A stretch of 64,000 bases of DNA, from positions 1 through 64,000 of the forward strand of contig NZ_DRFV01000002.1 of assembly GCF_011050365.1 (NCBI RefSeq), read 5' to 3'. Below, piece after piece: positions 1 to 64,000 of this stretch (position 1 is the first letter of the stretch; each line of letters begins with the position of its first letter). The notes beneath the pieces are model-generated. The model worked only from the letters and a program-made list of their open reading frames with translations. It was not told where the DNA came from and did not search any database. The position numbers and the translations under genes were made by a program. The stretch comes from Pseudohongiella sp. (GTDB taxonomy: Bacteria > Pseudomonadota > Gammaproteobacteria > Pseudomonadales > Pseudohongiellaceae).

Positions 1-706
1 CACAATGTCCAACTGCACTCATGGAACAGATCAGCGTATTTCGCTTCAGGAAATTTTGATAATCACCGCTGCGAAACTGCGTACCACGGTCAGAGTGCAG
101 GATCACAGACCAACCGCCCTGGCGCTGCCAGATAGCCATCTCGACTGCACGGATCACCATCTGACGATCCTGTCGATGATGCATGGACCAACCGATTACC
201 AGCTTGCTGTAGAGATCCAGAATGACGCACAAATACAGTTTGCCTTCGCCGGTTTTTATCTCGGTAATGTCCGTTACCCATTTGGTCTCAGGCTCCGAGG
301 CGTTAAAGTCACGCTCTAACATGTTCTTAACATCCGGCGGCGGTAACCCAGGTTTGCCGCGTTGTCCCCGCTTTTTCTTCCGAGGCCAACCTTGCAAGCC
401 CTCGGTGGCCATCAGCCTCGCAATGCGATTCTTACTGGCAGTTTCACCTTCATCTGTCAGATCTTCGTGCATGCGCGGTGCACCGATAGCACCCAGGCTG
501 TCCGCGTGAACTTCACGGATGCGGCCCAGCAGTCGCTCATTATCGACCTGCCGGGCACTGGCCGGGCGTCCTTCCCAGTCGTAATAACCACTGGCCGACA
601 CCTTGAGCAGCCGGCACATCATGCGAATGGGAAACTCTGCGCGACAACGTTGAATCGCCTGATACTTCAGGACGACTCCCTGGCAAAGAACGTTGCCGCT
701 TCGCGT
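1..706 (-). CDS. IS3-family transposase OrfB, partial (DDE integrase core)
   Basis: Reading the minus strand in the -1 frame relative to orfA gives an uninterrupted run of more than 225 codons to the window edge. It contains the HTH_21 region ([14 protein letters not shown]) and then the rve integrase core: the first catalytic Asp in [18 protein letters not shown] and the second in [11 protein letters not shown]. The third acidic residue (Glu) would lie beyond position 1. It is probably expressed only as a frameshift fusion with OrfA, since no good independent start is seen. No disruption is visible in the part present, so the element may be active. Confidence 0.88.
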
Positions 707-960
707 AAAAAATCCCGTTCCTTCTTCACGCGGGCCAGTTCACGCTTGAGACGAGCCATCTCATCATCTCTGGGTTTGCCGGTGCCGCCAAAGGCTTGTT
801 GGCCCTGGGCCTCTGCCTCTCGCTTCCAGCGCGACAGCAGATTAGCGCCTATACCCAGCTCGCGAGCAACCTGGGCGCAACTGACACCGGGCTGGCGAAC
901 CTGCTCAATGGCACCTTGTTTGAACTCGGGGCTGAACTTTCTTCTCTTCGACATAAACAC
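667..960 (-). CDS. IS3-family transposase OrfA
   Basis: A 97-residue helix-turn-helix protein that would bind the element's terminal repeats. The N-terminus ([17 protein letters not shown]) and the [13 protein letters not shown] helix-turn-helix are typical of the HTH_Tnp_1 family. It is followed by a leucine-zipper-like segment (about residues 68-90, [18 protein letters not shown]). Near the 3' end the coding strand contains a T TTT TTA heptamer (706-712) in the correct frame for -1 slippage. Reading continues from there without a stop into orfB, so an OrfAB fusion transposase is expected, as established for the family. The gene appears intact. Confidence 0.9.
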
Positions 961-1101
961 TCCTTTTGCCTATCATAAGGCTTCTTTGAAGTGTCCGTAA
1001 AATCGGGGTAGAACCCTTCATTATGACTATCATTTCTGCACTCAGCAGATCACGGAAATATGAAAACATTGTTTTATAAGAATGGTATTTTTGCCAACGT
1101 C

Positions 1102-1995
1102 TTACACCGGCGCCTCTGACTGATCCACATGGGGCAAGTGCCTCCCCACCTCTACAACCTCGAACCGGTCATTTGAGTATATTCCAGTATCTTCATCTTT
1201 TGACTGATATATCTTTATCCTTGCCTCCAGCTGATCGCCGGGCGCAATCGTTATTTTGTGCGCAAAGAAGTCATCATAAAATTTCTCATCAAGAACAGGC
1301 GCAGATATTTTGAAGCCTCTCCAAACAAACTCCCATTTCCGCCTCGAGCGCTCAAGGATTGCACGCTTAATGAACAACGTGGCCGCTTCCTCGACTTCAC
1401 GGGTGGGCTCTGCTATGTCGTCAGGGTTACTAAGTAGTAGCATGTCTTTTCGAGATATCTCAATTCTTGGCTGCTCATCGTCGAGATTATTTGTAAAGCC
1501 AAAACTGATTATATTCTGATCTCGCTCGAGACCGTTTGAAACTCGAGAAATGCTTTTCTTGAATTTCTCTGACTTTTGAACTTGCTTCGTCGCTTCGTAG
1601 GTCGAGCGCGGGACAACTATTATCTTATCTCCCTGTTCGATTATAACCTCATCCGTATTGACGTATATCTTGACATTGGAGTGAGGAGAAAGAGTATGCT
1701 CATATATGAAGTTAGCGAGAACAGCGAGCACAATTGCTTTCAAATTCTCCTTGCTGAAAATATTAGCAGCTGATTTGTAGCTTGTTCGGATTTTTGCTCT
1801 GAAACTACCTTCACCAAATGCCTCCACAAGAATTTCAACATCGTACCCAGGATTTATAACGGAGTTGGCTTCTTTAACCGCATCGGCTATTGATACCAAA
1901 GTCGACGCAAGCGTGTAGGCGTTTATTTTTTTCCGCTCGCTTCCAAAATGGAGAACCACTTCTTCATTGTATTCTTCAATGTTAATTACTTGCAT
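1102..1995 (-). CDS. Hypothetical protein, 297 aa
   Basis: I do not recognise this family. The protein begins MQVINIEEYNEEVVLHFGSE and has a mixed alpha/beta composition with a short hydrophobic stretch around residues 86-97 (LKAIVLAVLANFIYEH) that could be one amphipathic or membrane-touching helix. The C-terminal third alternates charged and aromatic residues (RRKWEFVWRGFKISAPVLDEKFYDDFF). No catalytic motif is evident. It lies on the same strand as, and about 140 bp downstream of, the coiled-coil/T5orf172 pair, so it may be the third gene of that operon. Base composition matches the AT-richer island rather than the core chromosome. Confidence 0.7.
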   Translation of the reverse strand: MQVINIEEYNEEVVLHFGSERKKINAYTLASTLVSIADAVKEANSVINPGYDVEILVEAFGEGSFRAKIRTSYKSAANIFSKENLKAIVLAVLANFIYEHTLSPHSNVKIYVNTDEVIIEQGDKIIVVPRSTYEATKQVQKSEKFKKSISRVSNGLERDQNIISFGFTNNLDDEQPRIEISRKDMLLLSNPDDIAEPTREVEEAATLFIKRAILERSRRKWEFVWRGFKISAPVLDEKFYDDFFAHKITIAPGDQLEARIKIYQSKDEDTGIYSNDRFEVVEVGRHLPHVDQSEAPV

Positions 1996-2134
1996 ATAGT
2001 TTCCTTATGCAGTGAATAGCTTTGATTCTCCGCATTGTTTATGTGTTAAATCAATACAGCAACGCATTGAGGGGAGGGAACTACAGGACGACCACACTAT
2101 CTCTCACTAAATGATCCCGATCGCACGAAAATTA

Positions 2135-3499
2135 CTATCTGTCCAATTTATTTTTACCAAAATCAAATCCAGAACCTCCTCGGTCAGGCCAGTAACCACG
2201 ACTTTGTAGGTACTCAGTTGACTCCACCTTTTCAGTAAATTCCAACAAGCTACCGACCTTTTCTTTCAGAACCTCACGCACGTCAATTGGCTTTGCAAAG
2301 AAAAACTCTTTTCTTGTATTTACGCAGTTCAAGCGCCGGTCACTAAAGTGTTTATGTAACTCGGACTCCAAGCCCACAGCATCTTCGGAGAAGAACAGGG
2401 CATGGACATCAAAACGGAATGGAACAGATGCACCCCCAAGCTCGTTAACCCGCTCAATTGGTTCCAATCGCCTCGTAAGCCCGATCTTTACCACGTTTTC
2501 GCCGAATGCGCCTCGATTGGAAATGACATAAACATAGCCTGCCCTGATATTGGCTGCCCGGTAATCGTTTTGTGCGATAGCCTCATCGAGGTCCTCGAGT
2601 CGTTTTAGCAGAATAGGATCCGTTTCACTGTTTGCGCCAAGCCTCTCCAGAACACTTACAATGTGGCTTCGCTCTTTGTCCAGGCGCTCTCGCTCTGCTG
2701 CCAGTTCAGCCTCGACTTTTCGTTCCTCTCGAAGTCTTGCTTTCTCTTCACGCGCAGCTTCTCTCTCTTCCTGCTTCTTCATGAGAAAGTCAGCTGTTAA
2801 TTCAATCTCCTCAACCCGTAGTGAATGAAACCCGTCAGCTATGTGCATCTCCATCATCTGACCGAGCTTCGCAATTGCTATCCGTGACGCTTCGAGTCTT
2901 TTCTTTGCCGTGACAACATTCCCAGCTCGAAGCGCCCTCAGGCTGTTGTCAGCTTCAGCGTTATAGGCCCGAAGCATCAACTTACCCAGGTCGTTTGACA
3001 TTTTTCGACCCTTTGCTAAAGATCCATCGTAAGTGAACATCTCGGACGTCTTGATGGCCTGACCTGATTTGACGGCTGTAGCAATGCGAGCACTGAGATC
3101 CTTCAAGCGCTCACTGTATCTTTCCGCATCTTCAAGTGGGTGGTGGTAACGATAGATCCCAACACTTTGCAAAACTCGCTCATCATTCAGCTCAACCGTC
3201 TCTTCAGCCCCAACCGCGTCCAATTGCTGCCGTAGCGCCCGAACCTCACTTTCCAATAGAGCTATTCTTGCATCGCTCGACTCAGCAACTGCTGACTTTT
3301 CTTCCGTAGCTGGCGCGAAAGATTCTTGTGGCAAACTCCCCGAAGTCGCAGCGTCCGTATTAGCAGGCAGCCATAGCTGCCAACCTTCAGGTAAAGGTGG
3401 CCAAGATGGATCGGGCGTCCAGCCTTTTGGCGGGATCCAACCTGCTGGAGGCTTGGGCCAACCTGGTGGCGGGTTGAATACGACCCCACTCTTACTCAC
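2135..3499 (-). CDS. DUF4041 / T5orf172 (GIY-YIG superfamily) nuclease-like protein
   Basis: A 454-residue protein with three visible parts. Residues about 8-45 form a Pro/Trp-rich repeat tract (PPPGWPKPPAGW, then IPPKGW and WPPLPEGW). The middle (about 75-320) is helical and charged, with an EERKVEAELAAERERLDKER coiled coil, like DUF4041 proteins. The C-terminus (about 325-415) matches the T5orf172/MUG113 branch of the GIY-YIG superfamily: YVYVISNRGAFGENVVKIGL, then RLEPIERVNELG and an ELHKHFSDRRLN segment. The family is associated with DNA-processing and phage-related genes, but its biochemical role is poorly defined. The start ATG overlaps the stop of the upstream coiled-coil gene by 4 bp, implying translational coupling and a joint function, probably nucleic-acid cleavage or sensing. 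Confidence 0.82.
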   Translation of the reverse strand: MSKSGVVFNPPPGWPKPPAGWIPPKGWTPDPSWPPLPEGWQLWLPANTDAATSGSLPQESFAPATEEKSAVAESSDARIALLESEVRALRQQLDAVGAEETVELNDERVLQSVGIYRYHHPLEDAERYSERLKDLSARIATAVKSGQAIKTSEMFTYDGSLAKGRKMSNDLGKLMLRAYNAEADNSLRALRAGNVVTAKKRLEASRIAIAKLGQMMEMHIADGFHSLRVEEIELTADFLMKKQEEREAAREEKARLREERKVEAELAAERERLDKERSHIVSVLERLGANSETDPILLKRLEDLDEAIAQNDYRAANIRAGYVYVISNRGAFGENVVKIGLTRRLEPIERVNELGGASVPFRFDVHALFFSEDAVGLESELHKHFSDRRLNCVNTRKEFFFAKPIDVREVLKEKVGSLLEFTEKVESTEYLQSRGYWPDRGGSGFDFGKNKLDR

Positions 3500-4788
3500 G
3501 TTTTTCTGACTCCAGAAGTATTAGCGGGAACCAATCCGTAAGGGTTCTTGGATATTGCCGCACCAAGATGCTCAAGAGTTGCCTGGGGAACTACTGAAGA
3601 CAGGTCGAACGCCGTAAAAGCTGATCGCTCACTGCCGACAGCTATAAATGGTATATAGGCTTGCAGGCCTGTTGCTGGCTGAATAGTTTCTGTTCCTACC
3701 TCGAGAGAGACGGTTTGAATAATGCCACGCCGGTCAGCTTCAAAGATCTCATGAAGGGTGCGCAATGCGACCTGATTGACCGCTCCAGCGTACCGGTCTT
3801 TGCAGGCTTTTTGTGTAAGTGATGTCTCGGTGATTTCATCAGATGATTTATTGTACTTGTACGCCTTGACACTCGGGATCTGATGAGGGGGTGGGATGTG
3901 TACCTTTAATCGCAGTTCAGCATGTTCTGGATCGAACTCATAGTCCGAGTAGACCGGGAAATGGTCAGGATAGACCGAGTTACTCAGCACAATAGATACA
4001 TATTCTTCAACCGCTTCAACGACTCCGTAACCGAGGTCAGCCACCAATTTGTCCAAAGCGAGATTCCGGTCAGCAGCTTCGGCCTCCCTTACCTCACATT
4101 CCTTCGCGTACCTTGACCGCTCCTCTTCAAGCGAAGACTTACGCTGCAATTCTTTCCGAGCATGCACTTCGAGCGCTTTAATGTGTTCTTCTTCAGCCAG
4201 CGAAACGTTTTTTTGCCAACCGAGCAGAGCTTCATTGTAGTCTGCCTCGACCCTCTTAAGCGACAGGGAGTACTTCTTCTTGCCGAAGAGTGCACGAAGG
4301 CCTGTGGGGGGCTCAGGAACATTCAACACGGGCTTTGTTGGTGAAGCTAAAGGCTGCGGGGGAGGCATCGGGTGCTCGAGAGCGCCTCGATCAAACGGAG
4401 GATGGGCTACTACAACTCTTAGCGTATCTAAATCGACATAGTCATCGACGCCTAGTGTCGCCTCAAGCAGCGTATCGATATCGGTATAAATCTCTTGCAG
4501 CTCAAAGTTTCGCTCCTCAACTTGAGCCTGCCTTGCTGCTACTTGAGCAGCCGCAGCCTGTTTTTCGAGCTGTTTCTTCTCAGCATCCCTTGTTCTGGCT
4601 TGTTGTTTCCTTTCGACCTCCTTTCCCTTGGCTTGCCGATGACGAGCCCTTTCAGCCTCCCTACTGGCCTGCTCAGAGCTTCTTACGGCTGCCTTGTACC
4701 TTCTATCGGCGTCACGTCGAGATCGCTCAGCTTCACGGGCCGCTCTTCTCATTTGCCGATTGAATTCTGCTAATAGACTGCGTGCCAT
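3496..4788 (-). CDS. Coiled-coil protein coupled to the T5orf172 nuclease-like gene
   Basis: A 430-residue protein, not assigned to a named family. Residues 1-110 are an extremely charged, Arg/Glu/Ala-rich helix (for example AAREAERSRRDADRRYKAAV) predicted as a long coiled coil. A Pro-rich linker follows (about 140-160), then a second charged helix (about 175-240). A compact C-terminal alpha/beta domain (about 250-430) contains YPDHFPVYSDYEFDPEHAEL and LRLKVHIPPPHQIPSVKAY. No ATPase or nuclease motif is seen. Its 4-bp overlap with the downstream gene points to a two-protein system in which this protein may be the structural or sensing partner. Island-like composition and a neighbourhood of other nucleases suggest defence, which is inference only. 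Confidence 0.75.
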   Translation of the reverse strand: MARSLLAEFNRQMRRAAREAERSRRDADRRYKAAVRSSEQASREAERARHRQAKGKEVERKQQARTRDAEKKQLEKQAAAAQVAARQAQVEERNFELQEIYTDIDTLLEATLGVDDYVDLDTLRVVVAHPPFDRGALEHPMPPPQPLASPTKPVLNVPEPPTGLRALFGKKKYSLSLKRVEADYNEALLGWQKNVSLAEEEHIKALEVHARKELQRKSSLEEERSRYAKECEVREAEAADRNLALDKLVADLGYGVVEAVEEYVSIVLSNSVYPDHFPVYSDYEFDPEHAELRLKVHIPPPHQIPSVKAYKYNKSSDEITETSLTQKACKDRYAGAVNQVALRTLHEIFEADRRGIIQTVSLEVGTETIQPATGLQAYIPFIAVGSERSAFTAFDLSSVVPQATLEHLGAAISKNPYGLVPANTSGVRKT

Positions 4789-5014
4789 GCTGGACCCTCT
4801 TTTTTTTATTCAGTGAAGTCTCGTATCCGCGACATCTCAAGCTTGCTGCGGAGTATCCACCTAACTTGCCCATGCGTCAATTTGCTAAATGAACAGCAAT
4901 CATCCAGGCCTCAATTAAGTTCTGCCGGTTCGCTAAGGAGTATGTTGATAGGGATTCGCCCAAAGACGACAAGCAATATCTTCTTTTCGAACCTTGCTTC
5001 GGTTTCGGTCGATA

Positions 5015-5320
5015 TCATGTAACATCCATGTCGATATAAGTGCTACCTTTATGCTGAATAACTGACAATACAGGCCGCGCATCACAGTTTTCACAGCAAA
5101 ACTCAATGAACAAGCCATGTCTTCTCGGACTAGGGTTATCGGATAAATCTGAGTCCTTTGTAAAAACACCATTTTTGACCATAAGATGGAGCCCGGTATC
5201 ATCGTCTTCTTCGCGTTCAAATACCTGCACCCCCTCATGGTGTAAGAAGCGACCGTCACAATTGGGGCATAATAGCTCGGCACCTAACGTATTGTAATGT
5301 TGGTCAAAAATAACTTGCAT
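5015..5320 (-). CDS. Small zinc-ribbon-like hypothetical protein
   Basis: A 101-residue protein with two CxxC pairs: LLCPNCDG at residues 18-21 and FCCENCDAR at 76-79. This is the spacing expected of a zinc-ribbon knuckle pair. The intervening region is acidic (FEREEDDDTGLHLMVKNG). No enzymatic motif is present. It is on the same strand as the coiled-coil/nuclease pair, about 230 bp upstream, and could be cotranscribed or independent. I cannot name the family. It could act as a small nucleic-acid-binding or regulatory factor, but that rests only on the cysteine pattern. Confidence 0.7.
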   Translation of the reverse strand: MQVIFDQHYNTLGAELLCPNCDGRFLHHEGVQVFEREEDDDTGLHLMVKNGVFTKDSDLSDNPSPRRHGLFIEFCCENCDARPVLSVIQHKGSTYIDMDVT

Positions 5321-5571
5321 AGCAACTCTCCACTGTAGTTTAGTAGCTCTATTTAGTCGCTTTTAAACACCGTTGTTCGATGTGGTCAAATTTTCGAGTT
5401 GCACCGCAATTTGTAGTCTCATACTACTGGAACACGAAATCGAAACGAGGTTGAGTTGACGTATGCCAAGCAATGGCATCTCGAAGCACCACTATGACTA
5501 CCTTTACCTTAAAATCCGGACACGCCACAGGGTATTGTCGATTGATGGCGAGCGGCGCTACTTTAAGGTAG

Positions 5572-6402
5572 TCAATATTCAATTTTCTGAAATCGCCTTT
5601 GTGCCAGGTCCACATAGAAACTCATCGCACCGTTGTCGTCCTCTATAATCAGGTCAAGCCACTCGCGCGTCTTGTCCCAATTTTTATTCGACCAGTAAGC
5701 TTGTGCGATCTGATATCGAAAGGCTTGGGCAGCACCGGCGTTCGGAAAATCATTAACGTAGTTGGCAAATGTATCGAGCAGAATTGGCATGTAAAGCTGG
5801 ATATTGTCCTCAATTCCGTAGCTGCTACCGTACTGCCCCGGATCCTTCCAGCCCAGCAGTGTCCTCATTTTGCCGATGTAAGCGCGCTCCGCCGCCGGGG
5901 AGCCAGGGTATTCGAGAATGACTTTGTCATACCATGCATTTGCAGCTTCGACATTTGGAATCCAGCTTGAGTCAATCGTAAATCTGATGTCTTTTCCTGC
6001 GGACCAAAAATCTGCATGCTGCAAGTAAGACTGAGCCACCACGTTATCCAAGACTTCGGACCCAACCTCACCCACAATTTGACTAAGCTCCTGGAGCCTG
6101 TCACTCACTATCACTGCGTACTGGGACGTTGGAAATGTGGAAGCTAGCGTACTCCATGCGTTTAAAGCCGATGCAACTCGCCGCTCATCAAAAGCGATAC
6201 TTCCTAAAAGGTAGTATGCAAAAGCCTTATCAGAATCTGATGACGATTCCGAAATTACGTCGATCAGCTCGCTTTTGGCCTCTGCCCTGAGGCCATGCTC
6301 GTTTAACAACTGAGCTTTTTCTGTTGATGCAGCCTGAACCGTGCTGACGAGCATAAGACTGCAGATCAATGCGGAAACATAAACCCTTGATAATTTAATC
6401 AC
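5572..6402 (-). CDS. Exported TPR-like (tol-pal/BamD-type fold) protein
   Basis: A 276-residue protein starting with a clear Sec signal peptide (MIKLSRVYVSALICSLMLVS, then TVQAA with a likely cleavage after AQA/AA). No lipobox cysteine is present, so it should be a soluble periplasmic protein. The mature part is made of TPR-like helical pairs, with recognisable A-x-x-x-Y/F signatures such as AFAYYLLGSIAFDERRVASA, YDKVILEYPGSPAAERAY and AQAFRYQIAQAYW. Such solenoids usually scaffold protein complexes. No partner is evident here, and its presence in an island rather than a tol-pal or bam locus is unusual. Confidence 0.72.
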   Translation of the reverse strand: MIKLSRVYVSALICSLMLVSTVQAASTEKAQLLNEHGLRAEAKSELIDVISESSSDSDKAFAYYLLGSIAFDERRVASALNAWSTLASTFPTSQYAVIVSDRLQELSQIVGEVGSEVLDNVVAQSYLQHADFWSAGKDIRFTIDSSWIPNVEAANAWYDKVILEYPGSPAAERAYIGKMRTLLGWKDPGQYGSSYGIEDNIQLYMPILLDTFANYVNDFPNAGAAQAFRYQIAQAYWSNKNWDKTREWLDLIIEDDNGAMSFYVDLAQRRFQKIEY

Positions 6403-6780
6403 TTAGTATACCCCATTCTTCTTTTTGGCCATTGGTAACTAAATATTGGCCCCTACCCTGCGTGACGATCAACAAAAACCGGCAGACATACCCATTTGGC
6501 TATGTTGAGAATCAATATCTGATAGTGAAGTTTCGTTGGAGAGGTGCTATCGCGCTCTATAAGAATTGAAACGACTCGATGGCTCTCAATGCAGTAAGCA
6601 CGCTCTTGCGATTGCCTCCCCTGATGTTGTGGTAGACAATGCTTTTTGTTGAGCTGATGGTTATCCGCTTCGTCTGCCGAGCTGCTGATATCCAATTTGC
6701 TGGCAGCCAAGTCTCGTTGCTCGTCTCAATGCCAGCATGACGAATAGAACCCATCCCCGCGCCATGAACGAGCTGAATTT
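6403..6780. other. Intergenic stretch without a convincing gene
   Basis: These 378 bp separate two divergently transcribed exported-protein genes. The only open frames are short, have no ribosome-binding site and show no family resemblance. I saw no strong hairpin. It probably holds the divergent promoters for the TPR protein and the endonuclease. Confidence 0.5.
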
Positions 6781-7737
6781 ATGGTTTTGCGCATAACTAC
6801 TTTGCTTTTAACGCTCTTTGTTTCCGTCTTTATCCAGGCAGCTCCTGACAATTTTGATCGAGCGAAGGTCGAGCTTCGCCAGTTCGTTTACCATGACCGC
6901 AATACCGAGGGAGAGTTCTATTGTGGCTGCAAGTTCGACTGGGTGGGTGTATCAGGGGGACGGGTGGACTTACCATCATGCGGTTACCAGGTCCGAGCAC
7001 AAGAGAACCGAGCCCAGCGTATCGAGTGGGAACATATACTCCCTGCTCACTCAATCGGCCAGGCTCGTCAATGTTGGCAGGATGGGGGAAGAGCCAACTG
7101 TAACCGCACCGACCCCGTGTTCAACGTCATGGAAGCAGATATGCACAATCTGACCGCTGCCCTGGGCGAGGTCAACGCTGACCGCTCCAATTACCGATTC
7201 AGCGTTTTGCCGGGCGAACCCTATCGCCATGGGTTATGTGACGTCAAAGTAAGCTTTGATCAACGTTCTGTTGAACCCCGCGATGAAATAAAAGGACGGA
7301 TTGCCCGAGTCTATTTCTATATGCATGATCGATATGACCTGACGATGGCACGTGCGCAGCAGCAACTAATGATTGCCTGGAACCGTCAATATCCTGTGTC
7401 TGATTGGGAGCGCGAGCGCGATCAGCGCATAGGAGCGCGTATGGGTCACAATAACCCCTTTGTCACAGGTGAGCGGCAATGGACACTGGGTCACACCAAT
7501 ACCGCTGACGGAGTCGTGTCATGGCTTCCTGATGACCATCCAGTGATGAGCCCCCAACAAGCACCATCTCAAACGACCAACTCTGGAATCATTCGTGGGA
7601 ACCGCAACAGCAGGATTTATCATTTACCACAAGGCTGCCCCAGCTATAACGCCATGGCTGATCACAATATCGTGGAGTTTCGCACTGAACAGGAAGCTGC
7701 TGGCGCTGGTTATCGAAAGGCTGGTAACTGCCGGTAA
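6781..7737 (+). CDS. Secreted endonuclease I (EndA/NucM family) with C-terminal Ada-like metal-binding domain
   Basis: A 318-residue exported nuclease. Residues 1-20 are a signal peptide ending QAAPD. The Endonuclease_1 domain follows (about 25-210), with the His-Me finger signature RIEWEHILPAHSIG (His around residue 81) and the diagnostic HNLTAALGEVNADRSNYRFS, plus cysteines in YCGCKFDW and SCGYQV as in secreted EndA/Vvn enzymes. These cleave DNA non-specifically in the periplasm or outside the cell with Mg2+ or Ca2+. A C-terminal extension (about 272-318, GNRNSRIYHLPQGCPSYNAM then AAGAGYRKAGNC) resembles the Ada metal-binding fold attached to several secreted nucleases. It sits alone in the island. 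Confidence 0.9.
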   Translation: MVLRITTLLLTLFVSVFIQAAPDNFDRAKVELRQFVYHDRNTEGEFYCGCKFDWVGVSGGRVDLPSCGYQVRAQENRAQRIEWEHILPAHSIGQARQCWQDGGRANCNRTDPVFNVMEADMHNLTAALGEVNADRSNYRFSVLPGEPYRHGLCDVKVSFDQRSVEPRDEIKGRIARVYFYMHDRYDLTMARAQQQLMIAWNRQYPVSDWERERDQRIGARMGHNNPFVTGERQWTLGHTNTADGVVSWLPDDHPVMSPQQAPSQTTNSGIIRGNRNSRIYHLPQGCPSYNAMADHNIVEFRTEQEAAGAGYRKAGNCR

Positions 7738-7818
7738 AGCATGAAGGTCATAGTTCCCTGCATGCCCACTTATGCTGTGCTATACCCATAGTATCGATGC
7801 TACTATCAGGGAGATGTT

Positions 7819-8001
7819 ATGGACGACTCACTACCGGAAAAGATCATGGTCGTGGATGAAGGCTTTTATTGGGTCAAATACCGGCCTGGTAGTCGCTGGG
7901 AGCCGGCAGAATTTGATGGCATACTTTGGGATATTGGTGATGGCAGCGGCTATGACCTGTATTTGGTAGCAACGTCCAGAATACCGGAGCCGGCTCATTA
8001 A
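7819..8001 (+). CDS. Small acidic hypothetical protein, 60 aa
   Basis: ATG at 7819 is preceded by a good GGGAG ribosome-binding site (about 7809), which favours this frame over an overlapping longer one starting at 7772. The protein (MDDSLPEKIMVVDEGFYWVK, then YRPGSRWEPAEFDGILWDIG) is acidic and aromatic-rich. It has the flavour of small phage-type proteins that carry a Tyr/Trp-rich single beta-sheet. Function unknown. Confidence 0.5.
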   Translation: MDDSLPEKIMVVDEGFYWVKYRPGSRWEPAEFDGILWDIGDGSGYDLYLVATSRIPEPAH

Positions 8002-8102
8002 TGCTGCTTTGGTCGCCCCAAAATTTCAAAGTGGGATAAAAACATCCGTACCTATAGACCCATAAGTAATACTGGCTATTTAGTCAATTTATTGGAGGTC
8101 CT

Positions 8103-8741
8103 TTGATAGAAGCACTAAACCAAATATCCCTGCTAGTCGGCATATGGATAGCGATTTACGGAATCAACGCCTGGAAGAACGAGCACATCGGTCGGCGAAA
8201 TATTGACTTAGCAGAAGACTCCTTGGCTTTATTCTACGAGGCAGCTGATGCAATAAGATTTATCCGTCAGCCATTTAGCTTTCCATCTGAGACAGATAGC
8301 GTAGTAAGGAACGACAACGAATCCGAGAGAGAGTTTGACGCAAGAAAGAATGCCTCTGTTGTGTTTATACGATTCAACCAACACCAGGAACTTTTCAGCA
8401 AAATATACGCAACTCGGTATCGATTTATGGCACGCATCGGAAAAGACAAGGCCAAGCCGTTTGAGGATTTAAATAAAATTTCGAAGGAAATAAAAACAGC
8501 AGCTCGAGTTTTAGCCAGATACTGGCCGCGAGATTATTTTCGAACTGAGGCCCAATTAGACGATCACCAAGGGCGGGTCGACAAATACGAATCTGTCTTC
8601 TGGGATCACGGTGACGATGATGATATCAATACTCGGCTGGATAACATTATCACCGAGATGGAGATTATATCAAAAACTGTGATTGACCAAAACAACGGAC
8701 TCTTGACGTTTCTGACAAGAACATATGGTAAAGCACCCTAA
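8103..8741 (+). CDS. Membrane-anchored hypothetical protein, 212 aa
   Basis: A TTG start at 8103 follows a strong GGAGG (about 8094) at proper spacing. One N-terminal transmembrane helix (about residues 7-24, QISLLVGIWIAIYGINAW) is followed by a long cytoplasmic helical domain rich in charged residues (RRNIDLAEDSLALFYEAADA; EIKTAARVLARYWPRDYF). No known domain is recognised. It heads a run of four same-strand genes (8103-10961), and its layout (single N-terminal helix plus about 170 helical residues) is mirrored by the last gene of that run, suggesting a functional or ancestral relationship. Composition is AT-rich like the island. Confidence 0.68.
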   Translation: MIEALNQISLLVGIWIAIYGINAWKNEHIGRRNIDLAEDSLALFYEAADAIRFIRQPFSFPSETDSVVRNDNESEREFDARKNASVVFIRFNQHQELFSKIYATRYRFMARIGKDKAKPFEDLNKISKEIKTAARVLARYWPRDYFRTEAQLDDHQGRVDKYESVFWDHGDDDDINTRLDNIITEMEIISKTVIDQNNGLLTFLTRTYGKAP

Positions 8742-8774
8742 AAAAGACCTCATTGCGAACGGCGGAGTAGTCGA

Positions 8775-9494
8775 TTGAACACAACAACCGGAGGTCATAT
8801 AAAGGAGTACCGACATCTTATGAGTACAGTGCTGGATCATTTCCAGCACATAAGATTCGATAAGAAACATGCATGGCATCGCTCCATGATTCTCCTTTAT
8901 TGCACAATTATCGAATACGCAGACTCTATCTATGTACTCGTTACCCAGCAAAATAGTGTATCGCTTCCGATTGTTACTCGTTCCATACTCGAAGCATTTG
9001 TAGATCTGATGAATTTATGTGACGACCCGAGCTATGGGAATCACTTGCAAGCTGATGATATTAAAGAGTGGTTGCGCGTTGCTAAGGAGGCCCAGACAAC
9101 TTCCAATCCTTATCTTAAAGAAATGGTAGACGCTGACGGTTTTGACGTACAGGTAATTCAATGGGAAGATGAATTCAAAGCGTTGGGTCACGAGGGATTT
9201 CGCCCGTTAAATCAGATCACAAAGTTCGAGAAGGCCGGTTTAGCAAACGAATACAGGTCCGTATACAACTTCCTTTGCGTACACACACATAACAATTTGA
9301 GGGCGTTACATGAACGCCACATTGAGATCAGTGACGATAAGAGAGATTTTAATATAGTCATTTTTCATGACTTTGATCCCAAACTAATCGAGCAGTACAT
9401 CCCGTTGGTCTGCAGATGCATAATTGAATGCAGCATAAAAGTGCATGCGACTATTGGAACTGGTTATGAGGACGCATTCAAGACCGATCAATAG
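8775..9494 (+). CDS. DUF5677-like protein
   Basis: A 239-residue (or 224-residue) helical protein. Two starts are possible: TTG at 8775, or ATG at 8820 downstream of both a GGAGGT and an AAGGAG; I regard 8820 as equally likely. The segment with IIEYADSIYVLVTQQNSVSL and PIVTRSILEAFVDLMNL is the hallmark of DUF5677 proteins, all-helical proteins of unknown function found scattered in accessory regions, some near defence genes. A conserved-looking NFLCVHTHNNLRALHERH motif follows, with two histidines that could bind metal. It lies 34 bp after the membrane-anchored gene, so the two are probably cotranscribed. Confidence 0.7.
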   Translation: MNTTTGGHIKEYRHLMSTVLDHFQHIRFDKKHAWHRSMILLYCTIIEYADSIYVLVTQQNSVSLPIVTRSILEAFVDLMNLCDDPSYGNHLQADDIKEWLRVAKEAQTTSNPYLKEMVDADGFDVQVIQWEDEFKALGHEGFRPLNQITKFEKAGLANEYRSVYNFLCVHTHNNLRALHERHIEISDDKRDFNIVIFHDFDPKLIEQYIPLVCRCIIECSIKVHATIGTGYEDAFKTDQ

Positions 9495-9601
9495 AGCGTT
9501 GGGTCCACCTTATGGAAACAGGCAGCGACCACAATAGCTACAAGGCAGACCTATGCTTTTAGACGCCAATTCAGGGACTCATTGAGAACAGCAATTGCAA
9601 T

Positions 9602-10282
9602 ATGCATGAACCATTTCTCACCAGCATGGAAACTTCTATGGAAATTGATGAATTCGAGGTGACGCGAATCCATGGAATGAATGCGTTTCGGAGCCTGCAA
9701 TTAGCTTATAAGGTATGGAAAGAATACGATGTGTGCAAGAAACGATCTAACGATGAGACATGGGAGGAAAGGTATCAATCAGCTGATACGACCGGTACTC
9801 GTTTACAGCTACTCGAAACAGAACTCTTTTCTCATCTGTCAGCGGTCATCGTTCTCTACCAAGCTTCGATGGAAGCAATACTCTCCAATGCTGTATCAGA
9901 GAACCAGTCGATAAGCGAAGTGGTTCGAGGAAAGAGCTTTAAAAAAGCCTGGGTCGCAACGCTGAAAGCTATAAATGAGTCTGATGAAGAGTTCATCGAA
10001 TACGAACGTGACTTTTATACTGGCATGCGAATACCTCTGACTCACCTCCACCCAAATACAGACGAAAAGCTACGGAAAGTGCGATTGATCAACTTTGAAA
10101 GGGTTTATAACGGAGTCCGATTTGGGTGGTGGGCTCATGTGAGGATTCTCAGAGGTATGGGACTTTCATCTGGTGACATTGATTCGAACTGGTCATACAT
10201 ATGCAGAGGAGTAAATCTGCCACCAGATCTTTTTCCCGAGAGCCATCCGAATATCAGGCTTGCTTCCGAGAAAAATGACTAG
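9602..10282 (+). CDS. Hypothetical helical protein, 226 aa
   Basis: ATG at 9602; an internal ATG at 9629 is an alternative. The sequence is mostly helical, with an HLSAVIVLYQASMEAILSNA core and a LTHLHPNTDEKLRKVRLINF segment. The pattern of an N-terminal helix bundle followed by a short polar tail resembles abortive-infection or HEPN-like helical proteins, but I do not see a clean R-x4-6-H HEPN motif, so no assignment is made. It follows the DUF5677 gene by about 110 bp on the same strand and may belong to the same unit. Confidence 0.62.
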   Translation: MHEPFLTSMETSMEIDEFEVTRIHGMNAFRSLQLAYKVWKEYDVCKKRSNDETWEERYQSADTTGTRLQLLETELFSHLSAVIVLYQASMEAILSNAVSENQSISEVVRGKSFKKAWVATLKAINESDEEFIEYERDFYTGMRIPLTHLHPNTDEKLRKVRLINFERVYNGVRFGWWAHVRILRGMGLSSGDIDSNWSYICRGVNLPPDLFPESHPNIRLASEKND

Positions 10283-10391
10283 TCGATGAAGCTGAGTGCT
10301 GGAGAAAGAGATATGCGTACTAATCGAGGCTGGCGCTCATCGGTTTCCAAAATACCACCTGACACGGGCTCTCCGCCTTTAAGGATGACTG

Positions 10392-10961
10392 ATGATGGAT
10401 ATAGCAAACGCGATTGTAACTTTACTCGTAGGGTCAGTGGCTATTTTGGTCTATGGGCTATCAAAGCGAGCGGAAAGACGTAATGCAGCAACCATTATTA
10501 TCATGGATATCCGACACGCTGAACAAGTGGTTATGTCCGTCCTCGAGAAAGACAGGATAGATCGTTCAATGCGACGAATTATCATGGAGAATAACTGGGT
10601 AAAATATAAGCACCTTTTCGCGAGCACTTTCTCCAGCGACGATTTCTCTGCTTTCAATAGATTTTTTTATGCTTGTGTTGAGATCGCTGAGTCCAGAGAA
10701 CGAATGATGTCTGTTTTCGAGGAGAATGTCCGGGCGAAATCTCAGTTCATCCAGAATGAAATACTCTCAATTGAGGACCCATCCAGTTCGGAAGGACAGC
10801 AAAAGCGCCACGATATTATCAAACAGGTGGAAGCAGAGATATACGTATTTGAGCCAAACGAACCAAAATTGAGAATCAGGCATAACTTACAAATGATGGG
10901 TCGCCTGTCAACAACAGTGGCTTTCGATAAACTACGTAAGATCGCGGGCAGGAATGCATGA
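10392..10961 (+). CDS. Membrane-anchored hypothetical protein, 189 aa
   Basis: The start is ATG at 10392 or the next codon, ATG at 10395. A single N-terminal transmembrane helix (about residues 6-23, NAIVTLLVGSVAILVYGL) is followed by a basic patch (SKRAERR) that would orient the rest into the cytoplasm. The remainder is helical and charged (FFYACVEIAESRERMMSVFE). No recognised domain. Its topology and size repeat those of the gene at 8103, the first member of this four-gene run. Confidence 0.62.
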   Translation: MMDIANAIVTLLVGSVAILVYGLSKRAERRNAATIIIMDIRHAEQVVMSVLEKDRIDRSMRRIIMENNWVKYKHLFASTFSSDDFSAFNRFFYACVEIAESRERMMSVFEENVRAKSQFIQNEILSIEDPSSSEGQQKRHDIIKQVEAEIYVFEPNEPKLRIRHNLQMMGRLSTTVAFDKLRKIAGRNA

Positions 10962-11200
10962 AGATACATTTCGACATGCTGCCCCGCCCCCTTTCGATCC
11001 TACTTAGGATGCAGCTCAAGCACGCCTTGAGCGCTATTGGCTCGATATAGGCTCTCAACACATGGCCCGATTAACAGTACAGGGACAATTGCGTTGACAG
11101 GCTTCCTGAAAGCTTTTACTGGTGACAACGAAGTGTAATCCCCACTAGCACAACACCATCTACGAACACGCTTGATGGAGGCGGGGATAACCTGACTGCG

Positions 11201-12196
11201 TCAATGTGGGGAGTTAAGACTGAAGTCCTCTGATAGCGCACGATATACGTCTTTGGTGGACTTTAGTAATCCACTTCCACGCTTGCCTTGGTTGTGCCTC
11301 GTCAGGATGTCCACCTTCCTGTTAATTATTTCCGAATCGTTGAAGTTTGTATATTTTATAAGTGGTGCCCATGGCTCAATCGAGCCGTCCTTCCGACGAC
11401 CCAGTGTCTTCTGCAAGTCCAGTACCTTCGGACCGATGTTCAGATCATCAAAACCAAAGCCCAAAAAGATAACTTGTTCTGCTTCTTTTATCCATGCCTG
11501 GATGAGGTCGTATGTAGCAACTTGTCGTTCGTTTATGAGCATGATTTTTTCTCTACACCTATATGCATATTGGTTCCGGTCACTAGGCTCTCGAAACTCA
11601 TATAAATGATTGGAATCTTCACCACCCTGCCATTGGTAATCCATAATACAGCCATAGACGTGAAATATTGATTCGGTCAACTTTTGTAGGAATAGCCGCT
11701 TTTCTTCTGCTGTCCTGAAGATGGAGTTCTGCTGGTTTACCCTCGAAAAAAAGAAAGCTTCTAAGGACGCATCATAATTGAAGGTGATAATTCTCATATT
11801 CAGATGGTAATCTGGGTCTACCAGCTTTTCTACATTAGTGGTTCCAACAACGGCGTTCCACAGCAAGCGATACCAATTCTGAGATTCACTGCCCCCCCTA
11901 TTGAACCTCGATAGGTTTGCGCAAGATAGTAGCACCTGTCCAATACAGATCTTAGACCAGGCAACTAATTCTGGATCATGCTCGTAATGATACAAAAATG
12001 AATCAATGCTTACTGGGTCATAGAACGTCAGCATCTCCTTTATGCGCCTGCCATGGACAGCCGCGTCGTCGTAATCACTTGCGCCCCAGATACTTGCCAC
12101 GCTGATCATCTTGTCTATAAGATCATGTCCCAATGGATAGCCGTAGCCACAACTAGCGCCCGCGCCGAGTATTATTGTCGTTTCCTTGTTAAACAT
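11201..12196 (-). CDS. Stand-alone SIR2-like protein
   Basis: A 331-residue protein with a SIR2-like Rossmann fold. The NAD-binding GAGAS loop is at residues 11-15 (ILGAGASCGYGYPLG), MRIITFNYDASLEAF gives the Asn-Asp pair near 140-142, HVYG supplies the likely catalytic His (about 179), and QVIFLGFGFDDLN (about 243-255) closes the pocket. This is the divergent SIR2_2-type branch rather than protein deacetylases: the zinc-binding cysteines of deacetylases are absent. Members of this branch in bacteria are known anti-phage NAD-degrading effectors, alone or with partner proteins. No obvious partner is adjacent, and the neighbours on both sides are unrecognised. Function as an NADase is inference from motif conservation. 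Confidence 0.82.
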   Translation of the reverse strand: MFNKETTIILGAGASCGYGYPLGHDLIDKMISVASIWGASDYDDAAVHGRRIKEMLTFYDPVSIDSFLYHYEHDPELVAWSKICIGQVLLSCANLSRFNRGGSESQNWYRLLWNAVVGTTNVEKLVDPDYHLNMRIITFNYDASLEAFFFSRVNQQNSIFRTAEEKRLFLQKLTESIFHVYGCIMDYQWQGGEDSNHLYEFREPSDRNQYAYRCREKIMLINERQVATYDLIQAWIKEAEQVIFLGFGFDDLNIGPKVLDLQKTLGRRKDGSIEPWAPLIKYTNFNDSEIINRKVDILTRHNQGKRGSGLLKSTKDVYRALSEDFSLNSPH

Positions 12197-12442
12197 CCAC
12201 GCAGCCTCTATAGTTTAATGGCCTATTGTGGATCACTATTGATGCATATCTCAACCCATGGTCTCTACCGATCCACAAAGAATCCAGCAATGCTGAATGC
12301 ACCCTCATGCCTCTTGCCAATCGCGTGCCTACACCCCTGCAGCCAGCAGTTCGTCATGAATGAGCTTCACAGCAAATGCAACATTGTCCAAGTCTTTGCG
12401 TGAATCCTTGAAATAACATTTGTACGTCATCTGGACAGGATA

Positions 12443-12772
12443 TTGCATGATAGCTCGCGTATTGAGAATGGATCAGCAATCTATGTGGGCATCTCAAGAA
12501 TAGTTATTGCGCGTCTGCGGCAGCATGTATTCGGGAAAACTCATTTCGATGCCAGTCTTGGTTTTCGCATTGCGAGTGAGAGGTGTAATAGCCAAGTGGA
12601 TACTAAGCTTACTCGAGCAAAAGCAATGGCAGACCCCCTCTTCGGTGTATCATTTGTCGAGGCTCAGACCTACCTGAGATCATTACAAGTCGCCACTGTC
12701 TCTATTGATAATCCTCTCGAGCTATATGTATTCGAGGCGTATTGCGCCATCGAACTCGATACGCATCAATGA
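12443..12772 (+). pseudogene. Decayed GIY-YIG family gene
   Basis: The 109-residue frame starts at a TTG with no ribosome-binding site and contains the middle of a GIY-YIG domain: SAIYVGISRIVIARLRQHVF followed by GKTHFDASLGFRIAS and a C-terminal LELYVFEAYCAIELDT. In this group I expect a Trp-Asn-x-Phe-x-x-His ending. Here an in-frame TGA (12770-12772) stands where the Trp would be, and NSFETH then TAA follow in the same frame. Upstream the frame is open back to a TGA at 12401-12403, with no start codon giving a normal N-terminus. I read this as a remnant, with moderate certainty. Confidence 0.55.
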
Positions 12773-12997
12773 AACTCATTTGAAACTCATTAAGAGTATT
12801 TGAGGGCTGATTTAACCTCTGATGGGAGGACTGGGGGCGTACTGGAAGGAACGATGCTGACAGAGCCTGTGAGAGCGCTTATGAGCTATTACAATGATTG
12901 GCAAACGATCTGGCGGAGATGATTTACGGAAGTAGCTCACCTATTGAGACCGAGCTACCTCTTAATCACAAATTCATAAAAGTAATCAACTAGTACA

Positions 12998-13450
12998 TTA
13001 AAATCTGAATTCCATTAGCAATTGAATTACCTGCACCGTACCTAATGTGCTCAGACCCAATTCATTCGCGCTTTGATTCTCTTCAGCGTTCAAATCTTCC
13101 GACTCACCCCGCATTCCACTCAGACCATACCTATCCATGAACGTATTGAAATTGTTCACTACAGAGCATGCATCCAATGCTTCAAGGGATTTTCCCTCAA
13201 CATGCATGAGCTGGAGGCACTCTTTCATCTTTCTATTTATGCCCGCCAGCTCGCTTACATAGGCGGACATGCGCAGATGACGAGGATCGATATTGAACGT
13301 TGCCGAAGCAATATCTCCATCTACTCCCAAAGCTTTCCGGACTGCTGACTCCAGCAATGCTGCTCGACTCTCCGCCGCGTACGATACGGAAACTGCGAAA
13401 GTTGCTGTCACCAGTATCAAGCTTACCCATAGTACCTTTATCCTTTTCAA
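12998..13450 (-). CDS. Exported hypothetical protein, 150 aa
   Basis: A 150-residue protein with an N-terminal signal peptide (MKRIKVLWVSLILVTATFAV, then SVSYAAE, likely cleaved after YAA). The mature part has two cysteines (MKECLQLMH and LDACSVVNN) that could form one disulfide. It has no recognisable domain. Periplasmic localisation is the only supported statement. It is flanked by an empty stretch on one side and another small exported protein on the other. Confidence 0.62.
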   Translation of the reverse strand: MKRIKVLWVSLILVTATFAVSVSYAAESRAALLESAVRKALGVDGDIASATFNIDPRHLRMSAYVSELAGINRKMKECLQLMHVEGKSLEALDACSVVNNFNTFMDRYGLSGMRGESEDLNAEENQSANELGLSTLGTVQVIQLLMEFRF

Positions 13451-13691
13451 TTCTTCCCCCTTTTGAATGCTTTCTGACTATTTGTTTCGTTGATATATAT
13501 CGCCAAGTTACGCTCTCGGACGCGTTCCTGGGAATCCCATAGCACGCTGGCTGATCACTTTCGTATACATGTTCGTTTTAGGTCTACATCGGCTATGGGC
13601 CTGTGGTTTTCATTTAGCAATATCATCTCGGAAAGCGACGCCCGTGAAGCAGACTCAGCGTTATGGCTCTCATATGGAATAACTATCCACA

Positions 13692-14114
13692 TCAGCCTTG
13701 AGGGTCACTATTTACAAGTTGGACTGTGTAGCCTTGCTCATTACCGCTTGCGCGGATGATATATGTAATCTTACCCAGGTCACCAGTGAACACCCGGAAG
13801 GGATACTCACATCTTCGAATTACACCATTCATGCTCACTTCTTTGACTTGATCGAAATGAAAGCTGCCAATGTCGACGGGGAAATCTCCAACCATCGCCG
13901 TCACAAGCTCATGAGTGGTGCCGAGAATAGCGGGGTTATCACATGTTGGAAGACCACCTTCCGTCCCTTGAGCTGCCAGGGGGCCATGAATCAGCGCTAT
14001 TGAGAACGGTATTAAGCAATTCATCCTCTTCACTAGATTTATCATCGGCATGGTAATTGTCTCTATTGTTAAGTAATTACTTTGCAAATTAAAGACAAAC
14101 TCAGTTCGTGTCAA
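13692..14114 (-). CDS. Exported hypothetical protein, about 118-140 aa
   Basis: The longest frame starts at 14114, but the signal peptide begins later, at ATG 14051 or 14045 (MINLVKRMNCLIPFSIALIH, cleavage near LAAQG), so I prefer one of these. The mature domain holds two cysteines (PTCDNPAIL and IRRCEYPF) and a beta-rich C-terminus (GKITYIIRASGNEQGYTVQL). The family is unknown; a small periplasmic protein with one disulfide is the best description. Confidence 0.55.
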   Translation of the reverse strand: MTRTEFVFNLQSNYLTIETITMPMINLVKRMNCLIPFSIALIHGPLAAQGTEGGLPTCDNPAILGTTHELVTAMVGDFPVDIGSFHFDQVKEVSMNGVIRRCEYPFRVFTGDLGKITYIIRASGNEQGYTVQLVNSDPQG

Positions 14115-14151
14115 GCAATTGCTTTACAAGCAAAAATCATGAGCTGAGCGA

Positions 14152-14424
14152 ATGAATTCACTAGCACCATATCTTGATGAATTGAAGAAAATGAAGGAAC
14201 TGGGATCAGATGCTGAATTGGCCAGATTCCTCGGTGTTTCAAGAACTCATATCAGTCAAATTCGGTCGGGTATACATATGGGCGAATTGCTTTGTTTTGA
14301 GCTGGCTCTTATGCTTAAAAGGAAACCTATTGAGCTACTGGCCTTGAACAGAGCGATTCGCAGCAAGGATTCACGCCTGAAACGCTACTGGCTGGATATA
14401 CACTCCCAATGCATGGCCAAGTAG
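14152..14424 (+). CDS. Small helix-turn-helix regulator (DUF3693/phage-repressor-like)
   Basis: A 90-residue DNA-binding protein. Residues 17-45 form a Cro/CI-type helix-turn-helix (GSDAELARFLGVSRTHISQI). The tail (LCFELALMLKRKPIELLALN) matches the short dimerisation segment of DUF3693-like regulators encoded by filamentous phages and related small mobile elements. It lies near a rolling-circle-type Rep gene and an AlpA regulator, so it is probably the maintenance repressor of that element. Its targets may include the AT-rich region immediately downstream. Confidence 0.75.
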   Translation: MNSLAPYLDELKKMKELGSDAELARFLGVSRTHISQIRSGIHMGELLCFELALMLKRKPIELLALNRAIRSKDSRLKRYWLDIHSQCMAK

Positions 14425-14632
14425 CTGCATTGAGAGTATCAGGCTCATAAGCTCTCTGAGAGCTTTTACTGAGTACGAAATAATTCATTGATCTCGATAA
14501 CATGAATTTGTGTTTCGTGCGCCAGCAACATACCGATATCGTAGTCAATTTCGAAATTCTGAGCGTTGTTTCAATGCAACTTAAATTCAATCTGACATAG
14601 TCCGCTTAGCAGGTGTACCGAGAACGCAATTA
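14425..14632. other. Non-coding spacer of the mobile module
   Basis: No credible gene. Near 14449-14466 the sequence tctctgagagct forms a short hairpin just after the HTH gene and could be a weak terminator, but it has no T-run. Confidence 0.3.
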
Positions 14633-14830
14633 GTGATTTTCGATCATGGACATGTGTGCGTTGTGGAGCTGGAGGGTACGATTAATGGAGGCTCATCGAG
14701 TTATTGTCATTCTAGTCGAGCTATTATGTACAAGGATAAGCGTCTGCAGGAGTATCGGCTCGATATAAGTTCTGAAGATATTGTTGATGGGTTAATTAGA
14801 ACAATGTCGCTCGAACGTAATGTAATGTAA
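14633..14830 (+). CDS. Doubtful small ORF, 65 aa
   Basis: GTG start without a clear ribosome-binding site. The protein (VELEGTINGGSSSYCHSSRA; YRLDISSEDIVDGLIRTMSL) has plausible codon content but no family resemblance. It is included because it is the only open frame between the HTH regulator and the AT-rich gap. It could equally be non-coding. Confidence 0.25.
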   Translation: MIFDHGHVCVVELEGTINGGSSSYCHSSRAIMYKDKRLQEYRLDISSEDIVDGLIRTMSLERNVM

Positions 14831-15220
14831 TTATCTTTCATAGGCTGTATCACACAGTTCATACACTAGATTTACTTAATATGACTTAATAGTATCAGTT
14901 AGTAATGTTCATCAGATAACTGGTATATTCATATTAGATCTTGCTTATATCCGACTATTTAAAGATCCATTAAGAATATAATATTCATATGTATACACAC
15001 ATAATGATGAGTATTAGTTAATATAAATTCCTCAGAATACTATATGTATAGATAATAACTGTCTCTAGGCGCTCTGATTAAAAACACCTTTACTTTATAG
15101 CTATGGTAACGATTCGAAGATAACCGATCGGAGACCGCGAGACCTTCACAGCACGCCAGCTGTTTTGTTATGCAATGTTATTTATGCTTTTCTGTTTAAT
15201 CTATTTAGTCGACTTTTTAT
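14831..15220. other. Very AT-rich non-coding region, possible replication origin
   Basis: About 390 bp without any gene, dominated by A/T and short palindromic TATA-like words (TTAATATGACTTAATA, AATATAATATTCATATG, ATACTATATGTATAG). It lies directly downstream of the HUH-type Rep gene and near the HTH regulator. Small rolling-circle or excising elements often place origin or regulatory sequences in such a position. No clear Rep nick hairpin could be picked out by eye, so the origin call is tentative. Confidence 0.4.
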
Positions 15221-15223
15221 TGG

Positions 15224-15874
15224 TTATTTCTTGTTTTGATGAAAGTAGCCCAATATGACCCGCTCTGAACGACAATATGTATCCTTTAGTGCGTACTCTA
15301 CCGGGTCGTATTCAGGATCCATTTCATCCACGCCCACAAAGCGCATTTGTTGAGCGTGAGTAACTTTCTTCCAGTGCTCTTCGATTAATTTTGGCAACAT
15401 TCCCCCTGGCATCTTTAATTGGCAATGGTCCTTGAGACACGGTTCCTGAAAGAGACAGTGCACATGGAGACCTCCGCTTAAGTGCTCCTCCAGCACAAAC
15501 ACTACGCTTACGGAGTTTTCCGCATATTTTACAGCGTGCTTGCCATACATCTTCTTGTTTACACGCTGCATGAGGTTACTAAGCTTGGCTTGCGCCACTG
15601 ATTCGCTTGTAATAGTGACAGGAAAAGTCAGAGTGATGTGATGCGCATATGCATACTGCTTCAGCCATTTTTCTGTGCTTTGCTTATGTACTTTCATTGA
15701 GCACGGATAATGCAATTGCTCCAACTTCCGTCTCTTGTCGTCGCGATACTTTTTAGCCGTGTATGCTCTGACTTCAGCGAGAAGATGGTCTTGAGATTGC
15801 TTAGAGATTTTGATCTTTTCTTTAAATTTAATAGTTCGAGTTCGATTATTAGTCATAAATGTTTCTGCAGCCAA
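15224..15874 (-). CDS. HUH-type rolling-circle replication initiator
   Basis: A 216-residue protein with the three motifs of single-stranded-DNA-nicking HUH endonucleases in order: motif 1 HHITLTF (about residues 78-84), motif 2 GLHVHCLF with the metal-binding His-hydrophobic-His (137-139), and motif 3 EYALKDTY with the YxxK nucleophile arrangement (Tyr194, Lys197). This predicts Rep activity that nicks an origin and becomes covalently bound to it. A TTG start at 15874 has a GGAAG ribosome-binding site seven bases upstream; an ATG at 15856 is the alternative but lacks one. The length is short for plasmid Reps but usual for filamentous-phage or satellite proteins. It sits between an AT-rich gap and an alpA-like gene. 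Confidence 0.75.
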   Translation of the reverse strand: MAAETFMTNNRTRTIKFKEKIKISKQSQDHLLAEVRAYTAKKYRDDKRRKLEQLHYPCSMKVHKQSTEKWLKQYAYAHHITLTFPVTITSESVAQAKLSNLMQRVNKKMYGKHAVKYAENSVSVVFVLEEHLSGGLHVHCLFQEPCLKDHCQLKMPGGMLPKLIEEHWKKVTHAQQMRFVGVDEMDPEYDPVEYALKDTYCRSERVILGYFHQNKK

Positions 15875-16227
15875 AATTGCGCTTCCAATTGGGTTCAGAG
15901 CTATTTATTATTCAGGGGGTTAAAATCCGTCACAGGGGTTCAGAAGTGGGAAGCAGCAGGGATACGAAATGTGCGACTGAGGCCGCAGCCACAAATGCAC
16001 TGACCAGACGAAGGTTGCTGCAGAGGCATATTCGAGAGCAAATACTCCCCGATTGGTGCCCCAATGGCGGTTGCGATGTTTGTAGAGCCGAGGAGATCCG
16101 CGCATGTATGCGCTACAAAGCACTGGCTGGGACGCTAAATGCCCTGAAAGTAAAGTCTCCGCGCGGGAAAGTCGGTACCTGGCAGGGCACAATGGTCAAG
16201 AATCTGTTTAAGGACGACACCCCATAA
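15859..16227 (+). pseudogene. Open frame with a recombinase-like tail, probable remnant
   Basis: The frame overlaps the start of the rep gene, so its N-terminal part is unlikely to be real. The last 60 residues look protein-like (DWCPNGGCDVCRAEEIRACM and LNALKVKSPRGKVGTWQGTM). The LNALKVKSPRGK..TWQ..MVKNLF pattern resembles the end of the recombinase domain of large serine recombinases or integrase-associated proteins. There is no good start codon or ribosome-binding site. I treat it as a possible fragment of a lost recombination gene. Confidence 0.3.
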
Positions 16228-16411
16228 GGCTATCGGCGAATGAAAATCGATTCTGGCGTCGCTCACTTCGATATCTGGCTGTTGTCGTGACGCAATCTGC
16301 AGATGCCGGATCCATCGTTGTCGATATTGCGACCCCAAGACTTGCTTTAATGTGCGAGAAAAACCAGATCCCGATCTAAGCAATCAAAGTAAGTCTTGCA
16401 AAGCGGTTTAA

Positions 16412-16666
16412 TCAATGACCAAATTTCCTTGTTTCTTGGATACTTATAACTATCTGTTTCACTTCCTCATTGCTTGCTCCAGCTATGATGGCAGTCTGAA
16501 GCTTAGCCACCTCGTGCTCCGGAAAAACTGAAGTTCTCTCTCCCAGCTTCACTGGAGGCGGAAAAGTACCCTCGTTGATCATGTTGTAAATTGTGGCTTT
16601 CGAGACCCCCATCCGCTTTGTCACGTCGGGCATTCTCAATAGGTGTATCGGGGTGGATTGGTTCAT
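16412..16666 (-). CDS. AlpA-family phage regulatory protein
   Basis: An 84-residue winged-helix/MerR-like DNA-binding protein. HLLRMPDVTKRMGVSKATIY followed by NMINEGTFPPPVKLGERTSV is the AlpA signature (recognition helix about residues 17-30). AlpA proteins activate integrase or excisionase expression in P4-like satellites and tRNA-borne islands. An excellent AAGGAGG lies just before the ATG, and the gene reads away from the attachment site 250 bp away. No integrase is found beside it here; it may lie at the other island end outside the window. Confidence 0.88.
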   Translation of the reverse strand: MNQSTPIHLLRMPDVTKRMGVSKATIYNMINEGTFPPPVKLGERTSVFPEHEVAKLQTAIIAGASNEEVKQIVISIQETRKFGH

Positions 16667-16917
16667 ATCGTTCCTCCTTAAACCTTTATTTATTCAAGGA
16701 GACGATCTACCTATTCAGGGGATAGTGGCTCACTCACAATTCGAGTGGCAAAAAGACATAAAAAGGGGGATTTCAGATGAGACAGTCTTGTGGGATAATA
16801 CTGTCATTGATTCTTGCGTATAATAGACAGTATGGTTTGATGTAACACTACTTGTAACATCAAACCAATACGATTTAATTTAAACCCTTTAATTTCAAAG
16901 TATTACAAGGTTAATCA
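16667..16917. promoter_or_regulatory. Regulatory region upstream of alpA with an 11-bp inverted repeat
   Basis: TGGTTTGATGT (16833-16843) and its exact complement ACATCAAACCA (16857-16867) are separated by 13 bp. They lie between the alpA start and the tRNA-Phe fragment. Such a palindrome suits an AlpA, repressor or integrase arm site. A TATAAT hexamer occurs at 16819-16824 and could drive transcription on the plus strand. No gene is present here. Confidence 0.45.
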
Positions 16918-16937
16918 GATTCCGCCCCTGGGCACCA
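16918..16937 (+). other. tRNA-Phe 3'-end fragment, probable right attachment site (attR)
   Basis: The 20 bp GATTCCGCCCCTGGGCACCA equal the T-stem, acceptor strand and CCA of a typical gammaproteobacterial tRNA-Phe. The rest of the tRNA is missing upstream, where AT-rich island sequence begins. A rho-independent terminator follows directly, as behind an ordinary tRNA gene. This is what an island inserted at the 3' end of tRNA-Phe leaves at its distal border. The intact tRNA would be beyond the left edge of the window. Confidence 0.72.
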
Positions 16938-16942
16938 TATAC

Positions 16943-16972
16943 AAAAAGCCTCGCGTACGCGGGGCTTTTTTT
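16943..16972 (+). terminator. Rho-independent terminator behind the tRNA-Phe fragment
   Basis: GCCTCGCG and CGCGGGGC form an 8-bp stem (one G-T pair) flanked by AAAAA on the left and seven T on the right. It was probably the original terminator of the tRNA-Phe gene, now separated from it by the island. The A and T flanks would also let it work in reverse. Confidence 0.8.
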
Positions 16973-16973
16973 A

Positions 16974-17010
16974 TGATGCCCGGGGGCGGATGAGAACCAC
17001 CGATCTGGTT
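16974..17010 (-). repeat. Inverted tRNA-like fragment, copy 1
   Basis: Read on the minus strand this 37-bp sequence resembles a tRNA-Phe T-arm plus acceptor end: GGTGGTTCTCATCCGCCCCC followed by GGGCATCAT. The loop (TTCTCAT for TTCGATT) and the CCA (now TCA) are altered. A near-identical copy lies at 17229-17265 in the same orientation. The left part also pairs with the attR fragment 16921-16939, giving a large nested inverted repeat around the terminator. Confidence 0.6.
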
Positions 17011-17015
17011 CCGAC

Positions 17016-17091
17016 AAATTGCGTAGCAATTTTCAACGAGCGCGGTAGCGCGGAGCCCGAAGGGTCGGGAACAGCACCAAGCTGTTCCCGA
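17016..17091. repeat. Repeat module A with its own hairpin
   Basis: A conserved segment of about 48 bp (AATTGCGTAGCAATT, then an ACGAGCGCGGTAGCGCG run and AGCCCGAAGGG) is followed by a private perfect hairpin, TCGGGAACAGC (17065-17075) with GCTGTTCCCGA (17081-17091). Module B directly after has the same conserved part but a different hairpin. Confidence 0.65.
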
Positions 17092-17096
17092 TTACT

Positions 17097-17169
17097 AATT
17101 GCGTAGCAATTTAAAACGAGCGCGCCAGCGCGAAGCCCGCAGGGTTCAATCAGCCCAAAGCTGATTGAA
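17097..17169. repeat. Repeat module B with its own hairpin
   Basis: The conserved segment recurs with a few substitutions (AATTGCGTAGCAATT, ACGAGCGCGCCAGCGCG, AGCCCGCAGGG). It is followed by TTCAATCAGC (17145-17154) and GCTGATTGAA (17160-17169), a perfect 10-bp stem unrelated to module A's except for the CAGC/GCTG tip. Confidence 0.65.
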
Positions 17170-17228
17170 TTATTCCGCCCCGACGCCCTCAATTCACAAA
17201 AGCCTCGGCGTCTCAGTAGCTTTTTTTA

Positions 17229-17265
17229 TGATGCCCAGGGGCGGATGAGAACCACCGATCTGGTT
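17229..17265 (-). repeat. Inverted tRNA-like fragment, copy 2
   Basis: Second copy of the fragment at 16974-17010. It differs at one base (CCCAGGGGCGG versus CCCGGGGGCGG) and here keeps the CCCCTGGGC acceptor sequence of tRNA-Phe. An imperfect AAAGC...GCTTT hairpin (about 17198-17227) sits next to it, as copy 1 sits next to the terminator. Confidence 0.6.
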
Positions 17266-17342
17266 CTAACATTCAGATGCTTTACCTGCCACCTCGCCAA
17301 GGGTTATAGTTTTCCGCACGATGAAACATTAACCGCAGGCCT

Positions 17343-18368
17343 GTGAGTTTGACCCATACCCGCCTACATTTTCTTTGCCTGTGCCTTGCGCTGGCCGTCA
17401 CCAGCATGCCAGCCACAGGCCAGGACGCTGACCTGCTCAGGCGCGCCCTTGCCGGTGAGGCTGACGCGCAGAGCGAGCTGGGTTACCTGTACGTCTCTGG
17501 CAATGGCGGCCGACAGAATCTGCCGCTTGCACTAAACTGGTTGTCGCAGGCTGCACAACAGGGCGATGCACCCGCACAATATAACCTGGGCATGATGCAT
17601 GCGCTGGGTCATGGCACCCCCGAGGACATGACTGAAGCGGCCCGCTGGTACCAGGCTGCAGCCACCCAGGGCCACACCGATGCTCAATACAGCCTGGGCC
17701 AATTGTACGACACCGGAGATGGCGTCAAGCGCGACCAGACCGAAGCAGTGCGTTGGTATACGTTGGCCGCAGATCAGGGTCATGCGGCAGCGCAAAGCGA
17801 TCTCGCCGTCATGTATAAATATGGCAATGGCGTTCGGCAGAATTACCAGGAAGCCCTGCGACGCTTTCGCATAGCCGCCGACCAGGGTTTCGCTGTCGGA
17901 CAATTCAACCTGGGGGTGATGTACCGGAACGGCACCGGCACTGACCGCGACTTTACTCAGGCCGCGCACTGGTATCGCCAGGCGGCACAACAGGGCCATA
18001 TGTCAGCGCAATATCACCTGGCAACCCTGCTGCTCAGAGGCGATGGCATTGATGCCGATTATGCAGAGGCCGCCCTCTGGTTCCGCCACGCCGCCACCCA
18101 GGGTTTGGCAGATGCACAGTACGAACTGGGATTAATGAGTGGTCATGGCGCCGGTGTTGCGCAGAATCTGGAGCGCGCCTACATGTGGCTGGATCTCGCC
18201 GCCAAGGGCGCATCCAATGCGCGGCGTGGGCGTACCCTGCGCACCCGCGACGAGTTTGCTGCACATATGTCATACGATCAGCTGAACCGTGCCCGGCAGG
18301 CCGTCGAGACCTGCCTGGCGTCGTTCTATCAGGTTTGTGACCCGGACGCTGACCCGGCCCGACGCTGA
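17343..18368 (+). CDS. Exported Sel1-repeat protein
   Basis: A 341-residue protein starting with GTG. Residues 1-26 are a signal peptide (LHFLCLCLALAVTSMPATGQ). The rest consists of about seven Sel1-like repeats of 36 residues (TPR-related), each with the A-x-x-x-LG-x-x-Y/M-x-x-G-x-G-V-x-x-(D/N) pattern, for example AQYSLGQLYDTGDGVKRDQT and AQYELGLMSGHGAGVAQNLE. Such solenoids mediate protein contacts in signalling or envelope homeostasis. The C-terminus has two cysteines (ETCLASFYQVCD). It is the first core-composition gene after the island border. Its partner is unknown. Confidence 0.85.
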   Translation: MSLTHTRLHFLCLCLALAVTSMPATGQDADLLRRALAGEADAQSELGYLYVSGNGGRQNLPLALNWLSQAAQQGDAPAQYNLGMMHALGHGTPEDMTEAARWYQAAATQGHTDAQYSLGQLYDTGDGVKRDQTEAVRWYTLAADQGHAAAQSDLAVMYKYGNGVRQNYQEALRRFRIAADQGFAVGQFNLGVMYRNGTGTDRDFTQAAHWYRQAAQQGHMSAQYHLATLLLRGDGIDADYAEAALWFRHAATQGLADAQYELGLMSGHGAGVAQNLERAYMWLDLAAKGASNARRGRTLRTRDEFAAHMSYDQLNRARQAVETCLASFYQVCDPDADPARR

Positions 18369-18392
18369 CCTGCCCTGGCGTCCCCTCGCCTC

Positions 18393-18566
18393 TCAGTGCT
18401 TAAAAATGACATAAAACGCATGAATAATGCCTGGAATAAAACCCAGCATTGTCAGCAAGATATTGAGCCAGAAGGGGAATTTTATCCCCACCTCCATAAA
18501 AACGCCAACCGGCGGCAGCAGAACAGCAAAAATCATTTTAATCGGGTCTGTCGGGGTAAACGCCAT
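18393..18566 (-). CDS. yqaE: YqaE/Pmp3-family small membrane protein
   Basis: A 57-residue hydrophobic peptide with two transmembrane helices: MIFAVLLPPVGVFMEVGI and FWLNILLTMLGFIPGIIHAF. This is the full signature of the UPF0057/Pmp3 family, which in bacteria and plants is linked to membrane potential and stress tolerance. A TTG further upstream keeps the frame open, but a GAGAGGA ribosome-binding site spaced for ATG 18566 (MAFTPTDPIK) decides the start. It converges with the Sel1 gene. Confidence 0.88.
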   Translation of the reverse strand: MAFTPTDPIKMIFAVLLPPVGVFMEVGIKFPFWLNILLTMLGFIPGIIHAFYVIFKH

Positions 18567-18669
18567 GATGATTCCTCTCAAGATTGCTAAGTATGCAAGG
18601 CCACCCTACCATAGGTGCCTGTGAGCAACGGACCCGATCTTTGTTGCTGTCAACCGGAGTGATCAAACC

Positions 18670-20118
18670 ATGATTGTCGAAACGCCCCGCCAGGAACAGC
18701 TTGTAGACCAACCCCATCGTATTGAAAAGGATTTGCTGGGCTCGCTGGCAGTGCCAGCCGACGCTTATTACGGCGTACAGACCCAACGCGCGCTGGAAAA
18801 TTTTGTACTGTCAGGGGTGCCGCTGGCTCACTTCCCCAAGTTGGTCATCGGCCTTGCCATGGTCAAAAAAGCCGCTGCGGCTGCCAATCGCGACATAGGC
18901 GAACTCAGCCCGACCAAGTATGACGCCATCGCCCATGCCTGCGACCGGCTTATTGCCGGCGAATTCCACGAACAGTTTGTTGTCGACATGATCCAGGGTG
19001 GTGCCGGCACCTCCACCAATATGAATGCCAACGAAGTGATCGCCAATGTGGCATTGGAATACCTGGGTCACGGCAAGGGCGAGTACAAACATCTGCACCC
19101 GAATAATGATGTCAACATGTCGCAGTCCACCAATGATGCCTATCCGACTGCGATCCGTGTGGGCCTGCAACTGTCCCACTTTGAGCTGGTCGACAGCCTG
19201 GCCTTGCTGCAACAGGCATTTGCCGTCAAACGTGATGAATTCCATGATGTGATAAAGATGGGGCGAACCCAGTTACAGGACGCCGTACCGATGACGCTGG
19301 GCCAGGAATTCGGTGCTTACGCCACAACCCTGGGTGAAGACATCGAACGCATTGCCGGGTTGTATGACCTGCTGCGCGAAGTCAATCTGGGCGGTACTGC
19401 CATTGGCACCGGTATCAACGCCGACCCGCGTTATGCGGTGCTGGCAGTTGCGCACTTAAGTGAGGTGTGTGGTCACCCAATGCGACTGGCTACAGATCTG
19501 ATTGAAGCCACATCGGATATGGGGGCATTTGTCCTTTTTTCGGGCATGACCAAACGGCTGGCCATCAAACTGTCAAAGATATGTAATGATCTGCGGTTAT
19601 TGTCCAGCGGGCCTCGCACCGGATTTAATGAAATCAATTTGCCACCGCAACAGCCTGGCTCCTCCATTATGCCGGGCAAGGTCAACCCGGTTATTCCGGA
19701 AGCGGTAAACCAGGTCGCCTACCAGGTGATCGGTAATGACCTTGCCATTACCATGGCAGCAGAGGCCGGCCAGTTACAGCTCAACGTTATGGAGCCCCTG
19801 ATCGCATATAAAATCATGGAATCCATGCGCCTGCTGCGTCGCGCCATGGACATGCTGCGCGAGCGCTGCATTGTCGGCATCACCGCCAATCGTGAGCGTT
19901 GTCGCGAGCTGGTGAATAATTCCATCGGCCTGATTACTGCACTGAACCCGTACATCGGCTACGAGGATGCCACACGCATCGCCCGCGTGGCGCTGGAAAG
20001 CGGACGCAGTGTGCTGGATCTGGTCAGGGAGGAAAATCTGCTGGATGAGGAAACGCTGGTGGAGATTCTGAAGCCGGAGAATATGGTGAATCCGCGCGCG
20101 GTGAAACGCAAAACTTAA
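18670..20118 (+). CDS. aspA: Aspartate ammonia-lyase (aspartase)
   Basis: A 482-residue enzyme of the fumarase/aspartase superfamily that deaminates L-aspartate to fumarate and ammonia, feeding amino-acid carbon into the TCA cycle. Diagnostic stretches are GGAGTSTNMNANEVIAN (aspartase type), VNMSQSTNDAYPTAIR, MGRTQLQDAVPMTLGQEF and the flexible catalytic loop GSSIMPGKVNPVIPE carrying the general-base serine. Length is normal. The start ATG is preceded by GGAGTG at eight bases. Argininosuccinate lyase, of the same superfamily, is encoded separately at 44470. The gene ends at a long palindromic repeat that could terminate it. Confidence 0.93.
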   Translation: MIVETPRQEQLVDQPHRIEKDLLGSLAVPADAYYGVQTQRALENFVLSGVPLAHFPKLVIGLAMVKKAAAAANRDIGELSPTKYDAIAHACDRLIAGEFHEQFVVDMIQGGAGTSTNMNANEVIANVALEYLGHGKGEYKHLHPNNDVNMSQSTNDAYPTAIRVGLQLSHFELVDSLALLQQAFAVKRDEFHDVIKMGRTQLQDAVPMTLGQEFGAYATTLGEDIERIAGLYDLLREVNLGGTAIGTGINADPRYAVLAVAHLSEVCGHPMRLATDLIEATSDMGAFVLFSGMTKRLAIKLSKICNDLRLLSSGPRTGFNEINLPPQQPGSSIMPGKVNPVIPEAVNQVAYQVIGNDLAITMAAEAGQLQLNVMEPLIAYKIMESMRLLRRAMDMLRERCIVGITANRERCRELVNNSIGLITALNPYIGYEDATRIARVALESGRSVLDLVREENLLDEETLVEILKPENMVNPRAVKRKT

Positions 20119-20127
20119 AAGAGACGA

Positions 20128-20206
20128 AAACTTAAAGGGGACGGAGGATATTAGCGAAGCTAGTATCCTCCGTCCCCTTTAAGTTTCTAACGTCCCTTTA
20201 AGTTCC
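20128..20206. repeat. GGGGACGGAGGA palindromic repeat, copy 1
   Basis: AAACTTAAAGGGGACGGAGG and three more bases (20128-20150) are exactly complementary to 20164-20186, forming a 23-bp stem with a 13-base loop. A third partial copy (CGTCCCTTTAAGTTCC) follows at 20191-20206. It lies between the convergent aspartase and TonB-receptor genes and can act as a bidirectional terminator. The same core recurs at 39223 and 40855. Confidence 0.8.
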
Positions 20207-20214
20207 TCAGGGAT

Positions 20215-23200
20215 TTAGAACGTCTTGCGGATACCGACCTCGAACACGCGCCCCAGCGGATTGCCGATTCGCGGATCGTAGCCGAACTCCTGACGTGAGG
20301 CAGGCGGCGCTTCGTCCGTGATGTTGGTCACGGAAGCGCTGAATGATGCAAACGAATGATCCCAGATCCAGTGGAAGTCACCCGATACCCAGCCACCCGG
20401 ATCAACACCATAGAACGATGGTCCGAACGCGGTTGTGGTACCCGGCTGGCGCCCGCCAGGGACCAGAGCCGCCTCATTCACTGAGCCATCATCGTTGTAG
20501 TAGCGCTCATCCTTCACACCATCAATGTAAGACAGCACGAAACGGAAATTGTGATCGCCCTGTCCATAGTTCACGTTGAGGTTGGAACGCCATTCGGGCG
20601 AGGCCTGCGCAATGGTGGCAAAGTTCAGTGTACCCAGGCGGTCATCACCCGGATCCAGCTGAAAACCATCAAGCACTGTCTCACCAAAGGTGAACTCTTC
20701 CACCTTGGTCAGCGTCAGACCCAGACGGATGTCCCCGGCAAAGGCCGGGAAGCTATAGCGGGCCTGAACGTCGAAACCATTGGTGGTCTGACCGGGACCG
20801 TTACCGAACTCGGTAGTGATGTTGGAAAAATCATTCGCCGTGGTCACGCCCTGGTTACAGACTCCGCCGTTGAATTGCACACGCCCTACCAGCGGATGTG
20901 AACAATCTGCCAGCGCAGTCCGGTTGCTGGGTACGCTGCTGGAACCGGGCGGTGGAATGCTGAATACCGAACCGGCAATATCATTCGCCGACGCCAACAG
21001 ACCAAGCTCATCCTCAGTCTCAATGCTGAAATAATCGACAATGAGCTGGAAGTCGTGTGAAACATCAAAACCTTCGGACTGCCAGATAGCACCGGTGCTC
21101 CACACCGTCGCCGTTTCCGGTTCAATACCGGTTGAGGTCACTGTTGTCGCACCGCGCCAGTCACCACCGGCGATGGTATAACTGTTAACACCGTTGTTCA
21201 CTTCACCGGGAACCAGACCTGCACCCGGCGCCTGATAGTTGGTGCCGTAGGAGCCGCGGAATGACAGGTTATCAGTCAGGTCATACTTGCCCGACACCTT
21301 GTACACCGTTGCGCTCAGATCGCCACTGAAAGCTTCGTGACGCACCGCTGCAGTCATTTGTAATGAATCAAAGAACGGCAGGTTGAACTCGGCAAACGCT
21401 GAACGCTGGTCCTGCTTGGTGGAGTCAGGCGGATCTATGCCGAAGAAAAAGAACGGACCGGGACCATCAGGGGTGCAACCATTGTATTGCGGATTATTCG
21501 GATCCAGCGGGCGCTGCTCCGGCCAGAAGCAGGGCGTAGCACCGTTATAGATAGGATCCGGATTGGTCTCACGGTTCCTGGTATCACGGTACTGCACACC
21601 GGCGCCCCAGGCGATATTGCCACCTGGCAACTCAATACCGGTCTGACCACTGAACACCAGGTCTACCGTTGCGTTCCAGGACGTGGTTTCACCGTAGCGC
21701 TCATTAAAGATCCACTCCCGAAGTTCCTGCGGGTTCTGCAGGCTGGGATCATAACTGGGGTTCGCCAGCCCCAGTTCCGGCTGGCTGGCGAAATTGGAGG
21801 CGAACGGGTTCCAGTACATACAGTCACCGACACCGGCCAGGGCGGGGTTCTGCGTACCCAGGCGACCCGGGTCCTGATCCTGAACATTACAGTTGGGACC
21901 GCCGAAGCCGTACAAGGCGTTCTGTAATCGCGCACCCATGATGTCAGGCGCCGAACCGCGGCCATCAAACTGGTTATAGGTGACGGCAAAATCATAACTG
22001 ATCTGATTTTCGAACTCACCGGTCAGGCCGGTGGATATGTGCCAGTAACGCGCCTCGTTTTCGTTGGGCGTGCTGTGCAAACCGTCCTGGGCAAACGTGT
22101 CATTACCACCATGGGCAAAGGCGCGATAGGTAATAGGCGTGAAGCCCTGGGTTATCGCCGACAACGGATTGTTGGCCCACCCCGAGCGTTGCACAAACTC
22201 ATCAACATAAGGATTGGTCACCGGCGCATAAAGCTGATAGGTCAGACCCGAGGTCTGTGCCGGTCCACGCACCACAGGCTGGGAGGGAGACCCGTAAGCC
22301 TCGGGCGTATGCACACGGCTGTAGGCGGCACGGGCATAAAACTCCATGGTGTCTGACATCTGCGTGGTAATCTGACCAAACAGTCGATAGATCTCATTCT
22401 CCTCAACAATATTGTAGAACGGTATATAGCCATAGTTACAGGTATATCCGTTGACATAGACGCCGCCGACGGCTTCACAGGAAGACTGGGTAAAATCGGA
22501 GGCCAGACCCAGCGGCGTGCCCCATTCCGAGTTTGCGGTAAAACCGGGCTCACTGGGTAAACCGGCACGTGGCACCCAACCTGCCAGGTTGGTCAGACCC
22601 GACCAGGGGGCAGGATTCACGCCATACGGCAGACTGGCGAAGTCACGCTCCTTAGTTTGCAGGCGGGACCGGTGATCCCATTCGGCAGCCACCATCAGGT
22701 TACTGTCACCCACGTTCCAGCCACCCTTGGCGGATACGTTCCAGTCACCGTCCGTATCAAAACCACCTTTGTACGAGGAGCTGAGTTCAAAGCCCTCAAA
22801 GTTATTCTCGGTAATGAAGTTGACAACGCCGCCGGTGGCATCGGCACCGTAGGTCACCGCAGCACCATCCTTGAGGATTTCTATGCGACTGGTAACCGAA
22901 GACGGGAATACCGACGAATTCTGAGGTGTACGGCGCCCGTTAAACAGAGTCAGGGTCTTGTCAGACCCTATGCCGCGCAGGTTAAAACTGACGTTACCGG
23001 TATTACCGGAGCCACCAAAATAATACGCTTCGCCGGTGATGGGACCACCTGCGGTAAGGGTTTTGGCAAAATCCAGGGCCGTCGGGCTGCCAGTTTCCTG
23101 CAGCTCAGCAGCAGAGAAAACCTCAACGGGCAGTGATGCATCCAGCGGGGTGCCACGGATCAGCGAGCCGGTGACAACAACCTCTTCGATTTCAGGCTCC

Positions 23201-23283
23201 TGCGCGGCGATGGGAAGTGCGGTACCGGCCATCATGATGGCCAGCGCCAGGGATTTGCGTTTGCCTGTATAGACATGTCGCAT
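20215..23283 (-). CDS. TonB-dependent outer-membrane receptor
   Basis: A 1022-residue outer-membrane transporter. A signal peptide (KSLALAIMMAGTALPIAAQE) precedes a TonB-box-like EIEEVVVTGS segment. The plug domain follows (about 45-170), containing FNLRGIGSDKTLTLFNGRRT and IEILKDGAAVTYGADATGGV, and then a beta-barrel ending in the usual aromatic residue (GRVFEVGIRKTF). The plug sequence and length (just over 1000 aa) fit the large receptors of oligotrophic or polymer-degrading gammaproteobacteria. The substrate cannot be deduced, because no transporter, regulator or hydrolase is adjacent. It is downstream of a cyclic-di-GMP gene but separated by 280 bp. Confidence 0.92.
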   Translation of the reverse strand: MRHVYTGKRKSLALAIMMAGTALPIAAQEPEIEEVVVTGSLIRGTPLDASLPVEVFSAAELQETGSPTALDFAKTLTAGGPITGEAYYFGGSGNTGNVSFNLRGIGSDKTLTLFNGRRTPQNSSVFPSSVTSRIEILKDGAAVTYGADATGGVVNFITENNFEGFELSSSYKGGFDTDGDWNVSAKGGWNVGDSNLMVAAEWDHRSRLQTKERDFASLPYGVNPAPWSGLTNLAGWVPRAGLPSEPGFTANSEWGTPLGLASDFTQSSCEAVGGVYVNGYTCNYGYIPFYNIVEENEIYRLFGQITTQMSDTMEFYARAAYSRVHTPEAYGSPSQPVVRGPAQTSGLTYQLYAPVTNPYVDEFVQRSGWANNPLSAITQGFTPITYRAFAHGGNDTFAQDGLHSTPNENEARYWHISTGLTGEFENQISYDFAVTYNQFDGRGSAPDIMGARLQNALYGFGGPNCNVQDQDPGRLGTQNPALAGVGDCMYWNPFASNFASQPELGLANPSYDPSLQNPQELREWIFNERYGETTSWNATVDLVFSGQTGIELPGGNIAWGAGVQYRDTRNRETNPDPIYNGATPCFWPEQRPLDPNNPQYNGCTPDGPGPFFFFGIDPPDSTKQDQRSAFAEFNLPFFDSLQMTAAVRHEAFSGDLSATVYKVSGKYDLTDNLSFRGSYGTNYQAPGAGLVPGEVNNGVNSYTIAGGDWRGATTVTSTGIEPETATVWSTGAIWQSEGFDVSHDFQLIVDYFSIETEDELGLLASANDIAGSVFSIPPPGSSSVPSNRTALADCSHPLVGRVQFNGGVCNQGVTTANDFSNITTEFGNGPGQTTNGFDVQARYSFPAFAGDIRLGLTLTKVEEFTFGETVLDGFQLDPGDDRLGTLNFATIAQASPEWRSNLNVNYGQGDHNFRFVLSYIDGVKDERYYNDDGSVNEAALVPGGRQPGTTTAFGPSFYGVDPGGWVSGDFHWIWDHSFASFSASVTNITDEAPPASRQEFGYDPRIGNPLGRVFEVGIRKTF

Positions 23284-23561
23284 GGGTCACTCTCCTGTAG
23301 TTTTTGTTTTTATTTTTACTGCTTATGTTTTAAACGCTGCTGCACGATACCAATGCACCGTCAGACAAGGCCCGAAAAACACCACAGATACAACTACGTG
23401 GAATCAACGACTTCCTCTTGGTTGTCCAAGACCGTCTCGAATTCTATAGGCGAAGAACTATCGTTTCAATATATTTGTAACGGAATGTGACTGAAAGCGG
23501 GAAGGCGGCATGGATGGGTGGCCAGGTACGTGGGTGGATGGGACAGTGGGAAAAAAAGACA

Positions 23562-24359
23562 TCAGACAGACTTCACCGCGCTGACCGCCCATGCCGCTTC
23601 AAACCGGTCAACCGGCACCGGCCGGCCGAACAGGTAACCCTGATACAGCGTACAACCGTGGCCCAGCAGGAATTTTCGTTGCGCCTCGGTTTCCACGCCT
23701 TCTGCCAGAACGCTCATATCCAGTGTGTATGCCATATCAATAATGGTGCGCACAATTGCGGCGTCTTTGACATTGACACCAATGTTGCGCACGAACGACT
23801 GGTCAATCTTCAGCATGTCCAAAGGCAACTGACTCAGGTACGTCAGTGAAGAGTAACCGGTACCAAAGTCATCGATGGCAAAATGCACACCGATCTCACT
23901 GAGCTGCTGCATATTGAACCTGGCCAGCTCCAGATTATCCAGCAGCGTTGACTCGGTGAACTCAAGCATCAGCAATTTCGGATCAATCTCCCGCTCTGTC
24001 AGCAGAGCCTCCAGTGATTTCGCGAAACCGTCCTCATAAAACTGCTCCGGTACCAGGTTGATGCTGAGTTTCAGGCTCCGGTAGTGCGGCACCTGCTGCC
24101 ACTTTTTAAGCTGCTCCAGCCCCAGCTCCAGCACTTCGTGCCCCAGCCCCAGTATCAGACCATTCTGTTCAGCCAGCGGGATAAACTCAATGGGTGACAC
24201 CACGCCGCGCTCCGGATGATTCCAACGCACCAGCGCTTCGGCCCCCACCAGCACGCCATCGACATCCAGTTGTGGCTGGTAATACAGCTCAAACTGATGT
24301 TCACGGATGGCTTCACGCAGCTCCCGCAGTAGCTTTGCCCGTTCACTGACCGCCGTCTG
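23562..24359 (-). pseudogene. EAL phosphodiesterase domain separated from its GGDEF partner by one TAG
   Basis: The reading frame is the direct continuation of the upstream GGDEF gene after a single TAG codon (24360-24362): QTAVSERAKLLRELREAIRE then the EAL domain. Catalytic signatures are intact: AEALVRWNHPERG, LMLEFTESTLLDN, FAIDDFGTGYSSLTYLSQ, LKIDQSFVRN and VLAEGVETEAQ. A separate start might be the GTG at 24254, but this would cut away the first part of the EAL barrel (FELYYQPQLDV). So without readthrough, EAL activity is probably lost or reduced. A sequencing error is also possible. Confidence 0.7.
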
Positions 24360-26429
24360 CTAGGCCGGATCAAAAAAGCAGATGGTATTGCCACCGGCAT
24401 CCTTGGCCTGGAACAGGGCAATGCCGACCTGTTTGACCAGTTCGACGGTGTCGGCAGCGCCCTCGCCAAATAACGTAATGCCAATGCTGCAGGTAGAAAA
24501 ATAATCCGAGCCCTGAATATGATAGGTATCTTCCAGTCCGCTGAGAATCGATTGCGCCACCTGTTGCACGGTGGTGGCGGCGCGTCGCGACTCTTCACCC
24601 AGAGCGGTCAGTACCACAACAAACTCATCACCACCGTAACGCGCAACGTTGTCCATGGGCCGCACCAGGTCCTGCAACCTTTCAGAAATTTTGATCAGCA
24701 ACTCGTCCCCGGCCAGGTGTCCGAGAGTATCATTGATGACCTTGAACTGGTCCAGATCAATCATCAGCAGCGCACCGAAGCGCTGTAATTGCACACTGCG
24801 TTTTACGCTATGCTCCAGCAGCATCAATGCCCTGGTGCGATTAATCAGACCCGTGACGGGGTCAAAATACGACAGCTTGCTGATCTCTTCTTCAGCCCAT
24901 TTCAGGGCACTCATATCAATGTAGTCACCAACATAATTGGTGATTTTACCGGCCTGATCACGCACCGCGGTAATGGTGACTGACTGGGGGTAAACTTCGC
25001 CGTTTTTGCGCCGGTTCCAGATCTCGCCGTGCCAGCGGCCACTGGTCATGATTGCCTGCCACATGTTTTGATAAAACTCACGGCTATGCTGACCCGATTG
25101 CAGCATACTGGGCGTTTTCCCCAACACCTCTTGCTGTGTGTAACCCGTGCTGTGTTCAAACGCGGCATTGACACGCAGAATACGCAGATCGGTATCGGTT
25201 ATCATGATCCCTTCCTGCGAGGAGAATGCCGTCGCGGCAATACGCAGCTCTGCATCGCTCCTGTACCGTTCGGTGACATCACGGATCAGCAACAGGTGTC
25301 GGGGCTCTTCGTTTTCGGGAGCAAGACGGGAACCGGAAATCTCATACCAGTGCACACCGTCATCACGATCCAGCCAGTAACTGTGACCGCTGGTTTTCCC
25401 GCTCGCATCAATATCTGCACAGGCTTGCCGGAGGGTTTCGTGGGTACGGTCCGGAATAATCTCCTGCATCTTGCGGCCAATAAAACTTTCAGGGGGCGCC
25501 AGCAGCTCGGGGCGACTAACGTCGGAGTGATAATCAATAATGGTGCCATCCGGCGCCAGTTCGAACATCAGATCGGGTATGGAGTCCAGTGTCGCTTTAA
25601 AGCGCGCGCGTGATGTCGTCACCGACTGATAGGGGAATACAATGCCCGTCACTACCAACGCGCGATACAGATAAATGTAGGCCACAACTTTGTACAGATG
25701 GCCAGTCACATTATAGATGTCGAACAGATTCATATAGCGCGTGAACAACAACTCACTGAACGCCATGATCGCCGCAGAAACCGACAGGAGCAAGGTATCT
25801 GCACGCTGGCTTGCCACGCTGCGCTGCCACAACAGATAGGCAGCGACGCCGTAGACCAGAACCAGAATATATTCAAAGCCAACCTTGAACGGAGTAAGCC
25901 CGGTGCTTGCGTCGAAGTTGTCCGGCACCCGGTGCGGGAAATACAAAAACAGCACATGCAGACCCGCCACCAGCAGGGCGACCATGCCCAGCAGCCCATA
26001 GCGAAACGTTGAGGGTGCACGGGTTACTGGCAACACCACTGCTGCTATCAGCGCCAGAGCCCCGAGACTGCGGGCCGCCAGCCAGAAATCGATAGTTTTA
26101 TCAGGCCCACTGGCAGTGACATAGTCCGGCATGCCCGGATAGGACAGCAAATGGCTGAAGTCCAGCACCGCGACACCCAGAAACAGACAGGCCAGTGCCA
26201 CCGTGCGATAGTCCGCCTTGCCCTGGTAGGTGTACCAGCCCACCGTGAACACCATGGCGGCAACCACGACAGCGACGGCCTCAAGAAAGGAATGTAACGG
26301 CAGGTATGAGGTGAGGTCAGTGAATGCTGGCAATGGCAGAAAACCCAGCATAATCAGCAGCAAAGCCGACGTTACCAACACCCGGCGTGACGACTGACGC
26401 ATTTGTTCGTACTGGATAGCCTTTTTCAT
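24360..26429 (-). CDS. MASE3-PAS-PAS-GGDEF cyclic-di-GMP protein
   Basis: A 689-residue membrane protein up to the TAG. Six to seven transmembrane helices of the MASE3 sensor type (about 15-250; FLPLPAFTDLTSYLPLHSFL, then WYTYQGKADYR) are followed by two PAS domains (about 280-400 with FIGRKMQEIIPDRTHETLR, and about 410-520 with ILRVNAAFEHSTGYTQQEVL) and a GGDEF domain (RYGGDEFVVVL intact). It should synthesise cyclic-di-GMP in response to a membrane or redox cue. The frame is open upstream to 26624, but ATG 26429 (MKKAIQYEQM) precedes the first helix and avoids overlap with the divergent gene. The EAL domain follows in frame after one TAG. Confidence 0.85.
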   Translation of the reverse strand: MKKAIQYEQMRQSSRRVLVTSALLLIMLGFLPLPAFTDLTSYLPLHSFLEAVAVVVAAMVFTVGWYTYQGKADYRTVALACLFLGVAVLDFSHLLSYPGMPDYVTASGPDKTIDFWLAARSLGALALIAAVVLPVTRAPSTFRYGLLGMVALLVAGLHVLFLYFPHRVPDNFDASTGLTPFKVGFEYILVLVYGVAAYLLWQRSVASQRADTLLLSVSAAIMAFSELLFTRYMNLFDIYNVTGHLYKVVAYIYLYRALVVTGIVFPYQSVTTSRARFKATLDSIPDLMFELAPDGTIIDYHSDVSRPELLAPPESFIGRKMQEIIPDRTHETLRQACADIDASGKTSGHSYWLDRDDGVHWYEISGSRLAPENEEPRHLLLIRDVTERYRSDAELRIAATAFSSQEGIMITDTDLRILRVNAAFEHSTGYTQQEVLGKTPSMLQSGQHSREFYQNMWQAIMTSGRWHGEIWNRRKNGEVYPQSVTITAVRDQAGKITNYVGDYIDMSALKWAEEEISKLSYFDPVTGLINRTRALMLLEHSVKRSVQLQRFGALLMIDLDQFKVINDTLGHLAGDELLIKISERLQDLVRPMDNVARYGGDEFVVVLTALGEESRRAATTVQQVAQSILSGLEDTYHIQGSDYFSTCSIGITLFGEGAADTVELVKQVGIALFQAKDAGGNTICFFDPA

Positions 26430-26550
26430 TGTTACGGTACTCGCATGCGTGATGCTGAGAGCTGACAAGTGGCCTTGTCGGACTGTCTCACTGACTGCAT
26501 AATGTGAGTATGACTCGCCAACCAACTTTGTACAACAAGGCCCATCTGAC

Positions 26551-27231
26551 ATGCTGAACTGGGCCGATGTAGACACCGTCATGTTCGATATGGACGGCAC
26601 CTTGCTGGACCTGCATTTTGACAATTATTTCTGGGAAACGCTGGTGCCAAGAACCTATGGCCAACGCATCGGTATTGATGCCGACGCCGCCTGGGCCCAG
26701 CTCCGGCAACACTACCATGCCCTGCACGGCAAACTGGACTGGTACTGCATCGATTTCTGGTCGGACAAACTGCAACTCGACATCCAGGGCATGAAAAATG
26801 CCGCACGCGATAAAATCGCGCTGCGCCCCAATGTGTTGCCGCTGTTGAGCCGGCTGCAGGCGCACGGTAAAACAGTGTGGCTGGTCACCAATGCCCACCC
26901 CGGCAGCCTGGATCTGAAGATGCAACACACAGGGCTGCGAAATCACTTTCAGCACACCGTCAGTTCACACGACCTGGGCCTGGCAAAAGAGAACGCAGGC
27001 TTCTGGACAACGCTTCGCCAGCTGGAACACTACGATCCCGAGCGCACCGTGCTGTTTGATGACAATTTTAATGTGCTGGCGCGCGCCCGGGCCGAAGGCA
27101 TTCGACACCTGTTTGGCATCACCTTGCCTGACAGCCAGCGCCCGCCGGTGCAACACGAAGAATTTATCTGTTTGCACGACTTCGAGCAGATCATGCCACC
27201 GGCGCTGGAGACCAGTGACCATGGCCGCTGA
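26551..27231 (+). CDS. yrfG: HAD-family GMP/IMP nucleotidase
   Basis: A 226-residue haloacid-dehalogenase-type phosphatase closely resembling YrfG, which dephosphorylates purine nucleotides. Motif I is VMFDMDGTLLDLHFDNYFWE (nucleophile Asp13), motif II VWLVTNAHPGS, and motif III/IV VLFDDNFNVLARARAEGI. The LHFDNYFWETLVP cap segment is typical of the YrfG group. It overlaps the start of hslR by 11 bp, reproducing the yrfG-hslR pair known from other gammaproteobacteria. Confidence 0.92.
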   Translation: MLNWADVDTVMFDMDGTLLDLHFDNYFWETLVPRTYGQRIGIDADAAWAQLRQHYHALHGKLDWYCIDFWSDKLQLDIQGMKNAARDKIALRPNVLPLLSRLQAHGKTVWLVTNAHPGSLDLKMQHTGLRNHFQHTVSSHDLGLAKENAGFWTTLRQLEHYDPERTVLFDDNFNVLARARAEGIRHLFGITLPDSQRPPVQHEEFICLHDFEQIMPPALETSDHGR

Positions 27232-27640
27232 CCGCAATGACAGCCTGGCACCAGCAACCCCGGGCAGGGTGCGTCTGGACAAATGGTTATGGGCCGCGCG
27301 CCTGTTCAAGACCCGCGCGCTGGCAAAAACGGCCATCGAGGGCGGCAAGGTGCAAATTGACGGCAACAAAGCCAAGCCCGGCAAAGAAATCGCAATGGGC
27401 ACGGTGATGACCGTGCGTCAGGGCTGGGACGAAAAAACCCTGACGGTGACGGGGTTATCGGAGCAGCGCCGTGGCGCTGCTGAGGCCCAGCAGCTTTATA
27501 GTGAATCGGAAGACAGTATCAAACAGCGGATGGCGCTGGCCGAACAACGCAAAATGCAGGCCGCTGGCCAATATGCCCATGATAAACCTAACAAAAAGGA
27601 CCGCCGCCTGCGCCAGGCCATGAAGGGCCGCTCCGGGTAG
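27221..27640 (+). CDS. hslR: Heat-shock protein 15, ribosome-recycling S4-domain protein
   Basis: A 139-residue RNA-binding protein. The S4 domain starts at [20 protein letters not shown] and is followed by a Lys/Arg-rich tail ([18 protein letters not shown]). Hsp15 binds free 50S subunits that still carry a nascent chain and helps recycle them. The frame is open far upstream inside yrfG, but ATG 27221 ([11 protein letters not shown]) gives the normal length and an 11-bp overlap with yrfG, so translational coupling is likely. Confidence 0.92.
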
Positions 27641-27732
27641 ACCGGACGCGGCAGCGAGGCGTCGCTTCCAGGTATTCACTTCGCGCTTTTTTTGCCATAA
27701 TGCCTGCACTACCAGACAAGGTGACGACAGGC

Positions 27733-29307
27733 ATGACAATAATAAGCCAGCAAACCCGCCAGGATAACAACCGCACCATTTATCAGAACCTTACCCCTGC
27801 CCAGCTTGTCGAAATCGCGTTACAGCGACAGGAAGGTAAACTGGCCGATAATGGCGCGCTGGTGGTCGAAACCGGTCACCGCACTGGTCGCAGCCCCAAG
27901 GACCGGTTTATCGTACAGGAGCCGGACACCTCCGGCATGATCGACTGGGGTGTGGTGAATCAACCGCTGGCACCGGAAAAATTCGACGCGCTATGGCAAC
28001 GTGTAAACGACTACCTGGCCGACAAGGACCTGTTCACCGCTGACCTTCATGTCGGCGCCGATCCTGCACACTACCTGCCGGTTCATGTCAGCGCACAGTA
28101 CGCCTGGCATTGCCTGTTTGGCAGCACCCTGTTCATCAAGGCGGCAGACAACTACAACCCGGATAACAAGGAGGTCTGGCAGATTCTCAGTGCGCCGGAT
28201 TTTGTTTGCGATCCGGCGCGCGATGGCACCAACTCTGAGGGCACCGTGATCATCAACTTTGCCCAGCGCAAAGTGCTGCTGGCCGGTATGCGGTATGCGG
28301 GCGAGATGAAAAAGTCCATGTTCTCGGTACAGAACTTCCTGCTACCGGCCAAGGACGTTCTGCCCATGCACTGCTCCGCCAACGTAGGCGAAGCCGGAGA
28401 TGTCTGCCTGTTCTTCGGCCTGTCCGGTACCGGCAAAACCACGCTGTCGGCCGATGAGGAGCGTTACCTGATTGGTGACGACGAGCACGGCTGGGGCAAG
28501 GACACAGTCTTCAATCTGGAAGGTGGCTGTTACGCCAAATGTATCGACCTGAGTCAGAAAAACGAACCGGTGATCTGGGATGCCATCAAGTTCGGCTCAG
28601 TGATCGAGAATGTCAGCATTGATGAACAAACCCGCGTCGCCGATTACAGTGATACGCATCTGACCGAGAACAGCCGGGCCTGTTACCCGCTGACGCATAT
28701 CAGAAACCGCATCGACGCCAATCGTGCCGGCGAACCCAAAGCCATTGTATTCCTGACCTGCGACCTGACCGGGGTTCTGCCACCGGTGTCAATCCTGTCG
28801 CCCGAGGCAGCCGCCTATCACTTCCTCAGCGGATATACTGCGCTGGTTGGCTCCACCGAAGTCGGCGCCGGTGACGGCATCAAGTCTACCTTCTCGACCT
28901 GTTTTGGCGCGCCGTTTTTCCCGCGCCCGGCCGGCGTTTATGCTGACCTGCTGATCAAGCGTATTGCCGGTTTCGACAGCCAGGTCTATCTGGTGAACAC
29001 CGGATGGACCGGCGGACCGCATGGTGTCGGCAAACGTTTCAGCATCCCGGTCACCCGCTCAGTGCTGCACGCCATCCAGAGCGGCGCGCTGCGCGATGCC
29101 GACACCGAACATCTGGCCGGCATCAACCTGACCATTCCAACGCAGGTGCCCGGCGTCGACACGGCATTGCTGAATCCGCGCAATACCTGGTCAGACCCTG
29201 CCAAATACGATGCCAAGGCGGCCGACCTGATCGGCCAGTTCAATAACAACTTCAAGCGGTTTGTGGTCTCGGAAGCTATTGTAGCGGCCGGCCCGCAAGC
29301 CTTGTAA
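27733..29307 (+). CDS. pckA: Phosphoenolpyruvate carboxykinase (ATP)
   Basis: A 524-residue enzyme converting oxaloacetate and ATP to PEP in gluconeogenesis. [12 protein letters not shown] binds substrate, the kinase-1a P-loop is [15 protein letters not shown], and the metal/Asp motif is [20 protein letters not shown]. The C-terminal part includes [18 protein letters not shown] and [23 protein letters not shown] 27733 has AAGGTGA eight bases upstream; another ATG at 27700 adds 11 residues and has none. The gene is monocistronic between hslR and gshA. Confidence 0.95.
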
Positions 29308-29399
29308 AGCGACCACGGCGCCCCCACAAAACGATGACAGTCGCACAGGCTGTCATCGTAACCGCCGGCACCGGCAGCAGATCACCAGAGGCTGACATT

Positions 29400-30971
29400 T
29401 TGTCCAAAGCATTCAAAGCATCACTTGAGCGGTTTCAACTGCCGGAGTTCAAACCAGCCTGGGCAAAGATTCAGCGGGGCATTGAAAAAGAAAGCCTGCG
29501 GGTGACGCCCGAAGGCCGCCTTGCACAAACGCCACATCCGGTCGGCATGGGCTCCGCGCTGACTCACCCCTATGTCACTACAGACTACTCGGAAGCACTG
29601 GTAGAGCTGATTACACCGGTATCAGACTCCATCGATGAATGCCTGACATTTCTGGAAGACCTGCACAAATTCGTTTATCACAACCTGCCCGAGGGTGAAC
29701 GCCTTTGGGTAGCCAGCATGCCCTGCCTGCTGGAAAGCGAAGCCCAGATTCCACTGGCGCAATACGGCAACTCCAACATGGGCCGGCTAAAAACCCTTTA
29801 CCGGGAAGGTCTGGGCCATCGTTATGGCCGGTTGATGCAGACCATCGCCGGTATTCATTACAACTTTTCCATGCCCGACGCTTTCTGGGAAGACTTCCGG
29901 TCCGTGTCCGGCTCCACCGAATCCATGCAGGCGTTCCGCACGCGCAAGTATCTGCACCTGATCCGCAACTTCCATCGTTATTCGTGGTTGCTGGTGTATC
30001 TCTTTGGCGCCTCGCCGGCGGTGGCTCGCTGCTTCACCGATGACCGCAATCATGATCTGCAGGCACTGGATGCCGCCACGCTGTACAAACCCGACGCCAC
30101 CTGTCTGCGCATGGGCGACCTGGGTTACAAAAGTGACGCCCAGCGTTCCATTTTTGTGTGCTACAACGACCTGAACAATTATATCGACAGCCTGTACTCG
30201 GCGCTGTCGACACCGTATCCGCCCTATCAGCGCCTCGGCCTGAAGCGTGATGACCATCATCTGCAGATCAACACCAACCTGTTGCAACTGGAAAACGAAT
30301 TTTACGCCACCATCCGCCCCAAACGGGTCGGCGATGGCAAGCGCCCGCTGCAGTTGCTGAAAGAAAGCGGCATTCAGTACATAGAAGTACGGGCACTGGA
30401 TCTGAATCCTTTCCTGCCACTGGGCATTGATGCGGAACAGATTCACTTCCTGGACGCATTCCTGGTGTATTGCCTGCTGGCAGACAGTCCGGAATGCGTG
30501 AAAGCAGAGAATGAGGAGATTGAAAAAAACCTGGCACTGACCGTTAATCGCGGACGCGAAGCCGGGCTGGAACTGAACCGCAACGGTAACCCGATAACGC
30601 TGAAGAGCTGGGCCACTGAATTGATGCAGGATATCGGCTTCAGCGCCGGCCTGCTCGATCACGCGCATGCGACGGACGCCTATTCCGCAGCGCTGGCAGC
30701 ACAACAGAACAAGGTGGATGATCCCTCGCAAACGCCGTCAGCGAAAATTCTGCAGGCGCTGCGTGACAATAACCAGCCATTCTGCAAATTCGGCATGCAG
30801 CATTCGGAAGCGGTTCAGCAGGGTTTCATGAAAAGCACGCTGTTGCCATCACGGCTCGATCACTTTACCGCGACCAGCGCACAGTCGCTGGCGGCACAGG
30901 CACATGCCGAGGCCAGCGACGAACTGGATTTCGACAGCTTCCTGACGCAGTGGAACGACTACCAGCTGTAG
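29400..30971 (+). CDS. gshA: Glutamate-cysteine ligase
   Basis: First enzyme of glutathione synthesis, class I (gammaproteobacterial) type. IQRGIEKESLRVTPEGRLAQ, TPHPVGMGSALTHPYVTTDY and FGASPAVARC are family signatures. TTG 29400 (MSKAFKASLERFQL) gives 523 residues, near the usual 518, and has AGAGG eight bases upstream. An ATG at 29334 would add 22 unusual residues without a ribosome-binding site. A GC-rich hairpin follows the stop. Confidence 0.94.
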   Translation: MSKAFKASLERFQLPEFKPAWAKIQRGIEKESLRVTPEGRLAQTPHPVGMGSALTHPYVTTDYSEALVELITPVSDSIDECLTFLEDLHKFVYHNLPEGERLWVASMPCLLESEAQIPLAQYGNSNMGRLKTLYREGLGHRYGRLMQTIAGIHYNFSMPDAFWEDFRSVSGSTESMQAFRTRKYLHLIRNFHRYSWLLVYLFGASPAVARCFTDDRNHDLQALDAATLYKPDATCLRMGDLGYKSDAQRSIFVCYNDLNNYIDSLYSALSTPYPPYQRLGLKRDDHHLQINTNLLQLENEFYATIRPKRVGDGKRPLQLLKESGIQYIEVRALDLNPFLPLGIDAEQIHFLDAFLVYCLLADSPECVKAENEEIEKNLALTVNRGREAGLELNRNGNPITLKSWATELMQDIGFSAGLLDHAHATDAYSAALAAQQNKVDDPSQTPSAKILQALRDNNQPFCKFGMQHSEAVQQGFMKSTLLPSRLDHFTATSAQSLAAQAHAEASDELDFDSFLTQWNDYQL

Positions 30972-30977
30972 CCAGAC

Positions 30978-31009
30978 TCCCGGACCCGACCGACCATACA
31001 GGTCCGGGA
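30978..31009. terminator. GC-rich hairpin between convergent gshA and dsbB
   Basis: TCCCGGACC (30978-30986) and GGTCCGGGA (31001-31009) form a perfect 9-bp stem. No T-run follows, so it may slow polymerase or protect 3' ends rather than be a complete intrinsic terminator. Confidence 0.5.
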
Positions 31010-31019
31010 AGGCAGCTCG

Positions 31020-31529
31020 CTAGCGGCGGAAGGCCTGAAACAGACACAGACTGAACAGTGCCACAAAACCCATCAGGGCCAGCTCGGGAATCGAGAAGAT
31101 GCCGAGAAAGCGCCAGTTTACTTCAGCACAATTGCCGTCGCCTACCAGCAAAAAGCTCAGCGTATCCATCAACGGAAAGTTGTCCAGCATGTAGCTGAAA
31201 CCCGGACCGCAGGCAGGCACCTGGTCTTCCGGCAGGTAGGTCAGCCAGATTTGGCGAATGGCAAAATAGGCACCTGCCACACACATGGCCGCAGCCAGCA
31301 TGCCATAGTTGCGCCGACCGCTTGTGCCGGGATTGTGAATCGCGGCGAACAGACAGACCAGGCCCGCCGCCACCACAAACACGCGCTGGGTGATGCACAA
31401 ACCGCAGGGCTCCAGCAGCATCACGTGTTCCATGTAGAGCGCGGCGCCGATGATCAGCGCCGTCGCCAGAAAAATCAGCAGATTCAGTAATCGTGAGTTC
31501 GGCATCAGCGCCATGAGTCGGGCTATCAT
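31020..31529 (-). CDS. dsbB: Disulfide bond formation protein B
   Basis: A 169-residue inner-membrane protein with four helices that reoxidises DsbA and passes electrons to quinone. The first periplasmic loop has the redox pair CGLC (Cys42, Cys45, EPCGLCITQR) and the second loop has Cys107 (VPACGPGFSYML) and Cys134 (GDGNCAEVNW). All four essential cysteines are present. The ATG overlaps the upstream mechanosensitive-channel stop by 4 bp, so the two are cotranscribed. That pairing is unusual and may link envelope stress responses. Confidence 0.93.
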   Translation of the reverse strand: MIARLMALMPNSRLLNLLIFLATALIIGAALYMEHVMLLEPCGLCITQRVFVVAAGLVCLFAAIHNPGTSGRRNYGMLAAAMCVAGAYFAIRQIWLTYLPEDQVPACGPGFSYMLDNFPLMDTLSFLLVGDGNCAEVNWRFLGIFSIPELALMGFVALFSLCLFQAFRR

Positions 31530-32938
31530 CTGGTTTCTTCCTGCTTGGTGGATTGGTTCCCGGAGGATTCATTTTCGCGTTGGCCGGATTCATCGCCCGG
31601 CTCACCTTCCGGCGTATCTTTCAGGCTGCGGGCATCATCATTGGCATTATCTGACAGCGAGCGCCCTTCGGCAAACGCACGCATGTCCCTGCCGCTGGGC
31701 TGCTGGAACACCTGCAGTCCGAATTCCGGCAGTATTGCCAGCAAGTGGTCAAAAATATCGGACTGGATACCTTCATATTCCACCCAGTTTACGGTATTGG
31801 TGAAGCAGTAAATCTCTATCGGCAAACCATCCGGACCCGGCCCCTGGTGCCGGACAATCAGGGTCAGATCCTGACGCACGCGTTCACTGGCACGCAGATA
31901 ATTCACCATGTAGGCCCTGAACGTCCCCAGGTTGGTCATGCGACGGGTATTGACCGGTTCCTTGCCGCGCTCTTCCAGCTTGGTGTTCCAGTCATCCAGC
32001 TCCTCCTGCTTCTCCTTCAGGTAGTCCTGCAGCAATGAGAAACGGCCCAGGCGCTCAACCTCCTCAGTGCTCAGGAAATGCACGCTGTTCTGGTCCAGAT
32101 ACACAGCCCGCTTGATACGGCGTCCACCGGTCTCCCGCATACCCCGCCAGTTCTTGAAAGACCCGCTGATGAAGCGCCGCGTCGGGATGGTGGTGATGGT
32201 CTTGTCCCAGTTCTGCACTTTGACGATGTGCAGTGCGATATCAATGACATCACCATCAGCACTGAGCTCCGGCATCTCGATCCAGTCGCCGACCCGAACC
32301 ATATCGTTGGAGGTAATCTGCACACTGGCAACCAGCGACAGCAGGGTGTCCTGAAAAACCAGCATCAGCACGGCAGCCAGAGCACCCACACCCGACAGCA
32401 GGATGACCGGTGAGCGGTCCAGCAGTGTTGCAATCATCAGCAATACGGCGACGGCATACAATACGATTTTGAGGACTTGCAGATAACCCTTGATCGGCCG
32501 ATCCAGCGCTTCCGGGCGTCGCTGATAAAGATCGTTGATCAGGTCCATGATCGAACCCAGCGCCAGCGCGATGGTCAATACGATAAACGCATTGCCAACA
32601 TTGGTGACAATCACGACCGCCTCGTCAGGCAGGTCGGGAATCAGCCGGATACCAAAGGTGATGACCAGCACCGGAATGACATTGGCAAGCCGGCGGATGA
32701 ACCCGAACCGGTAATAAACGCTTTTGTCCCGCTTCAGGCGCTTGCCATTTTCATCGGTCTGCTGCGCACCTTCCAGCAGCGAAAAGACACCACGCACCAA
32801 TACACGCTTGGTCACCAGATTGAACAACCAGGCCGTCGCCAGCAGGCTCACTACCGCGAGGGCGACGGCGAGCCACTCGTAAGTTTCAAGCCAAACAGTG
32901 ATCTGATCCGGCAGTAATTGCGTTAAAAACTCAGGCAT
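31526..32938 (-). CDS. MscS-family (YbdG-like) mechanosensitive channel
   Basis: A 470-residue inner-membrane channel. Five hydrophobic helices occur in the first 210 residues. The pore-lining region and MscS beta domain follow: LSGVGALAAVLMLVFQDTLL, then SVQITSNDMVRVGDWIEMPE and TTIPTRRFISGSFKNWRGM. The long C-terminal domain (NTRRMTNLGTFRAYMVNYLR, PIEIYCFTNTVNWVEYEGIQ) matches the YbdG/MscM group, which protects against osmotic downshock. The tail is polar and low-complexity (ENESSGNQSTKQEETR). It is translationally coupled to dsbB and divergent from the FliL-like gene. Confidence 0.9.
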   Translation of the reverse strand: MPEFLTQLLPDQITVWLETYEWLAVALAVVSLLATAWLFNLVTKRVLVRGVFSLLEGAQQTDENGKRLKRDKSVYYRFGFIRRLANVIPVLVITFGIRLIPDLPDEAVVIVTNVGNAFIVLTIALALGSIMDLINDLYQRRPEALDRPIKGYLQVLKIVLYAVAVLLMIATLLDRSPVILLSGVGALAAVLMLVFQDTLLSLVASVQITSNDMVRVGDWIEMPELSADGDVIDIALHIVKVQNWDKTITTIPTRRFISGSFKNWRGMRETGGRRIKRAVYLDQNSVHFLSTEEVERLGRFSLLQDYLKEKQEELDDWNTKLEERGKEPVNTRRMTNLGTFRAYMVNYLRASERVRQDLTLIVRHQGPGPDGLPIEIYCFTNTVNWVEYEGIQSDIFDHLLAILPEFGLQVFQQPSGRDMRAFAEGRSLSDNANDDARSLKDTPEGEPGDESGQRENESSGNQSTKQEETR

Positions 32939-33152
32939 GCAAACGATTTCTCTTGCGTGGTATTGTAGTGCCCATGCTATCTTCCGGCGATGTCGGCCAT
33001 GCAGTCAGACATGGCTTCGGACAGGGTGCTGCGGGCCCAATAGGCGCCCATGCTACCAAAGAAGACTTCAGTGGCGCCATCGCCAGCCGATAATGATTTA
33101 ACAGATGTGCAGGCCTGCTCGCCAACCATCGCCACCCGTACGGGATAAAACA

Positions 33153-33602
33153 TTGATAAGTATCACGAAGGTCAATAAATTTTGGCTCGCAGCAGCCGGT
33201 ATCATGGCAGCTCTGAGCATGACACCCGCACTGGTCACTGCGGCGGCGCCCGCGCCAGCAGATAATGGCATGGCGAACATGATTTATTACAGCCTGGGCC
33301 CCAGCTTCATCACCAATTACGATGGTGCGGGTCGCCTGAAGTACCTGAAAACAGATGTCAGCGTTCGTATTGAGCCCGGCACAGCATCCATGCTGGAGCG
33401 TCACCTGCCGTACATCCGCAATCGTCTGGTCACCCTGCTCTCGGCGCAGCTGGAAGAGGACCTGACATCGATACGCGGCAAAGAGCAACTGCGCGCCGAT
33501 GCGCTTAACGAAATAAAGCAGGCACTGGACATGCTGGAACGCCCCGGTGCCTCAAGTCAGCTTATCAATCTGTATTTCACATCCTTTGTGATACAGCGTT
33601 AA
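33153..33602 (+). CDS. Orphan FliL-like exported protein
   Basis: A 149-residue protein. TTG 33153 is the likeliest start (no ATG precedes the signal peptide closely); the frame is open further upstream to 33105. The N-terminus is a signal peptide or anchor (KFWLAAAGIMAALSMTPALV), then comes a FliL domain: YYSLGPSFITNYDGAGRLKY, PYIRNRLVTLLSAQLEEDL, RGKEQLRADALNEIKQAL and NLYFTSFVIQR. FliL normally stabilises the flagellar stator, but no flagellar gene is nearby. Stand-alone homologues occur in many gammaproteobacteria and are of unknown role. Confidence 0.8.
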   Translation: MISITKVNKFWLAAAGIMAALSMTPALVTAAAPAPADNGMANMIYYSLGPSFITNYDGAGRLKYLKTDVSVRIEPGTASMLERHLPYIRNRLVTLLSAQLEEDLTSIRGKEQLRADALNEIKQALDMLERPGASSQLINLYFTSFVIQR

Positions 33603-33627
33603 AAAAAAGCCCCAAACTCACCACAAA

Positions 33628-35763
33628 TCAAAGCCTTGATCGGAAAAACCGTTCCGCCCAGGGCAGGAGTTTGGCTGGCACCCTGGCACTGCGCCAGGCA
33701 TTGGCGGCAAATCGATTGGCCTCCAGCAACGTCGGGTAAATATGCGTTGTGCCTGCAATCTTCTTCAGCCCCATGTTATGGGTCATGGCAAACACAAAAC
33801 TGCCGATCAGCTCGCCGGCATGCGGGCCCACAATACTGGCGCCCAGAATGCGATCACTGCCCGGCACGGTCAGTACTTTGACAAAACCATGAGCAGTGCC
33901 ATCGGCCAGCGCCCGATCCAGATGATCAAGCTCGTAACGCGTCAGCTCATAGTCAATATCCTGCTCCTGCGCTTCTTTTTCGTTAAGGCCAACCCGCGCG
34001 ACTTCAGGGTCGGTAAAGGTGGCATGTGGAACCACGCGGTAGTTTGCGGTGAAGGTTTTTAACATCCCGGACAGGGCATTCAGGGTAGCGTACCAGGCCT
34101 GAAATGACGCCATGTGGGTGAACTGGTAGGGGCCGGCAACATCGCCACAGGCGAGTATGCTGGGGTACGCCGTGCGCATCGCGCCGTCTACGTTAATCGC
34201 GCCGCGCTCGGTCAGCGGCATTTTCAGCTCTTCCAGCCCGAAGCCTTCGACATTGGGCTTGCGGCCCAGTGCCACCAGCACTTTGTCAAATTCAACGTCT
34301 TTCAGAGAGCCGTCAGGCGCTGACACAGTCAGGCTGTCGCCGGCCTCGTCAGAGCGGAATGTTTTCATTTCGTGTGCCAGCAGCAGTGTGATGCCACGAT
34401 CGCGGAAGGCCTGCTCGACAATGTTTGCTGCGTCATCATCCTCGCGCCCCATCAGGTGCTCACTGCGATCCAGTATCGTCACCTCAGAGCCCAGCCTGGC
34501 AAAGGCCTGCGCCAGCTCACAGCCAATCGGCCCGCCGCCCAGCACCAACAGGCGCCGGGGCAGCTCGCGCAATTCCCAGACATTATCAGAGTGCAGATAA
34601 TCGATCTCTGCCAGGCCCGGGACCTCCGGAATCAGCGGCCGGGCACCGGTCGCCACAATGATCGCCCGGGTGTTGATGGTGCGGCCATTGACCTCTACCG
34701 TCCAGGGTGAGCGGATGAACGCTTCTCCTTGCACACAGTCAACGCCAAGCGACGTAAAACGCTCTACTGAATCGTGCGGCTCAATGGTTTTGATGACGCT
34801 CTGTACTCGTTCCATCACCGCCGCGAAATCTACCTGACCGCTGGCACCCTTAATACCAAACGCTTCCGCCTGGCGAATGGTCTCCGCTACCTTGGCGCTG
34901 GCGATCAATGACTTGCTGGGCACACAACCGGTGTTCAGGCAATCACCCCCCATCTTGTGTTTTTCGATCAAGGTGACACTGGCTTTGGCACCTGCGGCAA
35001 CGATGGACGCGACCAGGCCACCGGACCCGGCGCCTATCACCACCAGATTGGTGTCATACTTCGCCGGCTTTTTGTAGGCTTTCGCCAGACGGTTCCGCCG
35101 GATAACGGCGATCAGCGCTTTGCCGACCCACGGCATGGCTGCCAGCAGCACAAACGACAGTATCAGCGAGCCACTGAGCAATCCGCCAAGAGAGCTGATC
35201 TGGCCCAGCTCCACCCCGGCATTCACATAAACCGCGGTCCCCAGCAGCATACCGACCTGACTGATCCAGTAAAACGTGAAGGTTTTGATCGGCGTCAGGC
35301 CCATCACCAGGTTGATCAGGAAAAACGGAAATACCGGCACTAGGCGCAGGCTGAACAGGTAGAACGCACCGTCACGCTCCACGCCCTTGTTGATGGTTTT
35401 TAAAGACCGGCCAAACCGGCCCTGCACCCAGTCACGCAGTAACAGACGTGATGCCAGAAACGCCAGTGTGGCGCCAATGCTGCTGGCAAAAGACACCAGC
35501 AATAAGCCCCAGCCGAGGCCAAAAATCGCGCCGCCAAGCAGTGTCATGATAGCCGCGCCGGGCAAAGACAGCGCTGTCACCACCACATAGAGCATAAAAT
35601 AGGCCCCGGCGGTGAGGATAAAATTGTCGGCGCTGAAATCGCGCAGCGTATCGAGTTGCGACTGCGCATAACCCAGGGTCAGATACTGCCCCAGGTCAAG
35701 GCTGATGTACGCGGCGACCGCGGCCGCTATGACTGCGACCACAGCCCATCTGGTTTTATTCAT
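33628..35763 (-). CDS. VTT-domain and pyridine nucleotide-disulfide oxidoreductase fusion
   Basis: A 711-residue protein. The N-terminal 210 residues are a membrane VTT/SNARE-associated (DedA/TVP38-like) domain (LPGAAIMTLLGGAIFGLGWG, RLVPVFPFFLINLVMGLTPI). The remainder is a soluble flavoprotein like mercuric reductase or dihydrolipoamide dehydrogenase: FAD site NLVVIGAGSGGLVASIVAAG, redox disulfide GGDCLNTGCVPSKS, NAD site LVLGGGPIGCELAQAFARLG and the C-terminal dimerisation region ending THIYPTLLEANRFAANAW. No mercury-binding domain is present. The reaction is unknown; membrane-linked thiol or quinone reduction is plausible. ATG 35763 with AGGAGAG upstream is preferred over a longer frame to 35901 that would overlap hemB. 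Confidence 0.92.
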   Translation of the reverse strand: MNKTRWAVVAVIAAAVAAYISLDLGQYLTLGYAQSQLDTLRDFSADNFILTAGAYFMLYVVVTALSLPGAAIMTLLGGAIFGLGWGLLLVSFASSIGATLAFLASRLLLRDWVQGRFGRSLKTINKGVERDGAFYLFSLRLVPVFPFFLINLVMGLTPIKTFTFYWISQVGMLLGTAVYVNAGVELGQISSLGGLLSGSLILSFVLLAAMPWVGKALIAVIRRNRLAKAYKKPAKYDTNLVVIGAGSGGLVASIVAAGAKASVTLIEKHKMGGDCLNTGCVPSKSLIASAKVAETIRQAEAFGIKGASGQVDFAAVMERVQSVIKTIEPHDSVERFTSLGVDCVQGEAFIRSPWTVEVNGRTINTRAIIVATGARPLIPEVPGLAEIDYLHSDNVWELRELPRRLLVLGGGPIGCELAQAFARLGSEVTILDRSEHLMGREDDDAANIVEQAFRDRGITLLLAHEMKTFRSDEAGDSLTVSAPDGSLKDVEFDKVLVALGRKPNVEGFGLEELKMPLTERGAINVDGAMRTAYPSILACGDVAGPYQFTHMASFQAWYATLNALSGMLKTFTANYRVVPHATFTDPEVARVGLNEKEAQEQDIDYELTRYELDHLDRALADGTAHGFVKVLTVPGSDRILGASIVGPHAGELIGSFVFAMTHNMGLKKIAGTTHIYPTLLEANRFAANAWRSARVPAKLLPWAERFFRSRL

Positions 35764-35810
35764 AACTCTCCTGCCAGGCTGATTTGACAGCACTGGATGC
35801 AATTTTTTGA

Positions 35811-36908
<1,098 letters not shown>

Positions 36909-37030
36909 AACCATATTTTTTAGCCTTATGATAGAGACTATAAACCCAGCCCGTCATTAAGCCGCTCAAACCCCTCTTTTTTAACCCGAGGCCTGATGCT
37001 TACCCTGACCCAACCATGAAGGAATGTCCT

Positions 37031-37357
37031 ATGAGCGACAAAATCGTTCACATTACTGACGCGAGTTTTGAACAAGATGTACTTAAGGCTGACGGCCCTG
37101 TGCTGGTCGATTTCTGGGCGGAATGGTGCGGCCCATGCAAAATGATCGCCCCCGTGCTGGATGAGCTGTCAGAGGAATATTCCGGGCGCCTGAAGATCAG
37201 CAAGCTGAATATCGATTCGAACCCCGATACAGCGCCCCGTTATGGTGTGCGCGGCATCCCGACGCTGATTATTTTCAAGAATGGTCAGGTTGAAGCGACC
37301 AAAGTTGGCGCCCTGTCGAAATCCCAATTAGCCGCGTTTATCGACAGCGTAATCTGA
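37031..37357 (+). CDS. trxA: Thioredoxin 1
   Basis: A 108-residue cytoplasmic thiol-disulfide reductant. The active site is [15 protein letters not shown] (Cys33, Cys36) and the cis-proline loop is [15 protein letters not shown] 37031 has AAGGA at eight bases; a frame-extending ATG at 37016 is rejected because MKECP is not conserved. It precedes rho, the usual trxA-rho order in this class. Confidence 0.96.
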
Positions 37358-37707
37358 TTACCCTACTTTGCCCTGGTGCCAGCCGTTTTTAACCAGTACT
37401 TTTGATGCCGGCACCCGGGCAAAAAATAATGCAGATTTATGTAGACAGCGGCGCTATAAGCATTTATATTCAGCCGCATCCCCGTTACGGCGGCGCGGAT
37501 TCTAGTCTCTTACCCGAAAGACACCAAACCAGAATCCTTGAGTTGAATCCGACTTTTTAAAGCCCGATTTTAAACCCGACTTTTAAACCTGACCTTTAAA
37601 CCAGAGTGGCACCCAGCCCGTACTCATACCTGCGTTATTTGTGCTCCGGCTGCGCTGCCCGTTACAGACTTCCTGTATCCCAAAAAAGAACCTAAAAAAC
37701 CTAGCCT
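37358..37707 (+). promoter_or_regulatory. rho leader with four 13-nt tandem units
   Basis: No gene in 350 bp. Positions 37548-37600 hold four imperfect direct copies of (T/C)CCGA(C/T)TTTTAAA. The region is pyrimidine-rich and G-poor around 37500-37620, the composition Rho loads on. In E. coli the rho leader is an attenuation site for Rho autoregulation, so a rut-like role is likely here, though the repeat structure itself is unfamiliar to me. Confidence 0.5.
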
Positions 37708-38967
37708 ATGAATCTTACCGATCTTAAAAAGCAACCCATTGCCCAGCTTCTTGAAACCGCCGTGGAAATGGGACTCGAAAATCTCTCCCGCACACGCAAA
37801 CAAGACATCATCTTCGCTATCCTGAAAAAACACGCCAAAAATGGCGAGGATATCAGTGGCGATGGTGTGCTGGAAATTCTGGCAGACGGTTTTGGCTTTC
37901 TGCGCTCGTCCGATTCGTCATACCTGGCAGGTCCTGATGACATTTATGTGTCTCCCAGCCAGATCAGACGTTTCAACCTGCGTACCGGTGACACGATTGA
38001 AGGCAAGATCCGGCCGCCTAAAGATGGCGAACGTTATTTTGCCCTGCTGAAGATTGCCGAAGTCAATTTCGCTAAACCTGAAAATTCGAAACACAAAATT
38101 CTCTTTGAAAACCTGACTCCGCTGTTCCCCACCGAGCGCCTCAAGCTGGAGCTGGGCAACGGCAGCACCGAAGACCTCAGCGCACGTGTCATTGATCTGA
38201 CCGCGCCCATCGGCAAAGGCCAGCGCGGCCTGATCGTATCACCACCCAAGGCCGGTAAAACCCTGCTGCTGCAGAACATCGCGCAATCCATTACCCGCAA
38301 CAACCCTGAATGTCGCCTGATCGTGCTGCTGATTGACGAGCGCCCGGAAGAAGTAACCGACATGCAGCGTTCGGTGCGTGGCGAAGTGGTCGCCAGTACT
38401 TTTGACGAGCCACCCGCACGTCACGTACAGGTTGCCGAGATGGTTATCGAAAAAGCCAAGCGCCTGGTGGAACACAAAGAAGACGTCGTTATTCTGCTCG
38501 ACTCCATTACCCGTCTGGCGCGTGCCTACAACACCATCGTGCCATCATCAGGCAAGGTGTTGACGGGTGGTGTCGATGCACACGCACTGGAACGCCCCAA
38601 GCGTTTCTTTGGTGCCGCACGTAATCTGGAAGAAGGCGGCAGCCTGACCATCATCGCCACCGCGCTGGTTGAAACCGGTTCGAAGATGGATGAAGTGATC
38701 TACGAGGAATTCAAGGGCACGGGCAACATGGAAATCCATCTTGACCGCAAGATCGCAGAAAAGCGCATCTACCCCGCCATCAACGTACGTCGCTCAGGCA
38801 CCCGTCGCGAAGAGTTGCTGACCTCGGAAGAAGAACTGCAACGCATGTGGATTCTGCGCAAAATCCTCAGCACCATGGAAGACGTGCAGGCCGCCGAGTT
38901 CATCCTGGACAAGCTGAAAGACAGCAAGACCAACGATGAATTCTTCAACATGATGAAGCGCAAATAA
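37708..38967 (+). CDS. rho: Transcription termination factor Rho
   Basis: A 419-residue hexameric RNA helicase. The N-terminal RNA-binding domain includes [20 protein letters not shown] and [20 protein letters not shown]. The Walker A motif is [17 protein letters not shown], the Walker B region is [20 protein letters not shown], and the secondary RNA site (Q-loop) is [16 protein letters not shown]. Length and motifs are entirely normal. It terminates at a hairpin with a T-rich tail (39004-39060). Confidence 0.97.
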
Positions 38968-39003
38968 TTTTAAGCTGTCTGCGTTGTATTAACGTCGCAA
39001 TAG

Positions 39004-39060
39004 AAGGCCGGTCGATGCTCATTTACTGATGGTAAATTGCGCTCTCCCGGCCTTTTATTT
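39004..39060 (+). terminator. Probable terminator after rho
   Basis: AAGGCCGG (39004-39011) pairs with CCGGCCTT (39047-39054), followed by TTATTT. The 35-base loop is long, so efficiency is uncertain. Confidence 0.55.
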
Positions 39061-39344
39061 GGCCGGTGCGGAGCTGGCTGGGTAAGGCGGTGATTCCTTG
39101 CGGAGTATCAGAGGCCGGTGCGGAGCTACCTGAACAAGGGGTGGGGTCGGCCAGCGACCGCACGCCCTTGTCCAGGTAGCTCTCAGGACTGGTGCTATAG
39201 TGCAAGCAAGAATGGCAAGAATGGGGACGGAGGATAACACAACAGACAGTGCCTCCCTCTTTAGCCGGGAAAGAACACTGCGGCAGGGTTCAGATTAAAG
39301 CGGGCGTGCGGTCGCTGGCCGACCCCACCCCGCTTTGATCTGGA
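39061..39344. repeat. Repeat cluster with two hairpins sharing an identical 24-bp core
   Basis: Hairpin 1 (39123-39182) has an 18-bp stem beginning GAGCTACCTG; hairpin 2 (39290-39344) has a different stem around CAGATTAAAGCGGG. Each encloses the same 24-bp core (GTGGGGTCGGCCAGCGACCG plus CACG), present in one orientation at 39141-39164 and inverted at 39305-39328. The cluster also has a direct repeat GGCCGGTGCGGAGCT (39061, 39113) and a half copy of the GGGGACGGAGGA element (39223-39235). No gene lies here. Confidence 0.7.
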
Positions 39345-39385
39345 CCCGGCACGCAACCTCGACTCACCAAAGCCAGGAAGAAAAC

Positions 39386-40849
39386 ATGTCATTCAAAGAC
39401 CTCAGAGAATTCATCGCCCTGCTGGAATCTGAAGGCGAACTCAAACGCATCACCGCCCCTGTCGACCCAAACCTTGAAATAACCGAGATCTGCGACCGCA
39501 CCCTGCGCGCCGGCGGTCCGGCCTTGCTGTTTGAAAACCCCATCGGCTCCGATATTCCTTTGCTGGGCAATCTGTTCGGCAACACGCGCCGCATTGCATT
39601 GGCCATGGGTCAGCAGGATCTGCAGGGGCTGCGTGATGTCGGCACCCTGCTAGCGTTTCTGAAAGAACCCACGCCACCGAAAGGCTGGAAAGATATCTGG
39701 CAGAATTTGCCAACCTACAGGCAGGTGCTGAATATTGCGCCCTCTGTACGTAAAAAAGCGCCGTGTCAGGATGTGGTGATCAATGAGGCTGATGTCGATC
39801 TGGGCATGCTGCCGGTACAGACCTGCTGGCCCGGTGATGCCGGTCCCCTGGTAACCTGGCCGCTGGTAATCACCCGCGGTCCGGAAAAAGAGCGGCAGAA
39901 CCTGGGTATCTATCGCATGCAGGTGATCGGCAGGAACCGGTTGATCATGCGCTGGCTGTCACACCGTGGCGGCGCTCTGGATTTCCGCGACTGGCAGCTA
40001 AAACATCCCGGCGAAGGGTTCCCGGTCTCGATCGCCATTGGCGCGGACCCTGCCACCATTCTGGCAACGGTGACACCGATTCCCGACACCCTGTCTGAAT
40101 ATGCATTTGCCGGCCTGCTGCGCGGCAGCAAGACTGAGGTCGTCAAATGTATCACCAATGATCTGCAGGTACCGGCCAGCGCCGAATTTGTCCTGGAAGG
40201 CGTGATTGAACCAGACGACATGGCGGATGAAGGCCCTTTTGGTGATCACACCGGTTACTACAACGAAGTTGATAAATTCCCGGTCTTTACCGTGAAAAAA
40301 ATCACTCATCGTAAAGATCCGATTTATCACAGCACCTACACCGGCCGGCCGCCGGATGAACCGGCAATGCTTGGCGTGGCACTCAATGAAGTGTTTGTGC
40401 CGTTGCTGCAAAAACAGTATCCGGAGATTGTCGATTTTTATCTGCCACCCGAAGGCTGCTCCTATCGCCTGGCGGTGATCAGTATCCGTAAACAGTACCC
40501 CGGTCATGCCAAACGCGTGATGATGGGCGCCTGGTCATTCCTGCGTCAGTTCATGTACACCAAATTTGTTATTGTCACGGACGATGACATTGATATCCGC
40601 AACTGGCAGGATGTGATCTGGGCGATGACAACTCGCATGGACCCGGCGCGCGACACGATAATGATTGAAAACACTCCCATCGATTATCTGGATTTTGCCT
40701 CGCCGGTGTCCGGCCTTGGCTCCAAGATCGGCATGGATGCGACCAACAAATGGCCCGGAGAGAGCACACGCGAGTGGGGTACTCCGATTACCATGGATGA
40801 GGGTGTGAAGAAAAAGATCGATGCCATGTGGGACGAGCTGGGCATCTGA
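39386..40849 (+). CDS. ubiD: 4-hydroxy-3-polyprenylbenzoate decarboxylase
   Basis: A 487-residue decarboxylase of ubiquinone biosynthesis that uses prenylated FMN made by UbiX. Signatures are [56 protein letters not shown] (with catalytic Glu) and [23 protein letters not shown] 39386 with AGGAAG upstream is chosen over an in-frame ATG 51 bp earlier that falls next to the repeat cluster. It ends against a palindrome shared with the hemY remnant. Confidence 0.95.
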
Positions 40850-40854
40850 CCAGC

Positions 40855-40894
40855 GTAAAGGGGACGGAGGACATTAGTCCTCCGTCCCCTTTAC
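40855..40894. repeat. GGGGACGGAGGA palindromic repeat, copy 2
   Basis: GTAAAGGGGACGGAGGAC (40855-40872) and its exact complement (40877-40894) form an 18-bp stem with a four-base loop. It fills the gap between the convergent ubiD and hemY stop codons. It resembles the copy at 20128 but has a different arm end and loop. Confidence 0.8.
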
Positions 40895-40898
40895 TCGT

Positions 40899-41138
40899 TT
40901 ACGCGCCTTTACGTTTGGCGGCGCGCCAGCGGAAGGGATTGAGCCAGCCCAGCAGGCTCAGCAGCAATTTAACGACTGTCAGCGTCAGCAACAGCGCCAC
41001 CAATAACGCAAACAGACTGGTTTCAAAAGTGTAGTTGCCGTAGGCAATCAGGATGTAGCCCGGATCACGCGCCAACTGGATGGCCAGAAACACGCCGCCG
41101 ATCAAAGCAAACAGAATCAATATAAACAATCTTCTCAT
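40899..41138 (-). CDS. hemY: HemY N-terminal membrane part only (truncated)
   Basis: A 79-residue protein with two transmembrane helices (LFILILFALIGGVFLAIQLA and FALLVALLLTLTVVKLLLSL) joined by a short periplasmic loop with GYILIAYGNYTFETS. This is the N-terminus of HemY, the protein usually encoded after hemX. Standard HemY continues for about 300 residues of TPR repeats, which are absent: the frame stops after RWRAAKRKGA, five bases before a palindromic repeat. Position in the hemCDX operon supports the identity. Either the TPR part was deleted or this lineage keeps a short form. Confidence 0.75.
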   Translation of the reverse strand: MRRLFILILFALIGGVFLAIQLARDPGYILIAYGNYTFETSLFALLVALLLTLTVVKLLLSLLGWLNPFRWRAAKRKGA

Positions 41139-41178
41139 GTGCTTGCTCCGTGCCCTGGTTGTTAAATATCAACGCCGA

Positions 41179-42534
<1,356 letters not shown>

Positions 42535-42539
42535 GGGTT

Positions 42540-43328
42540 TTACCTCAACGGACTGGCAATGCTGGCCAGCGCCTCTAGTACAGTTGCGTCATCTGCGCCG
42601 CCGGCGTTGATTACCCGCACCAGACCGGTATCCAGCGCGTACTGGCGGATTCGTTCCGACGGCACAACCACGGGGGTCGATGTGATCGCTGACGGATCAT
42701 TCTTCAGAAAGTGTAGCAACACGTCCAGAATCTGGGCACTGGTCACCACGATGGCATTGATGTGTTCCTGCCGGATCATGTTCAGCAGCATATCACTGCC
42801 ATAGTCCGGCGTGCGTCGATGATACAGCTCCAGATAGTCCACCGTGGCACCGCGGCTGCGCAGGGTTTCCGCAATCAGCTCCCGGCCACCAACACCGCGA
42901 AACAGGGCAATTCGCTGCCCGTCAATATCCTGCAGCCCCGACAACGCCAACAGATGTTCACTGGTAACGCCTTTGTCCGAGCACAAAACCGGCCAATCCA
43001 GGACCTGCAGCGCTCTGGCAGTTCCGGGCCCCACAGCATAGGCTGTCAAGCCGGCAGGCACCTGAGGCCACCAGGCGTCAATCCACTGCAGACCGATGCG
43101 GGCGGCGTTGGTGCTGATAAAGATGGCGGCATCATACTGGTCCAGGGCCAGTATCCGGCTTTTGATGGCTTCGCAGGCAGCACTGTCGCTGACAGATTCA
43201 ATCTCGATCAACGGCACTTCACAGACCCGACCGCCCCGCCCGGTTATCGCCTTCACCAGACTCGCGGACTGCAATTGCGGTCGCGTCAGCAACACGTTGA
43301 TTCCCGTCAGCTGCACCTGATCACTCAT
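42540..43328 (-). CDS. hemD: Uroporphyrinogen-III synthase
   Basis: A 262-residue enzyme that closes and inverts hydroxymethylbilane into uroporphyrinogen III. GINVLLTRPQLQSASLVKAI, DAAIFISTNAARIG, YAVGPGTARAL and the second-half INAIVVTSAQILDVLLHFL are the expected landmarks of this poorly conserved family. It follows hemC by about 70 bp on the same strand and is 5 bp before hemX. Confidence 0.9.
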   Translation of the reverse strand: MSDQVQLTGINVLLTRPQLQSASLVKAITGRGGRVCEVPLIEIESVSDSAACEAIKSRILALDQYDAAIFISTNAARIGLQWIDAWWPQVPAGLTAYAVGPGTARALQVLDWPVLCSDKGVTSEHLLALSGLQDIDGQRIALFRGVGGRELIAETLRSRGATVDYLELYHRRTPDYGSDMLLNMIRQEHINAIVVTSAQILDVLLHFLKNDPSAITSTPVVVPSERIRQYALDTGLVRVINAGGADDATVLEALASIASPLR

Positions 43329-43397
43329 GCTGGTTCACTTATGTACGTTCATAAATATCAGATCGTTAATATCAGTTCAGCGCCCGCCGTCAGCCTG

Positions 43398-44336
43398 TCA
43401 GTCTTCCGAGGTCTCATAAAGCGACGCCAGAATTTCATCGGCTCCCTGCGCCAGCAGGTCCTCTGCTGCAGCGATACCCATGGCCTCGGCATCGCTGCGA
43501 TGGCCGCTGCGCTCAGCACGCAGAATCCGACTGCCATCAACATCACCGACCAGACCGCGCAGATGCAGGTTATCTCCGTCCAGCTCAGCATAACAGGCTA
43601 TCGGTACCTGGCAACCACCCTGTAAACGTCGATTCAGCGCCCGCTCAGCGATAACCCGGTCTGCGGTATCCTGATGATGCATATCCTGCAACATGGCAAT
43701 CAGCTCAGCGGCGTCTTCCCGGCACTCGATGCCGACAGCGCCCTGGCCACCGGCAGGCAACGATACTTCAGGCGCGATAAACTGGGCAATGCGCTGATCA
43801 AGCTTCAGTCGCAACAGACCGGCGGCGGCCAGCACGATGGCATCAAACTCACCGCTGTCCAGCTTGCCCAGCCGGGTGCCGACATTGCCGCGCAGGCTGC
43901 CGATGTGCAGGTCGGGACGCATGCTCAGCAACTGGCACTGACGGCGCAGACTGGCAGTGCCGACCCGGGCACCCTGCGGCAACTCATCGATACTGCCATA
44001 AAAGTTGGATACAAACGCGTCACGCGGATCTCCCCGCTCGCAAATGACCGGCAGGAACAGCCCCGGCGGAAACTCCATGGGCACATCTTTCATGGAATGC
44101 ACGGCGATATCCGCCTCGCCGGAAAGCATTGCCGTCTCCAGCTCTTTCACAAACAGCGCCTTGCCGCCTATCTTGGCCAATGGCGTGTCCAGTATCTTGT
44201 CGCCGCGGGTCGATATCGTCACCAGCTCCACACGCAGACCGGGATTTTTTGCCATCAGGGCATCGCGCACAAACTCAGCCTGCCATAAAGCCAGCGGGCT
44301 GCGACGGGTAGCGATGCGGATCAGATCTAAAGCCAT
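43398..44336 (-). CDS. hemC: Porphobilinogen deaminase (hydroxymethylbilane synthase)
   Basis: A 312-residue enzyme that polymerises four porphobilinogens on a dipyrromethane cofactor. [18 protein letters not shown], the catalytic region [28 protein letters not shown] and the cofactor cysteine Cys242 in [15 protein letters not shown] are present. It is the first gene of hemC-hemD-hemX-hemY and is divergent from argH, as in many gammaproteobacteria. Confidence 0.95.
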
Positions 44337-44469
44337 AATTCTTCCGTTATCAATTGCCAGGAAAACTCTTAATGATTGCCCGCCATTCTACGCCAAAACC
44401 GCCCGGAATGCGCCCCGTCACGCGCCTGCATGTTATACTGCGCGGCAATTGACAACGCAGGGACCGACT

Positions 44470-45870
44470 ATGAGCGAGCACAACAAACAGGCGAACACCC
44501 AATGGGGCGGGCGCTTTTCCGAAGCCACTGATGCCTTTGTCCAGCGATTCACCGCCTCCGTCAGTTTTGACCAGCGCATGTACCGCCAGGACATTGCCGG
44601 CTCTATCGCTCACGCCCGCATGCTGGAAGCTGCCGGTATTCTGACCGCCGACGAGCGCACTGCTATCGAGCAAGGCCTGGCAGACATCAAGACTGACATC
44701 GAAGCCGGTACCTTCGAATGGTCGGTAGAGCTGGAAGATGTGCACATGAACATCGAGTCAGCACTGACCAAGCGCATTGGCCTGACTGGCAAGAAACTGC
44801 ACACCGGCCGATCACGCAATGATCAGGTCGCCACTGATATTCGCCTCTATGTGCGCGATGAAATTGACGTGATCAGCAGTGAGCTGACCCGCCTGCAAAC
44901 TGCGTTGCTGGACCTCGCCGAACGCGAAGCTGACACCATCATGCCCGGCTTTACGCATTTGCAGACTGCGCAGCCCATTACCCTGGGTCACCACTTGCTG
45001 GCCTGGTTCGAAATGCTGGATCGCGACTACAGTCGCCTGCAGGACTGCCGCAAGCGCCTGAACATCTCCCCGCTGGGCTCCGCTGCACTGGCCGGCACCA
45101 GCTTTCCGATTGACCGGCACTTTACCGCCGAACAACTGGGCTTTGATGCGCCCAGCCGAAATTCACTGGACTCGGTCAGCGACCGCGATTTTGCCATTGA
45201 ACTGGCCGCCTGTGGCAGCCTGATCATGACGCACCTGTCGCGCTTCTCCGAGGAGCTGGTGTTATGGACCTCGGCGCAGTTTGACTTTATCGACCTGCCC
45301 GACCGCTTTTGCACCGGTTCATCAATCATGCCACAGAAGAAAAATCCCGACGTGCCCGAGCTGGTGCGCGGGAAAACCGGCCGCGTACACGGACATCTGA
45401 TTGCGCTGCTGACGCTGATGAAATCGCAGCCGCTGGCCTACAACAAGGACAATCAGGAAGACAAGGAACCCCTGTTTGATCTGACCGATACCCTGCGTGA
45501 CTGCCTGAAAGCCTATGCCGACATGATTCCCGCCCTGCAGGCCAAAAAAGACAATATGTATCTGGCAGCCAAAAAAGGTTACGCCACCGCCACCGATCTC
45601 GCCGATTACCTGGTCAAAAAAGGCCTGGCCTTCCGCGACGCACACGAAATCGTTGGCAAGTCAGTGGCCTATGGTATCCGGCAGAAGAAGGATCTGAGTG
45701 AATTGAGCCTGGATGAACTGCAACAGTTCTCTGACGTGATCGCTGATGACGTGTTCGCAGTGTTGAGTCTGGAGGGTTCGGTGCAGGCGAGAGATCATAT
45801 CGGTGGTACCGCGCCCAATCAGGTGCGCAATGCGGTGAAGACCTGTCGTGAGCTGATGCAGCAGCGCTGA
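44470..45870 (+). CDS. argH: Argininosuccinate lyase
   Basis: A 466-residue enzyme cleaving argininosuccinate to arginine and fumarate. [58 protein letters not shown] and the loop [20 protein letters not shown] are family markers. The frame is open well upstream, but ATG 44470 with AGGGA gives the normal N-terminus. It shares a 133-bp intergenic region with hemC. Confidence 0.96.
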
Positions 45871-46097
45871 ACCGGCGCTGGCGGGCTGGCAGTCGGGAGT
45901 AAAATGGACCCTGACCCGGGTTTTTAAGACCCGGGCCAGAGCCAGTCCCAATACAACCCTGCTGTCGGGAGGTTCCTTCCCCCTGCAACATCCGATGTTG
46001 TATCCAGCAGTACGCAGTTTTCCACAAACACAAGCGCAATCCAATTAGCCAGATGGGTTAGCCAGATGGGTTGATCAGATGAGTTACCCAGTCGCCG

Positions 46098-47921
46098 TTA
46101 CCCGGAAGGCAAGGGCGTTTTCATGGCATCCTGTAGCGCTTGCCGAAGCACGTAGTAGTCCACCGGTTTCACCAGCACAACGAAGCCGGCTTCACGAATT
46201 TCATTCAGTCTGGCTGAGGACACATTACCCGTGGCCAGCAAAATTCGCTGTCTGGGCAAATGCTGCTGAAGATTGCGCGCAATATCCAGACCGGAGACCT
46301 CGTCGTGCAACATGTCATCCAGCAGCACCAGCTCAAAGTCGTTGTCACTGGCCAGCAACCGCTCCAGCTGCTCCGGTGATGCTGCACTGACCACGTGACA
46401 GCCCCAGCTTCGCAACAATCCGGTCACCGCATCGAGTATGGCCGCATCATCATCAACCACCAACGCTCTGACCCCCGCCAGGTCGCCCTCGGGCTGCTCC
46501 GCCCGGGACAGCATCTGCGCCTCGTCAGCCTGGTCAACAACAGCACGGCTTGGCACATGCACACTGAACGTGCTACCGACCCCCGGCTCCGACTTCAGTG
46601 TCAGTTTGATCTCCAGCAATGCCGCTATGCGTTTGACGATCGCCAAGCCCAGACCTGAGCCTTTACCTTTGGATCGTGCCTTGTTGCTGACCTGGTAATA
46701 GTCACGGAAGATCCGCTGCTGATCATCTGCCGCAATACCGATACCGGTATCGATGACTGAAATATTAAGGCCACTACGCTGTCGCCTGGCCTGCACGGAT
46801 ACCGAGCCTTTGTCGGTATAACGCACCGCGTTAATGATCAGGTTACGGAACATTCGCTCCAGTAACAGCATATCGGAGCGAACTGTCACCGGAGATACAA
46901 AAATGTGCAACTCTACCTTCTTGGCCTGGGCTTCCGGCATGACGCCATCAACGATATTCTTCAGCAATGCATCAAGTCTGAACTCGGTGTGGTCAGCAGT
47001 AATGACCCCGGCATCAAATTTGGAAAGATCCAGCAGGCTGTTGAATTGTTCATGCAGCAGGCTGCTGGTCTCGTCAATCTTGTCGATGAGCTCGCGCGTG
47101 CGCTCATCGCCTCCCATGTGCCGCAGACTGCCAAGGAACAGAGTCATGGCGTGCAGCGGCTGGCGCAGATCATGACTGGCGGCGGCCATAAAGCGATTTT
47201 TCTCTTCATTGGCCTTACGCGCAACATTCAGGGCTTTTTCAATAATGACTTTGTCTTTTTCCAGCTTCAGGTTCTGCTCACGGTTCTCGTCACGAATGCG
47301 AATCGACTCGGCAAAGACATCAGCATTGCGACGCCCGAACTGCATCAGCAGAATCATGATCGCCAACATGGCAACACTGATTTCGATATCCGCCGGACTG
47401 CGGAATACTGACAGAAATACAATGCCCTGACCCAGGTTGGTCAGCAGCAACAGCGGAAAGCCGCGATAATGAATCGATGAGTTGATGGTCGTGCCTATGG
47501 CGTAAATAAGAGTGAGCAATGTGACCGCAAAAACCGCGCGGTCAGAACCCTGCAGACACACCCACCAGTAACCCGAGCCCACTGTGATGGTGCTCAGTAG
47601 CGAACTGACGTACAACAGCAGCTCATTACGGTACAGCTCCGACACGGAGGTGAACACCAGACGTTTCTCCACGTAGCGACACACCAGTACCCGGCACAGC
47701 GCCAGCAGTATGATCAACCCCACCCATATCAGCAGGTTGACCGGCGGCACGTCCTGCCACAGACCGTAGATATAAATCAGTCCGCTGCCAATCACCAGCC
47801 ACAAGGCTTTGTGGGACTGGAACACGCGCACGCGCTGTGACTCCGACGTCAGGCTCAGCAGTTGCGGTTCCAGGGCCTGCTCATAACGGGAGAAACCGGT
47901 AATGCGATCCAGTACACTCAT
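46098..47921 (-). CDS. Membrane hybrid histidine kinase with C-terminal receiver
   Basis: A 607-residue kinase. About six transmembrane helices (residues 38-195) form an undefined sensor, followed by a coiled linker, HisKA (AAASHDLRQPLHAM, phosphorylated His250), HATPase (NLIINAVRYTDKGSVSVQAR; DTGIGI; GKGSGLGLAIV) and a receiver domain (about 485-600; VVDDDAAIL, phospho-acceptor in LVLLDDMLHD). The HDLRQPLHA type of H-box is typical of kinases that pair with NarL/LuxR-type regulators. Its ATG overlaps the stop of the 1916-aa enzyme by 4 bp. The regulator at 53665 is the likely partner. Confidence 0.92.
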   Translation of the reverse strand: MSVLDRITGFSRYEQALEPQLLSLTSESQRVRVFQSHKALWLVIGSGLIYIYGLWQDVPPVNLLIWVGLIILLALCRVLVCRYVEKRLVFTSVSELYRNELLLYVSSLLSTITVGSGYWWVCLQGSDRAVFAVTLLTLIYAIGTTINSSIHYRGFPLLLLTNLGQGIVFLSVFRSPADIEISVAMLAIMILLMQFGRRNADVFAESIRIRDENREQNLKLEKDKVIIEKALNVARKANEEKNRFMAAASHDLRQPLHAMTLFLGSLRHMGGDERTRELIDKIDETSSLLHEQFNSLLDLSKFDAGVITADHTEFRLDALLKNIVDGVMPEAQAKKVELHIFVSPVTVRSDMLLLERMFRNLIINAVRYTDKGSVSVQARRQRSGLNISVIDTGIGIAADDQQRIFRDYYQVSNKARSKGKGSGLGLAIVKRIAALLEIKLTLKSEPGVGSTFSVHVPSRAVVDQADEAQMLSRAEQPEGDLAGVRALVVDDDAAILDAVTGLLRSWGCHVVSAASPEQLERLLASDNDFELVLLDDMLHDEVSGLDIARNLQQHLPRQRILLATGNVSSARLNEIREAGFVVLVKPVDYYVLRQALQDAMKTPLPSG

Positions 47922-50900
47922 ACGGTCTCCTCGTTTCCATCGCTATTGGCATACCAGACAGGGCCTGCCGGTTGCGCGTCGGGGCCAAACGCCTGCATGC
48001 GCAAACGCCTTGCCGGTGCCGGCTCCAGATCCAGTCTGACAAAGTGCTGTTTGGCTGAGCTCAGCAGGATCTGCCGTCCCCTGACATTAATGTGTGTCAC
48101 CTGTGCCATGCCGGTATTGTGCGCCAGCAGCGAAACGTCAAACTCATCTTGCCAGTCGTAATCGTTGATGTTGGCGTTGACGAAGGCCATGGGCGCATGC
48201 AATCCGGATGCACAGACCTGGGTAAGCTGCACCGATTTTTCATCAGCCCCGCCCGGCGTCCTGGCCCCGGTGCTGGCAGTGAGCCGAAGTTGGGCAAAGC
48301 AGGAAAAATGCGGATCACCACACAACCAGATAATTTGCTTGCCTAACGCGTGAGTATGCAGCAATTCAATCATCTGCACGATGAATCCCGGGTAGGCCAG
48401 CAAACCATCCTGATAGACTGCCGTCGCCGGGTTTGCCCGAACCGCGCGCGAAACAGGCGACAGCGGCGACCCGGTAGCGAGAAACAGCACCGGACTATCC
48501 TTGTGTGCCTGTAACCATTGCGTAAAGCCCTGTATCTGATCCGCCTGCAACAGATCATTGCTGCCGTCGTCACCGGACTGCCGGTGCAGACGAGTATCAA
48601 AAACAAAGAACGGATAACCCGCGCTGTCAAACTGGTGCCAAAGGCGCAGCGCACGGTCGTCCCATTCGGTGTGGTGATGTGTCTGATACAGCCACGCCAT
48701 CCGCCGCGCATAATCATAACCCCGGGCAGCAGCATCCGCCTCACCACGCCAGTTATCACGATACTCATGATCGTCTACCGCGAAATAGGTCGGTAGATGT
48801 GACATCAGACGCTTTGCCTCGGAACTGCCAAAAACCATGCGGTAGGGATTACGGAATTTTTCATAGTGCGCCCCGGGGTCAAACAGATCAGCAGTGGCAT
48901 CAGCATATATCTGGTCACCCAGCAGGATCATACAGTCCGCGCCACGCAAACCTTCGGCCGGGTTGTCGCTGACATGCGCCAGCATACCGTTGAAAATGCT
49001 CATCGCCCGACTGCGTTCAAACGGCAGGCCCGGGTGCAGACACGAACCCGCGAGCACGGTCAGCGCGGGCAAGGCGTCAGCCGGTTCAGGATTGGCCAGC
49101 AGGCGCTCTACCCAGGGTAATCCACGCCAGCGCAGCAACACCTGCTCATTGCCAGCATCTGTCGCCGGCTCACAAGCGGAGTGGTTCGCATAGTTAAGAC
49201 TGAGCCGGTAGTCAGACGTCTGTGTTGAATCAAAGACGAAGTCATAAAGCCAGAATTCCTGCTGCCAATGGCCCGGCGAATCTGCTCCGCCGGGTTCGTT
49301 GGCCGGCAGCGTCGTCGATACCACCGGCGTCAGATGCTCACCGGAAACGGCGGTACTGGTAATGGTCAGGCCCGTTGCCGCCAACGCGGTAAAGTCCTGC
49401 GCCTCGACCCACAGCCTGATACGCAACTGTCTGCCACCCGACGCTGTCGGGTGGCAGACAGGTCTGGAAACAATCGGTCCCGTCAATGGTCTGGTCGGCA
49501 ACTGCGCCGGCGTGTTGCTGCCGCAGCGCCTGACAAATTCGGCGCGCTGTGCAGGTTCGCTGAATCGCCGCTCATAGTGTTGTTGCAATGCGTCATCATC
49601 AGCGGCGCAAAAGAACTCATGCAACCGCGGATACACATCGCTGTCAGCCGTTTTGCTGAAAATCATGTCCATGTGGCCATAGCCATCAAGCACATCAATC
49701 CAGACATTCTCCGCGGCATAGTCCAACGGACCCAATGCACCTGTCCGGTACTCTCCTGTCCGGTGCCTGTGCCGGAGCCGGGTCAACCGGTCAGCGGACT
49801 GCCGTGACGACTCCATATCAAATACAGTGTTGCGATTGCCATGCAGAAAATAGGTAGGGAATGTCCAGTGCCGGGCAAAATTTTCCTCTCGCACATATTC
49901 GTTGGCGCCGTCATGGTTGGAGAGCAGGCCCCGGGTCAGGGAAAAATACACCTGCTGCATAACACCGATCGGCACCGGCCCGATCATGCCGGCGAACTGG
50001 TAACGGGTGTCATCAGCGATATTGGCATTGTGCCACTGACGCCCCCAGAAAATGGTATAGCGGGTATAAATGGACTGGGCGAAACCGGGACCTCTCCAGT
50101 CGCGAAATCCGTTCCAGGCCGACCACTGTTGGCGTTCGTCTGCCGTCATCGCTAGTGCCGCCAGCCGGTCATAAAGCGTCTCCATCAACTCCGGCCCACG
50201 ATACGGCATCGGTTCAATCACCCGGATCGGCTCCAGATTCTTGACCATTGCCCACAAATTGGCCCTGGCCCGATTTTCGCCCGACGTCGTCAGCCATGGT
50301 GTCACCGCGTGTGGCACCAGCGATGCCAGCATGCTTTTGTCACTGTTATCATCAGCGCCAGTACCGTCCTGATTCGATGCCGGGCGATTCAGTTTTCCCG
50401 CCAGTACAGCCATGGCGACAGCGCCAGCACCAATGCAATGCGAAAACACGTGAATGCCACGCTGGTGTTGCCCGGCGATGTCCCGGTTTACTTCCGTATA
50501 GGCAGTATGTATGGCCCATGGCACGTCGTTTAGCGCGATACTGTCCCAGGTATGTTCTGGTGTTACGTTGCGAACATAGTTGGCACTCGCGCGGTGATCA
50601 AGAATCCAGACATCATAATTACGTGCCAGAAAATACTGCACAAAATTGCAGGCAATGGTGTCAGTCCAGAATACCCGGCTGCTGTGTGCCAGACCATGGA
50701 CAAGCATTAACGATTTACGCTCCGCGACATTACCGGTTGCCGGCTGATAACGCACCAGACGGCTCAACTTTTCAGCATTCTCCGATTCCGGTACCGGGCA
50801 CTCGTAAACTTCCTTTGGCAGGCTGCTGTATTGCCCGCCAGCACCGTAGGCCATGGTGTCGGGTGGTTCGAACAAACGCCCCTGGCGGTCATCACTTTCC

Positions 50901-53668
50901 AGCACACTCTTGAGTGCGAAATGGCTGTACGATGGCGCCGCAAATGACCAGAAATGTGTGTGCATGATCATGCGCAGAAAGTACATACCCAGGCCACCGG
51001 CAGCGAGCAAGGTCGCCGTTGAGTCCGGCGACCCGGTAATCTGCAGTGGCGTCGAGCCGTGCGTTACCCTCACCGCATCCAGCTCCAGTTCTGCGCCCAG
51101 TTTATGGTTATCGGCGGTGCGAAACTCCACTGGCAGGACCATCAGGGCTCTGAGCAGATCGTTCAGGCCCAGACCGTAACCCAGGGTCTTGCGGCCGCTG
51201 ATGCGTAGACCGTCAGAGCTGCAGAAGTCATAGCGCAGATAACGTCTTTGCGCCTGTAGTTGCGCAATGCGCCAGAATACTTTGGCCTGGGTGTACCACG
51301 GCGAAGAATTGGCGGGCACTACCCGGCTTGAACGCACCCGGCGGGTTTTTGCTGGCAACACCCACCCGGCCAGCGCATCCGGGATTTTGACCAACGCATC
51401 CATGCTCCGGTATTGCAGATAACGCAGTATCGCACTGATCGTGCGCCACCCGCCGATCAGATGACCAACTGATCCGATGGCGCCCAGTGTGACCTGACCA
51501 TCAAGCTGAAGCAGTGGTATCAGGTTCCGGTCCGGCGTCGTCAGCACCCCGCCCGCTGAATCCGCAGACAAAGTTGCCTGCGCCCGCAGCGGTGATTGCG
51601 GCTTCTGCAGCCACTGCTCCATGGTGTTGTCGCCGTCAAACCGGAACCGGGCATCAAGAACCAGTGCCTTGCTGTCCGCAGGCAGATCCACAGCCGGCAG
51701 GTGTTGCCGGAAAAACGACAACACATCAGCGCCTGCATTGACACGGCGACTCCAAGGCAAGAACGACCGCTTGCCATGGTCCAGGTGCAGAACCAGGCGC
51801 TCATTGAACTCGGCGGACACCGCCTGCTCCGACGCTACCGGTACCGGGTGCATGCCACCACGCGGGATCTGGCGAAACGGCGCGCTGAGCACCGGCAGCG
51901 GCCGCGCGATCACGGCTGAAGCGTTGTTGCCGATTATGTCTGCCGCCAACCGGTAACACAGCGCCGCGATAGTAAGAAAAGGATTGGTGCCGATAGCACC
52001 CGGAATAATCGCCCCATCCAGCACGTACAGGTCATCATAAACGCCGGTGGCACTGGCGTTGCTGAACACCTGCCCGCGGGTATTGACCACGCCCCCGGCG
52101 ATGTCGGCAGCCATGCAGCACCCTCCCAGCGGATGCACTGACACTAATTGTCCGGCAATATCACCGGCCCCTTCCACGATACCGGCAAATTCCGGTGGTA
52201 GCGGTTGTGACAGAATATTGGGGGAGAAAACGCCGCCGTCAAAAGTTGTCGATTCATCGCTGCGCAGCTTCAGGTCCATGCGCGCAAAATAGTCCGCCTC
52301 TTCCGGTCGCTGCCAGACCGGTTGCAGTCTGTCGTTACTGAAACTCAGCTTGCCACTGCTGGCATCATGCCCCATTAGCAAAAGCGCCTGACTGTGTTCA
52401 GCCAGTGAATCGGAAATCGCCAGCACATCATGACCGGGATGAGCACGGTGCCACGCCGATTCGGCACCATCAGCAAAGCGTCGCAACAGATTCTGACTGA
52501 CCAGCAGCTCCTGCCAGACCTGACGCAAGGGATAGGGGATGACGGCATCTTCCAGCGTAAAACTTTCGCCCTCAGGGCCGCCCTGCAGCGCGACGCTGGC
52601 CATGCCCATGATCGTCGGGCCGGGCTCGGTTGCCGGCGGATGCTGACCCGGCGGCGACGCAACGGCACCCACTTTCCCGGACTGCCCGACGCTGAATACC
52701 AGACCATCACCGTTGGTGGAAAACCCGCAGCCAAGCCCGGGCGACAGACCCAGGTCATGCGCCTGCTCAGATCGCATCAGTATTTCAGTGCTGCCGAGTG
52801 TGCCCGCCCCCAGAATCACTGTCCTGCACTGCACCTGTACCACTTCGTCAGGCCGCGCCGCCGGTGCACAGGTGACGAGCCAGCCGTCCCCGATTTTGCT
52901 CAGCGACCTGACGATGACACCGGCGTAGATCTCGGCGCCAAGCTGCCGTATCAAGGGCCAGGCGTTCATGTTCAATGAACCTTTTGCACCCGAGTGACAG
53001 CCAATCACACAGTTGCCGCACAGGTTGCACGGCCCGTGATCAGCGCTATGATCAGTGGGACCGGAGAAATTGACCGTCAAGGGTGCCGCAGTTGCGGTGG
53101 CGTCCAGTGCCGAGGCGGTGGCAGCCATGGCACGATAGCGGCCGAAGCGCTCGGGCTGCGGATGCCTGTTAACGCCCAACAGTTGCTCGATCTTCACCAT
53201 TGCCGGCAACAGTTGCTCGCTCCAGTTGTCGTGACCTGTGCCCTGCGGCCAGGATTCAAACACGGCAGGGTCAGGGCGCGCTGCGACGTTGGCGTTGACC
53301 AGCGATGTACCACCGACCCCTCGCCCGGTAATGGTGACGACGCCTTTGCCGGCTCGCACGTCCCACAGTGCATTCGGGTTGACCGTGTCAGTCCCGGCAT
53401 AACCCGGCATGTCGGCCATCGACCTGGGGAAATCATCAGGCAGGTATTCCGCGCCCCGTTCAAATACCCAGACACGCTGCCGCTCCGCCCCGGGTAAATC
53501 TGCCTGCGCCTCCATCAGCGCCAGCGACGCCATAGCAGCTCCATAGCCGGAGCCCACCACCAGAATATCTGTGCTCAGGCAGAATGTCCGTTGCCGGGTT
53601 TTGTCGAGAAATGGGTAGCCTTGCTCGGCCAGTAGAGTCTCAATCGGCCTGGACAGCCAACTGGTCAC
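47918..53668 (-). CDS. Giant fusion: GMC oxidoreductase, alpha/beta hydrolase and PhoD-like phosphoesterase
   Basis: A 1916-residue protein. Residues about 30-580 form a cholesterol-oxidase-like GMC flavoprotein: FAD loop ILVVGSGYGAAMASLALM, a CxxCxxCxxxC set (Cys214, 217, 220, 224 in CNLCGNCVIGC), SVHPLGGCCM and DGAIIPGAIGTNPFLTIAAL. About 600-960 is a linker domain of unknown type. About 985-1350 is an alpha/beta hydrolase: MLVHGLAHSSRVFW, DVWILDHRASANY, elbow VFSHCIGAGA (Cys1078 at the nucleophile position) and a late His in DVLDGYGHMDMIF. About 1560-1850 is PhoD-like: LLGDQIYAD (1584), VDDHEYRDNW and CGDPHFSCF. No signal peptide is visible. GMC-hydrolase fusions are known; the third domain and the flanking two-component genes (4-bp overlaps on both sides) are unusual. 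Substrates are probably sterol or lipid esters. Confidence 0.9.
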   Translation of the reverse strand: MTSWLSRPIETLLAEQGYPFLDKTRQRTFCLSTDILVVGSGYGAAMASLALMEAQADLPGAERQRVWVFERGAEYLPDDFPRSMADMPGYAGTDTVNPNALWDVRAGKGVVTITGRGVGGTSLVNANVAARPDPAVFESWPQGTGHDNWSEQLLPAMVKIEQLLGVNRHPQPERFGRYRAMAATASALDATATAAPLTVNFSGPTDHSADHGPCNLCGNCVIGCHSGAKGSLNMNAWPLIRQLGAEIYAGVIVRSLSKIGDGWLVTCAPAARPDEVVQVQCRTVILGAGTLGSTEILMRSEQAHDLGLSPGLGCGFSTNGDGLVFSVGQSGKVGAVASPPGQHPPATEPGPTIMGMASVALQGGPEGESFTLEDAVIPYPLRQVWQELLVSQNLLRRFADGAESAWHRAHPGHDVLAISDSLAEHSQALLLMGHDASSGKLSFSNDRLQPVWQRPEEADYFARMDLKLRSDESTTFDGGVFSPNILSQPLPPEFAGIVEGAGDIAGQLVSVHPLGGCCMAADIAGGVVNTRGQVFSNASATGVYDDLYVLDGAIIPGAIGTNPFLTIAALCYRLAADIIGNNASAVIARPLPVLSAPFRQIPRGGMHPVPVASEQAVSAEFNERLVLHLDHGKRSFLPWSRRVNAGADVLSFFRQHLPAVDLPADSKALVLDARFRFDGDNTMEQWLQKPQSPLRAQATLSADSAGGVLTTPDRNLIPLLQLDGQVTLGAIGSVGHLIGGWRTISAILRYLQYRSMDALVKIPDALAGWVLPAKTRRVRSSRVVPANSSPWYTQAKVFWRIAQLQAQRRYLRYDFCSSDGLRISGRKTLGYGLGLNDLLRALMVLPVEFRTADNHKLGAELELDAVRVTHGSTPLQITGSPDSTATLLAAGGLGMYFLRMIMHTHFWSFAAPSYSHFALKSVLESDDRQGRLFEPPDTMAYGAGGQYSSLPKEVYECPVPESENAEKLSRLVRYQPATGNVAERKSLMLVHGLAHSSRVFWTDTIACNFVQYFLARNYDVWILDHRASANYVRNVTPEHTWDSIALNDVPWAIHTAYTEVNRDIAGQHQRGIHVFSHCIGAGAVAMAVLAGKLNRPASNQDGTGADDNSDKSMLASLVPHAVTPWLTTSGENRARANLWAMVKNLEPIRVIEPMPYRGPELMETLYDRLAALAMTADERQQWSAWNGFRDWRGPGFAQSIYTRYTIFWGRQWHNANIADDTRYQFAGMIGPVPIGVMQQVYFSLTRGLLSNHDGANEYVREENFARHWTFPTYFLHGNRNTVFDMESSRQSADRLTRLRHRHRTGEYRTGALGPLDYAAENVWIDVLDGYGHMDMIFSKTADSDVYPRLHEFFCAADDDALQQHYERRFSEPAQRAEFVRRCGSNTPAQLPTRPLTGPIVSRPVCHPTASGGRQLRIRLWVEAQDFTALAATGLTITSTAVSGEHLTPVVSTTLPANEPGGADSPGHWQQEFWLYDFVFDSTQTSDYRLSLNYANHSACEPATDAGNEQVLLRWRGLPWVERLLANPEPADALPALTVLAGSCLHPGLPFERSRAMSIFNGMLAHVSDNPAEGLRGADCMILLGDQIYADATADLFDPGAHYEKFRNPYRMVFGSSEAKRLMSHLPTYFAVDDHEYRDNWRGEADAAARGYDYARRMAWLYQTHHHTEWDDRALRLWHQFDSAGYPFFVFDTRLHRQSGDDGSNDLLQADQIQGFTQWLQAHKDSPVLFLATGSPLSPVSRAVRANPATAVYQDGLLAYPGFIVQMIELLHTHALGKQIIWLCGDPHFSCFAQLRLTASTGARTPGGADEKSVQLTQVCASGLHAPMAFVNANINDYDWQDEFDVSLLAHNTGMAQVTHINVRGRQILLSSAKQHFVRLDLEPAPARRLRMQAFGPDAQPAGPVWYANSDGNEETV

Positions 53669-54372
53669 GACAGCAGCGCCTCACCATATTGTGCGAGATG
53701 ACCCGGCTGGATACCGAGTTTGGCGGCGGCATAGACCGCCTCGGTACGGTTCTGCACTCCCAGTGTTCTGAATGCCACCGATAAATGTGCCTTCACGGTG
53801 TGGTCGGAGATCTCCAGCTCTTTGGCGATTACCTTGTTGGACTTGCCCTGCACCGCTTTCATCAGCACCTCGAACTGGCGGCGCGACAATCGCATGGGCA
53901 TATCGCTTTGGCTGCCCGGCGCCTGCCCGGCTTCCGGCCGGCTCGCAACCGGCAAGGGCCCCAGCGCAATGCGGGGCAGATAGGTACCACCGGCAAGCAC
54001 CAGTTTCAACGCCGAAATCAGCTCTTCACGCGAGGACGACTTGGGAATGAACCCGGCGGCGCCGTGCTCAACCAGATTGCGGATGATACGCGCATCCTCT
54101 TCTCCGGACAGCACTACCAGCGTGGCTGACTCAAAGCGTTCACGACACTTGATCAGCGCCTCCAGTCCGTTGACGCCGGGGAGATAATAATCCAGCAGGA
54201 TCAGATCGATGGGGGCATCATGGTCGGCAAAATCCAGCGCTGCATCCAGACTGCCCGCTTCAAAATACTGCACTTTGTCATCCAGGACCGGCAATAGATA
54301 TTTCAGCCCTTCACGAAACAGATCATGGTCATCAACCAGCAAAATGCGCACGTGCGCTCTCCTTTCCGCCAT
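53665..54372 (-). CDS. NarL/LuxR-type response regulator
   Basis: A 235-residue regulator. The receiver domain (about 8-125) has acidic residues in LLVDDHDLF and the phospho-acceptor Asp61 in LILLDYYLPGVNG. The LuxR-type helix-turn-helix (about 165-225) reads LSRRQFEVLMKAVQGKSNKV, then AKELEISDHTVKAHL. It is the first gene of a three-gene unit with the giant enzyme and the hybrid kinase, and the stop overlaps the enzyme's ATG by 4 bp. It probably controls its own operon, so the 210-bp region to lptM (divergent) should carry its binding sites. Confidence 0.93.
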   Translation of the reverse strand: MAERRAHVRILLVDDHDLFREGLKYLLPVLDDKVQYFEAGSLDAALDFADHDAPIDLILLDYYLPGVNGLEALIKCRERFESATLVVLSGEEDARIIRNLVEHGAAGFIPKSSSREELISALKLVLAGGTYLPRIALGPLPVASRPEAGQAPGSQSDMPMRLSRRQFEVLMKAVQGKSNKVIAKELEISDHTVKAHLSVAFRTLGVQNRTEAVYAAAKLGIQPGHLAQYGEALLS

Positions 54373-54584
54373 AGCTTTATACCCGGTGCGCCCTAGAATA
54401 CCCTTGAATTGAATTTCAAGTACACCCTGACTGTCTCATATCAGGCGCCGTCGGGCGACTAGCCGGATGGCTAGGTTGCTGCATTGGCGCATGGAAATTA
54501 GCCGCCCCACCCCGAACACGGTATAATCGCGCCATTATTAACAGGGCCCCGCCATTAACAGGCCCAGAGCTCGGGATTCTACCA

Positions 54585-54770
54585 GTGCAACGATCAGCCA
54601 TTATTGTCATGACAACCATCCTGATGAGCGGCTTGGGCGCTTGTGGCCAAAAGGGGCCCCTGCAACGCCCCGACTCCCAGCAGCTCAGCGGTCAGCTATA
54701 TGCCGCCCATTACATTGCATCAGGACACCATGAATCCATTTTATTATCAGAACAACGAGCTGTTTGCTGA
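54585..54770 (+). CDS. lptM: Small lipoprotein LptM (YifL)
   Basis: A 61-residue lipoprotein with a GTG start. The signal peptide ends in a lipobox (LMSGLGAC, lipidated Cys20) directly followed by GQKGPL, the strictly kept motif of LptM, which assists LptD assembly in the outer membrane. It precedes lysA-dapF as in most gammaproteobacteria. Its last 41 bp overlap the beginning of lysA in another frame, which is a little unusual, but the same N-terminal motif makes the identity safe. Confidence 0.88.
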   Translation: MQRSAIIVMTTILMSGLGACGQKGPLQRPDSQQLSGQLYAAHYIASGHHESILLSEQRAVC

Positions 54771-55986
54771 ACAGGTAGCCCTGCGGGACATTGCGGCGGA
54801 ATTCGGTACTCCGTGTTACGTGTATTCCAGAGCCGCGCTGGAGCACAACCTGCTGGCCTATGAAAATGCCCTCAGCGACACACCCCACCTGACCTGTTTT
54901 GCCGTCAAGGCCAACTCCAATCTGGCTGTGCTCAACGTACTCGCCCGCCTGGGCGCCGGCTTTGATATTGTTTCCGGTGGCGAACTGACACGCGTGCTGG
55001 CCGCCGGCGGCGAAGCCGGAAAAATCATTTTTTCCGGCCTGGGTAAAACCGAAGCGGAAATCGAGCAGGCGCTGAACGCTGGCATCCTGTGCTTCAATAT
55101 CGAGTCGGAGCCGGAGCTGGACCGCATCAATGCCGTGGCCGCGCGCCTTGGTGTGCAAGCGCCGATCTCCGTGCGCGTCAACCCGGATGTGGACGCGGGT
55201 ACCCACCCCTACATTTCTACCGGATTGAAAGAGAACAAGTTCGGCATCGACATTACGCGGGCATTCGCTGTCTACGAGCGCGCGGCGGCCATGGACAACA
55301 TCCGCATTACCGGCGTTGACTGTCATATCGGCTCTCAGCTCACCTCGATTGATCCCTACCTGGACGCCATTGACCGCGTGCTGCAACTGGTCGATCAACT
55401 GAGCGCTGCCGGCATCAACCTTGAACATTTTGACATGGGCGGCGGTCTTGGCGTTGTCTACAACAAGGAGACGCCACCGTCACCGCAGCTGCTGATCGAG
55501 GCCGTCAAACGTAAAATGGCCGGCAGAGACCTGATCCTGATGCTGGAGCCGGGGCGCTCCATCGCCGCCAATGCCGGTATCTTCATCACTCGCGTAGAGT
55601 TCCTGAAGCACACTGAACACAAGAATTTTGCCATCATCGACGGCGCCATGAATGATCTGCTGCGCCCTGCCCTGTATGGCGCCTGGCAGGAAATCGTGCC
55701 GGTATCCACAGCGCAGGCAGACCTGCTCAGCGAGCACCTGTATGATGTGGTCGGGCCGGTGTGTGAGTCAGGAGACTTCCTGGGCAAGGATCGCAGTCTG
55801 CGCATTGAAGCCGGCGATCTGTTGGCAGTGCGCTCTGCCGGCGCCTATGGTTTTGTCATGAGCTCAAATTACAATACGCGCAACCGGGCTGCCGAAGTCA
55901 TGGTTGACGCAGACAAGGCAACCCTGGTGCGGCAACGTGAAACCGTCAGTTACCAGCTTAGCCTGGAAAGCATTCTGGCGGATTGA
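54730..55986 (+). CDS. lysA: Diaminopimelate decarboxylase
   Basis: A 418-residue PLP enzyme making L-lysine from meso-diaminopimelate. The PLP lysine is Lys60 in LTCFAVKANSNLAVLN; the HIGSQL motif, the phosphate loop FDMGGGLGVVY, MLEPGRSIAANAG and the catalytic VCESGDFLGKDR are intact. ATG 54730 (MNPFYYQNNELFAEQVALRD) is the conserved start; the frame extends upstream inside lptM without meaning. The stop overlaps the dapF start. Confidence 0.96.
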   Translation: MNPFYYQNNELFAEQVALRDIAAEFGTPCYVYSRAALEHNLLAYENALSDTPHLTCFAVKANSNLAVLNVLARLGAGFDIVSGGELTRVLAAGGEAGKIIFSGLGKTEAEIEQALNAGILCFNIESEPELDRINAVAARLGVQAPISVRVNPDVDAGTHPYISTGLKENKFGIDITRAFAVYERAAAMDNIRITGVDCHIGSQLTSIDPYLDAIDRVLQLVDQLSAAGINLEHFDMGGGLGVVYNKETPPSPQLLIEAVKRKMAGRDLILMLEPGRSIAANAGIFITRVEFLKHTEHKNFAIIDGAMNDLLRPALYGAWQEIVPVSTAQADLLSEHLYDVVGPVCESGDFLGKDRSLRIEAGDLLAVRSAGAYGFVMSSNYNTRNRAAEVMVDADKATLVRQRETVSYQLSLESILAD

Positions 55987-56876
55987 TGAACAAAAGGCCT
56001 ATGAACAGCAACCGGACACAAAACCTGAATCAGGACCAGCCGCTACGCGTGAATTTTACCAAGATGCACGGCCTTGGAAATGACTTTATGGTGATCGACC
56101 AGATCTCGCACCCGGTTGAACTGAGTGCGGAGCAGATCAGGCAACTGGGCAACCGTCACCGTGGCGTAGGGTTTGACCAGCTTCTGATCATTGCGCCACC
56201 GACGCGCCCGGACGCCGATTTCAGCTACCGCATCTTTAATGCCGATGGCAGCGAAGTTGAGCATTGTGGCAATGGCGCGCGCTGTTTTGCACGCTATGTG
56301 CTGGCGCGCGGTCTGATCGCCCGCGGCCCGATACGTGTGCAGACCCACAATCGTCTGCTCGAGCTGCATACCCACGATCAGTCACAGGTGAGTGTTGATA
56401 TGGGGGAACCGGACTTTGCGCCAGCGTCCCTGCCGTTCTCTGCTGACGCACCGCTGGCAAGCTACCAGCTGGAGACTGAAACGCACGGCAGAGTCGAGTT
56501 TCAGGCTGTGTCCATGGGCAATCCCCATATGGTGCTGACGGTTGCCGACTGTGACCGGGCGCCGGTTGAGTCGCTGGGGCCGCTGCTGTGCACGCACGCG
56601 TTATTTGCGCAGGGTGTCAATGTTGGCTTCATGCAAATAGTGGATCGCGATACCATCCGGCTTCGCGTCTTCGAACGCGGTGCCGGCGAAACCGAAGCCT
56701 GCGGCACCGGCGCCTGTGCGGCGGTGGTCTGCGGTATCCAGGCAGGCAAACTCAATCACCAGGTGCGTGCCCTGCTCAACGGCGGCGAACTGACAATTGA
56801 GTGGGCGGGCGCCGGCAAGCCGGTTATCATGACCGGACCGGCGACGACCGTATTCGAAGGAACCGTGCATATCTGA
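55986..56876 (+). CDS. dapF: Diaminopimelate epimerase
   Basis: Interconverts LL- and meso-diaminopimelate for peptidoglycan and lysine synthesis. The two catalytic cysteines lie in NADGSEVEHCGNGARCF and GAGETEACGTGACAAVV. FTKMHGLGNDFMVID is the typical beginning, so 15-20 extra residues precede the family start. ATG 55986 overlaps the lysA stop; ATG 56001 (after AAAAGG) is an alternative. Confidence 0.95.
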   Translation: MNKRPMNSNRTQNLNQDQPLRVNFTKMHGLGNDFMVIDQISHPVELSAEQIRQLGNRHRGVGFDQLLIIAPPTRPDADFSYRIFNADGSEVEHCGNGARCFARYVLARGLIARGPIRVQTHNRLLELHTHDQSQVSVDMGEPDFAPASLPFSADAPLASYQLETETHGRVEFQAVSMGNPHMVLTVADCDRAPVESLGPLLCTHALFAQGVNVGFMQIVDRDTIRLRVFERGAGETEACGTGACAAVVCGIQAGKLNHQVRALLNGGELTIEWAGAGKPVIMTGPATTVFEGTVHI

Positions 56877-56921
56877 CAACGGCCAGCAACGGTATCAAGA
56901 ACCATCAACGAGGCACAATGA

Positions 56922-57620
56922 ATGAGTAGTGACGTTTCTTCCGCCAAAAAAGCAGCCACCGCGACCAAATCAGGATCAACCCTGACCGCCGATGAAGTAG
57001 CCTCGTACCTGAAGGCACATCCGGAATTTTTCGCCGATCGTGACAGCCTGCTGGCCGAACTGACGGTCCCGCACGAAAGCGGCAAAGCCATCTCTCTGCT
57101 TGAACGTCAGGTAAAGATATTGCGCGACCGCAGCATAGAATCCCGCCATACCCTCAATGGTTTGCTGGAGAATGCGCGCTACAATGACCAGTTGTTCAGT
57201 GTGACTCGCAACCTGATTCTTACCTTGCTGGAAGAAGACGATCTGGGTCAGTTGACAATGGTGACCGAATCCAGCCTGTCAACACAACCGGGCATTGATG
57301 CCTGTCGCCTGATCATTGTTGATACCAGCGACATTGCCAGCGAACTGCAGGACCGGTTCCCCTCATTACTGCGCAGCAAGCAGGTGCTGACGCAGACGCT
57401 GGACAAGGACACCTCGTCACTGTTATTCCCGGACACCACGCCCGCCCTGCGCTCGGCGGCACTGTGCCCGGTGACGCACAACAACAGCCTGCTGGCAGTG
57501 CTGGCCATTGGCAATCATGCGCAGGATTATTTCACAGACGATCTGGACACTCTGTTTCTGGATTTTATTGCTGAAGTTCTGGGCACATTGATCAGCCGAC
57601 TGACCACGCCGACACCATAA
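56922..57620 (+). CDS. DUF484 (GAF-like) protein
   Basis: A 232-residue protein of the DUF484 family. The start (LTADEVASYLKAHPEFFADR) and the LTVPHESGKAISLLERQVKI segment are diagnostic. A GAF-like fold follows (about 95-225) and ends AIGNHAQDYFTDDLDTLFLD. The family is nearly always between dapF and xerC; here xerC is replaced by the glr-type two-component system. Function is unknown; a role near chromosome-dimer resolution has been proposed only from context. Confidence 0.9.
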   Translation: MSSDVSSAKKAATATKSGSTLTADEVASYLKAHPEFFADRDSLLAELTVPHESGKAISLLERQVKILRDRSIESRHTLNGLLENARYNDQLFSVTRNLILTLLEEDDLGQLTMVTESSLSTQPGIDACRLIIVDTSDIASELQDRFPSLLRSKQVLTQTLDKDTSSLLFPDTTPALRSAALCPVTHNNSLLAVLAIGNHAQDYFTDDLDTLFLDFIAEVLGTLISRLTTPTP

Positions 57621-57683
57621 CAGTAACGCTGCGGTGGCGGCGAACCAGGCACCGGGCAGTCGGCACAGGAAGGTGACCCGTAC

Positions 57684-59114
57684 ATGTTGTTTCGTACCCG
57701 CTCGATATTGCAATTAACGATACTGGGTTTCCTGCTGGTGGCGGCGCTGTTGATTTCAGCACTGGTTATCAGCGCGCAACAGCTCGACACCCTGACTACT
57801 TCCGGGCAAGTGACTGTCAACCAGTCCGCCAATGCCATGCGCGCCAGCCGCGAACTGATTGAACACAGTGGCGCTCTGGAGCGCAGTGCACGACAATTTC
57901 TTATTTTGCGCGACCCGGCACTTCTTGAAGTCTACGACGACCGCCGTGAAGCTCTGCACAATACTCTGAGGCAATTGCTGGCCCTGGGCAATGATACCGC
58001 CATTGCCGGGCAGGCGGCACTGCTGCGCGACATAGAGATGCAAGCCTACGATGAGCTCAATGCGGCAACCTCGGAAACCGGTTTTGAATACCCCCGCCTG
58101 CTGGAAACCGCCTATGAACTGACCCGACTGACCTCGGCCTGGGTCGACAACAGAGCAGCACAGCTGCGGGATCAGACCGCGGCCAGCCAGCGTGCACTGA
58201 ACATCCGTACGCTGCTGCTGGTGTGCACCGCACTGCTGCTGGCAGTGCTCTTTGTGGCCCTCATCACCCGTCCGCTGCGCCAGCTCGACCGGGCGATCAA
58301 GGATCTGGGCAGTGGTAGTTACGAACGCAAAATCGAAATCGGTGGCCCCAGCGATCTGCAACTATTAGGCTCACGCCTTGACTGGCTGCGCGATCGCCTG
58401 CAGCAGCTTGAACAGCAACGCAGCGAATTTTTGCGCCATGTATCACACGAGCTGAAGACGCCGCTGGCCGCCATGCAAGAGAGCGCCGCGCTGATGTCGG
58501 ATGGCATTGCCGGCCCGGTTAACGAGGAACAAAAAACCCTCATTGCCATTCTCAGCAATAATTGTCAGCGCCTGCTCGGTCTGATTGAGGGCCTGTTGCG
58601 ACACAACGCGGACAGCTTCGCGATTGTCGATGCACCGCCCGAAGCCATCAAACTGACCGATATGGTCAGCGACGTTGTCCGCGCCCATCAGGCACCGGCG
58701 CGAACCGCAGGCATCACGCTGGACACACAACTGGACAAGGTAGCCCTCAGCGGCGACCGGGAGCGAATCCGCGTGATCGTGGATAATCTGTTAAGCAATG
58801 CGATTAAATTTTCACCACAAGGAGGCACAATTCGTATTGCGCTTACGCGCGACGGTGACTATGTTCATATCGATGTCGAGGATGAGGGGCCTGGCGTGCC
58901 GGATGCGGAGCTGGAGCAGATATTTGCGCCATTCTTTCAGGGCAGTGCCCAGCCCCGCGAGCATTACCACTGCACCGGCCTGGGCCTGGCCATTGCCAGG
59001 GAGTACGCTGAGCGTAGCGGTGGTAAACTCACTGTTATCAACAACACGACCAGACACGGCGCCTGTTTCAGACTGTCCCTGCCGAGACGCTGGCAAAGGA
59101 ACATTCAAGCATGA
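57684..59114 (+). CDS. glrK: GlrK/QseE-like sensor histidine kinase
   Basis: A 476-residue kinase. The first transmembrane helix is at about 8-30 (LQLTILGFLLVAALLISALV), then a periplasmic helical sensor (about 31-170) with ARQFLILRDPALLEVYDDRR, a second helix (about 174-195), HAMP, HisKA (LRHVSHELKTPLAAMQESAA) and HATPase (VDNLLSNAIKFSPQGG; CTGLGLAIAREYAERSGG). The SHELKTPLAA and periplasmic region match GlrK. It heads glrK-glrL-glrR, with 4-bp and 8-bp overlaps. In enterobacteria the system senses envelope state and controls the GlmY sRNA. AAGGTGA precedes the ATG. Confidence 0.9.
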   Translation: MLFRTRSILQLTILGFLLVAALLISALVISAQQLDTLTTSGQVTVNQSANAMRASRELIEHSGALERSARQFLILRDPALLEVYDDRREALHNTLRQLLALGNDTAIAGQAALLRDIEMQAYDELNAATSETGFEYPRLLETAYELTRLTSAWVDNRAAQLRDQTAASQRALNIRTLLLVCTALLLAVLFVALITRPLRQLDRAIKDLGSGSYERKIEIGGPSDLQLLGSRLDWLRDRLQQLEQQRSEFLRHVSHELKTPLAAMQESAALMSDGIAGPVNEEQKTLIAILSNNCQRLLGLIEGLLRHNADSFAIVDAPPEAIKLTDMVSDVVRAHQAPARTAGITLDTQLDKVALSGDRERIRVIVDNLLSNAIKFSPQGGTIRIALTRDGDYVHIDVEDEGPGVPDAELEQIFAPFFQGSAQPREHYHCTGLGLAIAREYAERSGGKLTVINNTTRHGACFRLSLPRRWQRNIQA

Positions 59115-59488
59115 TGCGTTTACTGAGCATGACCGCACTCACAGCCGTGCTGGCTGCCTGCCAGACTTTCGAGTCCGGTCCGGACCACAACGATGCGCTG
59201 ACCCGCCTGGTGGTTTTTCACCAGGGCCTGGATCAACTTGGCGATGCCCAGCTGGCGCTGGCCGTCGACCAGACCCGGGCGCTGTTGCCATCAGGTACAG
59301 AGGCACCGGCAGAGACGCTGCTGCGACTGCTGATACTGGATTCACATGCGCAGCTACGCGAACTGCAGCAGATGCACGAGGCACAGTTGCAACAGATTGA
59401 CGAGCTTAATACCCAAATCGAGGCGTTGACCGCGATCGAACAACAGATCAACCGCCGCGGCCAACTGCAGGAGTCAGGAAATGAGTGA
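59111..59488 (+). CDS. Small lipoprotein of the glr system (QseG-like)
   Basis: A 125-residue lipoprotein. The lipobox LAAC (Cys17 in LTAVLAACQTFE) follows a short signal peptide. The mature part is helical, with a Gln/Leu-rich coiled coil (QLRELQQMHEAQLQQIDELN). It occupies the place of qseG between glrK and glrR; enterobacterial QseG activates the kinase from the outer membrane. Sequence similarity is low, so identity is by position, lipobox and coiled coil. It overlaps glrK by 4 bp and glrR by 8 bp. Confidence 0.78.
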   Translation: MMRLLSMTALTAVLAACQTFESGPDHNDALTRLVVFHQGLDQLGDAQLALAVDQTRALLPSGTEAPAETLLRLLILDSHAQLRELQQMHEAQLQQIDELNTQIEALTAIEQQINRRGQLQESGNE

Positions 59489-60842
59489 AAAACCAAGAAT
59501 CCTGCTGGTCGACGATGACCAGGACCTGCTGCATCTGATTCGTATGCGCCTGCAGGCCAACGGCCTCGACGTCAGTGCGGTCAATTCAGCAGAAAAGGCC
59601 ATCAGTGAGCTCAGCCGTTATCGCCCGAATGTCGTCATTACTGACCTGCGCATGCCGGGCATGGACGGCATGGCGCTGTTTGAGTCCATACAGGAGCGCT
59701 TCCTGCAATTGCCCGTGATCATTCTAACGGCCCATGGCACCATCCCGGATGCCGTGGCCGCTGTACAGCAAGGGGTTTTCAGTTACCTGGTGAAACCCTT
59801 CGATGCTGCCATTCTGCTGGACAAGATCCGGCAAGCGCTAAGCCAAAGTTGTCCGCAGGATGATCAGGGCGTCGACGACGGCGAAAGCTGGCGACAGGAC
59901 ATCGTCTCCTGCAGCCAAAGTATGGAAACCTTGTTGCAGCAAGCCAGGGCCGCCGCGCGCACCGATGTCAGCGTGTTGATTCAAAGCGAGACCGGCACCG
60001 GCAAGGAATTGCTGGCAAAGGCTATTCACCGCGCCAGCAATCGTCGCGACGCAGCCTTCATGACACTGAACTGCGCTGCGATCCCGGAGACACTGCTGGA
60101 GTCAGAGTTGTTCGGTCACGCAGCTGGTGCCTTTACCGGGGCCGGCAAAGCCACAGCGGGATTGTTCAAGGCGGCAGACAAAGGCACCGTATTCCTTGAT
60201 GAGATTGGTGACATGCCACTGAACGCACAGGCAAAACTGTTGCGGGTACTGGAACAGGGCGATGTCAGGCCGGTGGGTTCAACGGAAACCGTCAAGGTGG
60301 ATGTGCGCATCCTGTCGGCAACCCACCACGATCTGCACGAAAAAGTCCGTGCAGGTAGCTTCCGCGAAGATCTGTTTTATCGCCTCAACGTCATTACCCT
60401 GGAGCAGCCCCCGCTGGCGGCCAGGTGCGAGGACATACCCTTGCTGGCCAATCATTTCGCTCACCAACTCAGTGAGCGTCATGGCCGCGAGGGTGGCGTG
60501 CATTTTGCGCCAGAAGCCATGGAGCTGATGGTCAGCGCCCCATGGCCCGGCAATGTCCGGCAACTGCTCAATGTTGTCGAGCAGTGCGTAGTGCTCAGCC
60601 CGCAGAGTCTGATCCCGCGCCAACTGGTAGAGCGCGCCCTGCGCTTCAAGCCGCAGAAGCTGCTCAACATGAACGATGCCCGTGACCAGTTCGAACATGA
60701 CTATCTGATCCGTCTGCTCAACCTGGCGGAAGGCAATATCGCACTGGCAGCCCGACTTGCCGAACGCAATCGCAGTGAATTCTACAACCTTCTGAAGCGG
60801 CACAACCTGGACCCGGACCAGTTCCGCAAGCCCGCTGACTGA
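59481..60842 (+). CDS. glrR: GlrR/QseF-like sigma-54-dependent response regulator
   Basis: A 453-residue NtrC-family activator. Receiver domain with phospho-acceptor Asp55 in VVITDLRMPGMDG; AAA+ domain with Walker A IQSETGTGKELLAKAI, the sigma-54 contact loop GAFTGAGKATAGLF, Walker B GTVFLDEIGDMPL and arginine-finger region REDLFYRLNV; and a C-terminal Fis-type helix-turn-helix (NIALAARLAERNRSEFYNLL). It should activate sigma-54 promoters, and one with matching binding sites lies immediately downstream. Confidence 0.92.
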   Translation: MSEKPRILLVDDDQDLLHLIRMRLQANGLDVSAVNSAEKAISELSRYRPNVVITDLRMPGMDGMALFESIQERFLQLPVIILTAHGTIPDAVAAVQQGVFSYLVKPFDAAILLDKIRQALSQSCPQDDQGVDDGESWRQDIVSCSQSMETLLQQARAAARTDVSVLIQSETGTGKELLAKAIHRASNRRDAAFMTLNCAAIPETLLESELFGHAAGAFTGAGKATAGLFKAADKGTVFLDEIGDMPLNAQAKLLRVLEQGDVRPVGSTETVKVDVRILSATHHDLHEKVRAGSFREDLFYRLNVITLEQPPLAARCEDIPLLANHFAHQLSERHGREGGVHFAPEAMELMVSAPWPGNVRQLLNVVEQCVVLSPQSLIPRQLVERALRFKPQKLLNMNDARDQFEHDYLIRLLNLAEGNIALAARLAERNRSEFYNLLKRHNLDPDQFRKPAD

Positions 60843-60866
60843 GTTCCTGCCAGCCTGAATCCCGGA

Positions 60867-60884
60867 TGTCGGGTTTACCCGACA
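60867..60884. promoter_or_regulatory. GlrR-type binding site 1
   Basis: TGTCGGGTTTACCCGACA, a perfect palindrome with TGTC-N10-GACA. This is the published GlrR consensus at glmY/glmZ in enterobacteria (family knowledge). It sits 25 bp after the glrR stop. Confidence 0.75.
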
Positions 60885-60930
60885 CCCGAATAGCTGTTAA
60901 ATCAGACACTTGGCAGACACCACCGCAAAG

Positions 60931-60948
60931 TGTCGGCCAATCCCGACA
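60931..60948. promoter_or_regulatory. GlrR-type binding site 2
   Basis: TGTCGGCCAATCCCGACA again matches TGTC-N10-GACA exactly. Its centre is 64 bp from that of site 1 and about 73 bp upstream of the -24 element, a normal enhancer position. Confidence 0.75.
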
Positions 60949-60977
60949 GCGCATACCCCTCTTTACTACCCGTACCA

Positions 60978-60990
60978 CTTCAAGCTGTTG
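60978..60990. promoter_or_regulatory. IHF-like site
   Basis: CTTCAAGCTGTTG matches 11 of 13 positions of WATCAANNNNTTR and is followed by an A/T-rich track (60989-61009). It lies between the activator sites and the promoter, where IHF bends DNA in sigma-54 systems. Confidence 0.5.
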
Positions 60991-61011
60991 TTTTTATTAA
61001 TTTAAAATTCC

Positions 61012-61027
61012 TGGCACAGAACCTGCT
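61012..61027 (+). promoter_or_regulatory. Sigma-54 promoter
   Basis: TGGCACAGAACCTGCT has the invariant GG (61013-61014) and GC (61025-61026) with exactly ten bases between, and a full TGGCAC -24 element. Transcription should start near 61037-61039, with no open gene following for 250 bp. Confidence 0.78.
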
Positions 61028-61037
61028 AACTCTTGAT

Positions 61038-61184
61038 AGCGGAACAATCCACGATTGTTTCCCCGCTTTAAACCCGCAAGTAGTCTGCTAAGGCTCGCAG
61101 CCAGGATGCATTGAAGGGGCCTGTACCTACACCTTTCTTAGAAGTCCGGCTGTTTTGACCCCCGGGAAACCGGGGGTTTTTTTT
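61038..61184 (+). ncRNA. Candidate GlrR/sigma-54-controlled sRNA (GlmY/GlmZ-like role)
   Basis: About 147 nt between the sigma-54 promoter and a strong intrinsic terminator, without any gene. The 5' part folds into a long hairpin (AGCGGAACAATC, loop CAC, GATTGTTTCCCCGCT). A middle segment is mostly single-stranded by eye (61095-61150), and the 3' end is the terminator. Size, control elements and adjacency to glrR match the enterobacterial GlmY/GlmZ arrangement, although there glmY lies upstream of glrK. I do not see obvious sequence identity to E. coli GlmY/GlmZ, so the functional equivalence is inference. Confidence 0.65.
61158..61184 (+). terminator. Strong intrinsic terminator of the candidate sRNA
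   Basis: ACCCCCGG-GAAA-CCGGGGGT followed by eight T in all: an 8-bp GC-rich stem with a GNRA tetraloop. It ends 105 bp before the next gene, so it belongs to the upstream transcript. Confidence 0.88.
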
Positions 61185-61288
61185 ACCTGCCAGAAACACA
61201 CGCCACAACCACTGTTGCGCGACTTCACGCCGACTGCCATAACTCGGTACAATGCAGCTCCTGCAAACGCTTTACGACAGTTCAAAGG

Positions 61289-64000
61289 ATGACCGCCATT
61301 AAACGCACAGACGCCACGCCGCTGGTTTCCATCATCTGCCGCACCATGAGTCGCAACAGTCTGCACGATACGCTGCGATCAGTGCTGAATCAGGACTGGC
61401 CCGCGCTGGAACTGGTGCTGGTGGATGCGGCCAATGTCGGCGCCAATGCACTTGCCGACACCGCAATAAAAATTTCGCAGACCAGCCATGTCTCGCTGAA
61501 CATCGTCAGTACCGGCTCTACACTGGCCCGGCCACAGGCAGCCAACGCCGGTCTGTCGGCCGCAACCGGCAGCTATCTGCTGTTTCTGGACGATGATGAC
61601 TGGATTGCCGCCGACCATATCAGTCACCTGGTGACGCTGGCCCAAAAGCACAACGATCATCAGGTGATCTACAGTGCCACACAGAAAACCGATACCGACG
61701 GCAGTCTGCTGGATGAAATCATAGCAGTGCCGTTTGACCGCACCGTGCTTCGTCGCGACAACTTCATTCCGATACATGCCGCACTGTTCTCTGCGGCGCT
61801 GCGCGACACCGGCTGCCGGTTCGATGAAACACTGGACGTTTACGAAGACTGGGACTTCTGGTTGCAGTGTGCGGAACAGACTGATTTTTTGCTGGACGAC
61901 CACATCGGCGCCTTTTATCGCATGGGCGGTGATTCGGAAACCATGCTCACCGAGCACCAGGCACGTTATCAACCCGATCATCCCATGGCGCAGGCACGCG
62001 CAAAACTGCTCGACAAATGGAAATCACGCTGGACTGGTGCCCAATGGAATGCTGTGCTCGGGCTGGTCGACCAGACGCCTCTGGTGCATTCCCTGCACAC
62101 GGATCTGGGACTGGCGCACCAACAGTTGCACGAACAGCAGCAAACACTGACACTGACGCAACAGCAACTGACAGAGCAACAACTGCAACTGACCGGCCTG
62201 CGGAGCAGCCACGAAGAACTGAAAGCCTCCCACCAGGAAGTGCTGGAAGAATACCGACACCTGCAGGCGGCCCATATTGAACTCAACCTGGCACACCAGG
62301 CCTTGGACCAGGGCGTGCGGGAGATTCTGTCCTCCTTCTCCTGGCGTGTCACTGCGCCCTATCGCTGGACCCGCCGGCGGCTGACCGACGCGCTGTCCGG
62401 GGCACTGCATCGACACCGGCGTCAGCAGACCAGGACATCACCGCCCGAAACGACGGCCGACAACCCGCTGCTTTGCGGTATCGTCAGCCCGGCCAGCGAC
62501 AACCTGGCCTTCAGCACGACCCTGACCATGCAGGCCTGGGCCTGGTCACCCGCACCGCTGCAGACAATAGAGATACTGATAGATGGCAGACTGCATGACA
62601 GGGTCGAGCCGCTGCCACAGCACCAACACCCGGAGGACGCCCAACGCATTGGTTTTGCCCGTGCCATCGACACCAGCGACCTGAGCCCGGGCGAACACGT
62701 CATTGCCCTGATTTGCACCGACAGCGATGGTCATCGCGCCGAGTGCCAGCGCCGCTTTGTCAGTCAACAGGCACAGACCCTGTATTCACGCTGGCGCCAG
62801 CAGCAGATCACGCTTCCCACAATCACCACACAACCCAAAACCGATTTTCACGTGCTGCTGCGGGCGCCCTCTGATATCAGCGCAGATCCGCAAGCAAGCG
62901 ACGCCCTGCTGGCCACGCTGGACAGCCTGGGCGAGCAGAATCTGGCAACACTGCCGCAGGTGCACTGGCGCTGTAGTGTCATCAGCGACGCAGCAGATCA
63001 CACGGCGCTGCAGAATCTGCTGGCAAACCACCACACGCGGAAGCGGGTACGACTGCTTACGGACCAGGCCGGTTTTACCCCGGACCCGGACAGCGTAGTG
63101 TCCTTGCTGCAGGCGGGCGATGCACTGCATCCCGATTGCCTGGCCAATGTCGCCGCCGCCTGGCAAGCGTCCACGCAATTGCTATACACCGACCATGATC
63201 ACCGGGACGCCGCTGGCCGGTTCCGCAATCCCTGGTTTACCTTTGCCTGGTCGCCCGCGCTATTGCTCAGCCAAAACTATATTGGTGGCGTCTATTTTGT
63301 CAGAGCCGACCTCGTGCCAGCGATAAGCCTGAACACTCCCGCCTGGCGCTATGACTGCCTGCTGCGATTGCAGGGACAACTTGATCCTGCCAGAGTGACA
63401 CGTATCCCACGCGTGTTATGGAGCGAACCCGGGCACGACGAAAACAGCAATGTTATTGCGCAGGCGGAACTCGATGTACTTCGCGCGCACATGAGCTTGC
63501 ATGACAATCAGGTCAACGTTCCCTGGCCGCAGGCTATCGACATCCGCCATACCGTCCATCCGATGCCAACGCCGGCACCCCGGGTGTCCATCGTCATCCC
63601 GACCACCGGCAATATGCGGTTCCTCAAGCCCTGTCTGGATACACTGGCCACCACTGATTACCCGGACATGGAAATCATCATCCTGGACAACAGTCGCGGC
63701 AAACACCCGAAGGGTATCGACTATGCCCGCCAGGCGGGTGCCGTCGTTGTCGATTGTGACGAAGCCTTCAACTGGTCCCGTCTCAATAACAAGGGTGTGG
63801 ATCATAGTTCGGGTGATATCCTGCTGTTCCTGAACGATGATATCGAAATAGTACAGAACGACTGGCTGCAGGAGCTGGTGCGACAGGTGTTGCAGGAAGG
63901 CGTCGCCACGGTTGGATGTTTGTTGCTCTATCCCAACGGCGCCATTCAGCACGGCGGCGTATTTCTGGTTGACCACGGTGGCGGTGCGCGCCACCTGTTC
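61289..64000 (+). CDS. Large multi-domain glycosyltransferase, cut by the window end
   Basis: The frame from ATG 61289 stays open for more than 900 codons to the edge. First a family-2 glycosyltransferase domain (about residues 10-210): TPLVSIICRTMSRNSLHDTL, YLLFLDDDDWIAADHISHLV (DDDD metal site) and DETLDVYEDWDFWLQCAEQT. Then a Gln/Leu-rich coiled coil (about 275-345), a beta-rich middle region, and a second GT2 domain (from about 765): PRVSIVIPTTGNMRFLKPCL, DEAFNWSRLNNKGVDHSSGD, ILLFLNDDIEIVQNDWLQEL. Such proteins build O-antigen, rhamnan or other surface polysaccharide. A second start at Met20 is possible, since the only AAAGG touches the ATG. Confidence 0.85.
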   Translation, partial: MTAIKRTDATPLVSIICRTMSRNSLHDTLRSVLNQDWPALELVLVDAANVGANALADTAIKISQTSHVSLNIVSTGSTLARPQAANAGLSAATGSYLLFLDDDDWIAADHISHLVTLAQKHNDHQVIYSATQKTDTDGSLLDEIIAVPFDRTVLRRDNFIPIHAALFSAALRDTGCRFDETLDVYEDWDFWLQCAEQTDFLLDDHIGAFYRMGGDSETMLTEHQARYQPDHPMAQARAKLLDKWKSRWTGAQWNAVLGLVDQTPLVHSLHTDLGLAHQQLHEQQQTLTLTQQQLTEQQLQLTGLRSSHEELKASHQEVLEEYRHLQAAHIELNLAHQALDQGVREILSSFSWRVTAPYRWTRRRLTDALSGALHRHRRQQTRTSPPETTADNPLLCGIVSPASDNLAFSTTLTMQAWAWSPAPLQTIEILIDGRLHDRVEPLPQHQHPEDAQRIGFARAIDTSDLSPGEHVIALICTDSDGHRAECQRRFVSQQAQTLYSRWRQQQITLPTITTQPKTDFHVLLRAPSDISADPQASDALLATLDSLGEQNLATLPQVHWRCSVISDAADHTALQNLLANHHTRKRVRLLTDQAGFTPDPDSVVSLLQAGDALHPDCLANVAAAWQASTQLLYTDHDHRDAAGRFRNPWFTFAWSPALLLSQNYIGGVYFVRADLVPAISLNTPAWRYDCLLRLQGQLDPARVTRIPRVLWSEPGHDENSNVIAQAELDVLRAHMSLHDNQVNVPWPQAIDIRHTVHPMPTPAPRVSIVIPTTGNMRFLKPCLDTLATTDYPDMEIIILDNSRGKHPKGIDYARQAGAVVVDCDEAFNWSRLNNKGVDHSSGDILLFLNDDIEIVQNDWLQELVRQVLQEGVATVGCLLLYPNGAIQHGGVFLVDHGGGARHLF

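Follow-up and report, generated by a model that had tools for sequence, protein, structure and literature searches.

The window (the whole 64,000-nucleotide stretch of DNA analyzed here, from a Pseudohongiella-like marine host) carries three minus-strand open reading frames arranged as one operon-like unit: a response regulator, a 1916-aa enzyme and a hybrid histidine kinase (Table 1). The regulator/enzyme junction reads GTGA at positions 53665–53668 and the enzyme/kinase junction reads ATGA at 47918–47921; therefore, both junctions are 4-bp stop/start overlaps, and the single minus-strand unit described in an earlier, sequence-only reading of this DNA is borne out by the ORF coordinates and the junction letters. 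The overlaps and the conserved gene order suggest that the three genes are transcribed together as an operon. Their GC content is 0.55–0.59, against 0.543 for the whole window.

Table 1. Coordinates of the three genes, their domains and the upstream palindrome in the window
Feature	Position	Strand	Remarks
Imperfect palindrome TAGCCATCCGGCTA(G), candidate operator	54459..54473	.	87–101 bp upstream of regulator start
NarL/LuxR-type response regulator, first gene of unit	53665..54372	-	235 aa, ATG start
GMC–alpha/beta hydrolase–PhoD fusion enzyme	47918..53668	-	1916 aa, GTG start
GMC (FAD) oxidoreductase domain, aa ~30–600	51869..53581	-	PF00732 61.2 bits, PF05199 37.7 bits
Cys214-x2-Cys217-x2-Cys220-x3-Cys224, putative 4Fe-4S site in GMC domain	52997..53029	-	Ferredoxin-like CxxCxxCxxxC; codons checked
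Linker, aa ~601–960, two beta-rich parts with long helices	50789..51868	-	AlphaFold2 model
Alpha/beta hydrolase domain, aa ~961–1380, acid-lipase-like	49529..50788	-	Profile search and fold
PhoD-like metallophosphoesterase domain, aa ~1531–1840	48149..49078	-	PF09423 43.0 bits, cut-off 27
Hybrid histidine kinase	46098..47921	-	607 aa, ATG start
Kinase N-terminal helical membrane domain, aa ~36–200, unnamed sensor type	47322..47816	-	Hydropathy and AlphaFold2

The enzyme is a triple-domain fusion, as had been claimed: Pfam identifies the GMC and PhoD parts, and the hydrolase is recognized by profile search and a structure model. The sequence-only reading had named a frameshift, revealing separately encoded domains, as grounds for giving up the fusion. 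We looked for this in 10 other genomes of the genus, where the enzyme is 52–74% identical at full length. Seven of the 10 carry it as a single open frame of 1893–1923 aa, two copies are cut by contig ends (G312, G314) and one is frame-broken (G044, which is LSUCC0112); the uninterrupted frames rule out such an artefact. An alignment of 40 single-ORF fusions, the window included, shows that nearly all catalytic residues are kept.

The GMC part passes the Pfam gathering cut-offs of both of its models (GMC_oxred_N, 23 bits; GMC_oxred_C, 24.6 bits). His512 and Asn562, which we take to be the catalytic pair of the GMC superfamily, are invariant in all 40 fusions and align with the HPLGG...NP motifs of cholesterol oxidase. 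The domain also contains a motif of four cysteines—Cys214, Cys217, Cys220 and Cys224—kept in 40/40, 39/40, 40/40 and 40/40 of the aligned fusions; this conservation is in most loci partly selected, since the pattern used for the contig scan held three of the four, but all four are invariant in the eight sequences (set A1) found without the pattern. Ferredoxin Pfam models score below their cut-offs on the motif. Its Fe-S-like character makes a dehydrogenase more likely than an oxidase as the activity of the GMC part.

The middle of the protein was assessed with an AlphaFold2 model covering aa 575–1505 (pLDDT 81.9, pTM 0.84). A Pfam scan of the linker (aa ~601–960) at E ≤ 1 gave no family. The alpha/beta hydrolase remains under the Pfam cut-off in the window protein (18.0 versus 25.8 bits), and its identity is confirmed by profile search and the structure model: Foldseek places it on the acid lipase 6v7n with E = 8.0e-10 and a TM-score of 0.61 (by target length). 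Sequence identity in the structure matches is 12–13%, and acetyltransferases such as 2vat/2vav are also among them. In the HMMER alignment, the AHCMG of the fusion family sits on the lipase GHSQG. Cys1078, at the nucleophile position, and His1332 are invariant (40/40), while the Asp of the classical triad is not kept: D1284 is present in 25 of the 40 fusions. The PhoD domain has an intact metal site with the motifs GSC, GDQIYAD and DDHE (Cys1543 in 40/40, Asp1585 in 39/40). PhoD enzymes are normally exported, but this domain sits within a polypeptide that shows no export signal: hydropathy revealed none, the N-terminus has no strongly hydrophobic stretch, and the highest hydropathy of the fusion is found in the hydrolase core.

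The two flanking genes encode a two-component system. The kinase consists of a membrane sensor part followed by HisKA, HATPase_c and receiver domains (Pfam, NCBIfam), and the regulator combines a receiver (PF00072, 68 bits) with a DNA-binding LuxR/GerE helix-turn-helix (PF00196, 60.4 bits). The membrane domain of the kinase shows four hydropathy peaks in the window and mostly three to six in full-length relatives, with lower values in L021 (1), L050 (2) and L041 (0). AlphaFold2 predicts six long helices (pLDDT 88.1), and a fold search with this domain found no PDB match at E ≤ 0.001. Granulosicoccaceae and divergently arranged loci have membrane domains homologous to it. The 3.63-Mb genome of the window has 22 HisKA matches, and five other genomes have 20–115.

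Among 15 genomes of the genus, 11 have all three genes (one copy being broken), three have none and one has the regulators only. The regulator is the first gene in the seven other cassettes read (L016–L019, L123–L125). The three genomes without the genes (G183, G315, G316) belong to two separate lineages and have an empty site between argH and lysA, so that all three genes are jointly absent in three of the four genomes without the enzyme. The fourth, G224, retains regulator and kinase ORFs that overlap by 1 bp, with no enzyme. Between the window and G311, the enzyme is 73% identical and the regulators 90% and 94%. The exact pattern of the palindrome was found upstream of the regulator in 8/8 searched enzyme-bearing genomes of the genus, whereas G224 has only a diverged version and the empty argH–lysA sites have none. 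Its arms change together in G204/G309 and singly in G110 and G224. The palindrome may function as an operator. Across 12 genomes it gives 26 strand matches versus 16 for a reversed-pattern control; 11 of the 26 are the regulator promoters, which leaves 15 against the 16 of the control. The neighbors of 14 other sites are common only to G204/G309 and to G044/G313, and the idea of a wider regulon was dropped.

To place the unit among other bacteria, we used 96 loci (L016–L110 and the window), comprising 48 with a fusion or near-complete fusion, 47 controls with a GMC gene lacking a fused PhoD, and the fragmented L042, assigned to neither group. The 48 were reduced to 43 by dropping a duplicate genome (L037, identical to L019) and the contig-cut L021, L038, L050 and L055; of these four, all but L038 have a kinase next to the fusion as well, and L038 carries the regulator on a contig that ends inside the enzyme. 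Kept among the 43 are the frame-broken L019, L046 and L098 with PhoD as a separate ORF, and both L016 and L032, which come from very close species. A kinase was called at >130 bits to our own kinase-core model, whose eight seeds are the window and seven loci. Several later loci (G575, G559, G408, G454, G671, G766, G824 and others) stand outside both the 43 and the 47.

A hybrid kinase lies within 1 kb of the fusion in 31 of the 43 loci, in many families and in differing gene orders, and in none of the 47 controls (Fisher p = 1.2e-14, a value overstated because the loci are related). Ten further loci, all alphaproteobacterial, carry a soluble-adenylyl-cyclase-like (sAC-like) gene instead, and G824, outside the 43, adds another such partner. 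Two loci have neither, L088 and one other, and one of the two is cut by a contig end. In L041, the kinase is fused to a receiver and an HD_5 domain. A signaling neighbor is thus present in 41/43 loci, which speaks against the refuting case named in the earlier reading, that nearly all genomes with a homologue would lack the flanking regulators. Strict coupling to signaling genes, as it had been proposed, is supported and extends far beyond the genus. Evidence against a strict link between kinase and enzyme comes from G224, which has the regulators without the enzyme, and from the alphaproteobacteria, which use the cyclase; the two-component link is therefore not universal. The control is likewise not absolute and the kinase link not exclusive to the PhoD fusion, as a class sample drawn separately includes six GMC-hydrolase loci that lack a fused PhoD (L149–L154), two of which have a kinase within 1 kb; these two (G671, G766) combine GMC-hydrolase, another metallophosphoesterase, regulator and kinase. 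Separate metallophosphoesterase genes also adjoin GMC(-hydrolase) genes in 20/47 control loci, four of these being model seeds, which supports the earlier proposal that the three activities belong together. Patatin and ADC family genes are found in the cyanobacterial cluster L071, and visual inspection places them in five comparable clusters as well. Overall, the fusion, its active-site residues and its coupling to signaling are kept across proteobacterial classes.

The enzyme keeps a signaling neighbor though the kind of neighbor changes, and the locus therefore looks like an unstudied signal-controlled, cytoplasmic lipid-processing unit, a reading that we favor tentatively, as something close to an even call. 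We infer the substrate, the order of the steps and the direction of the signal link; lipid as the substrate class is suggested by the distant relatives of the three domains, which mostly act on lipids, and by the cluster context. Successive action of the three activities on one lipid, and sensing of its substrate or product by the kinase, as the earlier reading had it, stand as hypotheses. In the unit as we picture it, the kinase would sense a membrane or lipid cue through its helical membrane part, and phosphate would pass to the NarL-type regulator, directly or via a separate HPt protein. The regulator might then bind the palindrome that precedes its own gene, turning the unit on. The enzyme would be produced by translational coupling and remain in the cytoplasm, its PhoD domain cutting a phosphate ester or diester and its Cys-nucleophile acid-lipase-like domain removing or transferring an acyl group via a thioester. 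The GMC domain would oxidize an alcohol and deliver the electrons via an Fe-S cluster to a respiratory acceptor, not to O2. The fusion could hold lipophilic intermediates within one protein.

The constancy of the enzyme beside changing partners (hybrid kinase with NarL-type regulator, sAC-like cyclase in 10/43, the HD_5 kinase of L041) and the recognizability of the kinase membrane domain across distant loci would also suit an enzyme that makes or destroys a small molecule sensed by its partner, with exchangeable outputs in transcription, cAMP and possibly c-di-GMP. This account appears unlikely though credible: the pattern also fits plain regulation of a costly enzyme, and in G224 the two-component genes persist although the enzyme is missing. 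That the fusion forms the conserved core of an undescribed lipid-metabolite signaling module, making or removing a lipid-derived cue for lineage-specific readers (hybrid kinase with a novel membrane sensor plus NarL regulator, sAC-like protein, HD-domain hybrid), we also regard as unlikely. The PhoD domain and the patatin-containing clusters suggest breakdown, and lipases are the top structure matches of the hydrolase, which makes it rather improbable that the Cys-nucleophile domain is an acyltransferase in a protein that builds a special lipid instead of degrading it. Nevertheless, biosynthesis is what the invariant Ser-to-Cys exchange at the nucleophile position (40/40), the acetyltransferases 2vat/2vav among the structure matches and the hydropathy profile without an export signal would fit, and PHA synthases have Cys nucleophiles.

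G224 and the faster divergence of the enzyme than of the regulators (window versus G311) could further mean that the two-component system has a wider task of its own, with the enzyme merely one passenger or target. We find this quite unlikely given that kinase and enzyme occur together in 31/43 loci of many families and differing gene orders, and that all three genes are missing from three genomes of the genus. Chance neighborhood or an assembly artefact would have to produce an identical order in independent genomes of the genus and a kinase within 1 kb in 31/43 fusion versus 0/47 control loci; the control loci make chance very unlikely, and we give this explanation next to no weight. Phage origin and anti-phage defense were rejected as well: scans of the fusion protein gave 0 PHROGs families and, at E ≤ 0.001, 0 PADLOC families. 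In PADLOC, the cyclase partner weakly matches Pycsar cyclases; we ascribe this to cyclase domains that the two have in common.

In the full text of the open PMC subset, among the matches listed, we found no description of the fusion or of its signaling coupling, and nothing relevant on GMC with patatin and ADC or on GMC–PhoD fusions. For a single enzyme fusion to keep a signaling neighbor across proteobacterial classes while the signaling chemistry is swapped is uncommon; the direction of control is therefore open to genetic tests in a wide choice of hosts. The unit further indicates an unnamed membrane sensor of kinases, a probable Fe-S type of GMC enzyme and a cysteine nucleophile on an acid-lipase fold. 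Should the signaling-module reading be true, one polypeptide would unite a GMC dehydrogenase of the 4Fe-4S type with an acid lipase that uses a Cys nucleophile.

In both PDB and NCBIfam, the N-terminal domain matches cholesterol oxidase best (NF058674; PDB 4u2l, 1coy) and shares its FAD motif and HPLGG and NP active-site motifs. The two are distant relatives (58–105 bits), and membership was rejected at 108.4 bits against an equivalog cut-off of 850. Unlike cholesterol oxidase, which lacks the 4-Cys motif in the alignment, the domain is fused to two further enzymes. The resemblance noted in the sequence-only reading thus survives as nearest relationship, but the score is under the curated cut-off and the motif makes a dehydrogenase the likelier activity. 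PMC6719666 offers a precedent in FAD glucose dehydrogenase (PDB 6a2u), a GMC dehydrogenase whose catalytic subunit has a Cys-rich loop near the same residue numbers, binds a 3Fe-4S cluster on Cys212/218/222 and passes electrons out; its cysteines (212, 213, 218 and 222, three of them ligands) are spaced unlike CxxCxxCxxxC. Profile comparison of 6a2u with the window fusion gives a weak C-terminal match alone. By both profile and structure, the middle domain is closest to gastric/lysosomal acid lipase, a cholesteryl ester hydrolase (1hlg, 1k8q, 6v7n); the proposed esterase-type hydrolase is upheld in its fold, but acid lipase uses a Ser nucleophile where all 40 fusions have Cys1078, and the domain here belongs to a fusion in which no export signal is visible. 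The PhoD domain resembles the alkaline phosphatase/phosphodiesterase PhoD (PDB 2yeq) in passing the Pfam cut-off and in its metal-site motifs. ADCY10 soluble adenylyl cyclase is the top PDB match (7.8e-26, two stretches) of the 1336-aa partner in L027, a bacterial protein with cyclase and AAA_16 domains that is divergently transcribed from the enzyme gene and absent from the window. The nearest curated models of the kinase core and the regulator are the NahK/ErcS' hybrid kinases and the ErdR regulator of Pseudomonas; both score under the family cut-offs (NF041832, 324.3 versus 400 bits; NF041830, 125.3 versus 390 bits), and the kinase differs in its N-terminal helical membrane part, which is of an unnamed type. 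According to PMC12997753, ErcS' and ErdR are tied to alcohol and acetate metabolism.

The triple-enzyme fusion is real: 40 aligned loci, the window included, hold the GMC oxidoreductase, alpha/beta hydrolase and PhoD-like phosphoesterase domains in one frame. In the window, all three minus-strand genes proposed by the sequence-only reading were found at their claimed positions, with the regulator stop overlapping the enzyme GTG start (GTGA, 53665-53668) and the enzyme stop overlapping the kinase ATG (ATGA, 47918-47921). This confirms the coupled unit it had described, and the signalling coupling proves wider and stronger than it proposed. The unit is flanked by genes that we take, from their ORF translations, to be argH and lysA-dapF. 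The closest named relatives are a SAT189 gammaproteobacterial MAG, UBA2675 and Pseudohongiella sp. The hydrolase domain falls below the Pfam threshold in the window protein, but is secure by profile search and by an AlphaFold2 model of residues 575-1505 (pLDDT 81.9, pTM 0.84), which has lysosomal and gastric lipases as its top PDB matches. Hosts of the aligned fusions include Pseudohongiella, Granulosicoccaceae, Hahella, Halieaceae and Cellvibrionaceae, as well as Acidovorax, Ramlibacter, Caenimonas, Ensifer, Rhizobium, Bradyrhizobium, Ruegeria and Chelatococcus. The fusion is rare, judged from even genome samples: matches occur in 12/293 genomes at order level (tblastn, 1e-50), 13/369 at class level and 12/398 at phylum level (both profile, 1e-60), counts that include the own genome and in which many matches lack PhoD, being GMC-hydrolase or plain GMC proteins.

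Features with their locations (L, fetched loci; G, genomes)
Feature	Location	Remark
GMC, Pfam	enzyme aa 108-301 and 510-570	
PhoD, Pfam	enzyme aa 1576-1796	
Imperfect palindrome, candidate operator	window 54459-54473	upstream of regulator gene
Palindrome copy upstream of ECF-sigma-factor-like ORF	L158 3019-4310; L160 3005-4296	G309; G204
Regulator-kinase pair without enzyme	L121 9110-11664	G224
Decaying cassette	L019 6121-13353	G044, LSUCC0112
sAC-like cyclase divergent from fusion	L027, L047, L048, L051, L054, L060, L061, L063, L072, L100	alphaproteobacteria
Divergent sAC-like cyclase beside split fusion version	L181 12386-16465	G824
GMC-hydrolase, other-family metallophosphoesterase in place of PhoD, NarL regulator, hybrid kinase	L152 4500-12624; L153 6718-14787	
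Kinase partner joined to receiver and HD_5	L041 7055-9901	divergent from fusion
Similar divergent gene adjoining fusion	L034-L036, ~8.5-9.8 kb	Granulosicoccaceae
GMC-patatin cluster	L071 9935-16450	cyanobacterial

Within the genus, the enzyme is present in 11 of 15 genomes, and homologues of the regulator and kinase adjoin it in all 11, the units of G312 and G314 being split over contigs. Three genomes (G183, G315 and G316, the last a draft assembly, 85% complete) lack all three genes and have argH beside lysA. An unrooted tree puts G183 together with the window and G311, and G315 and G316 among carriers; this scattered placement indicates two or more losses of the entire unit, or else repeated gains. 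The fourth, the complete genome G224, has no enzyme but keeps the regulator-kinase pair, with a 1-bp overlap, at the same argH-lysA site. The cassette intact in other species is in decay in LSUCC0112: the frames of the enzyme N-terminus and the kinase are broken, and the regulator match holds a stop. Identity between the window and G311 is 73% for the enzyme, 90% for the kinase and 94% for the regulator.

We scored every ORF in 96 loci with our own models of the kinase, regulator and enzyme domains. A hybrid-kinase gene lies within 1 kb in 31 of the 43 deduplicated, untruncated fusion loci, 22 of which also carry a NarL-type regulator within 3.2 kb. A divergent cyclase of ~1350 aa is found at 10 of the 43, all alphaproteobacterial and representing 10 of the 11 loci so named in the set. 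Both cyclase proteins scanned contain Guanylate_cyc and AAA_16 domains, and the best solved relative of the one searched is the soluble adenylyl cyclase ADCY10. That a cyclase takes the place of the kinase is the greatest surprise of the analysis; among the papers listed by full-text searches of the open subset of PMC, none on this exchange turned up. Two fusion loci have neither partner: the contig of L036 stops 841 bp downstream, inside a weakly kinase-like ORF, and L088 is a true exception. Separately fetched fusions again adjoin a kinase in G575, G559 and G408, the latter two with a regulator also; the G454 locus begins at a contig end. Three Granulosicoccaceae fusions have a divergent neighbour of similar kind; the L034 copy encodes DSBA and CMD domains. 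The HD_5-bearing kinase partner of L041 has a possible c-di-GMP output.

No hybrid kinase occurs within 1 kb in the 47 control loci, GMC genes without fused PhoD from the same searches (37 of them flanked by 1 kb or more in each direction), with one weaker kinase match 202 bp away in L067. The Fisher p of 1.2e-14 for kinases at fusion versus control loci is overstated, since the loci are related to one another and most controls belong to other phyla. The class sample holds six GMC-hydrolase loci that lack a fused PhoD: two (G671, G766) carry a regulator, a kinase and a different metallophosphoesterase gene, and the stretches examined around the other four contain no kinase. The kinase thus tracks the enzyme set rather than the fusion as such. 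It lies downstream, upstream or divergent depending on the lineage, so inherited synteny alone does not explain the association.

Among curated models the kinase core comes nearest to NahK/ErcS and the regulator nearest to ErdR, each scoring under the cut-off; the Pseudomonas namesakes of these models have been connected with the metabolism of alcohol and acetate (PMC12997753). The membrane part of the kinase, confidently predicted as long helices, has no Pfam family and no PDB match at E<=0.001. The same domain is recognisable in Granulosicoccaceae, with E-values of 1e-44 to 1e-57, and more distantly, at 1e-16 to 1e-21, in loci with the divergent arrangement, all computed for a set of 35 sequences; the other group of fusion-linked kinases shows weak links to it. 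A single receiver turned up but no HPt domain, which makes any path of phosphate from the kinase to the regulator a presumed one.

The inverted repeat upstream of the regulator is present in 8/8 searched own-genus genomes with the enzyme and absent from empty argH-lysA sites. It reads TAGCCA-TC-CGGCTA in the window and TACCCA-TT-TGGGTA in G204 and G309, where both arms changed together; one arm alone changed in G110 and in the diverged version of G224, which weakens the case for an operator. Copies elsewhere in the genomes are no commoner than those of a control pattern (15 versus 16). In two close species only, a copy precedes an ORF that by eye resembles an ECF sigma factor.

The proposal that the three activities act in sequence on one lipid is plausible. 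For two of the fusion domains, the nearest characterised relatives have sterols, steryl esters or acylglycerols as substrates, and PhoD-type enzymes include phospholipase D-like members. In a cyanobacterial locus (L071), Pfam identifies an alpha/beta hydrolase, a patatin-like phospholipase and a member of the ADC family in one cluster with the GMC gene, and five more cyanobacterial and Bacteroidota clusters (L064, L076, L085, L090, L070) are alike by eye. Small proteins accompany these genes, and in Bacteroidota a metallophosphoesterase is present as well. These clusters look like an undescribed lipid pathway, and their context supports one linked pathway without pointing to a substrate.

In the alignment of 40 fusions, hydrolase residues Cys1078, which HMMER places opposite the serine in GHSQG of gastric lipase, and His1332 are invariant; Asp1284, a doubtful candidate for the third triad residue, is found in 25 of the 40. 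The PhoD domain has Cys1543 (40/40), Asp1585 (39/40) and the motifs GSC, GDQIYAD and DDHE. Hydropathy revealed no export signal in the enzyme; over 19-residue stretches, its values peak at the hydrolase core. The GMC domain retains His512 and Asn562 throughout, together with a CxxCxxCxxxC pattern (Cys214, Cys220 and Cys224 40/40, Cys217 39/40), where several 4Fe-4S ferredoxin Pfam models score, every one under cut-off. The conserved motif, along with a known GMC dehydrogenase whose Cys-rich loop (residues 212-222) carries a 3Fe-4S cluster (PMC6719666), suggests that the fusion GMC domain passes electrons to a carrier and not to oxygen; the GMC-hydrolase gene of L025 is followed by one for a RoxA-like cytochrome c. 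Cholesterol oxidase, by contrast, lacks the CxxCxxCxxxC motif in the alignment.
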